Assembly (NCBI GenBank): GCA_016793535.1
Contig: JAEUHA010000083.1
Location: 1 to 54,672, forward strand
DNA: 54,672 bases
Reading direction: 5' to 3'
Origin: Opitutaceae bacterium
GTDB taxonomy: Bacteria > Verrucomicrobiota > Verrucomicrobiia > Opitutales > Opitutaceae
Position numbers and translations under genes: made by a program. Numbering within the stretch: position 1 is the first letter of the stretch; each line of letters begins with the position of its first letter. Of this stretch, positions 1-54,672 are shown piece by piece. The notes beneath the pieces are model-generated. The model was not told the DNA's origin, did no database searches, and saw only the letters and a list, made by a program, of their open reading frames with translations.

Positions 1-239
1 TTGCGTTTGCCGGCGTTTCGGCCGAGGTGCTCACGAACATCGGGCTCCGCCTGAAGCGCGAGTCACCGCTCACCCGCACGATGATGCTCACGCACTGCAA
101 CGGCTCGAGTGGCTACATTCCGGACGACGCCGCCTATGATCAGGTCAGCTATGAGATCACCGCGTCGCGCGTGAAACGCGGCTGCGCCGAGGACGCCATC
201 GTGAATGGTTTCATCGGAATGCTCGCCCGGCTTTTTTAA
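1..239 (+). CDS. Neutral/alkaline ceramidase-like protein, C-terminal fragment
   Basis: The frame is open from base 3 to the TAA at 237-239, and the gene begins outside the window. About 78 residues are visible. They carry the pattern AEVLTNIGLRLKRESP followed by a short hydrophobic strand and CNGSSGYIPDDAAYDQ. This matches the signature of neutral/alkaline ceramidase-like proteins, which typically read GE.F..IG..IK..SP ... NG..GYIP....Y. Known members hydrolyse N-acyl amide bonds of sphingolipids or are uncharacterised exported paralogues. The catalytic serine region would lie upstream, so activity cannot be judged. The chain ends shortly after the motif, so it lacks the C-terminal Ig-like domain of true ceramidases and fits the shorter bacterial homologues. 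Confidence 0.6.
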   Translation, partial: AFAGVSAEVLTNIGLRLKRESPLTRTMMLTHCNGSSGYIPDDAAYDQVSYEITASRVKRGCAEDAIVNGFIGMLARLF

Positions 240-351
240 GCCGGCGCGGGCGCGCGAACCGCGCAATGGGCGGCGCGACGACGGAGCGGCTCGAATCGCG
301 CGAACGAGATCATTTTCTCGTGAACAACCCAGGGCCCACGCGGTCCAGCCC

Positions 352-834
352 GTGTTGCCATTTCCGTCCGAGCCCAACTCTCCGGCCCCTCCGCCGTCCT
401 GGAGCGACGTCGCACGCCTGTGTCGGCGCGTTTGCGTGCTGCGCGAACAGGCCCGCCACGCCGAGGCCGAGGCGGTGCAGCGCGAGGAACTCGCGCCGCT
501 GCTGGACGTAGTCCGAGCCGGTGAGGATGATCCGCTGACGCTCGATGCGCGGCTGGCCGCCACGATGGCGGAAGAGACCGAGCGGGTGACCAACGCGATG
601 CTGCTCGCGGAACTGCTCGCGCCGCTCCTCGGCGGTCGGGCCCGGGCGGACGACGTCACCGTCACGGCCGTCGCCGCGCGGCCGGCACCGCTTCCCCTCG
701 CCCAACCGGTTCCCGCCTCCCGTCCGGCGCCGGTGCGAGCGGCCGTGTCGATCGCGGATTTTCTCGATGAGATGATCGCCCAGGAATCGACGCCAGCCCG
801 TCCCAACGGCCCGGCGCAGCGGCGCGCCTCGTGA
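352..834 (+). CDS. Small helical and Pro/Ala-rich protein upstream of the MamK-like actin
   Basis: I do not recognise the family. The reading frame is open from 205, but its first part overlaps the ceramidase tail and looks non-coding. The first plausible starts are GTG 352 or TTG 355, giving about 160 residues. The N-terminal two thirds are rich in Ala, Glu, Arg and Leu and should be helical (residues about 17-100). A Pro/Ala-rich linker follows, and the chain ends with a short amphipathic stretch, SIADFLDEMIAQE. It has no signal peptide or membrane segment, so it is probably cytosolic. It ends 49 bases before the actin gene on the same strand, which suggests co-transcription. The linker-plus-terminal-helix layout resembles adaptor proteins that dock to a filament; that role is inference. 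The start codon is uncertain because no strong ribosome binding site is visible. Confidence 0.55.
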   Translation: MLPFPSEPNSPAPPPSWSDVARLCRRVCVLREQARHAEAEAVQREELAPLLDVVRAGEDDPLTLDARLAATMAEETERVTNAMLLAELLAPLLGGRARADDVTVTAVAARPAPLPLAQPVPASRPAPVRAAVSIADFLDEMIAQESTPARPNGPAQRRAS

Positions 835-883
835 CACCACTCCAGCGGAAAACACAACCAACCGGCTCCCACCCATCCATCCC

Positions 884-2044
884 ATGACATCCGCCACCCT
901 GGAAAAGACACCCGCCGCCAACACCGCGGGTTCCACCGCCAACGTCCCCGCCCCCACCGTCCCGCGCGTGGTCACGGCCAAGACCAAGACCCTGCTCGTC
1001 GGCTTCGATCTCGGCACGAACAAGTCCTGCATCCTCGCGGGTCCCGCCACGGGCACGGACATTGCCGTCAGCAAGGTGGTGCCGACCGTGGTCGGCTACG
1101 TGAAGGACGGCATCGTCGACGGCATCATCACCGGCAACGCGCGCATCATCTTCGGCGAAGACGCGCTCCGCAACATGCTCCATGTGCGGCTCGTCGCTCC
1201 CGTGGCCGAGGGAGTGATCACCGATCCGGCGGCGGCGCGTGACTTCCTGAATCACATCCGCTCGCTGGTCGACCCGGCGGCCACGGCGGAGATTCGCGCC
1301 GTGATCGGCATGCCGGCGAACGCGGGCACCCAGGCGCGCGACGACATCCGGCGCTGCGCCTTCGGCATTTTCGACCGCGTCTTGATGATCCCCGAACCCT
1401 TCCTCGCCGCGCTCGGCTATCGCGACGACGCGCGGATCGCGCAGCCGAACTATCTCGATCCGGTGGTCAACTCGCTGTTCATCGACATCGGCGGCGGCAC
1501 GAGCGACCTCTGTCTGGTCCAGGGCGTCTTCCCTTCGAGTGAGGACCAGATCAGCATCCCGTTCGCGGGCGACGCGATCGACGAACTGCTGCACGCCGAA
1601 CTGGATCGCGTTTATCCCAACAACGGACTCTCCCGGCACAAGGTGCGCGAGATCAAGGAAGCGCATGCCTACGTCGGCCCTTCGCGGAAACCGCTCGAAG
1701 TCCGGGTCATCATGGGCGGCAAGGCCCACACGATCGAACTCGGCGACACGATCGCGCGCGCCTGCAACACCCTGATCGACCGGATCTATCCGGCGCTCAC
1801 GACGCTCATCGCGCGCGCGCCGTCCGATTCCGTGCTCACGCTGCTGCAGAACGTCATCGTGACCGGTGGCGGCTCACAGATCAAAGGCATCGACACCGTG
1901 CTGCAGAAGCGGCTCGCCGATGACGGCTTCGAAGCGCCGCGCGTGAAGCTGGCCGGCCAGGACTACAAGCGCTACGTCGCCATCGGAGCCCTCAAGGCCG
2001 CCCGCGCCGCGCGGGAGAACCAGTGGCAGGTGCTGCTGGGCTGA
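884..2044 (+). CDS. MamK-like bacterial actin ATPase
   Basis: Actin/Hsp70-fold protein of 386 residues. Visible elements are the phosphate-1 loop GFDLGTNKS (40-48), the phosphate-2 loop FIDIGGGTSDLC (199-210) and the adenosine motif VIVTGGGSQIKG (324-335). Between them, VIGMPANAG (140-148) and EPFLAALGY (171-179) align with MamK-type proteins. So do DGVIT-like EGVITDP near 109, the SIPFAGDAIDELL segment and LLQNVIVTGGG. The match is closer to MamK, the magnetosome-aligning filament, than to MreB or ParM as I know these families. A 36-residue Thr/Pro/Ala-rich N-terminal extension precedes the fold. No magnetosome genes (mamA, mamB, mamE and so on) are nearby, so the filament should serve another purpose. 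It probably polymerises in the cytoplasm on ATP binding. The small protein ending at 834 may be its partner. Confidence 0.85.
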   Translation: MTSATLEKTPAANTAGSTANVPAPTVPRVVTAKTKTLLVGFDLGTNKSCILAGPATGTDIAVSKVVPTVVGYVKDGIVDGIITGNARIIFGEDALRNMLHVRLVAPVAEGVITDPAAARDFLNHIRSLVDPAATAEIRAVIGMPANAGTQARDDIRRCAFGIFDRVLMIPEPFLAALGYRDDARIAQPNYLDPVVNSLFIDIGGGTSDLCLVQGVFPSSEDQISIPFAGDAIDELLHAELDRVYPNNGLSRHKVREIKEAHAYVGPSRKPLEVRVIMGGKAHTIELGDTIARACNTLIDRIYPALTTLIARAPSDSVLTLLQNVIVTGGGSQIKGIDTVLQKRLADDGFEAPRVKLAGQDYKRYVAIGALKAARAARENQWQVLLG

Positions 2045-2055
2045 GACGGAAGAAG

Positions 2056-2163
2056 GCAGTTGAGAGCTGAGACTTGAGGGTTGAGAGACTGCTGCCGCTG
2101 CGGCGTCTCTCATCCTCAAAGGACGTGAGCATTTCTTCGGATCGTCTCTCAACCCTCAACTGC
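2056..2163. repeat. Heptamer-tandem inverted repeat (GTTGAGA type)
   Basis: The left arm 2056-2089 reads as GTTGAGA, GCTGAGA, CTTGAGG, GTTGAGA and then GAC. The right arm 2144-2163 is the reverse complement of two such units between the same flanks, GCA and GAC. A third inverted copy lies at 2105-2122. The arms therefore differ in unit number, which suggests gain or loss of 7-base units. It fills the gap between the actin gene and the convergent pheA. It could fold as a long hairpin and act as a bidirectional terminator, but no U-tract is present. Confidence 0.75.
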
Positions 2164-2183
2164 GCGCTTGGCGCGCTACGCGC

Positions 2184-3263
2184 TCAGCTCACCGCCGGAT
2201 AGCTGCCGAGCCACTTCACGAGCGGGCAGAACGTCTTCAGTTCGCCGATTGCGGCCTTCATGTTCGGGTCTTCGTAGTGGCCGGTGACGTCGAGGAAGAA
2301 ATAGTAGTCCCACGGCCGCTTCTTGCTCGGGCGCGACTCGATCTTCGAAAGATTGATGCCGCGCTCGGCGAGCGGCATCAGCATCTTCAGCAGCGCGCCG
2401 GAGTGCGACGCGGCCTCATCGCCGAGCGAGACGAGCAGGCTCGTCACATCCTTGCCGCCCCCGACGGCACCGGAGGGCTTGCGGCCGATGACGAAGAATC
2501 GCGTGGTGTTGTCAGCCTTGTCCTGGATGTTGCGCTCGATCACCGGCACGCCGTAGTGCTCGGCCGCGAGCTCACCCGCGATCGCCGCGGTACCCGGCTC
2601 CTGCTTTGCGAGCTGCACGGCGCGTGAAGTGCTCGGCGCATCGACCAGCTGCGCGTGCGGCAGATGCCGCTGCAGCCAGTGCCGGCACTGCGCGAGCGCC
2701 TGGTCCTTGGAGTACACGCGCTCGATGTCCTCGAGCCGCGACTTGGAAATCAGCGCGTGATTAATCTCGAGGTAGATCTGCGCGACGATCTTGAGGTCGC
2801 TCTCGACGAAGCTGTCGAGCGCCTCCCGCACCGAGCCCTCGGTGGAATTCTCGATCGGAATCACGGCGTAGTCGGTCTCGCCTTTCTCCACGGCGGTGAA
2901 GATGTCGCTCACCGTGGCCATCGCGTGGTAGTCGACGCTGGCGCCAAATTTCTTGAGGGCCGCGGCGTGCGTGTTGCTCGCCTCGGGTCCCAGGTACGCG
3001 ATGACCAGCGGCTTCTCGAGCGCGATGGCCGCCGACATGATCTCGCGGTAAATGGCCTGCAGGGCCTCGTTCTTGATCGGGCCCTGGTTCTGGCCGATCA
3101 CCTTGCGCAACACCGCGTCCTCGCGCTCGGCGACGTAGATCTGCCCGCCGGCGCTGCGCTTGACCTTGCCGATCTCGGCGGCGAGCGCGAGGCGCTGGTT
3201 GAGCAGCTCGACGAGCTGCTTGTCGATCGTGTCGATCTTTTCGCGTATCGGGCCGAGTTCCAT
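2184..3263 (-). CDS. pheA: Bifunctional chorismate mutase / prephenate dehydratase
   Basis: P-protein of 359 residues that converts chorismate through prephenate to phenylpyruvate in phenylalanine synthesis. Residues 1-80 form the AroQ chorismate mutase helices (IREKIDTIDKQLVELLNQR). Residues 87-262 form prephenate dehydratase, with GPEAS, the PIENSTEGSV motif (136-145) and the TRF catalytic motif (254-256). Residues 275-355 are an ACT domain with the ESRP phenylalanine-binding motif (309-312), so feedback inhibition by phenylalanine is expected. The ATG at 3263 was chosen because the mutase domain begins there; it lies one base after the scpB stop (TGA-C-ATG). This indicates translational coupling. 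Residues upstream in the same frame are scpB read out of frame. Confidence 0.95.
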   Translation of the reverse strand: MELGPIREKIDTIDKQLVELLNQRLALAAEIGKVKRSAGGQIYVAEREDAVLRKVIGQNQGPIKNEALQAIYREIMSAAIALEKPLVIAYLGPEASNTHAAALKKFGASVDYHAMATVSDIFTAVEKGETDYAVIPIENSTEGSVREALDSFVESDLKIVAQIYLEINHALISKSRLEDIERVYSKDQALAQCRHWLQRHLPHAQLVDAPSTSRAVQLAKQEPGTAAIAGELAAEHYGVPVIERNIQDKADNTTRFFVIGRKPSGAVGGGKDVTSLLVSLGDEAASHSGALLKMLMPLAERGINLSKIESRPSKKRPWDYYFFLDVTGHYEDPNMKAAIGELKTFCPLVKWLGSYPAVS

Positions 3264-3264
3264 G

Positions 3265-4182
3265 TCAGGAAGTGCTTTCGCCCGTCGCCGGGGGCTGTGC
3301 CGTCGTGGCGCGCGGGACGTCGTCCGCCACCTCCGCGGCGAGTTCAGCGACCGGTTCCGCATTCGCGGCCTCGAGTGGAAGCTGCTCATCGGCCAGGCCC
3401 ATGTCGGTGTCGCTCGGCGGCCGGGCGTTTTCCGAAGTCTTCAACCACTCGTCGATCTGCCGGGACGAAAGGACATCCGACGCCGGCAGCTCGTCCAGCG
3501 ACTTGATCCCGACGAATTCGAGAAACTGATCCGTCGTCCCATACTGGATCGGGCGGCCCGGCGCATCGGCCCGGCCGACGATGTAGATCAGTTCGCGTTC
3601 CAGCAGCTTGTTGATGCCGGCCTCAGCGGACACCCCGCGGATCGTCTCGATCTCGCCGCGCGTGACGGGCTGGCGGTACGCGATCACCGCGAGGGTTTCG
3701 ATCGCCGACTGGCTCAGCTTCACGGGCGGCGGTTCCTGGCGCAGAATCCGGATCCAGCGGGCGAAACGTGGATGCGTGACAAGCCGGAAGCCGGCATTGC
3801 CTTCGATCAGCAGCAGGCCTTCGTCGGCCGTGCGCAGGTCCGCGGCAATCTGGTCCATCGCTTCCCGGATCTGCGTCGCGGTGACCAGCGACGGCACGTC
3901 GAAATACAGTTCGGGATCCTGCGGAAACGCCTCGGCAGGCACCTCCACGACCTCCTCCGCTGCCAGGGCGGGGATCGGCTGGCCCGCGGACTCCGCCGGC
4001 GCGGCGGCCGCATCCGGGGCCGGCGTGGACTCCGCCGCCGCCACCGGCGCCTCCTCCGCCAGGGGCAAGGCGGCCGCCTGTTCGTGAAAGCGCGTGAACG
4101 CCGCCTGGATATCCTTGATCGCGAGCGGCTGACTCGACGAAAGCAGCAACGCCTTCAGGACTTTTTTCAGGTTGAATGCCAT
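3265..4182 (-). CDS. scpB: Segregation and condensation protein B
   Basis: ScpB kleisin-associated subunit of the SMC-ScpAB condensin, which acts on chromosome organisation in the cytoplasm. The family core is visible: FNLKKVLKALLLSSSQPL at the start, then the winged helices with PPVKLSQSAIETLAVIAYRQP and the motif TRGEIETIRGVSAEAGI, and IVGRADAPGRPIQYGTT. It has 305 residues, against about 200 in most ScpB proteins. The excess is an Ala/Glu/Pro-rich insert at about residues 38-92, inside the first winged-helix domain, and an acidic Ala-rich tail after about residue 250. The ATG at 4182 is preferred over the in-frame ATG at 4320, whose extra residues look non-coding and would overlap ilvD. 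It is followed directly by pheA. scpA and smc are not in the window. Confidence 0.9.
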   Translation of the reverse strand: MAFNLKKVLKALLLSSSQPLAIKDIQAAFTRFHEQAAALPLAEEAPVAAAESTPAPDAAAAPAESAGQPIPALAAEEVVEVPAEAFPQDPELYFDVPSLVTATQIREAMDQIAADLRTADEGLLLIEGNAGFRLVTHPRFARWIRILRQEPPPVKLSQSAIETLAVIAYRQPVTRGEIETIRGVSAEAGINKLLERELIYIVGRADAPGRPIQYGTTDQFLEFVGIKSLDELPASDVLSSRQIDEWLKTSENARPPSDTDMGLADEQLPLEAANAEPVAELAAEVADDVPRATTAQPPATGESTS

Positions 4183-4318
4183 GCAGGGAGACAGGGGTCG
4201 AGTGATGAACTCCGTCGATGCGCACGCAATCTGAATTTCGCGCCGTCCCTGTGCCGCCGCGTCCCGGAACGCGCTTGCCCGCGTCCGGCCCGTCTGGTCT
4301 GCTGCGGCACATTTCGCC

Positions 4319-6019
4319 ATGAGCTCCGCCCCCGATCACACCCGCAAGTTCTCCTCCATCGTGCATGATGGCCCAAGCCGCGCCGCCGCCCGCTCCATGC
4401 TGCGCCCGGTCGGTTTCACGGATGAGGATTTCAACAAGCCGGTCATCGGCATCGCGTCGCTGTGGAGCATGGTCACGCCGTGCAACATGCACATCGACCA
4501 GCTCGCCCGCGACGCCGAGGCCGGGGCCAACGCCGCCGGCGGCAAGGCGATCATCTTCGGCACCATCACCGTCTCGGACGGCATCAGCATGGGCACGCCC
4601 GGCATGCGGTATTCGCTGGTCTCGCGCGAGGTCATCGCCGACTCGATTGAAACCGTGTCCGGCGGCGAGGGCTTCGACGCCATCGTGACGGTGGGCGGCT
4701 GCGACAAGAACATGCCGGGCTGCATCATGGCCCTGGCGCGACTCAACCGCCCGGGCGTCTTCGTCTACGGCGGCACCATTCTTCCCGGCATCCACCCCGG
4801 CTCCAAGAAGGAGTGCGACATCGTCTCCGTCTTCGAGGCGATCGGCCAGCACGCGGCGGGAAAGATCGACGATAAGGGCCTGCACGCCATCGAAGCCTGC
4901 TCGATCCCGGGCCCGGGCTCCTGCGGTGGCATGTACACGGCCAACACCATGGCCTCCGCGATCGAGGCGCTCGGCATGAGCCTGCCGAACAGCTCCGCCC
5001 AGATCGCGATCAGCGCGGAAAAGAAAGAGGATTGCCGCCGCGCGGGCGCCGCGGCGCTCGCGCTGTTGAAGGCCGACATCAAGCCCCGCGATATCATGAC
5101 CCGGAAGGCGTTCGAGAACGCGATCACGGTCACGATCGCACTCGGCGGCTCAACCAACGCCGTGCTCCACCTGCTCGCCATGGCGCACAGCGCCGGCGTG
5201 AAGCTCTCGATCGACGACTTCACCAAGATCGGCAAACGCGTGCCGGTGCTCGCCGACCTCAAGCCGTCCGGCAAGTACGGCATGGTGCACCTCACCCGGA
5301 TCGGCGGCCTGCCGCCCCTCATGAAGGTCCTGCTGGACGCCGGCCTGCTCCACGGCGACTGCATCACCGTCACCGGCCAGACGATCGCCGAAAACCTGAA
5401 GAACGTGGCGCCGTATCCGACGGATCAGGACGTTGTCCGCCCGCTGTCCAATCCGATCAAGCGCGACAGCCACCTGCGCATCCTCTACGGCAACCTCGCG
5501 CCCGAAGGCGCCGTGGCCAAGATTTCCGGCAAGGAAGGCCTCCTGTTCAGCGGCAAGGCCATCGTCTTCGAGGGCGAAGAGGCCGCGCTCGACGCGATCC
5601 TCAAGGGCAAGGTCAAGGCCGGACACGTGATCGTCATCCGCAACGAAGGCCCGGTCGGCGGCCCCGGCATGCGCGAAATGCTCTCTCCCACCAGCGCCAT
5701 CATGGGCCGCGGTCTCGGCAAGGATGTCGCGCTCATCACCGACGGACGCTTCTCGGGCGGCAGCCACGGGTTCGTGGTCGGACACATCACGCCCGAAGCG
5801 GCCCGCGGCGGCCCGATCGGAATCATCAGGAATGGCGACCCGATCACGATCGACGCGGTGAAGAACGAACTCACCCTCGGCCTGTCCGCAAAGGAGCTGA
5901 AGGCGCGCCTCAAGGCCTGGAAGCCGAAGAAGGCGAAGGAATCCCGCGGCACCCTCGCCAAGTACGCCAAGCTCGTCACGAGCGCTTCCGAGGGCGCCGT
6001 CACCGACAAGTATCTCTGA
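4319..6019 (+). CDS. ilvD: Dihydroxy-acid dehydratase
   Basis: Iron-sulfur enzyme of 566 residues that converts 2,3-dihydroxyisovalerate and its homologue to 2-oxo acids, the third common step of valine, leucine and isoleucine synthesis. Cluster cysteines are in TPCNMH (C55), [10 protein letters not shown] (C128) and [14 protein letters not shown] (C202). The C-terminal half shows the family motifs [25 protein letters not shown] and VGHITPEA. The length is normal for the family. It is transcribed divergently from scpB; the 136-base spacer must hold both promoters, but I cannot assign boxes. No attenuator leader peptide was recognised. A GTAGCGA-type hairpin follows the stop. Confidence 0.97.
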
Positions 6020-6029
6020 TTTGGATGAA

Positions 6030-6126
6030 GTAGCGAGTAGCGGGTAGCGAGTAGTGAGCATGCGGAGATCGGATGACCCGGACTTTCGCGCTTCCTACTC
6101 GCTACTCGCTACTCACTACTCGCTAC
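6030..6126. repeat. Heptamer-tandem inverted repeat (GTAGCGA type)
   Basis: The left arm 6030-6060 is GTAGCGA, GTAGCGG, GTAGCGA, GTAGTGA. The right arm 6096-6126, reverse complemented, is GTAGCGA, GTAGTGA, GTAGCGA, GTAGCGA. The spacer is 35 bases. The right arm ends seven bases before the pgi ATG, so any ribosome binding site for pgi would lie within or right beside the stem. Single-base variants occur in units on both arms, which shows the element is degenerate. Confidence 0.85.
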
Positions 6127-6133
6127 TCCCCCC

Positions 6134-7714
6134 ATGACCTGGTCCCGCTTCAAGACGCACTACTTCCACAACGCCGACCTCGATGTCTCCCTCGACATCT
6201 CGCGGCTGCCGTTTCCCGACGACTTTTTCTCGTCGATGGAGCCGGCGATGCAGCGGGCGTTCGACGCGATGACGAAGCTGGAAGCGGGCGCGATCGCGAA
6301 CCCGGACGAGAAGCGGATGGTGGGACACTACTGGCTGCGGGCGCCGCAGCTCGCGCCCACGCCTGAAATCACGGGCGAGATCACGACCACGCTCGCGGCG
6401 ATCAAGGCGTTTACCGCCCAGGTGCACTCGGGCGCGATCGCCGGGCCCAAGGGAAAGTTCAAACACCTCCTCGTGATCGGCATCGGCGGCTCGGCGCTGG
6501 GCCCGCAGCTCGTCAGCCACGCGCTGGGCCGGCCGCGCAAGGACAAGCTCGCGGTGACGTTCTTCGACAATACCGACCCCGACGGCATGGATTACGTGCT
6601 GGCCGGCCTCCGCAACCAGCTCGCGAAGACGCTCGTGATCGTGATCTCGAAGTCCGGCGGCACGGCCGAAACGCGCAACGGCATGCTGGAGGCGATGGCC
6701 GCATTTCGCGCCGCCGGCCTCGAACCCGCGAAGCAGTTCGTCGCCGTGACTGGCGCGGGCTCCAAGCTCGACCAGACCGCCCAGCAGGAAGGCTGGCTGG
6801 CCCGTTTCGCGATGTGGGACTGGGTCGGCGGCCGCACCAGCGAACTCAGTGCCGTCGGCCTGCTGCCCGCCGCGCTCCAGGGCATCGACATCCAGGCGAT
6901 GCTCGACGGCGCCGCCGCGATGGACGAAGTCACGCGTTATCCCGTGACCGCCCAGAATCCGGCCGCGCTGATGGCGCTCATGTGGCACTTCGCGACCGAC
7001 GGCCGCGGCGCGAAGGACATGGTCGTCCTCCCTTACAAGGATCGCCTGCTGCTGTTCTCGCGCTACCTGCAGCAGCTCGTGATGGAGTCGATCGGCAAGG
7101 AGTTCGACCTCGACGGTCGCGTCGTGAACCAGGGCATCGCCGTCTACGGCAACAAAGGCTCGACGGACCAGCACGCGTACGTGCAGCAGCTGCGTGAGGG
7201 CGTGAACAACTTCTTCGTCACCTTCATCGAAGTGCTCGCCGACCGCGACGCGAAGACCTCGCTCGAGGTCGAGCCCGGGGTCACGAGCGGCGATTTCCTG
7301 CAGGGCTTCTATCTCGGCACGCGCGACGCGTTGAGCGAGAAGGGCCGGCATTCGATCACGCTGACCCTGCCCGACGTCTCGCCCCGCAGCCTCGGCATGC
7401 TCATCGCGCTGTACGAGCGCGTGACCGGGCTCTACGCCTCGCTGGTCAATCTCAACGCGTACCACCAACCGGGCGTCGAGGCGGGCAAGAAAGCCGCCGG
7501 CGCGGTGATCGCGCTCAAGCGGAAGCTCGTGGCCGCGATGCAGGCCGCGCCCGGGGACTCGTTCACCGCGGAACAGCTCGCCGCCCGCGCCGGCGCCCCT
7601 GACCAGGCCGAGCTCGCGTTCAAGATCCTCGAACGCCTCGCCGCGAACCGCGGCACGGGCGTAAAGAAACGGCGGCGCAAGCCGGCGTTTGAATCGAGCT
7701 ACCGGATGGGATGA
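6134..7714 (+). CDS. pgi: Glucose-6-phosphate isomerase
   Basis: Cytosolic isomerase of 526 residues interconverting glucose 6-phosphate and fructose 6-phosphate. The sugar isomerase fold is clear: [12 protein letters not shown] (phosphate loop), [31 protein letters not shown], then the active-site segment [16 protein letters not shown]. It is of the shorter, bacterial and deep-branching type rather than the E. coli type. The C-terminal 50 residues are Ala/Lys-rich and basic. The start ATG is placed straight after a heptamer hairpin. The gene sits in a housekeeping run with rsmI and ppx but is separated from the next gene by another hairpin, so it may be monocistronic. Confidence 0.96.
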
Positions 7715-7745
7715 GGGAGACGGGCGGAAAATCTCGAGTCTCGAA

Positions 7746-7848
7746 TTGAGAGCTGAGAGCTCGACCCAGAACCGGTTCCCGCCGCCGCCCTGACTCTGAT
7801 CGGTCTGCCGCACCTGCTCTCCCAGCGCTCAACCCTCAACGCTCAACT
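7746..7848. repeat. Heptamer-tandem inverted repeat (GTTGAGA type, degenerate)
   Basis: The left arm 7746-7761 has about two units (ATTGAGA, GCTGAGA, then GCT). The right arm 7824-7848, reverse complemented, has GTTGAGC, GTTGAGG, GTTGAGC and then GCT. It lies between pgi and the coiled-coil protein gene and ends 11 bases before that start codon. The arms again differ in unit number. Confidence 0.65.
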
Positions 7849-7859
7849 CCTCGCCTCCC

Positions 7860-8630
7860 GTGCCGCGTCTGGCGCTTTTCCTCTGTCTGCTTGCGCTGCT
7901 CGGGTCGGCGGTGTCGGCCGCACTCTATTTCCAGATCGGCAATTCGAAGCAGGTGCTCGAGCTGCGGCTCGCCGACGCGAACGCGCGGGCGACCAAGCTC
8001 GACGCGGACCTGGCTCGCGCGAATGAGGAGACCGGCCGCCTGAAGGCGAAGGTCGCGAGCGTCAGCGGTGACCTGCAGCAGGCGCGCTCCGACCTCGCGG
8101 CCGCCGGCAGCCGGGCCGCCAAGCTCGAGCTCGATCTCGGCGCCGTGAAGCTCGATCTGTCATCGACGCAGAGCGTCGTCGCACTCTACGAGCGCACCGC
8201 TCAGGGTCTCGCCGAGGATGTCGCGCGGCTGAAACAGGACCTGGCGGACACCCGCGCCTCGCTCGCGACACCCGAGGCCGTCGCCGCCTACAAGGCCGCC
8301 ATCGCCGAACTCGAGCGCCAGCTCGCCACCGCCCGCAACGGCGTGGCGCTGCCGGCCACCGCCGGCGCCTCGACGGCCGCGTTTTCCAGCCGGGCGGCGG
8401 GCCGGGCGACCATTCTCAGCGTGGGACCGGACAACGCGTTCGTGGTGCTCAACTTCGGCGCCGCCCGCGGCGCGGAGGTGGGCCACCGGCTCACGGTAAG
8501 TCACGGAACCAATGAGGTCGCGGTGGTTCTCATCAGCGATGTCCGCCCCAACTTCTCGGTCGCCCAAGTCCTGCCCGATACCCTCCGCGGGGTCTTGCAG
8601 AAAGGCGATTTGGCGGTATTGATCCGATAA
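7860..8630 (+). CDS. Membrane-anchored coiled-coil protein
   Basis: Protein of 256 residues with no clear named family. A hydrophobic N-terminal segment (4-24) acts as a signal anchor or signal peptide. Residues about 28-165 are a long Ala/Leu/Glu/Arg heptad region predicted to form a coiled coil. Residues about 180-256 form a compact beta-rich domain (ATILSVGPDNAFVVLNFGAARG ... LQKGDLAVLIR style) resembling the small barrel at the C-terminus of some envelope coiled-coil proteins. It probably projects into the periplasm. The GTG at 7860 is chosen because it places the hydrophobic segment at the extreme N-terminus. Three bases separate its stop from the next small lipoprotein gene, so the two are likely co-translated and may work together at the envelope. 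Confidence 0.75.
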   Translation: MPRLALFLCLLALLGSAVSAALYFQIGNSKQVLELRLADANARATKLDADLARANEETGRLKAKVASVSGDLQQARSDLAAAGSRAAKLELDLGAVKLDLSSTQSVVALYERTAQGLAEDVARLKQDLADTRASLATPEAVAAYKAAIAELERQLATARNGVALPATAGASTAAFSSRAAGRATILSVGPDNAFVVLNFGAARGAEVGHRLTVSHGTNEVAVVLISDVRPNFSVAQVLPDTLRGVLQKGDLAVLIR

Positions 8631-8633
8631 ACC

Positions 8634-8798
8634 ATGACCTCGCTCAAGTCCCCCGTTCTCGCGCTCCTCCTGATCGCCTTCGGTGCCCTTGCCACCGGCT
8701 GCAGCACCAACTCCCCCAAGCAGACGTCGATCCCGTGGAGCCGTCCGGCGGGCTGGGAAGGCCAGATCCCGGGCATGGGCCAGCCGACCGGCCGCTGA
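8634..8798 (+). CDS. Small lipoprotein, 54 residues
   Basis: A short gene read directly from the sequence: ATG 8634 to TGA 8796-8798. The product has a Lys-containing n-region, a hydrophobic core (VLALLLIAFGALA) and a lipobox LATGC, with the acylated cysteine at residue 23. The mature peptide is only 32 residues, with a Trp-rich stretch IPWSRPAGWEGQIPGMG. Small lipoproteins ending in a similar PW.RP..WE...PGM pattern are, as far as I recall, common in Verrucomicrobiota, but their function is unknown to me. It starts three bases after the coiled-coil gene, with a plausible shared operon. Confidence 0.8.
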   Translation: MTSLKSPVLALLLIAFGALATGCSTNSPKQTSIPWSRPAGWEGQIPGMGQPTGR

Positions 8799-8823
8799 GT
8801 CCCGGCGTCGCCGACCGGCGACT

Positions 8824-8913
8824 GGAGAAGGGAGCACGGAGCAAGGGCAGGAAGGTTCGCGGCGTACACCGCCGGCGATAATTTCCTTCTCCTTTCTCCC
8901 TGCTCCCTTCTCC
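8824..8913. repeat. Heptamer-tandem inverted repeat (GGAGAAG type) with T-run
   Basis: The left arm 8824-8855 reads GGAGAAG, GGAGCAC, GGAGCAA and a degenerate unit. The right arm 8885-8913, reverse complemented, reads GGAGAAG, GGAGCAG, GGAGAAA, GGAGAAG. It is followed by seven T (8914-8920), so on the plus strand it has the form of an intrinsic terminator for the lipoprotein gene. It ends directly at the GTG start of rsmI, which would then need to be read through or have its promoter inside the hairpin. Confidence 0.75.
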
Positions 8914-8920
8914 TTTTTTT

Positions 8921-9634
8921 GTGTCCGAAAACTCCTCCCTGACGCCCCAGCCCGGCCATCTCTACGTCGTTGCCACGCCGATCGGGAACCTGGCGGACCT
9001 CACGGATCGGGCCCGCGCCATTCTCTCCGGGGTCGACGTGGTGGCCTGCGAGGATACCCGCACGACCGGCGGGCTGCTCACCCGGCTCGGCCTCCGGAAG
9101 GACCTCGTCGCCTATCACGAGCACAATGAAATCGAGGCGGCGGAGCGACTCGCCGACCAGGTGGCCTCCGGCAGGTCGGTCGCCGTCGTCAGCGACGCCG
9201 GGACCCCGGCGCTGAGCGACCCCGGATTTCGCGTCGTACGCGCCTGCCGCCGCCGCGGCCTGCCCGTCGTGCCGGTGCCCGGCCCGAGCGCCCTCACCGC
9301 GGTGCTGAGCGCGAGCGGTCTCCCTTCGAACGGGTTCCTCTACGTCGGCTTCCTGCCGCCGAAGAGCGCCGCGCGGATCGCGTTCCTGGAGAAGTATCGC
9401 GAATTCCCCTACACGCTGGCGCTCTTCGAAAGCTGCCACCGGATCGACAAGGCGGTCGACGAGATCGTCGCGACGCTCGGCCCGGCCCGCGTGATCTGCG
9501 TGGCCAAGGAAGTCACGAAGCTGCACGAGACGTTCTTCGTCGGTCCCGCCTCCGACGTCCAAGCGCGCCTGGCGAAGGCAAGCCTCAAGGGCGAGTTCGT
9601 GCTGTTGATCGCTCCTGGCGAGTTTGTCTTGTGA
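8921..9634 (+). CDS. rsmI: 16S rRNA (cytidine-1402-2'-O)-methyltransferase
   Basis: SAM-dependent tetrapyrrole-methylase-fold enzyme of 237 residues that methylates the 2'-OH of C1402 in the decoding centre of 16S rRNA. Visible motifs are VVATPIGNLADLT, the CEDTRTTGGLL segment, YHEHNE, VSDAGTPALSDPG and VPVPGPSALTAVLSASGLP, all standard for RsmI. It is shorter than the E. coli protein (about 286) because the C-terminal helical extension is reduced. The start is a GTG at 8921 right after a T-run. The next gene is separated only by a 9-base-unit hairpin. Confidence 0.95.
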   Translation: MSENSSLTPQPGHLYVVATPIGNLADLTDRARAILSGVDVVACEDTRTTGGLLTRLGLRKDLVAYHEHNEIEAAERLADQVASGRSVAVVSDAGTPALSDPGFRVVRACRRRGLPVVPVPGPSALTAVLSASGLPSNGFLYVGFLPPKSAARIAFLEKYREFPYTLALFESCHRIDKAVDEIVATLGPARVICVAKEVTKLHETFFVGPASDVQARLAKASLKGEFVLLIAPGEFVL

Positions 9635-9635
9635 A

Positions 9636-9705
9636 GCCCACGGAACACACGGAGCACACGGAAAATGGGGTCTTCACTTCCGTGTATTCCGTGTGTTCCG
9701 TGGGC
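9636..9705. repeat. Near-perfect 28-base inverted repeat of 9-base units
   Basis: Left arm 9636-9663 and right arm 9678-9705 pair over 28 positions with only two G-T type mismatches, around a 14-base loop. Each arm is a tandem of 9-base units (CACGGAACA, CACGGAGCA, CACGGAA on the left). It begins one base after the rsmI stop and ends one base before the ppx ATG, so it is the whole intergenic region. The transcript would form a very stable hairpin that occludes the ppx start region. Confidence 0.85.
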
Positions 9706-9706
9706 C

Positions 9707-10639
9707 ATGTCTCCTCGCTCGGTCGCCGTCATCGATATCGGCAGCAACTCGATCAAGCTGATCGTCGCCCACCGCACGCCGGACGGAAACGTCGCGCCGC
9801 TCGCGGTCCGGAGCCTCGATGCCCGGATCAGCGCCGGGATCAGCGCGGCTGAACCACGTCTCTCCGACGACGGCATCCGGCGCGGGCTCGACGCCATCCA
9901 CAGCCTGCTCGAAACCGCGGCGCCCTTCGCGCCCGCGCGCACCCTACTGGTGGCGACCAGCGCGGTCCGCGATGCCCGCAACGGTGCCGCCTTCCGCGAG
10001 CACGTGCGCGAGGCGACCGGCCACGACCTGCGCATCCTCACCGGCGACGAAGAGGCCAATCTCATCGGTCGCGGACTGACCACGGATCCGGCCCTGCGCA
10101 GTCTGCGCGACTTCTACGTGTTCGACCTGGGCGGCGGCAGCCTCGAGTGCCTCGCCTTTCGCGAGCGCCGCATCGAACAGGCCACGAGCCTGAAACTGGG
10201 CTGCGTGCGCCTGACCGAGCGTTTCGTCGCCGACCCCACCCTGCCGCTGCCCGCGACCGCGCGCGAGGCGATCGCCGCGCACACCCGCGATGTAGTCCTC
10301 CACTCGGGGTTCACGTTCTCGCTGCCGGCGGACGCCGTCGCCGTGGGCACCGGAGGCACCGTGACGACGGCACGGACAATCCTCGCCGCGCACGCGGGGA
10401 AGTCGTTCGCCGAGACACCGGCGCTGGTCACGTTGGAGGATTTGCGCGAACTCCTGCGCTGGCTCGGCGGGAAAACGCTCGAGGAGCGCAAACTCGTCAC
10501 CGGTCTGCCCCCCGCCCGCGCGGACATTTTTCCCACCGCCGTCGCCACGCTGGTCGCGCTGGCCGAGCTCGGCCGCTTTTCCGGCTTCGTGAACTCGGTG
10601 CACAACCTCCGCTACGGACTGGCGGATGAAGTGCTCTGA
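9707..10639 (+). CDS. ppx: Ppx/GppA family phosphatase
   Basis: Exopolyphosphatase / guanosine pentaphosphatase-type enzyme of 311 residues with the actin-like fold. It carries the phosphate loop VIDIGSNSIKLIV (8-20), LLVATSAVRDA, TGDEEA (112-117) and FDLGGGSLE (139-147), plus AVGTGGTVTT later. It lacks the HD-like C-terminal domain, so it is the short PPX2-like form. Known members release phosphate from polyphosphate or convert pppGpp to ppGpp; which substrate applies here cannot be told. The ATG at 9707 was chosen because the phosphate loop follows within seven residues; the earlier in-frame ATG at 9665 lies inside the hairpin. Confidence 0.9.
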   Translation: MSPRSVAVIDIGSNSIKLIVAHRTPDGNVAPLAVRSLDARISAGISAAEPRLSDDGIRRGLDAIHSLLETAAPFAPARTLLVATSAVRDARNGAAFREHVREATGHDLRILTGDEEANLIGRGLTTDPALRSLRDFYVFDLGGGSLECLAFRERRIEQATSLKLGCVRLTERFVADPTLPLPATAREAIAAHTRDVVLHSGFTFSLPADAVAVGTGGTVTTARTILAAHAGKSFAETPALVTLEDLRELLRWLGGKTLEERKLVTGLPPARADIFPTAVATLVALAELGRFSGFVNSVHNLRYGLADEVL

Positions 10640-10672
10640 CGTGGAACGCCGCGACCTCTCCCCGCCGTTGCC

Positions 10673-10742
10673 GGCGGTAATGCCATCACCCCGTGGGTTC
10701 GAACGTCAGCGGTCAGGCAATGCGGGGTGAGGGCACCCCGCC
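10673..10742. repeat. REPIN-like inverted pair, copy 1
   Basis: The right member at 10722-10742 is a GC-rich element that folds on itself (CGGGGTG, loop AGGG, CACCCCG). Identical 21-base copies occur at 35474-35494 and 41085-41105. The left member at 10673-10696 is a diverged inverted copy (GGCGGTAATGCCATCACCCC). The pair lies between ppx and the convergent pseudouridine synthase gene. Confidence 0.7.
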
Positions 10743-10754
10743 CACAGGGGGAAT

Positions 10755-10776
10755 AGCAGCGTGGGGCCACGCTGCT
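10755..10776. terminator. Perfect 10-bp stem between convergent genes
   Basis: AGCAGCGTGG and its exact complement CCACGCTGCT flank a GG loop, six bases before the 3' end of the minus-strand pseudouridine synthase gene. Its position between two converging genes suggests a shared terminator, but there is no T-run on either side, so it could instead be another member of the intergenic hairpin set. Confidence 0.45.
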
Positions 10777-10781
10777 CCACC

Positions 10782-11723
10782 TCAGGCCGCCGGCGCCTTG
10801 GCCGCCTTGCGCAAGACCTTCATCATGGTCTGAAAATCCTTCGGCAGCGGCGCGCGCAGATCGAGTTCCTTGCCGCTGATCGGATGCGTGAGCACGAGAT
10901 GCTCCGCGTGCAGCATCACCCGCTCGGGTTGCTGCGCCAGCCGCGGATCCGGTTTCCAGCCGTAAAGGGCGTCGCCGAGGATCGGATGCCCGAGCGACTT
11001 CAGGTGCACGCGAATCTGGTGCGTGCGGCCGGTGAAGATCTGGCAGCGCATCACCGCGGCGATGTCACCGAACACCTCGCCGCGCTCCCACGTCGTCTTG
11101 GCAGTCTTGCCCCCTTCGCCGATCGTCATGCGATGGCGATGCGTCGGATGCCGCGAGATCGCGCGATCGATGGTGCCGCTGAGCAGCTGCGGAACGCCGG
11201 CGACGAGCGCGATGTATTCCTTTTTCAAGGACCGCGTGGCGAACTGGTCGGCCAGCGCGCGGTGCGCCTTGTCCGACTTCGCGACGACGATCACGCCGGT
11301 GGTCTCCTTGTCGAGCCGGTGGACGATGCCCGGCCGCTCCACGCCGCCGATGCCGCTGAGCGAATCGGCGCAGTGCGAAAGGAGGGCATGCACGAGCGTG
11401 TCCTCTCCCGTCGCCGCCCCCGGATGCACGATCATGCCCGCGGCCTTGTTCACGGCCAGCATGTGCTTGTCCTCGAAGAGCACGTCGAGCGGGATGTCCA
11501 CGGCCCGCAATTCGGCCGGCACCACGTCCGGCAGGGAGAACTCAATCACGTCGCCGCCGGCGACGTCGTGCGAACGGTCGATGGGCTGGCCGTGCATCAG
11601 CACCAGCCCGGCATCGAACGCCCGCTGCAGCGCCGTGCGACTGTGCTCCCGAAACGCCAGGGCCAGCGCCTTGTCCGCCCGCAGCCGGCGAACGCCCTCA
11701 GGGACCGTGTGGATTTGTTTCAT
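10782..11723 (-). CDS. RluA-family pseudouridine synthase
   Basis: Protein of 313 residues that isomerises specific uridines in structured RNA. An S4 RNA-binding domain occupies about residues 12-58. The catalytic domain follows with ILFED-like LFEDKHMLAVNKAAGM, the family motif HRLDKETTG with catalytic D138, then IFTGRTHQIRVHLKSLGHPILGD. The S4 domain and overall length fit RluD (23S rRNA helix 69), but RluC is not excluded, so no symbol is given. The ATG is six bases after the adenosine deaminase stop upstream, suggesting a two-gene operon. Confidence 0.92.
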   Translation of the reverse strand: MKQIHTVPEGVRRLRADKALALAFREHSRTALQRAFDAGLVLMHGQPIDRSHDVAGGDVIEFSLPDVVPAELRAVDIPLDVLFEDKHMLAVNKAAGMIVHPGAATGEDTLVHALLSHCADSLSGIGGVERPGIVHRLDKETTGVIVVAKSDKAHRALADQFATRSLKKEYIALVAGVPQLLSGTIDRAISRHPTHRHRMTIGEGGKTAKTTWERGEVFGDIAAVMRCQIFTGRTHQIRVHLKSLGHPILGDALYGWKPDPRLAQQPERVMLHAEHLVLTHPISGKELDLRAPLPKDFQTMMKVLRKAAKAPAA

Positions 11724-11729
11724 CGCCGG

Positions 11730-12710
11730 TCAGGTGCAGGCCGCGACCACCCGGTCGATGAGGCCGATCATCTCCTGGCGCACCGCCGGCGGCACATCGG
11801 CCACCTCCCAGCCGTTGCGCGCCACCTGGCTCAACTCGGCATGGGTGAACGTCAGCTCGCCCGCGAGGGCGCAGTATTCCTCGGTCAGCGAATTCGCGAA
11901 ACACAGCGGATCGTCCGTGCTTACCGTGCAGCGCACGCCCGCCCGCAGCAGCCGCCGCAGCGGGTGTTCCTTCAGGGTGGGAAAAACCCGCAGGCCGACA
12001 TTGCTGAGCGGGCACACATCGAAAGTCACACCGTGGTCGGCGGCGAGTTTCACCACCGCCGGGTCCTCGATGGCGCGGACGCCATGCTGGATCCGGCGCA
12101 CGCCGAGCAGCTCGATCGCCTCGCGCACCCGCGCCGGACCGTCGAACTCACCGGCATGGCACTTCGTGATCTTCCCCGCCGCGCGCAAACGCGACCAGAC
12201 CGCGGCGGTGTCCGGATGCGTCGGCATCTGTTCAAACCCGTGCAGGTCGACGCCCGCCAGGCCGTCCCAGGCGTGCAACTGGTCGATCGTCGGCCGCAGG
12301 TCGCCACCGAGATCCGAACGCAGCATCCCGGCGAAAATGCGCACTTCGAGCCCGGCCGGGACCGCCGCGCGAATGGCCGCGATGATCTCGGGGCCCGGCA
12401 CCTTGATGAACTGCGTGACCGGAAGGTGGAAACTTGTCTCCACGTAGCGCACGTTCTGCGCGACATGTTTGGCGAAGATCACCTTGGCCGCCTCGTGATA
12501 GCGCTGGGCCGACGTGAACCAGGGCAGCGCGTGATCGAGCAGGATCTTCTCGAACTCCGGGAACGTCTCGTACCGGTAGGAACGGGCCCGGAACTGCGGA
12601 TCGGGCGGCCACTGCTCGGGATCCCAGTCGATCAGCAGCTCGTACGGGAGCGCGCCCTCGAGGTGAAGGTGCGTCTCCGTCTTCGGCAGCGCCTGGATGA
12701 AATCACGCAT
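11730..12710 (-). CDS. add: Adenosine deaminase family protein
   Basis: Zinc hydrolase of the amidohydrolase fold, 326 residues, predicted to deaminate adenosine to inosine in purine salvage. Metal ligands and catalytic residues are visible: HLHLEG (H14, H16), the HAGE motif (KCHAGEFDG), RIQHGVRA, and STDDPLCF with the tandem aspartates near the C-terminus. The length is typical. Adenine deaminase and aminodeoxyfutalosine deaminase share this fold. The presence of menB, menD and menF in the window argues against the futalosine pathway but does not settle substrate. The gene is followed closely by the pseudouridine synthase and preceded by a GTAGCGA-type hairpin ten bases upstream. Confidence 0.85.
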
Positions 12711-12720
12711 CGATCCGGAA

Positions 12721-12801
12721 GTAGCGAGCAGCGGGTTGCCGGTAGCGAGTAGAAAAGAGCGTGAGTGAAATGCTCGCTACTCACTACTCGCTACCCGCTA
12801 C
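12721..12801. repeat. Heptamer-tandem inverted repeat (GTAGCGA type) overlapping a stop codon
   Basis: Left arm 12721-12752: GTAGCGA, GCAGCGG, GTTGCCG, GTAGCGA, GTAG. Right arm 12772-12801, reverse complemented: GTAGCGG, GTAGCGA, GTAGTGA, GTAGCGA. The right arm overlaps the 3' end of the minus-strand aminopeptidase gene; its TAG stop (12793-12791) and the last three sense codons are repeat sequence. Confidence 0.85.
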
Positions 12802-13918
12802 TTTTTCCCAGCAGGTATTCCGGGTTCAGCTTGTGCAGCGCCTTGGGCAGGAAGATCCCGTCCTTCCGGATCAACTTGCCGTCGAACCAGATTTCGCCGC
12901 CACCGTATTCAGGCCGCTGGATACAGACCATGTCCCAGTGCACCTGCGACTTGTTGCCATTGCCCACGCCCTCATAGGCCTGGCCGGGTGTGAAATGGAA
13001 CGAGCCGGCGATCTTCTCGTCGAAGAGGATGTCGCGCATCGGCTCCAGAATGTACGGGTTAAAGCCGATCGCGAACTCGCCGATGTAGCGCGCCCCCGGA
13101 TCGCTGTCCAAGATCTCGTTCAACCGTTTGGTATTGTTTGCGGTCGCCTCGACGATGCGACCCTTCTTGAACGCGAGGCGGATGTGGTCGAACGACGCTC
13201 CGAGGTAAACCGTCGGGGCGTTGTACTGGATGTGGCCCTCGACGCTTTCCTTGACCGGGCAGGAGAACACCTCGCCGTCGGGAATGTTGCGCAGGCCGCC
13301 GCAGGGTTGCGCGCCGATGCCCTTGATCGAGAAACGGAGGTCGGTGCCCGGCCCCTTGATGTGCACCTGATCGGTCTTCTTCATCAGGTCGCCGAGCGCC
13401 TTCATGCCCGGCGTCATCCGCCCGTAGTCGAGCGTGCACACCCGGAAATAAAAATCCTCGAACGCTTCCGTACTCATCGCCGCCTGCTGCGCCATGGCCG
13501 CGCTCGGCCAGCGGAGGACGACCCACTTGGTCCGGCCGACCCGGTGGTCCAGCACGGGCTTCATCAGTCGCGACACCAGCTGCACCCGCTCCGAGGGCAC
13601 GTCGGACGACTCGAAGATATTGTCCGCTCCGCGAATCGCGATGTACGCGTCCATCTTCTGCATCCGCGCGAGCTCGACGTCCGCATGCGGCGCGTACTGC
13701 GCCTCCTCGGCCCCGAGCGCCAGTTCGCGCGTCACGCGGGCGCGGTGGATCTGCACGTAGGGAAGCGCGCCGCGCTCCCGGGCCGCCCGGATCAGGGCGA
13801 CCACCATCGCATCGGGAATGTCGAAGGCATCAATCAGGACCCGCTCGCCTTTGCGGAGCGACGTCGAAAAACCGGTGAGGCCCTGCGCGAGCTGCGTGAA
13901 ACGGGGATCGATCAGCAT
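12791..13918 (-). CDS. M29-family aminopeptidase
   Basis: Protein of 375 residues of the thermophilic aminopeptidase (AmpS/PepS, peptidase M29) family, metal-dependent enzymes that release N-terminal residues from peptides. Supporting segments are [26 protein letters not shown], the metal-ligand-rich GEFAIGFNP and [14 protein letters not shown], then SQVHWDMV close to the C-terminus, in the order typical of M29. The ATG at 13918 is preferred; a TTG four codons earlier is possible. The C-terminal residues KSSG and the stop are encoded by a heptamer repeat arm, so the natural terminus may have been altered by the repeat. Confidence 0.85.
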
Positions 13919-13991
13919 ATTGACCGGCAACTAACGCGCCGGTCTGGCGGCGCCGCAAGGGGAAAGCGGACGGGCTCGCGCGGCGGGCGAA

Positions 13992-14109
13992 GTTGAGAGA
14001 TTAGAGCTGAGAGTTGAGAGACCGGAACCCGGCGCGCTCGAAACAGCCGACCGAACAAACCCACAGGGGGAGCCTTCACTCTCAACGCTCAACTCTCAGC
14101 TCTCAACCT
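13992..14109. repeat. Heptamer-tandem inverted repeat (GTTGAGA type)
   Basis: Left arm 13992-14023: GTTGAGA, GATTAGA, GCTGAGA, GTTGAGA, then GAC. Right arm 14079-14109, reverse complemented: GTTGAGA, GCTGAGA, GTTGAGC, GTTGAGA. Spacer about 55 bases. It fills the 195-base gap between lpxK (which ends at 14114) and the aminopeptidase start (13918), both on the minus strand. Confidence 0.85.
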
Positions 14110-14113
14110 CACG

Positions 14114-15331
14114 TCATTGCGGCAGCGGCGACCTTGTCCCGCTCGACGGAAAACAGATCCGCCCCACGGCCTCATCGAAGTCCGACGCGCCCCGCAGGAT
14201 GTCGATCTCCAGCCGCAGGTAGTACAGCGGCAGCGGACACGCGAGGTCCTCCGCGATGCGCACCGCGTCTTTTTCCGTCGTCACGAGGCACGCGGCGCCT
14301 TCGCGTTGGGCGAGCTTGAACAGCTCCGTGATGTCCTCGCCCTCGTAGCGATAGTGGTCGAGGAAGCGCTCGCGGCCGACGACCTTGGCGCCCAGGTCGC
14401 GCAGGAATTTCTCAAAGCTCTCCGGCGTCGCGATGCCGCTGAACGCGAAGACGCGCCGGTCCTTCAGGAAGGTCAGCGGTTCGCGCGCGCCAGGCGACTC
14501 GGGCGCCGCCCCGAGCCGCTGGAGGTAGCGCGGACGGTGGGCGCATTCGATGATGTCGACGCCCGGATTGTGCTTCTGGATGAGCGCCTCGAGCTCGGGG
14601 TCGCGCTGACCGTTGGACTTGGTGAGGAACACGTAGCTCGCGCGCCGCAGGTGCTTGATCGGTTCGCGCAGGATGCCGCGGGGCAGCAGGTGGCCGTTGC
14701 CGAACGGATTGGTCTTGTCGACGAGCAGCAGGTTGAGCCGGCCCTTGAGCGGCAGATATTGGAAACCGTCGTCCAGCACCAGGGTGTCGCAGCCGAAGCG
14801 CTTGATCGCAAATTCACCGGCCTTCACCCGGTTCTTGTCCACGAGCACGATCACACCGGGCAGATTGCGCGCGAGCATGTAGGGCTCGTCGCCCGCCTGT
14901 TCGCTGTCGAGCAGCACGCGCTGGCCGTCGCTGACGATGCGCGGCGGCGGCTCCTCGGCGTGGGTGAGCCGCCACCAGGCCTTGCGCCAGAGCGGCACGG
15001 ACTTGCTCTTGTAGCCCCGGCTGAGGATGGCGACCTTCCGGCCGCGATCGTGCAGCGCCCGCGCAAATTTCTCGACCACTGGGGTCTTGCCCGTACCGCC
15101 GACCGTCAGATTGCCGACGACGACCACCAGGCAGCCGAGCGGCTGGTCATGGAAGATCCGGTGCCGGTACAGCCAGAGCCGCGCCTGGGCGATGCCGTTG
15201 AAAAGCCAGGAAAGCGACTGGAGAAACGCCCCGTAAACGGCGGCCCCTGCGCCCGCGCGCCGCCCGTAAATCAGATCGATCGTGTAGAGCTCGAGAGCAT
15301 TGACCTTCTTCTTCAGCCAGGGCTGGGACAT
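14114..15331 (-). CDS. lpxK: Tetraacyldisaccharide 4'-kinase
   Basis: Inner-membrane-associated kinase of 405 residues that phosphorylates the 4' position of the lipid A disaccharide, so the organism makes a lipid A-type outer membrane. The Walker A motif is [13 protein letters not shown] (72-84). Also seen are LSRGYKS, the [12 protein letters not shown] segment that follows the Walker B region, and PRGILREP. An N-terminal hydrophobic/amphipathic region (about 30-58) fits the membrane anchor. It is slightly longer than E. coli LpxK (328), mainly at the C-terminus. The ATG at 15331 is chosen because upstream codons read an unrelated reverse frame of the aminotransferase. Confidence 0.93.
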
Positions 15332-15403
15332 CGCGGTAAGTGGGAATGAAGGTTGACGCCCCCGGCCGCGCAAACAGTTTTCCGAGCGCCTACGCGCACT
15401 TCC

Positions 15404-16492
15404 ATGAGCTACAAACTCTTCATTCCCGGTCCCATCGCCGTCTCGGAGAAAACGCTCCGGGCCATGTCGCAGCCCATGATCGGGCACCGCAGCACGGACT
15501 TCGTCGCGCTGTACAACTCGATCCAGCCCGAACTCCAGGCGCTGGCCTACACGAAGGATCCGGTCTACCTGTCGACCAGCAGCGCGTGGGGCGTGATGGA
15601 GGGTTCGCTCCGCAACGTCGTCAAAAAGAAGGTGCTGAACTGCATGAACGGCGCGTTCTCGGACAAGTGGTACGATGTGGCGCTGCGCTGCGGGAAGCAG
15701 GCCACCGCGCTGAAGTTCGAGTGGGGCCAGCCGGTCGACCCGGAGGCCGTGCGCAAGGAACTCGCCACGGGCCAGTACGACGCCCTCACCCTCATTCACA
15801 ATGAGACGTCGTGCGGCTGCATGAGCGATCTCGCCGCCATCATGAAGGTGGTGCGCGAGTTCCCGGAGGTCATCGCGATCGTCGACACCGTGAGCTCGCT
15901 GAGCGCGCTGCCGATCAAGAAGGACGAACTCGGCATCGACGTGCTCGTGAGCGGTTCGCAGAAGGCCTTCGCGCTGCCGCCGGGCCTCTCGTTCCTGTCG
16001 GTCTCGAAGAAGGCGCTCGATCGCGCCGCCACCGTGAACGACCGCGGCTATTACTTCGACTACGTCGAGTTCCAGAAGAACCACGAAGCGGGCATGACGC
16101 CCAGCACGCCGGTCATCTCGCTGATCTACGCGCTGCGGTCGAAGCTCGACGACATCAAGGCCGAGGGCCTCGAGGCCCGCTACGCGCGCCACGCCCGCCT
16201 GAACCGGACCGTGCGCGACCACGTGTTCGCGAAGGGCTTCAAGCTGTTCCCGAAGGAAGGCTACGGCTCGGTAACGCTCAACTGCTTCGCGAACACCCTG
16301 AACATCGACCTCGCCGCGCTCAACAAGACGCTCAAGTCGAAGCACAAGCTCGTCATCGATGGCGGCTACGGGAAGCTCAAGGGAAAGACCTTCCGCATCT
16401 CGAACATGGGCGACGAGACCGACGCGACGATCGCCGCGATGCTGCAGTCGTTCGACGCCGCGCTGGCGGAGACGCCGAAGGCGGCCGCCTGA
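15404..16492 (+). CDS. Class V aminotransferase (alanine-glyoxylate / serine-pyruvate type)
   Basis: PLP-dependent enzyme of 362 residues, fold type I. The N-terminus [17 protein letters not shown] and IGHRSTDF match the alanine-glyoxylate, serine-pyruvate and small-subunit soluble-hydrogenase-type aminotransferases. The cofactor lysine is K187 in [13 protein letters not shown], and D161 in IVDTVSS should pair with the pyridine nitrogen. A role in serine or glyoxylate metabolism, or as an alternative phosphoserine aminotransferase, is possible; the sequence alone does not decide. It is divergent from lpxK with 72 bases between them. ATG 15404 places the conserved PGP at residues 8-10 as in the family. 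Confidence 0.85.
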
Positions 16493-16506
16493 TTGGCGGC
16501 CGCTGA

Positions 16507-16618
16507 GTTGAGAGTTGAGGGTTGAGAGTTGAGAGACCGGACCGAGCCAGACCGGATCCGTCGGCGACGTTCGACTCCTATTTCGTCTCTCAACTCTCAA
16601 CTCCAGCCTCTCAACTGC
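16507..16618. repeat. Heptamer-tandem inverted repeat (GTTGAGA type)
   Basis: Left arm 16507-16537: GTTGAGA, GTTGAGG, GTTGAGA, GTTGAGA, then GAC. Right arm 16585-16618, reverse complemented: GCA, GTTGAGA, GGCTGGA, GTTGAGA, GTTGAGA, then GAC. This is the cleanest copy of the family. Like the copy at 2056 it is bounded by GCA and GAC. The remaining 100 bases before the topoisomerase start show nothing I can name. Confidence 0.88.
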
Positions 16619-16722
16619 GCGCCGGACCGTGCCACGCAACCCGCGATTCGGGGCCGCGTTCGGCGCGCTGCACCGAAACAATTTCTTGCACTTCGTCGCT
16701 CCGCGCTTAACGGCTCGCGTGA

Positions 16723-19521
<2,799 letters not shown>

Positions 19522-19536
19522 GACGTTTCGTTTTCC

Positions 19537-19600
19537 GCGGGAGCGCGGCCGTCCCCGGCCGCAAGGGATCAGTCAGCGGACGGAGACGTCCGCGCTCCCA
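19537..19600. repeat. GC-rich REPIN-like inverted pair, second family, copy 1
   Basis: Left member 19537-19562 and right member 19576-19600 are inverted copies (core GGGAGCGCGGACGTC with a following CCGTCCGC), matching at about 20 of 24 positions. The family recurs at 24408-24467. It lies 16 bases after the topoisomerase stop. Between it and the next gene there are 77 bases with no clear signal. Confidence 0.75.
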
Positions 19601-19677
19601 CAACGAGGAGGGACCTCACTTGCACCGGCGTGCCGTTCCGGTAACTTTGCCGGCACGACCACGTCCCCTCGCTCACT

Positions 19678-20856
19678 GTGAAATCACCCCAAGCCTTCCT
19701 CCTCCTTCTCCTGGCCGGCACGACGGTCGGCGGCGCTATCCTCGCCTGGCGGCAGTACGGCGAACTCGTCGAACTGCGCGGGTCGGCCCTGAATCGTGCG
19801 GAACGCGCCGACCTGCAGAAGCGGATCTGGGACCTGGAGAAGCAGAATCGCGAGCTGCAGGACAACCTCGCCGCCGCTCGGGGCCCGGGTGCCGGCGCCG
19901 ATCCGCTGGCCGCCACGACCGACGAGGAACGACCGGGGCGCGAACGCGGCGGCCGCGGTGGGGACCGCGGTGGCCCAGGCGGTCGGGGCGACGCGTTTCA
20001 GAAACAGGCGGCGGCGATACGCGACCTGATGAGCAAGCCCGAGGTGCAGGCCCTCCTGAGCCAGCAGCAGAAGGCCGCGATCGAAGGGCGCTACGCGGCT
20101 CTCTTCCGGAACCTGAATCTCGCTCCGGACCAGGCCGCCAAACTCACCGCGCTGCTCGCCGAGCGCGGCACGACCATGCAGGACGTGATGTCCGCCGCGC
20201 GCGAACAAGGCATCGATCCCCGGGAAAACCCGGCCGCGGTCCGCAAGCTCATCGCCGACGCCCAAAACCAGATCAACGCCAGCATCAAGTCCGTGATCGG
20301 CGACCAGGGCTTTGCCCAGCTCACGAACTACGAGCAGACGATGCCGCAGCGTCAGCTCGTCAACGACCTCCAGCAACGCCTCAGCTACACCAGCACACCG
20401 TTGACCGCGCCGCAGGCCGAGCAGCTGGTGCAGATTCTCGCGACCAACGCGCCGCCGCGGCCGGCGAATCCCAGCGGCAATGTGATGGTCGGCCCGACGG
20501 AACGAACCATGGTCTTCCGCAGCGCCGGACCGATGGGACCGCCGCCCGACGGCTTCGGCGGTCGCGGCGGCCCGGACATGGGCGGCGTGATCAACGCCGT
20601 GGCCGGACCTTCCGCCGGACTTCTAATGGGCGCGCTCGATGGCGCACGTGTTGGTGGCGCCCCGGTGACCGGCGCCGCGGTGGCGCAGGCGCAAGGCGTC
20701 CTCTCGCCCCCGCAGGTCGCCGCCCTGCAGCAAATCCAGCAGCAACAGCAGGCCCAGCAACAATTGCGCGACATGGTGAACGAAACCATGAAAGCGAACC
20801 AGCCGCCTCCCCCGCCCGACGGCACCGCGCCGTCGGGACGCAAGCGCGGCGGCTGA
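19678..20856 (+). CDS. Exported Gln/Pro-rich protein, CpxP-like helical region possible
   Basis: Protein of 392 residues, family not recognised. A signal peptide or anchor occupies about 6-23. A short coiled coil follows (LQKRIWDLEKQNRELQDNL), then a Gly/Arg/Asp-rich linker near residues 82-104. The middle (about 110-270) is helical and contains LNLAPDQAAKLTALLAERG and another LTAPQAEQLVQIL, similar to the LTxxQ pattern of CpxP/Spy-type periplasmic proteins. The rest is low-complexity Gly/Pro/Ala with a poly-Gln stretch close to the end. It is likely periplasmic. The start is GTG 19678. Function unknown; composition suggests a flexible, possibly stress-related envelope protein. Confidence 0.7.
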   Translation: MKSPQAFLLLLLAGTTVGGAILAWRQYGELVELRGSALNRAERADLQKRIWDLEKQNRELQDNLAAARGPGAGADPLAATTDEERPGRERGGRGGDRGGPGGRGDAFQKQAAAIRDLMSKPEVQALLSQQQKAAIEGRYAALFRNLNLAPDQAAKLTALLAERGTTMQDVMSAAREQGIDPRENPAAVRKLIADAQNQINASIKSVIGDQGFAQLTNYEQTMPQRQLVNDLQQRLSYTSTPLTAPQAEQLVQILATNAPPRPANPSGNVMVGPTERTMVFRSAGPMGPPPDGFGGRGGPDMGGVINAVAGPSAGLLMGALDGARVGGAPVTGAAVAQAQGVLSPPQVAALQQIQQQQQAQQQLRDMVNETMKANQPPPPPDGTAPSGRKRGG

Positions 20857-20979
20857 GGCCCGCGCCCGGGCGAGCGGAGCGGCCCCGCAATCCGCGCCTG
20901 CATTGCGCCAAATAACGCCCGGAGAAAACCCTTGCCCGGGGCGTCGTCGGTACGGATTCTGCAGCCTCCTTATCCGACC

Positions 20980-21930
20980 ATGATCGTCACGACCGCGCAG
21001 TTGTTCAAACACGCCTACGGCAAATACGCCGTGGGTGCCTACAACATCAACAACGCCGAGCAGGCGATGGGCCTCTTCCGCGGCTGCATCGACTCCAAGG
21101 CGCCGTTCATCATCCAGATCTCGAAGGGCGCCCGGAAATACACCGACAAACGGATGCTCGAGGCGATCATCCGCGCGGCGGCGGACATTTTCCCGGAGTC
21201 GATCTTCGCCGTGCACCTGGACCACGGTGACGAGGAGACCTGCTACGACTGCATCAACTCGGGCTTTTTCAGCTCCGTGATGATCGACGCGTCGCACGAT
21301 CCGTTCGACAAGAACGTCGAGATCACCAAGCGGGTCGTCGACAAGGCGCACGCGAAGGGCATTTCCGTCGAGGCCGAGCTCGGCATGCTCGGTGGCGTCG
21401 AGGAGGACATCAAGGTCGAGGAAGGCCACGCGTGCCTGACCGATCCGGACGAGGCCAAGGATTTCGTGACCAAGACCGGCTGCGACTCGCTCGCCTGCGC
21501 GATCGGCACCAGCCACGGCGCGTTCAAGTTCAAGGGCCGGCAGTCGCTCCACTTCGACGTCCTCGAGAAGATCAAGTCCCGCCTCCCCGGTTTCCCGCTC
21601 GTCATGCACGGGTCGTCCTCGGTGCCGAAGGAGGAGGTGCAGCGCATCAACGCCGCCGGCGGCCAGATCAAGGACTCGATGGGCGTCGATCCGAACGAGT
21701 ATCTCCCCGCCGCCAAGCTCGGCGTGACGAAGGTCAACATCGACACCGACGGCCGCCTGGTCTGGACCCGCGTGCACCGCGAGTTTTTCCGCGACAAGCC
21801 GGCCGAGTTCGATTTCCGCCCGCCGGGCAAGATCTTCATCGATGAATACGCGAAGTTCATCGCCAGCCGCAACCGGCTGCTCGGCAGCGCCGGCCAGCTC
21901 GACGATCTCCGCGCCAGCCTGAAGAAGTAA
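20980..21930 (+). CDS. fba: Class II fructose-bisphosphate aldolase
   Basis: Zinc-dependent aldolase of 316 residues that cleaves or forms fructose 1,6-bisphosphate. FAVHLDHGDEE (77-87) carries the catalytic Asp (D81) and a zinc-ligand His (H82). Other motifs are SVMIDASHDPFDKN, VEAELGMLGGVED-like EAELGMLGGVEE, AIGTSHGAFKFKG and the second-half zinc-site region PLVMHGSSSVP, then KVNIDTDGRL. ATG 20980 is selected since upstream codons in frame are Pro-rich and do not match the family. A strong terminator follows 27 bases after the stop. With pgi it covers part of glycolysis. Confidence 0.95.
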   Translation: MIVTTAQLFKHAYGKYAVGAYNINNAEQAMGLFRGCIDSKAPFIIQISKGARKYTDKRMLEAIIRAAADIFPESIFAVHLDHGDEETCYDCINSGFFSSVMIDASHDPFDKNVEITKRVVDKAHAKGISVEAELGMLGGVEEDIKVEEGHACLTDPDEAKDFVTKTGCDSLACAIGTSHGAFKFKGRQSLHFDVLEKIKSRLPGFPLVMHGSSSVPKEEVQRINAAGGQIKDSMGVDPNEYLPAAKLGVTKVNIDTDGRLVWTRVHREFFRDKPAEFDFRPPGKIFIDEYAKFIASRNRLLGSAGQLDDLRASLKK

Positions 21931-21957
21931 CGGCGCCGGTCGTTCCCCGCCTTTGCC

Positions 21958-21986
21958 AGCCCCGCACACCCCGTGCGGGGCTTTTT
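21958..21986 (+). terminator. Intrinsic terminator of fba
   Basis: A perfect 10-bp stem (AGCCCCGCAC with GTGCGGGGCT) around a short loop is followed directly by a run of five T. It lies 27 bases after the fba stop. This is the only classical rho-independent terminator I find in the window. Confidence 0.9.
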
Positions 21987-22041
21987 CGTGTCGTTCCGCG
22001 AAAAGCTTTCCGCGCCTCCCCTCCTTCACTAGGGTGGCGCC

Positions 22042-24339
22042 ATGGCGGGAATGGACTTCATCCGCGATCTGGCCCTGGTCGTCGCCGTCGCGGGCGTCGC
22101 GGGCTGGCTTTCCCAGCGCATCGGACTCTCGGTGGTCGTCGGCTACCTGCTCGCGGGCGCGGTGGTGGGACCGTACACGCCGTCGTTTCAACTCGTCGCC
22201 GATATCGAGCACGTCCAGATGCTGTCGCAGCTGGGCCTGATCTTCCTGATCTTTTCGATCGGCCTGACCCTGAGTTTCCAACGCCTCCAGCGCCTGGGCC
22301 TTTCGGTGGCCTTGGCTGCTGTGATCGAGGCGGTGGCGCTCCTCTTCACCTGCCGGCTGCTCGGCGCGACGATGGGCTGGACCCCGACCCAGGGCCTTTT
22401 CCTCGCCGGAATCCTGATGATCTCGAGTTCGGCCATCGTGAGCAAGGTGCTGCGGGAACAGAACGCGACTCACCAGCGGCCGGGGCAGCTGGCGCTCGGC
22501 GTGATGGTGGTCGAGGACATCATCGCCGTGCTGATGCTCACGTTGCTGTCGACGCTCGTGCAGTTCGGCGGCGAGGCGACGTCCCACCTGGCCCAGACCG
22601 CCGGCGCCCTCGGTGCCTTCGTCGTCGCGCTGCTGCTCGTCACCCTGCTGCTGGTACCCCGGCTGCTCCAGGTGCTCACCCGCTCGGCGAGCGCGGAGGT
22701 TCGCACGCTGCTCGTCATCGGACTCCTGCTCGGGCTTTCCTGGCTGGCCGCGCGCGCCGGCTATTCCATGGCGCTGGGCGCCTTCCTGCTCGGCGTGATC
22801 GTCGCCAGCACCCCGCAAAAGCCCGAGATCGAGCGCACCCTCGAGGGCCTGCGCGATCTTTTCGGCGCGGTGTTCTTCGTCGCGATCGGCATGCTGGTCG
22901 ATTTTCGGATCCTCTTCGCAGCGTGGCCTCTCGTCCTCGGCCTGACCGCCCTCGCCCTCCTGCTCCGGCCGCTCGTCGCCGCGTTCGGCCTGATCGTCAC
23001 CGGCCATGCGCCGCGCGACTCGATTCGGGCCGGGTTCGCGCTCGCCCCGCTGGGCGAGTTCTCCTTCGTCATCGCGCAACTCGGCGTCACGACGGGAGCG
23101 GTCCCCCGCGAATTCTACCCGATGGCCGTCGGCGCGTCCCTGCTCACGGCCTTGGTCGCGCCGTTGCTCATGCGGCATTCGGAGCCGCTCAGCGGGCGGA
23201 TCGAGGCGGCCATCCCGGCCTTCGCGCGCACGGGTCTCGCCTTCTTTCACGCGGGACTCAAGCGCATCGAGCGCCGGCAGCAGCGCAGTCTGCTGTGGCG
23301 GCTCACCAGCCGCCGGGCCGCCCAGACCGGCCTGCACGTCGTGCTGGTCTCGGCACTTCTCGTGGCCTCGCAGCCGGTCTACGCCCACCTGCGCGCGACC
23401 GTCGGCGACGACTGGCTGTTTCCCCGCGGACTCAGCGTGATCTTCTGGTCCGCCTTCGGATTACTGCTGCTCGCGCCCTTGATCGCGATCTGGCGCAACG
23501 TCCAGGCTCTGGCGATGATCGTGGCTGAAGCCGCAACCGGTGGCCTCGCCGACCATCGCGGCTGGCAGACCTGGTTCGCCACCGGCCTGCGCTCCGTCGC
23601 GTCCCTCCTCGTGATCGTCTGGCTGCTCCTCCTCGCCCCGTTCGGGCTGTCCCTTGCCTGGACGTCCGCGGCCGTCCTGGTCATCCTCGTGCTGGGCGCC
23701 CTGCTGTTGCAGCGCCGCCTGATCCGCTGGCACAGCCGGCTGGAGATCGAGGTGCAGACGCAATTCTCCGCCGCGATGACCCAGGGCGGCTCGTCCGCGC
23801 TCGCCCAGGCGCTGCACGACCGCCAGGACGACTGGCAGTTGCACGCCGAGGAATTCGTCCTCCCGGACCTCGCCGCGTGCGCCGGCCAGAAGATCGGCGT
23901 CCTGGCCCTGCGCAAACGCTTCGGCTGCTCGATCGCGAGCATCGACCGCCAGGGCTACATGATTCGCAACCCCTCGGCCGACACGGCGCTCTATCCCCAG
24001 GACCGCCTGCTGCTGCTCGGCACTGCCGACCAGATCGACGCGGCCGCGCGCGAACTGGGGGCCGCATCAACCGACAAGGTGGCACAGGAGATCGAGGAAC
24101 TCGGACTCGAGTGCGTCACCGTGCCGCTGGACAGTCCCCGCGCGGGTCACACCCTCGCCGAGCTCGATCCCATCCGGCAGGTCGGCGTACAGGTCGCCGG
24201 CATCCAGCGCGCCGGCCAGCGAACCTTGACCCCGGGCGGCGCCGACCGGATCGAGGCGGGCGATGAACTGCTGGTGCTCGGACCTCCCCGGCAGATTCGC
24301 GAATTCCGCGACTGGCTCGGCTCGGGCCACCCGTCATAG
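22042..24339 (+). CDS. CPA2-family cation:proton antiporter with two RCK-C domains
   Basis: Inner-membrane protein of 765 residues, Kef/CPA2 type. The first 390 residues hold about 12 hydrophobic segments including GYLLAGAVVGPYTPSF, LIFLIFSIGLTLSFQ, ISSSAIVSKVL and the VVEDIIAVLM motif with the ion-path aspartate, then FLLGVIVAST and FFVAIGMLVD. A central region (about 390-570) adds more membrane segments (ALLVASQPVYA, AFGLLLLAPLIAIW, VASLLVIVWLLLLAPFG). Two TrkA-C/RCK-C regulatory domains follow at about 605-680 and 690-762. A full Rossmann RCK-N domain is not seen. It probably exchanges K+ or Na+ for protons. No neighbour shares its pathway, though kup lies 4 kb away. Confidence 0.88.
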   Translation: MAGMDFIRDLALVVAVAGVAGWLSQRIGLSVVVGYLLAGAVVGPYTPSFQLVADIEHVQMLSQLGLIFLIFSIGLTLSFQRLQRLGLSVALAAVIEAVALLFTCRLLGATMGWTPTQGLFLAGILMISSSAIVSKVLREQNATHQRPGQLALGVMVVEDIIAVLMLTLLSTLVQFGGEATSHLAQTAGALGAFVVALLLVTLLLVPRLLQVLTRSASAEVRTLLVIGLLLGLSWLAARAGYSMALGAFLLGVIVASTPQKPEIERTLEGLRDLFGAVFFVAIGMLVDFRILFAAWPLVLGLTALALLLRPLVAAFGLIVTGHAPRDSIRAGFALAPLGEFSFVIAQLGVTTGAVPREFYPMAVGASLLTALVAPLLMRHSEPLSGRIEAAIPAFARTGLAFFHAGLKRIERRQQRSLLWRLTSRRAAQTGLHVVLVSALLVASQPVYAHLRATVGDDWLFPRGLSVIFWSAFGLLLLAPLIAIWRNVQALAMIVAEAATGGLADHRGWQTWFATGLRSVASLLVIVWLLLLAPFGLSLAWTSAAVLVILVLGALLLQRRLIRWHSRLEIEVQTQFSAAMTQGGSSALAQALHDRQDDWQLHAEEFVLPDLAACAGQKIGVLALRKRFGCSIASIDRQGYMIRNPSADTALYPQDRLLLLGTADQIDAAARELGAASTDKVAQEIEELGLECVTVPLDSPRAGHTLAELDPIRQVGVQVAGIQRAGQRTLTPGGADRIEAGDELLVLGPPRQIREFRDWLGSGHPS

Positions 24340-24407
24340 GCCGCGCCTGGCCGATTGACGCGACCGCAGCCTTCCAAGTTCGGAAATCCCCGCGCGGCGG
24401 GGCGGAC

Positions 24408-24467
24408 GAGGGCGCGGACGTCCCGTCCGCGTTCGACCAGAAGGCGGACGGGGACGTCCGCGCTCCC
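24408..24467. repeat. GC-rich REPIN-like inverted pair, second family, copy 2
   Basis: Left member 24408-24430 and right member 24444-24467 are inverted copies sharing the core GCGCGGACGTCCC...GTCCGC with the pair at 19537-19600. It occupies the gap between the antiporter and the convergent glpK. Its stem could serve as terminator on both strands, but there is no T-run. Confidence 0.75.
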
Positions 24468-24485
24468 GGTGAAACCCCGCCTGAC

Positions 24486-25988
24486 TCACGCCGGCTGCAC
24501 CCAGCTCTTCGCCCGTTCGAGCGCGCGATTCCATTCGCCCCGCAGTCGCGCCATCTCGGTCATCGGGCGCCGCGGCTCGAACCGCGTATCGACGGCCCAA
24601 TTACGCGTGATGTCGTCCCGGCTTTCCCAATACCCCACCGCCAGGCCGGCGAGGTAGGCGGCGCCGAGCGCGGTGGTTTCGACGCTGCGCGGGCGCACCA
24701 CCGGCGTGCCCAGCAGGTCGGCCTGAAACTGGAGCAGCGTGGCGCTGCGGGCCGCGCCGCCGTCGACGCGCAGTTCGCGCAGGGCCAGCCCGCTGTCCTT
24801 TTCCATGCAGGCGATCAGGTCCGCCGACTGGAACGCGATCGCCTCAATCGCGGCGCGGCAGAAATGCGCCCGGTTGGTGCCGCGCGTCATGCCCACCGCC
24901 GTGCCGCGCGCATAGGGATCCCAATGCGGCGCGCCGAGGCCCGCGAACGCCGGCACCAGGAAGAGTCCGCCGGCGTCCGGCACCGACGCGGCGAGCGCGT
25001 CAACCTCCTGCGCCGATTTCACCAGCTGCAGTTCGTCGCGCAGCCACTGGATGGCGGCTCCGGCCACGAAAACGGAGCCCTCGAGCGCGTACTCGGTCCG
25101 GCCACCCACGCGCCACGCGACCGTCGTCAGGAGGTTGTTGCGCGACGGCACCGCCTGCTCGCCGGTGTTCATCAGCAGGAAGCAGCCGGTCCCATAGGTG
25201 TTCTTCGCCATGCCGGGCGTGAAGCAGGCCTGGCCGAACAGCGCCGCCTGCTGGTCGCCCGCGATGCCGGCGATCGGCGCGCCGGCCGGATACAGGTTGC
25301 TGCTGACATGACCGTACACTTCCGACGAGGAGCGCACCTCGGGCAGCATCGAACGCGGCACGCCGAACAGGCGCAGGAGGTCGTCGTCCCAGTCGCCGCG
25401 GTGCAGGTTGAACAGCAGGGTCCGCGACGCGTTGGTCGCGTCCGTCACGTGCCGCTGCCCCGACGTGAGCTGCCACAGCAGCCAGGTATCGACAGTGCCG
25501 AACGCCAGCTTGCCCATCTCGGCCCGGGCGCGCGCCCCCGGGACGTGATCGAGGATCCACCGGATCTTCGTGCCGGAGAAATAGGGATCGATGCGCAGGC
25601 CGGTCTTCGCGCTGACTCCCGCTTCCACGCCGTCGCGCTTGAGTTGCGCGCAGAAATCGGCGGTCCGCCGGTCCTGCCACACGATCGCGTTGTAGACGGG
25701 CCGGCCGGTCTCCCGATCCCACACCAGCGTCGTCTCCCGCTGGTTGGTCACGCCGACGGCCGCGATGTTGTGGCTCGTCAGGTTGGCCTGCGACAGCGCC
25801 TCCACCGCGGTCGCATTCTGGCTCGACCAGATGGCGAACGGATCATGTTCGACCCAGCCGGGCTGCGGATAGAGCTGGGGAAACTCCTTCTGGGCGACGG
25901 CGACGACGGCGCCGGCCCGATCGAAGACGATCGCCCGCGAACTGGTGGTGCCCTGGTCGAGGGCGAGGACGTAACTGGGTTTGCTCAT
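24486..25988 (-). CDS. glpK: Glycerol kinase
   Basis: FGGY-family kinase of 500 residues converting glycerol to sn-glycerol 3-phosphate. The N-terminal phosphate loop is [15 protein letters not shown] (9-23). Further motifs are [38 protein letters not shown], the [11 protein letters not shown] segment, and in the C-terminal half the family pattern [10 protein letters not shown]. The length is standard. It lies 27 bases downstream of glpF on the same strand; the pair forms a glycerol uptake operon. No glpD is in the window. Confidence 0.97.
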
Positions 25989-26015
25989 GGCAGGATCGGG
26001 CGGGTTGGAGTTCGA

Positions 26016-26762
26016 TCAAAGTCCGAGCAGCTTGAACACCTGCGCCCCCGCCACGCCGCCGACGATCGGCGCCACGACCGGCACCCAGGCGTAGCCCCAG
26101 TCGGAATCGCCCTTGCCCGGGATCGGCAGCACCGCGTGCGCGAGCCGCGGGCCGAGGTCACGCGCCGGATTGATCGCGTAGCCCGTCGGTCCGCCCAGCG
26201 AGAGGCCAATTGAAAACACCAGCAGGCCCACCAGCGCCGGCCCGAACCACAGGTTGACCGTCGCCGCCCACGCCGCCTGCTCCGCCGCGGCGCCACTGGC
26301 CACGCGGCCAAAGGCGAGCACGGCAAACACGAGCACCGCGGTGCCGATGGCCTCGGTGACAAACGCCGGTCCGAACGCACGCACCGCCGGTCCGGTCGAG
26401 AAACACGCGAGCTTCGCGCCGGCGTCCGCCGTCGGCGCCCAATGCGCGAAATACGCGAGAAACACCAGGACCGCGCCCACGAACGCGCCCGCCATCTGCG
26501 CCGCGATGTAGCCGGGCACGAGGCTCCACTCGAAGCCGCCGATGCTGGCAAGCGCGACCGAGACCGCCGGATTGAGATGGGCGCCGGAGACGCGGGCCAC
26601 CGCGTAGACGGCGAGCGCCACGGCGAAGGCCCAGCCGGCCGCGATGCAGATCCAGCCGCCGGAATTGCCCTTGGTTTTGGTCAGGACCATATTGGCCACG
26701 ACGCCGTTGCCGAGCAGGATGAGCAGCGCCGTGCCGGCGCCTTCCGCCAGATAGGGGTTCAT
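26016..26762 (-). CDS. glpF: Glycerol uptake facilitator (MIP/aquaporin family)
   Basis: Membrane channel of 248 residues with six hydrophobic segments. The two half-helix motifs are HLNPAVSVAL (first NPA at 64-66) and INPARDLGPRLAH near the C-terminus. The aspartate after the second NPAR is characteristic of glycerol-conducting members as opposed to water-only channels. It is followed directly by glpK, which traps glycerol by phosphorylation. The ATG at 26762 begins with MNPYLAEGAGTALLILLGNG, where the first helix should start. The 258 bases upstream, up to menB, show no gene and no signal I can name. Confidence 0.95.
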   Translation of the reverse strand: MNPYLAEGAGTALLILLGNGVVANMVLTKTKGNSGGWICIAAGWAFAVALAVYAVARVSGAHLNPAVSVALASIGGFEWSLVPGYIAAQMAGAFVGAVLVFLAYFAHWAPTADAGAKLACFSTGPAVRAFGPAFVTEAIGTAVLVFAVLAFGRVASGAAAEQAAWAATVNLWFGPALVGLLVFSIGLSLGGPTGYAINPARDLGPRLAHAVLPIPGKGDSDWGYAWVPVVAPIVGGVAGAQVFKLLGL

Positions 26763-27020
26763 GCGGGATGCAAGAGGGGTTGGGGTGAAGACCGCCCCCG
26801 CATCGAAACGATCCCGCGCGCCGCGACAACACCACAGTGCCGGCTCCGCTCAGAAAGTTTAGGCGCACGGCCCCCCTGCGCCGCGCCGTCACGGGTGGCA
26901 GGCGGAAACCGCAAGCGCGGGAAGAACGGGAACGGAAAAGCCCTCTGCCCGTTCATCCCGCGCCGGCTGTTCCGTCGCCCGGAACGTCCACCGGGCGCGG
27001 ACCGCGTATCCGTCCCTCAC

Positions 27021-27854
27021 CTACGGCAGCCAGGGGTACTTCCGCACCTCGGGTTTTCGCTTTTCGCGCTGCGCCGTCATGAACTCCTTCGCCTCGTCGG
27101 TCATGTAGTAAAGCATCGTCGCGTTGCCCGCGAGCTCCTGGATGCCCGCCTGGCCGTCGAGCTCGGCGTTGAACGCGCTCTTCAGGAGCCGGATCGCCAG
27201 CGGGCTCTTGTCGAGGATCTCGTTCGCCCACTTCACGCCCTCGCCTTCCAGGGCATCGACGGGAACGACCGCGTTGACGAGTCCCATTTCCAGCGCCTGC
27301 CAGGCGTTGTACTGCCGGCAGAGGTACCAGATCTCGCGCGCCTTCTTCTGCCCGACGACGCGGGCGAGATAACTCGAGCCGAAGCCGCCGTCGAAGCTGC
27401 CCATCTTCGGCCCGACCTGGCCGAAGATCCCATTTTCCGCCGCGATGGTCAGGTCGCAGACGACGTGCAGCACGTGGCCGCCGCCGATCGCGAAGCCGGC
27501 GACCAGCGCAATCACGACCTTGGGCATGGAGCGGATGAGTTTCTGCAGGTCGAGCACGTTGAGCCGCGGCACGCCCGCCTCGTCGATGTAGCCCGCGTGG
27601 CCGCGCACGCTCTGGTCACCGCCCGCGCAGAAGGCGTACTTGCCGTCGGTGTGCGGTCCCGCGCCGGTCAGCAGCACGACGCCGATCTTCGGATCCTCGC
27701 GCGCATCGCAGAAGGCGTCGTACATCTCCGCCACCGTCAGCGGACGGAAGGCGTTGCGCTTCGCGGGACGATTGATCGTCACCCGCGCGATGCCGCCGGC
27801 CTTGTGATAGAGGATGTCCGTGTAGGATTTCGCCGTCTTCCAATCGGGAGTCAT
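27021..27854 (-). CDS. menB: 1,4-dihydroxy-2-naphthoyl-CoA synthase
   Basis: Crotonase-fold enzyme of 277 residues that closes the second ring of menaquinone from o-succinylbenzoyl-CoA. The MenB-specific features are the N-terminal [20 protein letters not shown], the oxyanion segment [32 protein letters not shown], and [18 protein letters not shown]. The C-terminal [14 protein letters not shown] is also typical of MenB. menD and menF lie about 11 kb away on the same strand, so the pathway is dispersed. menC and menE are not in the window. Confidence 0.96.
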
Positions 27855-28006
27855 GCCGGATCAGCGTGCACGCTCGCGGCGCGGTTGTCCACTGGCCAGC
27901 GCGGACCATGGCAAGCTGATTTCGGTGCGGCGGACGAAACTGCTTGGACACCGCCCACTCCTCCGAGACACTGCCCTTCCGGGTTTTCGCCCGCCTTTCG
28001 TCCGAG

Positions 28007-29893
28007 ATGAGCCATCCCCCATCGACACCCCTGAAAGCCGGAGCGCAAGTCGCGCTCGGGATCGGTGCCCTGGGCGTGGTGTTCGGCGACATCGGCACAA
28101 GCCCGCTCTACACGATCCGGGAATGCCTCGCTTCGCTGCCGCCGTCCGAGCACTCCGTCGCCGTCCTGGGCGTCCTTTCGCTGATCGTCTGGTCGCTGAT
28201 CGTGGTGGTGAGTGTGAAGTACACGATCTTCGTCCTGCGGGCCGACAACCGCGGCGAGGGTGGCGTCTTTGCTCTCCTGGCCCTGGGCCATTTCGACCGC
28301 GGCGTGCGCAGCGGCCTGAGTATGGGCACCCTCGTCGTCCTGATCGGCGCCGCGATGTTGTGCGGCGAGGCGGTGATCACGCCGGCCATCACCGTCCTCG
28401 GCGCGGTCGAGGGCATCAAGCTCGTCTGGCCGGGCGTCGAGTACCTCGTCGTGCCGCTGTCCTGTGTCATCCTGCTCGGACTTTTCCTGTTCCAGTATCG
28501 CGGCACCAAGTTCATCGGCGGCATTTTCGGGCCGGTGATGCTGCTCTGGTTCATCGTGCTGGGAGCGCTTGGGCTTTGGCGCGTGATCGAGACGCCGATC
28601 GTGCTGCGGGCCCTGAATCCGATGCTCGGTATCGATCTGGTGGTCTCACATCCGGCCCAGGCGTCGGTGCTGCTGGGCGCGGTGGTGCTGGCGTTCACGG
28701 GCGTCGAGGCGCTGTACGCCGACATGGGCCATTTCGGCCGGCGGGCGATCACGACGGCCTGGTACGCGGTGGTCATGCCCGGACTCACCCTGAATTACTT
28801 CGGCCAGGGCGCCTACTTCCTCTCCGGCCAGGGCTCGGTCGAGAATCCGTTTCTGGCCATCGCTCCCGAAGGTCCGATCCGCTACGGTCTCCTGGCGCTC
28901 TCGGTCCTCGCGGCCATCATCGCGAGCCAGGCCCTCATTTCCGGTGCGTACTCGCTGTTCCGGCAGGCGATCCAACTCGGCTACTTTCCCCGCCTCACGG
29001 TCCAGCACACGAATCCCGACCAGCGCGGCCAGATTTACCTGCCGCTGGTCAACGCCGCGCTCGCGATCGGATCGATCACGACCGTGCTCGAGTTCAAATC
29101 GAGCTCGAACCTGGCCGCGGCGTACGGCATCGCCGTGACGGGCACGATGATCGTGACGACGATCGCGCTGTTCTTCGTGATGCTGCGCAACTGGAAGTGG
29201 CCGGTGTGGCGCGCGGTAATGTTCTGCGGCGTCTTCCTGATCGTCGACCTGATCTTCTTCTCGGCCAACCTGCACAAGTTCTTCGACGGCGGCTGGCTGC
29301 CCCTGGCGATCGCCCTTGGCTTGCTGGCGATCATGGTGACGTGGAAGCGGGGCAAGTATGAGATCTTCCGCCGCGTTTACGCCAACGAGATCACCGAGGC
29401 GGAGCTCACCGGCATCGCGTCCAGCAAGTACATCACCCGCGTGCGCGGCACCGGCGTGTTCATGGCCGGAAACCCCTCGGGCACGCCGCTCGTGCTGCTG
29501 CACCACGTGAAGGCCAACAAGGTGCTCCACGACACCGTCGTGCTGCTGAGCATCCTCACCGAAGAAGTGCCGTTTGTCGCCGCCACCGACCGTCTCACCG
29601 TGCGCGAGATTGGCGAAGGCGTGTGGCGGGCGATCGCCCGCTACGGGTACATGGAGTCACCCGACGTGTCGGCGCTGATCCAGAGCATCCGCGATTCCGG
29701 CGTCCCGCTCAAACCCTCCGAGGCGACGTATTATTTCAACCGCGAGATGATCATCACCGGCGGCGACTCGAAGATGTGGGAATGGCAGAAACACTTCTAC
29801 GCCTTCCTGAGCCGCAACGCCCGGCAGGCCCGCGATTATTATCAGCTCCCACCGATGCAGATCATCGAGGTGGGCATGCCGATTCAGCTCTGA
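28007..29893 (+). CDS. kup: Low-affinity potassium uptake protein
   Basis: KUP/HAK/KT-family potassium transporter of 628 residues, inner membrane, proton-coupled. The diagnostic N-terminal motif ALGVVFGDIGTSPLYTIRE is present, followed by about 12 hydrophobic segments (for example LIVWSLIVVVSVKYTIFVLRA nearby) and a cytoplasmic C-terminal domain. The length equals the usual 620-630. ATG 28007 is selected over 27944, because the family begins shortly before the GDIG motif. The gene is divergent from menB. The regulator sensed (potassium or c-di-AMP) cannot be read from sequence. Confidence 0.95.
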   Translation: MSHPPSTPLKAGAQVALGIGALGVVFGDIGTSPLYTIRECLASLPPSEHSVAVLGVLSLIVWSLIVVVSVKYTIFVLRADNRGEGGVFALLALGHFDRGVRSGLSMGTLVVLIGAAMLCGEAVITPAITVLGAVEGIKLVWPGVEYLVVPLSCVILLGLFLFQYRGTKFIGGIFGPVMLLWFIVLGALGLWRVIETPIVLRALNPMLGIDLVVSHPAQASVLLGAVVLAFTGVEALYADMGHFGRRAITTAWYAVVMPGLTLNYFGQGAYFLSGQGSVENPFLAIAPEGPIRYGLLALSVLAAIIASQALISGAYSLFRQAIQLGYFPRLTVQHTNPDQRGQIYLPLVNAALAIGSITTVLEFKSSSNLAAAYGIAVTGTMIVTTIALFFVMLRNWKWPVWRAVMFCGVFLIVDLIFFSANLHKFFDGGWLPLAIALGLLAIMVTWKRGKYEIFRRVYANEITEAELTGIASSKYITRVRGTGVFMAGNPSGTPLVLLHHVKANKVLHDTVVLLSILTEEVPFVAATDRLTVREIGEGVWRAIARYGYMESPDVSALIQSIRDSGVPLKPSEATYYFNREMIITGGDSKMWEWQKHFYAFLSRNARQARDYYQLPPMQIIEVGMPIQL

Positions 29894-29954
29894 GCCGGGG
29901 ACGCGGCCTTTGGGCGCCGGGGACGGACGTTGCGAGTTGAAGCGTGGAGAGCCG

Positions 29955-30019
29955 GAGCCACGTGGCTCGCTGTCGTTTCGACACCGTGCGTCGGTCGGCC
30001 GGGCCGGAGGCGACCGACG
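29955..30019. repeat. Two palindromic hairpins after kup
   Basis: A perfect 14-base palindrome, GAGCCACGTGGCTC, lies at 29955-29968. A separate hairpin, CGTCGGTCG at 29989-29997 with CGACCGACG at 30011-30019, follows. They sit in the 212-base gap between kup and the sigma factor gene. They might terminate kup transcription or mark an operator for the sigma operon; neither is shown. About 85 bases remain before the sigma start. Confidence 0.5.
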
Positions 30020-30105
30020 GCTTGGCTTGACCTCGGGAGCGACATGGCGCAAGCACCCGCGCGTCCGCCTCGAACTTTCTGTAACCCCGCCGAATTTCCG
30101 CGCCC

Positions 30106-30684
30106 ATGTCGCAGCAGGATCTGGACACTGCCCGCTGGTTTGCCGCCGAAGTGCACCCGCACGAACCGGCGTTGCGCTCGTACCTGCGGTCGCACTTTCC
30201 AACCCTGCGCGACATCGACGACCTCGTGCAGGAAACCTACGCCCGCCTGATCCAGGCTCGCAGATCAGGCCGTGTCGCCGACGCCAGGCCGTATCTGTTC
30301 TCGATCGCACGCAACGCTGCCATCGACCTTTGCCGGCGGAACCGGGTCGTCGCGTTCGAACCCATAGCGAAAATGGCCGAGCCATTCGTGGATATCCCGG
30401 ATGAAGCAGCTGTGGATTCCCTCGATCGCGACCAGGAACTCGCGCTCCTTTCCGCCGCGATCGCGACGTTGCCCGAGCGCTGCCGTCGGGTGCTCACCCT
30501 GCGCAAACTCCATGGATTCTCCCATCGGGCGATTGCCGAGCAGTTCGGCATTTCAGAAAACACCGTCAGCGCCCAGATCACTCTCGGGATCTTTCGCGTG
30601 CGCGAGTACTTCCGGGCGCGGGGCGTCGCCCGCACCGGTTCGATGCCAGCGCCGCGCAACTCCAGTGCCGTGAACCTGCACTGA
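30106..30684 (+). CDS. ECF RNA polymerase sigma factor (FecI-like)
   Basis: Sigma-70 family protein of 192 residues with only regions 2 and 4. Region 2 contains LRDIDDLVQETYARLIQA and ARPYLFSIARNAAIDLCRR. Region 4 contains LPERCRRVLTLRKLHGFSHRAIAEQFGISENTV, the helix-turn-helix that reads the -35 box. The gene is followed 18 bases later by a FecR-like anti-sigma factor and then by an STN protein and a TonB receptor, the order of surface-signalling systems. It should direct transcription of the receptor operon and perhaps its own. A GAACTT at 30072-30077 might be an ECF-type -35 element, but this is a weak call. Confidence 0.92.
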   Translation: MSQQDLDTARWFAAEVHPHEPALRSYLRSHFPTLRDIDDLVQETYARLIQARRSGRVADARPYLFSIARNAAIDLCRRNRVVAFEPIAKMAEPFVDIPDEAAVDSLDRDQELALLSAAIATLPERCRRVLTLRKLHGFSHRAIAEQFGISENTVSAQITLGIFRVREYFRARGVARTGSMPAPRNSSAVNLH

Positions 30685-30702
30685 TCCTCCCGCCACCGGT
30701 CC

Positions 30703-31836
30703 ATGAAACCACCCCCTTCACCCGCCGATGAGCGCAGGCCGCGCGAGCCCTCCGCGACCGAGCGGGCCGCACTTGCATGGGTGGCGCGTCTCGATCGGGG
30801 TTTGAGTGCTTCCGAGGAAATCGAGTTCGAACGCTGGGTAGCGGCCGATGCACGGCATGCCCGCCTGTTGCAGGAGTTTGATGGGACGTGGGCACTGCTC
30901 GACCGCGTGCGGGAACTCCCCGAAACCCGAATCGAGACCACGGAATCAACCACCGCTCCCGCGGGAACCGCGCCCCTCCGAGGTTTCAACCGCAGTCGGT
31001 GGGCCGTCGCCTTGACCGCAACCGCGGCCGCGCTCGTTCTTGGCGTCCTTTCCTGGTTGGCGCGTTCTTCATCCCTTTCGGATCGCGCCCCCTACTCCGC
31101 GGTCGCCGGCACTGAAGTCGGAGAATTGCGCACGATTGCCCTGCCGGACGGCTCACACATCCGTCTCAATACGGCGAGTTCGGTGGCCGTCGACTACACT
31201 CCGACCAGCCGGACCATCCGGCTGAATCGCGGCGAAGCGCACTTTACCGTGGCGAAGGACCCGTCACGCCCGTTCACCGTCACCGCGGGCAGCGTCGCCG
31301 TCCGCGCCGTCGGCACGGCCTTCAACGTCCGGGTGCGCTCCGAATCCATCGACGTGATCGTCACCGCGGGGCGGGTCCGCCTCAATGGAGACGCCCCGTC
31401 GCTCCATCCGCCCACCACGCCCAATCCCGGCGGAAATTTTCCTGCGACGGCACCGGAGGTCGCGAGCGACACACAGTACACTGACCTTGCCCTCTCGGCC
31501 GGCGAAGCCATCTCGCTCCCCCAGCGGGGGCCTGAGACCGCTAAGCAGGCCGCCCCGCGCTCGGTGTCCCTCTCGCCGGTCGAGATCGAACGCGTGCTGG
31601 CGTGGCGCGAGCATCGACTCGAGTTCGTGGCGGAGCCGCTCGCCGCCATGGTGGCCGAGTTCAACCGTTATCACCGGGTAAAGATCATCATCGCCGATCC
31701 GGCCCTCGGAGCGCAGCGATTCGGCGGCAATTTTCGCGCGGACGATCCAGCCGGGTTCGTGCGGGTGCTGACCGCCAACTTCAACGTGATCGCCGAACCC
31801 GGGGAAAACGAGATCCTGCTTCGCTCGGCCCGGTGA
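30703..31836 (+). CDS. FecR-family anti-sigma factor / signal transducer
   Basis: Inner-membrane protein of 377 residues. The N-terminal cytoplasmic DUF4880-like domain (about 20-70, ERAALAWVARLDRGLSASEE) should bind the sigma factor. One membrane segment lies at about 100-119. The periplasmic FecR domain follows (about 140-235: TIALPDGSHIRLNTASS, RGEAHFTVAKD, VRAVGTAFNVR). A C-terminal STN/DUF4974-like part (about 295-375) contains FVAEPLAAMVAEFNRYH and FGGNFRADDP. In the FecIRA model such proteins hold the sigma factor until the receptor signals through its STN domain. Here the STN domain is in a separate gene, just downstream. Confidence 0.9.
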   Translation: MKPPPSPADERRPREPSATERAALAWVARLDRGLSASEEIEFERWVAADARHARLLQEFDGTWALLDRVRELPETRIETTESTTAPAGTAPLRGFNRSRWAVALTATAAALVLGVLSWLARSSSLSDRAPYSAVAGTEVGELRTIALPDGSHIRLNTASSVAVDYTPTSRTIRLNRGEAHFTVAKDPSRPFTVTAGSVAVRAVGTAFNVRVRSESIDVIVTAGRVRLNGDAPSLHPPTTPNPGGNFPATAPEVASDTQYTDLALSAGEAISLPQRGPETAKQAAPRSVSLSPVEIERVLAWREHRLEFVAEPLAAMVAEFNRYHRVKIIIADPALGAQRFGGNFRADDPAGFVRVLTANFNVIAEPGENEILLRSAR

Positions 31837-31929
31837 GGTGCGGCCGCGGTAAAAACTTCTAGCACTTCCGGCCTGCCCGGTCGTGGTATGGGTACTGGTC
31901 AGTTTCGGTCCCGTCACCGGAACCGCACG

Positions 31930-32388
31930 ATGCCACTCTTCGTAACCCCCTACGCTCCGTTTCTGCCCCTGCTGCGTTCGCTCTTTGCGCTCGGGCTGCT
32001 CGCCATCGCCGGACTCCAGCCCAGGACGAGCGGTGCCGCCGAGTCCGCCGTCGTACCCATGCGGGCAAAGGAAGGAACCAGGCGCTTCGATATCTCCGCC
32101 GGCGACGCCCTCACGACCCTGCGTCAGTTCGCCGTCCAATCCGGCGAGCAGTTGATCTATCAGGCGGACACGCTCGAAGGCGTGCGAACCGATGCCGTCC
32201 AGGGCCGCTACACCGCCCGGGAAGCGCTCGGCCGGATGCTCGTTCGCACCACCCTCGCCGTCACGCAGGATGCCACGACCGGCACCTTGGCCATCACTCG
32301 GATCCCCCGGCCGGACGCCCGTCCGGACCGCGGCACCGCGCCGGCAGACCGCTCTGACCCCGTCCAAAAAAAAAAGCCCCAACCATGA
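31930..32388 (+). CDS. Free-standing STN (secretin and TonB N-terminus) domain protein
   Basis: Exported protein of 152 residues. The signal peptide spans about residues 1-36 and ends with a probable cleavage after SGAA. The STN domain (about 48-115) shows RFDISAGDALTTLRQFAVQSG, LIYQADTLEGVRT and ALGRMLV with TLAVTQD. In FecA and FpvA this domain is the N-terminus of the receptor and contacts FecR. Here it ends at TGA 32386-32388, overlapping the ATG of the receptor gene (ATGA). The last codons run CAA AAA AAA AAG, which contains a -1 slippery heptamer. ATG 31930 was chosen because it starts the signal peptide; ATG 31888 is also in frame. Confidence 0.85.
   Translation: MPLFVTPYAPFLPLLRSLFALGLLAIAGLQPRTSGAAESAVVPMRAKEGTRRFDISAGDALTTLRQFAVQSGEQLIYQADTLEGVRTDAVQGRYTAREALGRMLVRTTLAVTQDATTGTLAITRIPRPDARPDRGTAPADRSDPVQKKKPQP
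32366..32376 (+). other. Ten-A run with A AAA AAG slippery heptamer at the STN/receptor junction
   Basis: Ten A (32366-32375) are followed by G. In the STN reading frame the codons are AAA 32371-32373 and AAG 32374-32376, preceded by A. This is the arrangement used for -1 frameshifting in E. coli dnaX. A -1 shift leads through GCC CCA ACC to the receptor ATG in frame, with no stop codon, and would fuse STN to the receptor. The run could also cause RNA polymerase slippage. No downstream pseudoknot is obvious to me. An A-rich translation initiation enhancer is the simpler alternative, since the receptor has no Shine-Dalgarno sequence. Confidence 0.5.
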
Positions 32389-35300
32389 AACCCAGAACTC
32401 TCATCTCGCTGCTTGGCGGGTGGCTCGGCCTCTCGCTCGGATCCAGCCCCGCCGTTGCCGCGGAGGCAGCCGGCACAGTGACCGGCCAGGTCAGCAACGC
32501 CGCGACCCGAACCTTTCTTGAAGGCGCCCGCGTGGGGGTGCGAGGCGCGGCCCCGTTTGCCCTGACCGACCGGCAGGGGCACTTCCAGCTGATTGTCCCG
32601 GCGGGACCGACGACGCTCGAGGTTTCGTACACCGGCCTCGATCCGCAGCAGATCCCGCTCACCGTGGGCGCGGGTGAACGCGTGACGCGAAACATTGCGC
32701 TGACCTCCAATATCTACCTCCTCGATGCCTTCACCGTGGAGGGCGAGCGGGAGGGCAGCGCCCGCGCCGTCACCCTTCAGCGGCAGGCGCCCAACGTGAA
32801 GAACGTCGTGGCGACGGACACGTTCGGCAACCTCGCCAACGGCAACGTCGGCGACTTCCTCCAGCGGCTTCCAGGCATCACCGGGGTTTTCGTCGGATCC
32901 GAGGTCGTCGGGATTTCGATCCGCGGCATGGCGCCCGCGCAAAACGCAGTGATGATGGACGGCGACCGTGTGGCCTCCTCCGACTCCGCGAACACCGGCC
33001 GTGGTTTCGTGTTCGAGCAGACGTCCCTCAATCTGATCGAATCCGTGGAGGTCACGAAAGCGCCGACGCCCGACATGGACGCCGATTCAACCGGCGGCAA
33101 CGTGAACATGGTGACGAAGAGCGCCTTCGACCGCGCGGACGCGAACTTCCTCTCGTACGCGATCGGATTCAGTCACCGCTGGGGTCGCCGCGCACCAGCT
33201 GACGCCTGGTACAAGGAGCCGGTTGACGGGATGATGCCTTCCCTGAATTTCACGTCCTCGAGCCTCTTGGGCGAAAAGAAGAACATCGGTTTGCTCCTCA
33301 CGGGCACGTGGCACGTGCAGGCCACCGCGGACATCCGCTCCGACCTCGCCCACCAGTCCGTGCTCGCCCGGCCGGCCTACACCTACTCCGCCGCCTCGCT
33401 GCTGATCGGCTCGCCCCGGAGCCGCTTTTCGATGGGCGCCAAGCTCGACTATAAGCTGAGTGAAAGCACGGTGTTCACACTCAACACCTCCTACAGCTGG
33501 ATGCACGACTCGCAGGTCACCCAGCAGCGCACGCTGTCGACCTCGCAGGCGATCGCGACGTTCGACGCAAACGGCAATCGCACGGGCACGGGGACGATTC
33601 GTCCCGGCTTCACGGATACGTTCACCGAGGTGCTGACGAGCACGAACTCCCTCAGCACCCTCTCGGTCACGACCATCGACAAGACGGGGGGCACGTACCA
33701 GTTCAAGCCCTCGGCCCGTCACCGCTTCGACGGCGGCCGTTTCGTCATCGACTACAACGCCAGCTGGTCGCGTTCCGACACGTGGTACGACGCGCATCCC
33801 TACGGCGCGGAGTACCGGGACAAGCCGAAGGGCACGGTGACGGCGACCCTGCGCAACATCGGCTGGACGATCGACCGGAGCCGGAGCCTGACGTATCCGG
33901 AGATCACGCAGACCGCCGGACCCGACATGGCCAACCTCGGCAATTACAGCGGACTGGTGCTCACCCAGCCCAACCGGAACGGCCGCGATGAAATACTCAG
34001 CTACCGCTTGAACGTCAGGCGCGATTTCGACCGCGTGCTCCCGCTCCCCGTTAGCGTGAAGGCAGGCTTCAACTATCGACGGCAGGATCGCGAAGTCGCG
34101 AACAGCAGCCGCCGCTACGACTACATCGGCGCCGCAAACATCGCGAAGTTCCTCAACACGACCGGCAGCTACAGCGAGCTCGTCGACGCCTACAAGGACG
34201 AGGTGGCCCGCCATATCGACATCCCGTTCCCCGATGCCTATGCCGTCGCGGCCAACGCCCGTGATGTGGCCTCCGACTGGCGGGAGGACATCACGTACCG
34301 ATTCACCCAGAGTTTCGCCAACGAACGCTCAATGACCGAGGAAGTCGCCGGCGCCTATCTCATGGGCAGTGTCCGATTCGGACGCCTGACAGTCCTGGGC
34401 GGCTTGCGCTTCGAAGAGACCCGCACCAATGGCAGCGGACCGCTGCAAGCCCTCACGCCCACCGAAGTCGCGCGCCGCGCGGCCTGGGTGGGCGCCGTCA
34501 CCGACGCCGAGGCGGAACGCCGGGTCCGGGCCGAGTATGCCGGAAGGCTCGAGAACAAGGCCAAGTACAACAGCGTATTTCCCGGCCTCCACCTGAAATA
34601 TGAAGTGCCCGGCGGCTTCATCGCCCGCGCGAGTCACTCGAATGGCATCGGACGGCCTGACTTCGGTTCGATCATGCCCAACTCGACGGTGAACTTCGCC
34701 GCCCAGACGATCACGTTCTCCAATCCCGCGCTCAAGCCACAGTATTCCGAGAACTACGATGTCAGTCTCGAATACTACTTCGAACCCGTGGGTCTCTTCT
34801 CGATCGGCGGCTTCTCGAAGGAGATCAGCGATTTCATCTTCCAGGACCGCAGCCGTTTCGTCGGCGCCGGCGCCAACAACGGCTTCAACGGCGAGTACGA
34901 GGGCTACAATCTCATCACGTCGGCCAACGGGGGCTTCGCCCGGTATCGGGGGCTCGAGCTCAGCTACCAGCAGCAGTTCACGTTTCTGCCCGGTGTCTGG
35001 AAGGGTCTCGGGCTCAATGCCAACTACACCTACCTGAAGACGAAGGGCGACTACGGTGGCGCCGCCGTCTCGACCGAGGTCGCGGGCTTCAAGCCCCGCA
35101 CCGCAAACGTCGCGATCAGCTACCGGGGGAAAAAGCTGAACCTCATCGCCCAATGGAATTGGGTCGGCCGCTGGCTGGTGACGAACTCCACCAACGCCGC
35201 CCTTCTCCGCTACGAGCGCCCGCGCACGCAGGTCGACCTCAAGTCAAAGTACACGCTCTCACGCCGCCTGAGTCTTTTCTGCGACGTGGAGAACATCCTG

Positions 35301-35402
35301 TCCGAGCCGCTCAACGAAAACTACCTGGCCTTCGAGGATCGGGCCGGCCAGACGCGCCTGACCTCGCCCAAGGTGGTCGCCGGAGTCCAGGGACGCTTCT
35401 AG
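32385..35402 (+). CDS. TonB-dependent outer-membrane receptor with CarboxypepD_reg-like domain
   Basis: Receptor of 1005 residues. A signal peptide covers about 1-27 and ends in AVAAEA. Next is a CarboxypepD_reg-like/Ig-like domain (about 28-105: GQVSNAATRTFLEGARV, LTDRQGHFQL). The plug domain (about 125-235) contains VGDFLQRLPGITGVFVG, SIRGMAPAQNAVMMDGDRV and STGGNVNMVTKSAF. A 22-strand-type barrel fills the rest and ends in VAGVQGRF with terminal Phe, the usual BAM recognition signal. The substrate is not evident. It belongs to the large receptor set of Opitutaceae thought to import glycans or iron complexes. Start ATG overlaps the STN stop. Confidence 0.93.
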   Translation: MKPRTLISLLGGWLGLSLGSSPAVAAEAAGTVTGQVSNAATRTFLEGARVGVRGAAPFALTDRQGHFQLIVPAGPTTLEVSYTGLDPQQIPLTVGAGERVTRNIALTSNIYLLDAFTVEGEREGSARAVTLQRQAPNVKNVVATDTFGNLANGNVGDFLQRLPGITGVFVGSEVVGISIRGMAPAQNAVMMDGDRVASSDSANTGRGFVFEQTSLNLIESVEVTKAPTPDMDADSTGGNVNMVTKSAFDRADANFLSYAIGFSHRWGRRAPADAWYKEPVDGMMPSLNFTSSSLLGEKKNIGLLLTGTWHVQATADIRSDLAHQSVLARPAYTYSAASLLIGSPRSRFSMGAKLDYKLSESTVFTLNTSYSWMHDSQVTQQRTLSTSQAIATFDANGNRTGTGTIRPGFTDTFTEVLTSTNSLSTLSVTTIDKTGGTYQFKPSARHRFDGGRFVIDYNASWSRSDTWYDAHPYGAEYRDKPKGTVTATLRNIGWTIDRSRSLTYPEITQTAGPDMANLGNYSGLVLTQPNRNGRDEILSYRLNVRRDFDRVLPLPVSVKAGFNYRRQDREVANSSRRYDYIGAANIAKFLNTTGSYSELVDAYKDEVARHIDIPFPDAYAVAANARDVASDWREDITYRFTQSFANERSMTEEVAGAYLMGSVRFGRLTVLGGLRFEETRTNGSGPLQALTPTEVARRAAWVGAVTDAEAERRVRAEYAGRLENKAKYNSVFPGLHLKYEVPGGFIARASHSNGIGRPDFGSIMPNSTVNFAAQTITFSNPALKPQYSENYDVSLEYYFEPVGLFSIGGFSKEISDFIFQDRSRFVGAGANNGFNGEYEGYNLITSANGGFARYRGLELSYQQQFTFLPGVWKGLGLNANYTYLKTKGDYGGAAVSTEVAGFKPRTANVAISYRGKKLNLIAQWNWVGRWLVTNSTNAALLRYERPRTQVDLKSKYTLSRRLSLFCDVENILSEPLNENYLAFEDRAGQTRLTSPKVVAGVQGRF

Positions 35403-35421
35403 CCTCGCCGGGCTCTCCCTT

Positions 35422-35496
35422 TAGGCGGGGTGTCTCCACTCCGCGCGGTATTTAAATCGAAATCAGGAATTCCGCGGGGTGAGGGCACCCCGCCTA
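35422..35496. repeat. REPIN-like inverted pair, copy 2
   Basis: Left member 35422-35448 begins TAGGCGGGGTG and is a diverged inverted copy of the right member 35472-35496, whose core 35474-35494 is identical to those at 10722 and 41085. It lies 19 bases after the receptor stop and before the first pyruvyl transferase-like gene, and might attenuate transcription between them. Confidence 0.75.
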
Positions 35497-35564
35497 CATC
35501 GGCCCGCGATGACCACGCCGTATTCAGCTTCCGACTACACCCACGACTCCGCTCCATTCCGACC

Positions 35565-36938
35565 ATGACCGCACTCCGCCGCCGTTCCTTCCTCCAGGGC
35601 TCCGCCGCCGCGCTCGCCGGCACCGCCCTCTCTGCCCCCTGGGCCCGCGCCCAAAGCCGCCAGTCCCGGCCGCGCCGGATCCTGCTCCGCAACGCCTGGC
35701 AGAACGTGAATATCGGGGACATCGGCCACTATCTCGGCGCGCTCGAACTGATCGAGCGTTACTTTCCCGCCGCCGAGATGACCCTGTGGCCCCGGCCGGG
35801 CGCCCTCGCCGACGGCGTGCGGGAAAAACTGCTGCAGGCGTTCCCCAAGCTGAAGCTCACCGAGGGCCTCGTGCAGGGCGGCAAGCCGTCGACCCCGGAC
35901 CTCGCCGCCGCGTGGGCCGAGACGGACTTCATGCTACACGGTTCGGGCTCGGGCTTCAGTGCCCGCTCCGATCTGGCCGCGTTTCATCGCGCGACCGGGA
36001 AACCGTTTGGAGTCTTCGGCACCAGCACGGATCCGATCTCCGGGATCGGACGCGACCGGGATCCCGAAGGCGGTACCCTGGCGAACCTGAGGACTCGCAT
36101 CCAGCGTCTCCCCCCCAGCCACCTCGATGACGAAACGCGGTGGATCATCGATCGCGCCGCGTTCATGTTCTGCCGCGATACCCTCTCGCGCGACTATCTG
36201 CGGGCCCAGGGAGTCAAGACGCCGATCTTGGAATTCGGGCCCGACTCGCAGTTCGGAATGAAGCGCCGCGACGACCGGACGGGCGATGCGTTTCGCCAGG
36301 CCCGTGGACTCGAGGAGGGCAAATTCATCTGCGTCATTCCCCGCCTGCGCTACACGCCCTACTACCGGATCCGCAATGAACCGCGCACGCCCGCGGACGA
36401 CGTGCGCGATGCCATCAACACTCGCACCACGGAGTCCGACCACGCCCGCGTGCGGGAAATGATCGTGTCCTATGTCCGCAGCACGGGGAACAAGGTGCTC
36501 GTCTGCGGCGAAATGACCTATCAGGTGCCCATGGCGAAGGAAGTCCTGCTGGATCCGCTCCCCGCCGACGTGAAGCGAAACGTCGTCTGGCGCGAAAACT
36601 TCTGGTTCACCTACGAGGCCGCTGCGGTGTATGCGCGCTGTCAGACGGTGATCTGCGTCGATTGCCACTCGCCCATCATCGCGCTCGCCCACGGCGTCCC
36701 CGGGTTCTACGTGCGACAGCCGACGGATACCTGCAAGGGTCAGATGTTCCACGACGTCGGGGTGAGTCCGTGGATATTCGAAGTGGATGAAGTGAGCGGC
36801 CAGCAACTCTGGTCCCGGCTGGAGGAGATCCATCGTGATCCCGCGAAGGCGCGCGGCCAGGTGCAGACCGTCATGACGGGAGTCGACAAACTCCAGCGCC
36901 GCATGGTGGAAGTTCTGCGCGCCGCCGCCTCGGCCTGA
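35565..36938 (+). CDS. Tat-exported polysaccharide pyruvyl transferase family protein 1
   Basis: Protein of 457 residues. The N-terminus has a Tat motif, RRRSFLQGS, followed by an Ala-rich hydrophobic stretch and a cleavage site near ARAQS. The body matches the polysaccharide pyruvyl transferase fold: RNAWQNVNIGDIGHYLGALELI at the start, LHGSGSGFS, FCRDTLSRDYL, a central FICVIPRLRYTPYY, and ICVDCHSPIIALAHGVP late. Known members move pyruvate from PEP to a sugar in the cytosol. Export by Tat makes PEP use unlikely, so the real activity may differ. It is paralogous to the next gene. ATG 35565 was chosen because it precedes the Tat motif; codons upstream in frame come from the REPIN. Confidence 0.8.
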   Translation: MTALRRRSFLQGSAAALAGTALSAPWARAQSRQSRPRRILLRNAWQNVNIGDIGHYLGALELIERYFPAAEMTLWPRPGALADGVREKLLQAFPKLKLTEGLVQGGKPSTPDLAAAWAETDFMLHGSGSGFSARSDLAAFHRATGKPFGVFGTSTDPISGIGRDRDPEGGTLANLRTRIQRLPPSHLDDETRWIIDRAAFMFCRDTLSRDYLRAQGVKTPILEFGPDSQFGMKRRDDRTGDAFRQARGLEEGKFICVIPRLRYTPYYRIRNEPRTPADDVRDAINTRTTESDHARVREMIVSYVRSTGNKVLVCGEMTYQVPMAKEVLLDPLPADVKRNVVWRENFWFTYEAAAVYARCQTVICVDCHSPIIALAHGVPGFYVRQPTDTCKGQMFHDVGVSPWIFEVDEVSGQQLWSRLEEIHRDPAKARGQVQTVMTGVDKLQRRMVEVLRAAASA

Positions 36939-36947
36939 ACCAGGCTC

Positions 36948-38306
36948 GTGCCCTTCGTGAAACCGTCGCCATCGCAGCACCCGGCGCCCGCGGCCCGCAA
37001 CACCCGCCGCGCGTTCCTTCACCGCGTTCTCTCCGGGACCGCCGCGCTCGCGGCGGCCGGTTCCGCCGCGCCGCTGCTGGCGGCCCTCAAGTCCAGCCGG
37101 GCCCGGAACATCCTGATCGCGAACGCGTGGCATTGCATCAACATTGGGGATATCGCGCACACTCCGGGACTCATCCATCTTTTGGCTACATTCCTGCCCG
37201 AGGTGAACGTCACGCTGTGGCCGGTGCCGAGCGTCCGACCGGGGCAGGAACGGGAGCTCGATCCCCGGGTGCGCCGGATGCTCCTCGCCGCTTTCCCCCG
37301 GCTGAAGATCATCTCGGCGGGAGGCACGGGACAGAAACCCGCGGTCCGGCCGGACCTGTTGACCGCGATTCGCGAGGCGGACTTGTTCATCGTGGGCTCA
37401 GGGGGAATGCATGCGTCACCGCTCGACGTGTGGCGCGCCACGACTGACCGACCCTACGGAATCAACGGCGTGACGTTTGGGACCATCGATCGCGAACGCG
37501 CCGCCGTCCTCGCCAAGGCGGCCTTCATCTACTGCCGCGACAGCGTCTCGGTCGGTTTTCTCCAGCAGGCGGGAATCTCCGGTCCACACGTCGGCTTCGG
37601 GCCTGACTCCACGTTTGCGCTCCACTTGCGTGATGATGAACGCGCGGAGGCCTTTCTGCGGAAAGCGGGACTGGCCAACAAGCGATTCCTCTGCGTTGTC
37701 CCCCGCCATCGCTATTCCCCGTACCATACCATCTACAACGATCCGAACGTCTCAGACCGGGACCGGGAAATCGATCGCATCAACGCAGAACACGCTTCCG
37801 GCGATCACGTCGCCGCCCGCGAACTGATCATCAACTGGGTCCGAACCACCGGCCTCAAGGTACTCGCTTGTCCGGAGATGACGTACGGCGTGCCGCTCGC
37901 CAAGGCCCAGCTCGTCGATCCCATGCCTGCTGACGTTAAGCGAAACGTGGTGTGGAAGGACTCGTTCTGGAACGCCGACGAGGCCGCCTCGGTGTACACG
38001 CGGGCCCTCGCCGTCGTCAGTCTGGATTGCCATTCCCCGATTATCGCGCTCGCGGCAGGCACACCCGCGATTCACCTGCGGGTCCCGACCGACAATCCGC
38101 ACAAGAGCCGGATGTTCGCCGATATCGGACTGCCGGAGTGGATCCATGAACTCGAGGGCATGACCGGCGCGCGCCTCACTGAAATGGTGATGGACATCCA
38201 TCGCGAACCCGCAGTTGCCGCGCAAAAAGTGGAACGCGCCATGACATGGGTTCGCCAGCGCCAAGCCGTGACGATGGCGTCAGTCCGCGCTGCCCTGCCC
38301 GCTTAA
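36948..38306 (+). CDS. Tat-exported polysaccharide pyruvyl transferase family protein 2
   Basis: Protein of 452 residues and tandem paralogue of the preceding gene, nine bases downstream. It has a Tat-like N-terminus (NTRRAFLHRVLSG and an Ala-rich h-region). Shared blocks in the same order are ANAWHCINIGDIAHTPG, TLWPVP, FIYCRDSVS, GFGPDSTFAL, FLCVVPRHRYSPYH, CPEMTYGVPLAKAQL, DPMPADVKRNVVW and SLDCHSPIIALAAGTPA. The identity is clearly below that of a recent duplication. The start is GTG 36948; GTG 36957 is an alternative. Its place after sigma, anti-sigma, STN and receptor genes suggests it acts on the receptor's substrate in the periplasm, which is inference. Confidence 0.8.
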   Translation: MPFVKPSPSQHPAPAARNTRRAFLHRVLSGTAALAAAGSAAPLLAALKSSRARNILIANAWHCINIGDIAHTPGLIHLLATFLPEVNVTLWPVPSVRPGQERELDPRVRRMLLAAFPRLKIISAGGTGQKPAVRPDLLTAIREADLFIVGSGGMHASPLDVWRATTDRPYGINGVTFGTIDRERAAVLAKAAFIYCRDSVSVGFLQQAGISGPHVGFGPDSTFALHLRDDERAEAFLRKAGLANKRFLCVVPRHRYSPYHTIYNDPNVSDRDREIDRINAEHASGDHVAARELIINWVRTTGLKVLACPEMTYGVPLAKAQLVDPMPADVKRNVVWKDSFWNADEAASVYTRALAVVSLDCHSPIIALAAGTPAIHLRVPTDNPHKSRMFADIGLPEWIHELEGMTGARLTEMVMDIHREPAVAAQKVERAMTWVRQRQAVTMASVRAALPA

Positions 38307-38353
38307 CGCCAAGCGTCCGTTCCACCGTTGCGCGGTGAGCCGGAGTCCACCCC

Positions 38354-40099
38354 TTACCCGAGCGTCGCTGCCAGCTCCGCGAACCACGCCTTGCGTTGCG
38401 CGGCGTCCCGTTTGCGGTCGGTCGACAGTTCCAGCACGCGCAGGCCGCTCGCCGGAAGTGTCGTCACGAGGGTCGAGAAGTGCGCCCAGTCGCGCACCGC
38501 GACGTGCTCGACGCCGTAGGTGCGGCACAGCGACCCAAAGTCGACCTCCTGCGGCGTGGCAAAAAACTCCTCGAACGGCGGTTCGAATTGCGCGACGGGC
38601 AGATGATCGAAGATGCCTCCGCCGCGGTTGTTGATCAGGACGATCGTGAGCGAGCCGCGGAACCTCGGCCGCAGCAGAAAGCCGTTCGTATCGTGCAGCA
38701 GTGCCAGGTCCCCCGTGAGCAGCACGGCCGGCCGGTCCGCGCCCTGCGCCATGCCGAGCGCCGTCGACAGCGTGCCGTCGATGCCGTTGGCGCCGCGGCT
38801 GGCCCGGGGGTGGATCGCGCGGTCGCCGGCCGGCCACACGTACTCCACGTCGCGCACCGGCATCGAATTCGCCACCCAGAGCGGCGTGCCCGCCGGCAGC
38901 TGCCGCGCCAGCAGCCAGGCCGCCTTGGGTTCGAACAGCGCCAGCTCGGCCTCGAATCGCGCGTCGAGCGCCGGCCGGACCTTCGTCTCGTAGCGCGCCC
39001 ACATGCGCGTGTAGCCGTTCTCGTCGATCGCCACCGGAAGCAGCGACGCCAGCACCGGCAGCGACACCGCGAGGTGCTGCGCCCGTCCGTGCAGGGCATC
39101 GCGATTGGCAGCCCGCTCCGACACCATCCAAACCCGCGCTCCGCTCGCCTCGATCCAGCCGCGCAGCACCTTGCTGGTCGGCCACGCGCCCACGCAGAGC
39201 ACGACCTCGGGCTTCAACCGTTCGGCGGCGTTCTCGTTGCGCAGGATGAGATCGTACGTCGTGACAAGCTGCGGAATCGCCGCCCGGTGGTTCCGCGCGG
39301 GTGACAAACCGTCCGCCAGCACCGGCCAGCCCAGCCGGCGCGCGATCTCGGCGACGGCGGCCACGTAGGTCCCGACATCACCCGACTGCTCGGGTCCGAC
39401 CACGATCACGCCGTGGACGTCCGGCACGATCCGCGGCGGCGCACAGACCGCCGGGGCCGCTCCCACCGGGTCGAGGTGGGAAAAAAAATGCCCCCAGTCG
39501 ATCGTCGCCGCCAGGCGTTCGGCCGCGCCGTCGTCCTTCACCGGCGGCAGCGGATCACGGAACGGCACATTCAGGTGCACCGGCCCGCCCGCCGGAATCC
39601 GCGTGCGCAGCGCGGCGTGCGCCATGCTCTGCCGCAGGTACCGCAGCCGCGGTTCGGAAAGCTCCGGCACCGCCAGTTCATGCTGAAACGTCACGAAGCC
39701 GCCGTAGAGCTTCTGCTGGTCGATCGTCTGCCCGGACGCACACGACCGCAGTTCGGGCGGGCGATCCGCCGTCAGCACCAGCAGCGGCACGCCACTCTCG
39801 GCGGCCTCGATCACCGCTGGATAGTAGTTGGCCCCGGCGGTGCCGCTCGTGCAGACCAGCGCCACCGTTTCCCCGCGCTCCCGCGCCAGCCCGAGCGCGA
39901 AGAAGGCGGCCGAGCGCTCGTCGAGGACCGGAACAACCTCGAGCGCCGGATGGGCGGCCAACGCGAACGTCAGCGGCGTCGACCGCGAGCCCGGCGACAC
40001 CACCGCGTGCCGCACACCGCAGCGCACCAGCGTCTCCACCAGCACGCCTGCCCACAGCGAGTTGACATTGCTGGGATCGAGAACGGGATCGGGCAACAT
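38354..40099 (-). CDS. menD: 2-succinyl-5-enolpyruvyl-6-hydroxy-3-cyclohexene-1-carboxylate synthase
   Basis: Thiamine diphosphate enzyme of 581 residues that joins isochorismate and 2-oxoglutarate in menaquinone synthesis. The N-terminal domain has NSLWAGVLVETLVRCGV and VVSPGSRSTPLTFA. The middle holds LTADRPPELRSCASGQTIDQ and FVTFQHE. The cofactor motif is GDLALLHDTNGFLL followed by VLINNRGGGIFDHLP. Length is within the usual range. ATG 40099 was chosen because MenD similarity starts there; the in-frame ATG at 40186 lies inside the repeat. The gene follows menF on the minus strand but is separated from it by a GTTGAAA hairpin. Confidence 0.95.
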   Translation of the reverse strand: MLPDPVLDPSNVNSLWAGVLVETLVRCGVRHAVVSPGSRSTPLTFALAAHPALEVVPVLDERSAAFFALGLARERGETVALVCTSGTAGANYYPAVIEAAESGVPLLVLTADRPPELRSCASGQTIDQQKLYGGFVTFQHELAVPELSEPRLRYLRQSMAHAALRTRIPAGGPVHLNVPFRDPLPPVKDDGAAERLAATIDWGHFFSHLDPVGAAPAVCAPPRIVPDVHGVIVVGPEQSGDVGTYVAAVAEIARRLGWPVLADGLSPARNHRAAIPQLVTTYDLILRNENAAERLKPEVVLCVGAWPTSKVLRGWIEASGARVWMVSERAANRDALHGRAQHLAVSLPVLASLLPVAIDENGYTRMWARYETKVRPALDARFEAELALFEPKAAWLLARQLPAGTPLWVANSMPVRDVEYVWPAGDRAIHPRASRGANGIDGTLSTALGMAQGADRPAVLLTGDLALLHDTNGFLLRPRFRGSLTIVLINNRGGGIFDHLPVAQFEPPFEEFFATPQEVDFGSLCRTYGVEHVAVRDWAHFSTLVTTLPASGLRVLELSTDRKRDAAQRKAWFAELAATLG

Positions 40100-40113
40100 A
40101 GGGCTGGAACAGA

Positions 40114-40224
40114 GTTGAAAGTTGAAAATTGAAAGTTGAAAGACCCAATCGGCCGACGCCGTTGCAGGTGGCGCCGCTGCCGCCAAAGCTGGCTTTCAAC
40201 GTCCAACCTTCAACTTTCAACTGC
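40114..40224. repeat. Heptamer-tandem inverted repeat (GTTGAAA type)
   Basis: Left arm 40114-40144: GTTGAAA, GTTGAAA, ATTGAAA, GTTGAAA, then GAC. Right arm 40193-40224, reverse complemented: GCA, GTTGAAA, GTTGAAG, GTTGGAC, GTTGAAA. It is bounded by GCA and GAC as in the GTTGAGA copies. It lies between menF and menD, both read leftward. This unit differs from GTTGAGA by one base. Confidence 0.87.
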
Positions 40225-40235
40225 TTGATCGCCAC

Positions 40236-41699
40236 TCACGCTGATAGCGCGTCGAGGATCGCCTGGAACTTCAACTCGGTTTCCGAGAATTCCTTTTCCG
40301 GCGTCGAGCCCGCAACGATCCCGGCGCCGGCATAGACGCGGGCCCGCGCGCCTTCGACGAGCGCGGACCGGATGCCGACGAAAAACTCCCCGCCTCCGCG
40401 CGCGTTCAGCCAGCCAAGCGCCCCCGCGTACAGTCCGCGCGGGAAGCCCTCGAGCTCCCGGATGGCCGCCACCGCCGCCTCGCGCGGCGAACCGCCGACC
40501 GCCGGCGTCGGGTGCATCGCGCCGATCACGTCGAGCAGCGAGACGTGCTCCGGGAGCGCGGCATGCACGGGCGTATCCAGATGCTGGACATTGGCGAGTC
40601 GGCGGATCTGGGGCAGCGCCGCGTGCTCCGGTTGTATCCCCAGCGGGGCGAGCCGGGCCACGATGTCGTCGAGCACCTCCCGATGCTCCCGCAGGTCCTT
40701 CTCGCTGCGCAGCAGCGCACCGGCGAGCGCCGCGTCCTCGCTCGCGCTGGCGCCGCGGCGGATCGAACCCGCCAGCGCCTCGGTCTCGAGTCGTCCCTTG
40801 CTCACCCGCACCAGCCGCTCCGGGCTCGCGCCGATGAAGCTCGGCCCCTGCCCGCGCGTGAAGGAAAACGCGTAACAATCCGGGAACCGCTGCCGCAGCC
40901 CGTTCAGCATGCGGAGCGGATGGAGCGGACGGTCCGCCGTCAGTTCCTGCGCCCGCGCGAGCACGATCTTCTTGAAGTCGCCCGCCGCGATGCGGGCCAG
41001 CGCCCGCGCGACCGCCGCGCGATAGTCGCCGGTCTCCCGCTGCTGCCATGCCGGCGGGGTGCCCTCCCCCCGCTGCACCGATCCGCGGGGTGAGGGCACC
41101 CCGCCTACACCCAAGGCATTGTCTTCAGAATCCTGATACTCGAAGCGCGTGAACTTCTGGTGCGCCCGCCAGACGCGCAGCGCGAGGGCGCCGAGGTCCG
41201 CCTCCGCGGTCACCCACAGGTTCGCGACCGCGGTCGTCGTCGTTCCCGCCAGGGCCACCTGCCAGCGCGGCACGAACGCGTACGCCGCCGGGAACGGCTC
41301 GCCGGCCTCGATTTCGTCGTGGAACGCGAAGCCGGCAAAGACATGCGGTCCACCGAAGGGCGCCGCGACATCGCCGACCGCCACCGTGTGCGCAAAAACC
41401 TCCCCGACCCAACGCTGCACGTCCGCGAACCGCCGGGCACCGTGGGCCTCGTGCGCCACGGCCACCTCGGCCCCGGCGATGGCCGTCCCGCTGCCCGGAC
41501 GCTCCGCGTAGAAGTGCGGTTCGTGCGGTTCGAAAATCGACTCGAGCACGGCGAGCGGATCGAGCGCGTCGACCGCGAGCGAGATGCTGACCAGCTTCGC
41601 ATGCCCGTCCCGCACCGCCGCATCCCGGCACTGGCGGAGGAACGCCATCAAGGCCTCCGGCGAGGCGTCGTTGGCGGGATGCAGCGGAAGGACCAGCAT
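40236..41699 (-). CDS. menF: Isochorismate synthase
   Basis: Chorismate-binding family enzyme of 487 residues that converts chorismate to isochorismate, the first committed step of menaquinone synthesis. The conserved C-terminal domain shows KKIVLARAQELTAD, FSFTRGQGPSFIGASPERLVRV, LETEALAGSIRRGAS, then the AMHPTPAVGGSPREAAV block and RGLYAGALGWLN. It could also be a salicylate-type enzyme, but the adjacent menD supports menaquinone. Residues about 197-217 (Gly/Pro/Ser-rich) are encoded by a REPIN-like inverted pair, in the linker before the catalytic domain. The frame is kept, so the gene is probably active. Confidence 0.93.
   Translation of the reverse strand: MLVLPLHPANDASPEALMAFLRQCRDAAVRDGHAKLVSISLAVDALDPLAVLESIFEPHEPHFYAERPGSGTAIAGAEVAVAHEAHGARRFADVQRWVGEVFAHTVAVGDVAAPFGGPHVFAGFAFHDEIEAGEPFPAAYAFVPRWQVALAGTTTTAVANLWVTAEADLGALALRVWRAHQKFTRFEYQDSEDNALGVGGVPSPRGSVQRGEGTPPAWQQRETGDYRAAVARALARIAAGDFKKIVLARAQELTADRPLHPLRMLNGLRQRFPDCYAFSFTRGQGPSFIGASPERLVRVSKGRLETEALAGSIRRGASASEDAALAGALLRSEKDLREHREVLDDIVARLAPLGIQPEHAALPQIRRLANVQHLDTPVHAALPEHVSLLDVIGAMHPTPAVGGSPREAAVAAIRELEGFPRGLYAGALGWLNARGGGEFFVGIRSALVEGARARVYAGAGIVAGSTPEKEFSETELKFQAILDALSA
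41053..41105. repeat. REPIN-like inverted pair inside menF, copy 3
   Basis: Left member 41053-41073 and right member 41085-41105 are inverted copies, matching at 20 of 21 positions. The right member is identical to those at 10722 and 35474. The element is inside the menF coding region and is translated in frame as a Gly/Pro-rich segment. The spacer is 11 bases. Confidence 0.85.
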
Positions 41700-41788
41700 G
41701 GAAGGAATGAGGGACGATGGATCGGGAGCGAGGCCGGAGGTGCGGCGCCGGCGGACAACTCCACCCTCGCACCGTCCTCAGCCCGCGT

Positions 41789-43315
<1,527 letters not shown>

Positions 43316-43336
43316 GCCGAGTCGGCCAACAAAACG

Positions 43337-43379
43337 CGCCGTGCGCCAAATGTCGAAAGTTTTGACGCACCGCACGGCG
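43337..43379. promoter_or_regulatory. Inverted repeat in the metG / histidine kinase divergent region
   Basis: CGCCGTGCG (43337-43345) and its exact complement CGCACGGCG (43371-43379) lie in the 89-base divergent spacer. A second, offset pairing (GTGCG.CAAA with TTTG.CGCAC) is nested in the same bases. It could be an operator for the downstream response regulator or a hairpin in the metG leader. Which, if either, is not shown by sequence. Confidence 0.35.
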
Positions 43380-43404
43380 GGCCCAGACTCGCTCCCACTC
43401 TTGG

Positions 43405-44469
43405 ATGAATCCCCTGCCCCGTTTTGTCGCGACGGCGCTCTTTCTCGTGCTGGCGGCCCTGGTGGCGCTGCTGGCGGTGCCGCTCTGGCAGGGTTCACGG
43501 GCTGCGGCGACGGCCCCGCCGGCCGCCAACGCCGCGGGGACCGACGCAACGCCCAAGGCCGCTCCGCCCGGCCCGACCGGAGCGATGCGGGCGTCGCAGC
43601 GAGTCGCCCTTTTCCTCGCCGTGCTCGGCGCCGCCCTCGCCCTCACCCTCATCGTGAGTCCCTCCCTCCGTCCGTCGCGCGTCGGGGATGGCGCGGCGCT
43701 GTCCGGCCACACTCGCGCCGAAGTCGGCACCCTCGCCCGCCTCGCGGAGTCCTCCGTCGCGCAGGGTGAGGAGCTGTCGCGAGAACGCGACGTCCGGCGC
43801 CGCGCCGAGGAAGACGCGCGGCTGAAGCAGCAGCTGCTGACGCGGTCCCTCGACGAGAAGATCCGGCTGGGACACGATCTCCACGACGGCATCATCCAGT
43901 CCCTCTACGCCGCCGGCCTCATGCTCGAATCCGTGCGCACCCTCGTGAAAGCCAATCCCGCCGAAGCCGAACGGCGCCTCGAGGAAACGCGGGCGAGTCT
44001 CAATGGCGCGATCCGGGACGTCCGCGCCTACATCGTGGGCCTCGCGCCGGAAAACCTGCGCCGCGCCGGTTTCGCCCACGGCTTGAGCGCCCTGGTCGCG
44101 GACCTCCGCGCGGGCCGTGAGGTCCGGCTCGACATCCAGATCGATGACGAGGCCGCCGGCCTGCTGACCCCGGAGCAGAGCCTCGAAGTCCTCCAGATCG
44201 CCCGCGAGGCCGTGAGCAATGCGCTCCGCCATGGCGCCGCCACGCTCATCGTGCTGCGGCTGCAGCATAGCGACCGGGAAGTGGGATTGTCGGTGCAGGA
44301 CAACGGCAAGGGCTTCATTCCCGCCGCCGCGCGTGACGGCGGCCACGGCCTCGGTAACATGCAGGCGCGTGCCGACCGACTCGGCGCGTCGCTGCGACTT
44401 ACCAGCACGCCCGGCGAAGGCACGCGCGTGGTGGCGACCGTGCCGATCCGCGCAACAGGCCAAACATGA
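43405..44469 (+). CDS. Sensor histidine kinase (NarL/DegS type)
   Basis: Protein of 354 residues with two membrane segments (about 6-28 and 66-85) enclosing a short Ala/Pro-rich periplasmic loop of about 35 residues. No recognisable ligand domain is present. A coiled-coil linker (about 105-150) leads to a HisKA_3 domain with RLGHDLHDGIIQSL; H160 should be phosphorylated. The HATPase_c domain follows (IAREAVSNALRHG, VQDNGKGF, GHGLGNMQARADRLG). The gene overlaps the next by ATGA, which indicates translational coupling with its response regulator. The small loop suggests sensing within the membrane or through a partner. Confidence 0.93.
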   Translation: MNPLPRFVATALFLVLAALVALLAVPLWQGSRAAATAPPAANAAGTDATPKAAPPGPTGAMRASQRVALFLAVLGAALALTLIVSPSLRPSRVGDGAALSGHTRAEVGTLARLAESSVAQGEELSRERDVRRRAEEDARLKQQLLTRSLDEKIRLGHDLHDGIIQSLYAAGLMLESVRTLVKANPAEAERRLEETRASLNGAIRDVRAYIVGLAPENLRRAGFAHGLSALVADLRAGREVRLDIQIDDEAAGLLTPEQSLEVLQIAREAVSNALRHGAATLIVLRLQHSDREVGLSVQDNGKGFIPAAARDGGHGLGNMQARADRLGASLRLTSTPGEGTRVVATVPIRATGQT

Positions 44470-45125
44470 ACCCCGAGTCCGCCTCCCCCCGCATTCGCGT
44501 ACTCCTGGTCGACGACAGCGAACTGGTGCGCACCGGCCTCAGCACGCTGCTGGCGGTCGAGCCGACCCTAAGCGTCGTGGGCACGGCGGCGACGGTCGCC
44601 GACGGCGTCGCGGCGGGCCTGCGACTCAAGCCGGATGTCGTTTTGCTCGACATCCGCCTCCCCGACGGCACCGGCATCGACGCCTGCCGGCAGATCCTGA
44701 GGAGTTCGCCGGACACGCGCGTGTTGATGGTGACGTCGGTCGTCGACGATGCGGTCATCGACGACGCGATCCGCGCCGGGGCGCACGGTTACCTGCTCAA
44801 GGAGATCGACGGGCGCGGACTGGTGAACGCGATCCGCGACGTCGCCGCGGGGCGTTCCATCCTCGATCCCGCCGTCACCGCGCGGGTGATACAGTTGGTG
44901 AAGTCAGCCGGTCCGGGTCGCGATCCACTCGCCGGGCTCACGCCGACCGAACGCCAGATCCTCGGCCTGATTGCCACCGGACACACGAACCGGGAAGTCG
45001 GCGCGACACTGGGCATCGGCGAGAAGACCGTGCGCAATCACATCAGTACGATCTTCGAGAAGCTCCACGTCACCCGCCGCGCCGAAGCGGCGGCGATCTA
45101 CGCGCGCGAGTCCCGGCCGCAATGA
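44466..45125 (+). CDS. LuxR/NarL-family response regulator
   Basis: Protein of 219 residues. The receiver domain (about 10-125) has VLLVDDSELVRTGL, phospho-acceptor D62 in LLDIRLPDGTG, and the K of GYLLKEIDG. The LuxR-type helix-turn-helix domain (about 155-215) contains LTPTERQILGLIATGHTNREVGATLGIGEKTV. Start ATG overlaps the kinase stop and its own stop (TGA 45123-45125) overlaps the ATG of the heparinase gene. It probably controls this operon and may bind the inverted repeat at 43337. Confidence 0.95.
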   Translation: MNPESASPRIRVLLVDDSELVRTGLSTLLAVEPTLSVVGTAATVADGVAAGLRLKPDVVLLDIRLPDGTGIDACRQILRSSPDTRVLMVTSVVDDAVIDDAIRAGAHGYLLKEIDGRGLVNAIRDVAAGRSILDPAVTARVIQLVKSAGPGRDPLAGLTPTERQILGLIATGHTNREVGATLGIGEKTVRNHISTIFEKLHVTRRAEAAAIYARESRPQ

Positions 45126-47713
45126 CGTCGCCGGTTTACCATCCTCCTTCCGCCTTCATGCGCCGCACAGCCCCGCCAGCCGGTCTCCTCTCCCTCCTTT
45201 GCCTGGCCGCCGGAATCGTCCTCCCGGCGCCGGGCGCCGAACGCGAGGATCCGCTCTTCGACTGGACGCCCTGGGAGCAGCACCGCACCTCGGTCCGCCA
45301 TCCGAGCGGCGCAATCCAGCCGGGCGACCTCGCGCGGGCCCGGGCCAATATCGAGCGCTACGCCTGGGCCCGCTCGCACGTGGACGGACTCGAGCGGGCG
45401 GCCGCCGCCGTGCTGCCGCGCCTGACGCCGGCGTACCTGGAGCAGATGATTCCCGCGACCACGCCCGGCGACCCGAAGTTCACGCCCTGTCCGGCCTGCC
45501 GTGACCAGGGCAAACCGGTGCATCCGCACGGACTCTGGTCGTGGAATGCGAACCGCCCGGAGGAGCTTTCGTGCGACATGTGCCGGACCACGTTTCCCAA
45601 CGACAAGTATCCGGAGACCGTTGTCCTGCAGACCCGCCGGGGCCGCCCGCAGACGCTCTCGTACTACGGCGGCGAACCGTTCGTGATCTTCAGCTACAAG
45701 ACCGGCCGGCCCAGTTTCTCCGCGAACATCCGCGCGCGAAAGGTTGCGTACCTCGCCGGACTCGCCCGCACCCTCGCGGAGGCGCACCTGCTCACGGGAA
45801 ACGTCGAGTACGCGCGTGGCGTACGCGCCATTCTGATACGTTTCGCCGCCACCTACCCCCACTGGCTCGTGCACACCGGCTACGGCGAATACGCGGACCT
45901 GCCGCCGAAGGTCGCGGCGCAGCACATCCTGCGGCTGCCCGAACCCGAGCTGTGTCCGCCGCCCAACCTGCCCGACCGCAAGCTGCATACCGGCTACTGG
46001 AGCGCCGGCCGCGCGGGCGGCGTGGGCCAGGAATCGGGCTTCGTCCGCCGCGTGGTCGAGGCCTACGATTTCACCTGCGACGCGCGCGGCGCCGATGGCA
46101 CGCCGGTCTACTCCGCGGACGAACGCCGCACGATCGAGCGCGACCTGCTGCTGGAAAGCACCCTGCTCCTCGTGGCGGACAAGCAGATCAACAACAAGTC
46201 GGTCGGCAATCGCACTGCCGCCGCGCTGGTCGGTCTCTGCGTCGGACACCCCGGGCTCGTGCGCTTCGGCTGGGAGGGATTCCAGCAGACCGTCGACGGC
46301 TGGTTCCTCCCGGACGGCACGACGTCGGAGTCGCCCGCGTACGCCATGATGACGCTCAACAACATTTGGGACATGGCCCAGGCGCTGCGCGGCTACTCCG
46401 ATCCGCCGGGCTATCGCGTCGCGGCGGGCGCCCGGGTCGACCGGCTCGATCCGTATCGCGGCACCGCCTACGAACGCGTCTGGACCGCGATGTTCAACGG
46501 CCTGCAGGGCGACCTGCGGTATCCCGCGTACGCGGACTCCTACCAGACGACAACGCTGAGCGCGCACTTTCTCGAACTCATGGTGGCCAACTATCCGGAG
46601 CGCCCCGAGTACCTCGCGGCCCTGCGCGAAACCTGCGGCCCCGACCTGACGCGCGGCATGGCGCCGCTGGCGCTCTATCAACGGGAGCCGGGACTCGAGA
46701 CGAAAACCGCGCCCGCCCTGCGTCTGCCCGACTGGGTGTCGCCGCACCTGCGGATCGGCCACCTGCGCACGGGGGCGGACGGACGCGAAAGCCTGCTGCT
46801 CCTGAGCGCCAGCCACTGGGGCGGCCACCACCATCTCGACAGCCTCAATCTCACGTATTGGAAAAATGGAGTCGAGGTCCTCTCCGACCTCGGCTACCTC
46901 TGGGATCACCCGAGGAAGTCCCAGACCGCGCGCACGGTCGCGCACCACACCGTGCTGCTCGACGGCCGGGACCAGGCGACCCGCGAGCGCGGCGGGGAGA
47001 TCGAGCTGTTTCGCACCTCCGAGCACGTGAAGGTGATGCAGGCCTCGTCGCAGGCCTACCCCGAGGCGCGGCTCTACCGTCGCACCGCGGCGGTGATCGA
47101 TCACGGGCAGGGGCGTAATTACGTCGTGGACTGCTTCGCCGTCGAAGGCGGGCGCACACAGGATTACGTCTTCCACGCCTCCGCCGGAACTGCCCGGATC
47201 ATCGACGGCCGGCTCACGCCCGCGCCCGACGTGAAACTGTACGACTTCGGACCGGCGCGCGCGATCGACGCGCCGGGCAGCTGGCGCGCCACCTGGCCCG
47301 GGGGCAATGGGTTCACCTGCGTGGCGTGGAACCTGCCGCAGGCCGGCGAGCGCAGCTACCTCGCCGACGGCTGGGGCCAGCGCGACTGGAAGAACTCGGA
47401 TGTGGGCGCCACGCTGCCCTACATCGTGCGTCGGACGGAGGGCGCGGGCGCGAAACGGTTCGTCTCCGTCTTCGAAGCGCATGCGGGAGCGGACGCGTTG
47501 GTGCGCGGAGTGCGGCTCGACGCCGCCGCGGGTGCGCTGGTGATCGAGACCGCGCTCGGCACCGACTACGTCCTGCTGCCGGGGACCGGCGCGACGGCGG
47601 AACTGCGGCTCCCAGCCACGGCCGGCGGACAAGTCTTGCGCGGCCGGTTCGCCGTGGCATCCGTGCAGGGTGGCACGGTCCGCTGGACGTTTGTCGAGCC
47701 GCCACCGCAGTAA
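45122..47713 (+). CDS. Heparinase II/III family protein
   Basis: Exported polysaccharide-lyase-like protein of up to 863 residues. The ATG at 45122 overlaps the regulator stop; ATG 45158 would give a cleaner signal peptide (MRRTAPPAGLLSLLCLAAG). The middle region contains two CxxC pairs, CPAC (about 119) and CDMC about 30 residues later, probably a small zinc site seen in related PVC proteins. An alpha-toroid-like helical domain follows, with the conserved NKSVGNRTAAALVG and LPDGTTSESPAYAMMT. The C-terminal Hepar_II_III beta domain has SHWGGHHHLDSLNL. Family members cleave uronic-acid-containing glycans such as alginate or heparan. It likely degrades such polymers in the periplasm. Confidence 0.88.
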   Translation: MTSPVYHPPSAFMRRTAPPAGLLSLLCLAAGIVLPAPGAEREDPLFDWTPWEQHRTSVRHPSGAIQPGDLARARANIERYAWARSHVDGLERAAAAVLPRLTPAYLEQMIPATTPGDPKFTPCPACRDQGKPVHPHGLWSWNANRPEELSCDMCRTTFPNDKYPETVVLQTRRGRPQTLSYYGGEPFVIFSYKTGRPSFSANIRARKVAYLAGLARTLAEAHLLTGNVEYARGVRAILIRFAATYPHWLVHTGYGEYADLPPKVAAQHILRLPEPELCPPPNLPDRKLHTGYWSAGRAGGVGQESGFVRRVVEAYDFTCDARGADGTPVYSADERRTIERDLLLESTLLLVADKQINNKSVGNRTAAALVGLCVGHPGLVRFGWEGFQQTVDGWFLPDGTTSESPAYAMMTLNNIWDMAQALRGYSDPPGYRVAAGARVDRLDPYRGTAYERVWTAMFNGLQGDLRYPAYADSYQTTTLSAHFLELMVANYPERPEYLAALRETCGPDLTRGMAPLALYQREPGLETKTAPALRLPDWVSPHLRIGHLRTGADGRESLLLLSASHWGGHHHLDSLNLTYWKNGVEVLSDLGYLWDHPRKSQTARTVAHHTVLLDGRDQATRERGGEIELFRTSEHVKVMQASSQAYPEARLYRRTAAVIDHGQGRNYVVDCFAVEGGRTQDYVFHASAGTARIIDGRLTPAPDVKLYDFGPARAIDAPGSWRATWPGGNGFTCVAWNLPQAGERSYLADGWGQRDWKNSDVGATLPYIVRRTEGAGAKRFVSVFEAHAGADALVRGVRLDAAAGALVIETALGTDYVLLPGTGATAELRLPATAGGQVLRGRFAVASVQGGTVRWTFVEPPPQ

Positions 47714-47778
47714 GCGGATCGATGCCTACTCCTCGCCTGCGACGCTTGGACTGGAACCCGGGCACGGCGCAAAAATCT

Positions 47779-47852
47779 GGACCGCGGATTTCGCAGATAG
47801 CCCGGATACGTCCGGACTATCCGCGCCCTCCCGGTCATCCGCGGTCGAGTCC
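47779..47852. repeat. Degenerate inverted repeat of 9-base units
   Basis: Left arm from 47779 reads approximately CGCGGATTT, CGCAGATAG, CCCGGATAC. The right arm, up to 47852, reverse complemented, reads CGCGGATGA, CCGGGAGGG, CGCGGATAG. Outer bases GGAC and GTCC complete it. It is in the gap after the heparinase gene. The period of nine is shared with the element at 9636, but the unit differs. Confidence 0.55.
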
Positions 47853-47887
47853 TTAGCTCACAGCCCGCACTGATTCGACCGATCGGC

Positions 47888-47915
47888 GTGAGCGGCTTGG
47901 GGACAAGCCGCTCAC
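47888..47915. terminator. Perfect 12-bp hairpin between convergent genes
   Basis: GTGAGCGGCTTG (47888-47899) and CAAGCCGCTCAC (47904-47915) pair perfectly around GGGA. It lies 21 bases beyond the TonB receptor stop (minus strand) and downstream of the heparinase gene (plus strand), so it could end both transcripts. There is no T-run. It might also be one more dispersed palindrome. Confidence 0.5.
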
Positions 47916-47936
47916 GGCAGCGCACCGCCAGCGCGA

Positions 47937-50918
47937 TCAGAATCGCCCGTTCACGCCGAAGGTGATCGACGTGCCGTTGATGATCGTGGTCGACATCTGG
48001 CTCGGCACGCTGCGGTAGAGGGCCTGCGGTTCGTTGAAGAGATTGGCCACGTCCACGGTGAACTGCAGCCACGGCCGGTACTGGTACGCGACGCCCGCGG
48101 TAACGGTTTCGTACTTGTAGCGGTAGTTGTTGCGCGCCGGCGTGGCGGCGGTGAACGCCGTGATGTAGCTGCCGACAAAGTTGTAGAGGACGCGGGTGCT
48201 GAACTTGCCGTGGCGCCAGGACAGGCTCGCGTTGCCGGTGCGCGGGATGAAGCCGGGCACCTCGTTGGTGCTGCGGTTCGTGGCGCCGCCGAAATCGCCC
48301 TCGGTCTTGATCAGCGTGTAGTTGGCCGACGCGCCCAGCCCTTTGAGCAATCCCGGCAGGAAGGTGAACTGCTGCTGGAACGTGAACTCCCAGCCGCGAA
48401 TCGTGGCGGTGCCGGCGTTGCCGGACGTAAGCCGGGTGAAGCCGGCGTATTCGCCGTTGTAACCGTTGTCGGATCCGGAGGCGATGGTGCCGGCCTCCGT
48501 GCCGCTGACGATGTAGTCGGTGATCGTCTTGTGGAACCAGCCGACCGACAGATTGCCGACGGGCTCGAAGTAATACTCGAGCGTCGCGTCCCAGTTCTTC
48601 GCGTACTGCGGCAGCAGGTTCGGGTTGTTCACGGTCAAGGTCTGCAGCGTTTCGTTGATCGTCTCGTTGGGCAGCGCGTTGTTCAGCGACGGCCGGCCGA
48701 AACTCGTCGACCAGCTGAGGCGGGCCTTGAGATTGGCGGTGACGTCGTGGGCGACGTGCGCGCTCGGAAACGACTTCGTGTAGTCACCGCGCAGCCGACG
48801 CTGCGTGCCGGCGTAGTCGCGTTCGGCGGAGCCCTGCGGGTCGGCCGTCTGCTGGGCGACGGTGCTGCCGACACGGTTGCGCACCCAGCCCCAGCTTTCC
48901 GTTTCCGTGCGCTCACGCCGCACGCCGGCGACGAGGTTGGTGCGACCGATCCGGGCCTGCGCCATCGCGTAGCCCGCCGTGATCCACTCGGTCACGGCGC
49001 GGTTGGCGGTATAGTTGTTCTGATAGTGATAATACAGGTCCTCGCGCCAGACCGCGGTGTTCACCGGCTTCCGGTCCTGCACGAACTGAACCGGCTCCCA
49101 GTACGGCATCCGCCGCCCGGTCTTGACGTAGTCGTAGCTGACGATCGAGGGATCCGCCGGAAGCGCCGTCGTGCCGGTGTAGTTGTAGCGCCGGGAAACG
49201 CTCTCCGCGCTCACATAGTTTTCCCGCCACAGGCCACCGACCTTGAGGGCGAGCGGGAAGCTCACCGGCAGTTCATAGCGCGCATTGCCGCGCAGCTCCT
49301 TGTTGTAATTGTCGTTTTGCAGGATCGAATTCGTGTAGGTCGTGGGCCGGTAATTGTTGGGATCGGTGAAGTCGGGTCCGCCGTTCTGGGTGAACCGCGG
49401 ATGCAGGTCCGATTGCGTGCGGTCGATGATCCAGCCGGCGCCGGTGAGACGATTGACGAGAATGCCACCGCGGCCACCGCCGCCGCCGTTGATGTTCGTC
49501 TGGGTATACAGCGCATTGTAGTCGAGTTGGAGCCGGCCGAAGGTTTGCTCGACGCCCAGGTCCAGACGACGCATGCGATTGTAGAAATTGCCCGGCCCGG
49601 TCGTCGTCTGTTCGATGATCGCCGCCGCCACCGGCCGCACGGTGGTGATCAGGTCGGTGTAGCCCGGCACGATGCCGGTCGTCGTCGCGTTGGGGACGGT
49701 CGTCTGGCTGCCGGTGAATGCGCGGGTCTCATACTGGCGCCGGAACGTCTCGATGGCGTCATTGACCACGGTGTTGAGCGAGAGCTTCGTCGTGGACGAC
49801 AGCCGGTAGTCGGTCTTGAGGTTGATGCTCTTTTGCTTCCGGTTGTTGTAATTGTCCCAGGTGCGGTAGTCCCACAGGTAGGCGGGCGAGGTCGTGGTGT
49901 TCTGAAAATCGCGGATCGTGCGGAATCCGCCGACGGCGTTTTCGCTGTAGAACAGATTCATGGAGACGCCGACGTTGCGCTCGCCGCCGAAGACGCCGAA
50001 GACCTCCTGCCACTGCAAGTTGAAGAGCGGATGGGCCCGGTGCGCCTCGCGCAGCGGCACGTGCTCGAGAAAGGGCGGCGCCCAGCGGACGCTTGCGCTG
50101 TAGGAGATGCGGCGCTTCTCGCGCATGCTGAGCGGGGAACGGCTGCGCAGGTTGATCGTGCCGCCGAGCGAATCCGCCCCCTTGTCCGGCGTGTGGCCCT
50201 TGGTGAGCTCCATCTGGTCGAACATCGTGCCGGTGAGATTATTGATGTTCGTCGAACGGCCGAGGGCGCCCTGGCTGGTGAGCGGCGAACCGTCGAGCGT
50301 GATCGTGTTCAGCCCCGGGCCGACGCCGCGGACCGTGAAGCCATCGACGAGGTTCTCGTCGCTGAGATTGCCCGCCACGCCCGGCAGCCGGATCGCGACC
50401 TCGCCGGCGTTCATGTTCGGCAGGTTGCCGAACGAATCCATCGCGACGATGCTCTTCACGTTCTCGGCGTTGCGCTGCGCGGTGATGGCGGCCGCACCGC
50501 CCTCGCGTTCACCGGTCACCTTGAACGCCTCGAGCTGGTAGATGCTGCTCGTGAGATCGAAGTTCCGCTCCGCGCGTTGCCCGGCGGACACGTTCACGGT
50601 GCTCCGGGCCGGATCGAGTCCGACGTACGTCACCACCACTTCGACCGGACCGGGCGGCAGATTGGCCAGGACGAAACGGCCGGTGTTGTCGGTGAGCGTG
50701 GCGAGCCCGAGCTGCGGCGCCTCGATCCGGGCGCCCTCGAGCAGGTTGCCGGTCGCCGGGTTACTGACGACGCCGGAGAGGCTGCCGGTTTCCGCACCGC
50801 GCGCGAGCGCAGCGAGCGTCAGCGAAACGACGAGCAGGAAATAGGGAATCAGACTGTGAATTCGGCGCCGGGTGAAGTCGAGGGAGCGAAGTTCGGAGCA
50901 GGGGTTTGGTGTGGTCAT
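47937..50918 (-). CDS. TonB-dependent outer-membrane receptor
   Basis: Receptor of 993 residues, paralogue of the one at 32385. The signal peptide (about 20-48, LIPYFLLVVSLTLAALARGAE) is followed by a CarboxypepD_reg-like domain (GVVSNPATGNLLEGARI, LTDNTGRFVLANL). The plug shows GEVAIRLPGVAGNLSDENL, FTVRGVGPGLNTITLDGSPL, KGHTPDKGADSLGGTINLRSR-type signature in part. The barrel ends with SITFGVNGRF, terminal Phe. ATG 50918 is chosen because the signal peptide follows; a longer frame from 51113 covers the next gene out of frame. It is last in a three-gene operon after the DUF1592 and DUF1552 genes. The substrate is unknown. Confidence 0.93.
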   Translation of the reverse strand: MTTPNPCSELRSLDFTRRRIHSLIPYFLLVVSLTLAALARGAETGSLSGVVSNPATGNLLEGARIEAPQLGLATLTDNTGRFVLANLPPGPVEVVVTYVGLDPARSTVNVSAGQRAERNFDLTSSIYQLEAFKVTGEREGGAAAITAQRNAENVKSIVAMDSFGNLPNMNAGEVAIRLPGVAGNLSDENLVDGFTVRGVGPGLNTITLDGSPLTSQGALGRSTNINNLTGTMFDQMELTKGHTPDKGADSLGGTINLRSRSPLSMREKRRISYSASVRWAPPFLEHVPLREAHRAHPLFNLQWQEVFGVFGGERNVGVSMNLFYSENAVGGFRTIRDFQNTTTSPAYLWDYRTWDNYNNRKQKSINLKTDYRLSSTTKLSLNTVVNDAIETFRRQYETRAFTGSQTTVPNATTTGIVPGYTDLITTVRPVAAAIIEQTTTGPGNFYNRMRRLDLGVEQTFGRLQLDYNALYTQTNINGGGGGRGGILVNRLTGAGWIIDRTQSDLHPRFTQNGGPDFTDPNNYRPTTYTNSILQNDNYNKELRGNARYELPVSFPLALKVGGLWRENYVSAESVSRRYNYTGTTALPADPSIVSYDYVKTGRRMPYWEPVQFVQDRKPVNTAVWREDLYYHYQNNYTANRAVTEWITAGYAMAQARIGRTNLVAGVRRERTETESWGWVRNRVGSTVAQQTADPQGSAERDYAGTQRRLRGDYTKSFPSAHVAHDVTANLKARLSWSTSFGRPSLNNALPNETINETLQTLTVNNPNLLPQYAKNWDATLEYYFEPVGNLSVGWFHKTITDYIVSGTEAGTIASGSDNGYNGEYAGFTRLTSGNAGTATIRGWEFTFQQQFTFLPGLLKGLGASANYTLIKTEGDFGGATNRSTNEVPGFIPRTGNASLSWRHGKFSTRVLYNFVGSYITAFTAATPARNNYRYKYETVTAGVAYQYRPWLQFTVDVANLFNEPQALYRSVPSQMSTTIINGTSITFGVNGRF

Positions 50919-50925
50919 GAAAGGG

Positions 50926-50952
50926 TGCGGCAGCCTGTCTGCAGGCTGCACC
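50926..50952. repeat. Hairpin in the DUF1552-receptor gap
   Basis: GCAGCCTG and its complement CAGGCTGC form an 8-bp stem extended by outer GTGC/GCAC pairs with one bulge. It occupies most of the 49-base gap between the DUF1552 stop and the receptor ATG. As RNA it would sit just upstream of the receptor start and might lower its translation or protect the 3' segment. Confidence 0.55.
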
Positions 50953-50967
50953 ACCTCGGGGCATCCC

Positions 50968-52284
50968 TCAGCCCAGGGCGAGCGGTCCGCCGGTACAGAG
51001 GTCCGGTTTGCCGAAAATCTCAAGGGGATGGCCGACCGCGTGCGCGAGGGCGAGATGCAGGCGGTTGTGCGGCACGCCCCCGAGCTTGAGCGAACGGCCC
51101 ATCTCGAAGCCAAAGCCGCCGCCGACGAGGACGAAGGGAATATCGTTCAGCGTGTGGGAGTTTCCCTTGCCGAGCTCGTTCGTCCACACGACCAGCGTGT
51201 GATCAAGCATCCGGTCGTTGCTCCCGGGTTCCGGCGTCGCGGCCAGTCGCTCCACGAGGTAACGCACTTCGCCCGCCAGCCAGCGGTTGATTTTTACCAG
51301 CTTCGCCTTGGCCGCTTCGTCGGTGTCGGGCTCGTGCGAAAGGCCGTGGTGTCCATCGGTGATATCCAGCCAGTTCATACGCGCCTGGCCCACGGACTTC
51401 GTGTACTGGAGCGTGGCGACGCGCGCCATGTCGTTCGCAAAGGAATTCACGAGCAGGTCGATCTGCATGCGGCTCAGTTGCGGCACGTTGTCGTTCTGGT
51501 CGGAGATGCCCGGAGTGAACGAGGGCGGGCCGACTCGCAGCTTCTGCTGCGCGGCGGTCTCGAGTTCACGTTCGAGCTGACGCACCAGGGTCTCGTGTTC
51601 CTCGAGCATGCGGCGATCCTCCGCGCTGATCATCCGGCGCACGCGGCCGAGTTGCGCCTGCAGGTCGTCGAGCACGCTCCGCAGGCTCGCGCGGTCCTTG
51701 AGCTGGCCGTAGAGTTTCTCGTACATCTGGTACGGATCGGAGACCGGTGCCACCGGCTTGCCCGGTCCGGCATACGACATCCGGGTCCACGGGTCCGCGC
51801 GGTCCTGGACGCCGACGCCAAATTCGATCGACCCAAACCGCGTCCGGGTCTCCGGCCGGCTCTGGAAGAAATTCTTCAGCTCCTGATCGATGGAGATGCC
51901 GCCACCCCACCCCGCCGGAATCGACTTGCCGCCACCCTTGATGTTGCCCGGCAGCAATTCGGCGCCGGTCAGGAGGCAGCTCATGCCCCGCATGTGATTG
52001 TCGCCGTCGCCACGCACACGGTTGTGCACCCCGTGCAGGATCAGCATCCGGTCCTTGAACGGTTCGAGCGGGGAAAGGATTTCCTTCAACGCGAATTCGC
52101 GGCCCACTTCGTCGGGCCAGAACGCGGGCGGGATCGTGCCATTCGGCGTGAAGACGATCACGAGGCGCTGCCGCGGGCGCGCGGGGGCGGCGAGCGCGAG
52201 ACTCGGCAACCCGACGATGAAGGGCAGCACGGCGGCGGACAGTCCCGTCCGTTGGATAAACTGGCGGCGCAGCAGCGGGGTCAT
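50968..52284 (-). CDS. DUF1552 (HXXSHH family) Tat-exported protein
   Basis: Protein of 438 residues. The start has a twin-arginine motif, LLRRQFIQRTG, and a hydrophobic stretch ending SLALAAPA. The DUF1552 core follows: RLVIVFTPNGTIPPAFWPDE, GDNHMRGMSCLLTGAEL, GGISIDQELKNFF, SYAGPGKPVAPVSDPYQMYEKLYG, then DGHHGLSHE, in which the family's final His is Glu, and LDHTLVVWTNELGKGN with FVLVGGG. The fold resembles sulfatase/alkaline phosphatase-like DUF1501 proteins, but function is unknown. It overlaps the DUF1592 stop by ATGA (52284 versus 52281); these two families are usually found paired in PVC bacteria and myxobacteria. Confidence 0.92.
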   Translation of the reverse strand: MTPLLRRQFIQRTGLSAAVLPFIVGLPSLALAAPARPRQRLVIVFTPNGTIPPAFWPDEVGREFALKEILSPLEPFKDRMLILHGVHNRVRGDGDNHMRGMSCLLTGAELLPGNIKGGGKSIPAGWGGGISIDQELKNFFQSRPETRTRFGSIEFGVGVQDRADPWTRMSYAGPGKPVAPVSDPYQMYEKLYGQLKDRASLRSVLDDLQAQLGRVRRMISAEDRRMLEEHETLVRQLERELETAAQQKLRVGPPSFTPGISDQNDNVPQLSRMQIDLLVNSFANDMARVATLQYTKSVGQARMNWLDITDGHHGLSHEPDTDEAAKAKLVKINRWLAGEVRYLVERLAATPEPGSNDRMLDHTLVVWTNELGKGNSHTLNDIPFVLVGGGFGFEMGRSLKLGGVPHNRLHLALAHAVGHPLEIFGKPDLCTGGPLALG

Positions 52285-54668
52285 GAGCGGTTGCCTTCGG
52301 GTTGGGTGGTGGTCGCGGTGGGAGGCTGGCTGCCCTGGAGGGCGGCCAGGGTGACAATCTCCACGAGCAGTTTCTGCAGATGATAGCCGGACGCGACAAA
52401 AGATTCGCGCAGCGTCGTCACGGTCCGGGGGCCGTAGGCGAGGATCGGCTGCTTCACCACGTGCTGGAACAGCCGCTCGACGAAGGCCTCGAGCGACCGC
52501 TCGCTCGCGAGGGCGTGGGCCGCGACGTCGCGCGGCCCCGTCAGCCGCAGCGGGCGCTCGTCCTCGCTGATGAACTCGCTGCTCACGTCCACGGCCCGCC
52601 CGTTCTCCTCGCGCCGGACGCGGCCCACGGCGTCGAAGCCCTCGAGGCTGAAGCCGAGGGGATTGATCACGTCGTGACACCCCTGGCACGATTCGGGACG
52701 GGTCAGCTTCGTCACTTTCTCCCGCATCGTCATGTCCGGCGTGAACTCGGCGTCGTCGAACGCCACGGCGATCGGCGGCGACTTCAGGGTGCGGCCGACG
52801 ATGTTGCGCGTCAGGAAGACGCCCCGATGGATCGGCGACGTCGTCCGCCGGTAGGAAAGCGCCGCCAGCACGTACGGGTGGGTCAGGACGCCGGAGCGCT
52901 CGCCCGCGGCGGCCGGGACCCGGACGAACTCGTCGCCCTCCGGCGCAGGCAGCCCGTAGAAGGTCGCCAGCCGGCGATTGAGCGGAAGGTACTCGGCGCG
53001 CAGCAGCTCCCGGAAATCCGACGCTTCGCTCCAGACGACGCCCTCCACGAAGTCCAGCAGTGACGCCCGCAGGTCATCGATGATGTCGGCATTGAAATCC
53101 GGATACAGCCCGGGGTCCTTGCCCACATCCTCGACGTAGCGGAGCTCGAGCCAGTGCTGGAAAAACTCGCGCAGCTTCGCCCGCGTCCGCCCGTCGCCGA
53201 GCATCCGCCGGGCCTGGGCGGACACCGCCTCGCGGTTCCCGAGCGCGCCTGCGGCCGCCGCTTCGTTCAGCGCCGCGTCGGGCAGCGAGTCCCACAGGCC
53301 CAGCGCCAGCCGCGCGGCGATGCGGTGCGAATCGGGCCGGCCGGCCGGAATTTCCGGATACAGGAATTGCGGGGACTTGAGCGTGAGCAGCACGACCCGC
53401 TTCAGGGCGGACTCCGGATCACCGGCCGACGCAAAACGCTCCGTCACGAACACGCGCCGTTCCTCCGCCGCGAGCGGACGCCGGAACGCCCCCGTCACGA
53501 ATCGCGCGGCGAGTTCCTCGATCCGCTGGGCGCGTCCGGCATCGCCGGCCCGCGTGCCGGCCAGGCGGTCAACGTGACGCCCCACGTGGTTCGCCACCTC
53601 GAACGCGGCGCTGGTCGTGGCCTCGTCCCAGGCCTTCGAGATCGTGACTCCGCGCGCATAACCGAGGCTGCTGTCGTCGGCGGGAAACCGCGTGCCGAGC
53701 ACGTACGTGGGCCGCGGGCGCGCCGACGAAAGGTTGCGGGCGGGAATGGGCCGCTCGCTGCCGTGGGGCGGCTTCCAGCGCAAAGCGATCGCGGGCGGCG
53801 GCTCGTCCGCCTTGCCCGGCAGCGCCCAAAAGTCGATGGCCAGGGGATAACGCCGGCCACCGAGGAGCCGCACCGTCACCCGGTGATCGGGCTGCCGCGG
53901 CGTGGAGACGTTCACGTCGAGGCGCGCGTCCGCCGGATTCAGCGCGTCGAGTTCGGTGTTGATCCAGAACCGGACGGTGTTCGGCGTGCGCACCACGAAC
54001 TCGTAGTCGCCGGTTTCGTCCGCGAACACCGATCCGCGCCATTGCGCCGACAACTCGGCCGTGCCCACCCGGTCGTGCGCCGCCTGACCGGGCGTGAACG
54101 TGAACACCACCGTGGCATCGACGCCCCGGTGCGCGATCTTAGACGTGTCGAAGCGCCCGCGCTGGGCCGCGCTGAAGTAAACCGCGGACAATCCCCGCGC
54201 CTCCTCGCCTGCAACGTCCGCGCCGCCCGACAGCGAGCGCAGCAGGTCCGCGACTGCGATCACGTATTGCTCGTTCGTGAGCCGCGCGAGTTCCAGCCGG
54301 GGCGGGTTGAGCCGCGCCTGGGCCTCGCGCGAATAGAATGCGTCATGGAGATGGCGGGACACCGCCTCGGACTCGGCCGCGGACAGCGTTCCCGGATTGT
54401 CATCGGGCATGTTCGCGGCGACGTACCGCGCCAGCTTCGCGATCGTCCAGTCACCCGTCAGCGGCTCCGCCCGCTTGCCCTTCACGCCCTCGCCCCGTTC
54501 CCCATGGCAGTCCGCACACTGCTGCCGGTAAAGCCGCGCCCCGTCGGGCGCAGGCGCCGCAGCCCGGACCGGCGCGACACCGCAGGCGAAAACCCAGGCG
54601 AGGACCGCAGCGCCGCGGACCACGCAGGGTTGCCTGGACAGGAAGGGGAATTGGGCCGAAAGCGTCAC
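52281..54668 (-). CDS. DUF1592-type planctomycete cytochrome with PA14 domain
   Basis: Exported protein of about 795 residues; the GTG at 54668 is four bases from the window edge, so a longer start cannot be excluded, although the signal peptide (hydrophobic stretch at about 19-36) looks complete. A cytochrome c domain follows with the haem site CADCHG. Then come the DUF1587-like segment (PPRLELARLTNEQYVIAVADLL), a PA14-like insertion (WRGSVFADETGDYEFVVRTPN), DUF1595, DUF1592 (FFQHWLELRYVEDVGKD, RAEYLPLNRRLATFYG), DUF1588 with a second CQGCHD motif and INPLGFSLEGFDAVG, and a DUF1585 C-terminus. Probably a periplasmic redox protein. Partner of the DUF1552 protein; substrate unknown. Confidence 0.92.
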   Translation of the reverse strand: MTLSAQFPFLSRQPCVVRGAAVLAWVFACGVAPVRAAAPAPDGARLYRQQCADCHGERGEGVKGKRAEPLTGDWTIAKLARYVAANMPDDNPGTLSAAESEAVSRHLHDAFYSREAQARLNPPRLELARLTNEQYVIAVADLLRSLSGGADVAGEEARGLSAVYFSAAQRGRFDTSKIAHRGVDATVVFTFTPGQAAHDRVGTAELSAQWRGSVFADETGDYEFVVRTPNTVRFWINTELDALNPADARLDVNVSTPRQPDHRVTVRLLGGRRYPLAIDFWALPGKADEPPPAIALRWKPPHGSERPIPARNLSSARPRPTYVLGTRFPADDSSLGYARGVTISKAWDEATTSAAFEVANHVGRHVDRLAGTRAGDAGRAQRIEELAARFVTGAFRRPLAAEERRVFVTERFASAGDPESALKRVVLLTLKSPQFLYPEIPAGRPDSHRIAARLALGLWDSLPDAALNEAAAAGALGNREAVSAQARRMLGDGRTRAKLREFFQHWLELRYVEDVGKDPGLYPDFNADIIDDLRASLLDFVEGVVWSEASDFRELLRAEYLPLNRRLATFYGLPAPEGDEFVRVPAAAGERSGVLTHPYVLAALSYRRTTSPIHRGVFLTRNIVGRTLKSPPIAVAFDDAEFTPDMTMREKVTKLTRPESCQGCHDVINPLGFSLEGFDAVGRVRREENGRAVDVSSEFISEDERPLRLTGPRDVAAHALASERSLEAFVERLFQHVVKQPILAYGPRTVTTLRESFVASGYHLQKLLVEIVTLAALQGSQPPTATTTQPEGNRS

Positions 54669-54672
54669 CGGG

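Follow-up and report, generated by a model that had tools for sequence, protein, structure and literature searches.

What is a gene for an actin-like protein resembling MamK doing in a stretch of DNA in which no magnetosome gene had been noticed? The window analysed here, 54,672 nucleotides long, is one whole contig of an Opitutaceae genome (6.6 Mb in 702 contigs, 86% complete). A sequence-only reading had taken the product of its gene at 884-2044 for a MamK-like filament protein with a cargo other than magnetosomes and with an unusual N-terminal extension. This reading of the locus has to be corrected, since the protein is almost beyond doubt BeeR and not a stray MamK. What is new here is the small protein encoded upstream, at 352-834, which accompanies BeeR almost everywhere and provides a first concrete lead to the role of the filament.

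Family assignment of the actin-like protein

The ORF at 884-2044 (+ strand, ATG start, 386 aa) is intact and retains all three nucleotide-binding motifs on which the earlier reading relied, namely GFDLGTNKS (residue 40), SLFIDIGGGTSDLC (residue 197) and NVIVTGGGSQIKGI (residue 323). Judged by its sequence, the product belongs unmistakably to the actin superfamily, although Pfam assigned it at the superfamily level only (MreB_Mbl, E 1.4e-19; Actin, E 1.8e-9). The NCBIfam BeeR model covered the protein over its whole length (model positions 1-349) with 591.7 bits, whereas the curated equivalog cut-off of NCBI is 530 bits. The closest solved structure was the BeeR filament of Opitutus terrae (PDB 8r2n, E 7.5e-194), with 78% identity over residues 36-386. 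It is thus practically certain that the gene encodes a BeeR ortholog; proteins of this kind are known from earlier work, and the window adds a further genome in which one occurs.

The BeeR family was described in 2025 as related to MamK and occurring in non-magnetotactic Verrucomicrobiota (PMC11929497). The O. terrae protein polymerises in an ATP-dependent manner into a hollow filament of three strands, as seen by cryo-EM; O. terrae BeeR is the one family member for which this architecture has been demonstrated (PMC11929497). The tubule is structurally novel among actins, and its discoverers state that the function is not known (PMC11929497). A MamK-related actin that is not MamK, found in a non-magnetic verrucomicrobial context, matches this published family, and the earlier conclusion (MamK-like, no magnetosomes, another cargo) therefore restates a published one.

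The nearest characterised relative outside BeeR is MamK (NCBIfam NF040964; PDB 5jyg and 5ljv). The term MamK-like holds insofar as MamK is the nearest classical actin, but not in the sense of an unexplained MamK. The MamK model gave 220.7 bits (E 2.6e-65), about half of the required 400, and MamK membership was rejected on this score; the MamK structure 5jyg was matched with E 3.7e-33. MamK and the model of a BeeR ortholog are alike in their actin fold (Z 40.7 and rmsd 1.8 across 320 residues), but MamK, unlike BeeR, is two-stranded and has no N-terminal extension, and no magnetosome context is seen around the window gene. These similarities to the closest classical family are all that speaks for a stray or ancestral protein of the magnetosome cytoskeleton kept outside a magnetosome cluster, which we regard as extremely improbable. 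The window protein scored below the MamK cut-off and above that of BeeR, it has both the extension and the C-terminus of BeeR, and BeeR occurs in many Opitutales genomes in changing surroundings that are not those of magnetosomes. Moreover, apart from MreB the genome contains no second MamK-like gene: the MamK model, run against the whole genome (86% complete), matched only the window BeeR and a true MreB encoded separately on another contig (493 bits), both below the cut-off. Zero matches were obtained with magnetochrome domains in the same 86% complete genome, in a search that had no positive control.

MreB is also a filament-forming member of the actin superfamily, but it forms a clade separate from the window protein. 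MreB structures in the PDB were matched with E 3.9e-12, and the MreB subfamily model gave 54.6 bits against a cut-off of 293. In the maximum-likelihood tree the window protein was nested among the BeeR rows, in a set of nine rows, all BeeR, with support of 100/99, and the AU test rejected its grouping with MreB (p 5.9e-52). The protein thus falls outside the MreB clade, in keeping with the sequence-only reading, and both the score and the tree argue against MreB membership. The split between BeeR and MamK was weakly resolved (52/90) in this tree, in which a single sequence from a PDB alignment represented MamK. The Pfam models of Salactin (20.5 against a cut-off of 27.1) and Volactin (18.2 against 35) scored below their thresholds as well.

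The window protein and O. terrae BeeR (8r2n) share the extension and the nucleotide motifs, and most of the positions named for cross-strand contacts seem to be retained. Among the 12 contact positions named in the original paper, R157, R242, N246, T307 and L385 are identical, the changes at 153, 277 and 284 are conservative, and the two proteins differ at 149 and 310. At positions 252 and 380 the window protein matches 8r2n but not the residues named in the paper. A three-stranded architecture is therefore likely for the window BeeR as well, as far as sequence can indicate. Regarding the two discordant positions, Arg252 and Asn380 are given as contacts in PMC11929497, while the aligned 8r2n sequence has His252 and Gln380, so the paper may have misnumbered these residues.

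The N-terminal extension (884-991, about 36 residues) also follows the family pattern. In the window BeeR about 38 residues precede the VGFDLGT core, and in orthologs 23-61 (median 36). Since a disordered N-terminal extension of 30-50 residues is the stated hallmark of BeeR (PMC11929497), the feature is not unusual, contrary to what had been supposed, and nothing supports the membrane contact that had been suggested for it. The low-complexity A/P/S/T composition and the model of an ortholog suggest that the extension is disordered in the window BeeR too. O. terrae BeeR without the extension still forms filaments, but these bundle, and a repellent role was proposed by the authors (PMC11929497). 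The first residues, MTSATLEK, resemble a motif that is frequent in Opitutaceae, T-x-L-E-K-P, and a LEKP-like motif was found with a loose pattern in 35 of 45 close orthologs. This start of the protein (884-910) is conserved in the close orthologs, whereas the remainder of the extension is not, and it may represent a short binding motif. The best lead to any cargo of BeeR comes from the upstream partner instead of from the extension.

Association of the upstream gene with BeeR

The partner gene (352-834, + strand) encodes 160 aa and ends 49 nt before BeeR. Its likely start is the GTG at 352, which lies 23 residues before a conserved RRxC core, and most homologs start likewise. No family was found for it in Pfam, NCBIfam, PHROGs or PADLOC. 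The main text of PMC11929497 does not mention the gene, although the supplement may do so; we consider the partner a new lead, its priority over that supplement being not certain.

The conservation of the gene pair at 352-2044 in Verrucomicrobiota, which had been put forward as a check, was borne out: the partner lies beside BeeR in 62 of 67 distinct loci, counted after the removal of duplicates and contig edges. A partner HMM, built from 27 seed loci detected with BLAST, found 38 further ORFs at E <0.1 (one locus, L021, counted as two frames), and all but one of them lie directly upstream of BeeR. The next matches were unrelated ORFs with E of at least 0.26. The gap between the two genes has a median of 41 nt, and in some loci the stop and start codons overlap by 4 nt. 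When 23 well-spread loci were compared, the partner was the only widely kept neighbour of BeeR, and the flanks varied between families. The one exception among the HMM matches (L042:4803-5336, + strand) is a single ORF in which the N-terminal half of the partner is fused to BeeR residues 273-385; either most of BeeR was lost here through an internal deletion, or the assembly has joined two separate pieces.

The association also holds at the level of whole genomes. Among 388 genomes of the phylum, BeeR was detected in 18, the partner profile in 19 and both in 17 (Fisher p 1.5e-26; the genera are related, so that p overstates independence). All 18 BeeR genomes belong to the order of the window genome. 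The genome scored as having BeeR only (G021) contains a divergent partner beside BeeR (L054). Of the two partner-only matches, the one in G336 is weak, falls within a frame of 1,514 aa and probably represents a false positive. The other, in G244, a BeeR-less genome that is 97% complete, is a partner pseudogene with three stops (L120, G244:C2:126500-129500); the genus-mates G212 and G236 have BeeR and the partner. In two BeeR-less genomes of one genus from the order-level sample (G130 and G118), the helical domain of the partner is retained and the C-terminal motif described below is missing. In two others (G011 and G210), BeeR and the partner are on separate contigs and the motif is retained, which shows that the motif tracks BeeR and not linkage.

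Five BeeR loci have no adjacent partner (L029, L032, L034, L060 and L066), and in four of these five genomes the partner was undetected genome-wide. BeeR can thus persist without the partner, and the dependence appears asymmetric, the partner needing BeeR more than the reverse. The co-dependence of the two is well supported, and the partner is very probably tied to BeeR functionally. These five loci could also be taken to indicate that the upstream gene is a bystander which stays beside BeeR by ancient synteny and has no functional link to it, particularly since the wider neighbourhood (rpmA, pheA, scpB and ilvD) is also conserved within Opitutaceae. We find this unlikely, because the pair stays together across families while the other neighbours change, because co-occurrence extends to genomes in which the two genes are unlinked, and because the partner decays or loses its motif where BeeR is missing. 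A further genome (G013), 100% complete and of the same genus as the window genome, has neither BeeR nor the partner; the pair is thus readily lost, and BeeR is patchy even within Opitutaceae.

Architecture of the partner and possible role of the pair

AlphaFold2 predicted for the partner a three-helix domain at residues 17-101 (400-654, + strand; helices at 17-32, 36-57 and 61-101) with pLDDT of 92-98 for most residues, no strands and a net charge of -6. It is followed by a Pro/Ala-rich linker, predicted to be flexible, and by a C-terminal helix at residues 134-145. This helix lies in an acidic amphipathic C-terminal motif (SIADFLDEMIAQES; 748-789, + strand), which has the form IADFLDEMIAQE in the window and is proposed to bind BeeR. 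In O. terrae, whose partner is encoded at L044:2709-3167 on the - strand, the C-terminal helix is VADLIESMLLQQ. A related acidic amphipathic motif of 12 residues was found in 62 of 64 partners, with a net charge from -1 to -6 (mean -3.3) and a mean hydrophobic moment of 0.56. The stricter of two patterns matched 47 of the 64 partners, against 7 of 549 neighbourhood ORFs and 0.1% of shuffled tails.

In the model of a read-through fusion (L030; partner, stop and BeeR as one chain) the motif helix reached pLDDT 87-90 between flanks below 50. Modelled alone it reached 84-86, and the confidence in the fusion model, which lends weak support to a contact with BeeR, could thus reflect the isolated helix. 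An alignment combining fused with single partner rows placed the C-terminal motif out of register and was left out of the modelling. When the partner model was compared with known structures by Foldseek and VIA-align, none matched with E <0.001 or Z of at least 8; the weak structural rows included FliT, MIT-like and ribosomal S20 bundles. The dN/dS ratio between the window and locus L002 was about 0.42 for the partner and 0.04 for BeeR, values which indicate that the partner is under purifying selection yet fast-evolving.

The whole of these observations is probably best explained by a BeeR filament paired with an upstream adaptor or regulator. According to this proposal, BeeR would be an ATP-dependent actin homolog which, judging from its relatives, assembles into stiff tubular filaments of three strands, and 352-834 and 884-2044 would form a two-gene operon, presumably co-transcribed. 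The partner would be a dedicated adaptor or regulator of BeeR. Its acidic amphipathic C-terminal helix would bind the side of the filament, its end or the monomer, a contact for and against which we see equal chances. The flexible Pro/Ala linker would join this helix to the three-helix domain, and the domain might make the contact with cargo or with regulators. The odds are likewise balanced for the broader proposal of a two-component cytoskeletal system, in which a helix-docked adaptor links the tubules to cargo and the two genes have been passed on, moved and lost as a unit throughout Opitutales. BeeR most likely organises or positions some cytoplasmic or membrane structure that the chromosome encodes; neither magnetosomes nor plasmid segregation is its probable task.

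FtsA carries an amphipathic membrane helix at its C-terminus, and the partner helix, which is amphipathic and C-terminal too, could by analogy tie BeeR filaments to the membrane. The helix is, however, net negative in every homolog, with -1 as the highest charge, whereas helices that target membranes are typically cationic. The membrane anchor was rejected on this constant acidity and has, in our view, only a slim chance of being correct; binding of the acidic helix to a protein is more likely than binding to a membrane. The small gene next to an actin gene, together with the C-terminal helix, also recalls ParR and ParM, and the phage 'partition protein' profile PHROG 691 weakly matches the actin (E 7e-10). 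A segregation system in which BeeR would push DNA whose centromere is bound by the partner is very unlikely all the same, because the folded domain of the partner is predicted to be all-helical and acidic instead of the DNA-binding ribbon-helix-helix of ParR, and because the genes are chromosomal and lie beside housekeeping genes. The comparison with ParMR is thus one of layout only, i.e. an actin whose small neighbour ends in a helix, which in ParR docks on ParM. A phage or defence origin was also rejected, as PHROGs gave only weak superfamily matches and PADLOC none. With the adaptor or regulator as the preferred reading, a partner that is conserved with BeeR, relocates with it and decays without it turns the function of BeeR into a simple binding question.

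Surroundings of the locus

Upstream of the pair the window contains the end of a ceramidase-like gene, and downstream of BeeR lie the housekeeping genes pheA-like, scpB and ilvD, all named by sequence reading. The convergent pheA-like gene (2184-3389, - strand) is a conserved neighbour within Opitutaceae only and lies outside the BeeR module. In locus L002 (JADZEE010000115.1) BeeR is 97% identical to the window BeeR and the downstream gene order is the same; this entry, titled Gammaproteobacteria, is almost certainly a mislabelled Opitutaceae bin, judging from these sequences.

In Opitutaceae the space separating rpmA from the partner gene frequently encodes another small protein (L012:4026-4403; some two dozen further loci, including L003, L004, L006, L008, L009, L011, L013, L014 and L017). 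The window contig starts downstream of its expected place. In proteins of this type the N-terminal part contains a stretch resembling a coiled coil, MPDRLDELRRQRALVQEHLAWLDREIA, and the C-terminal part a hydrophobic stretch which is probably transmembrane.
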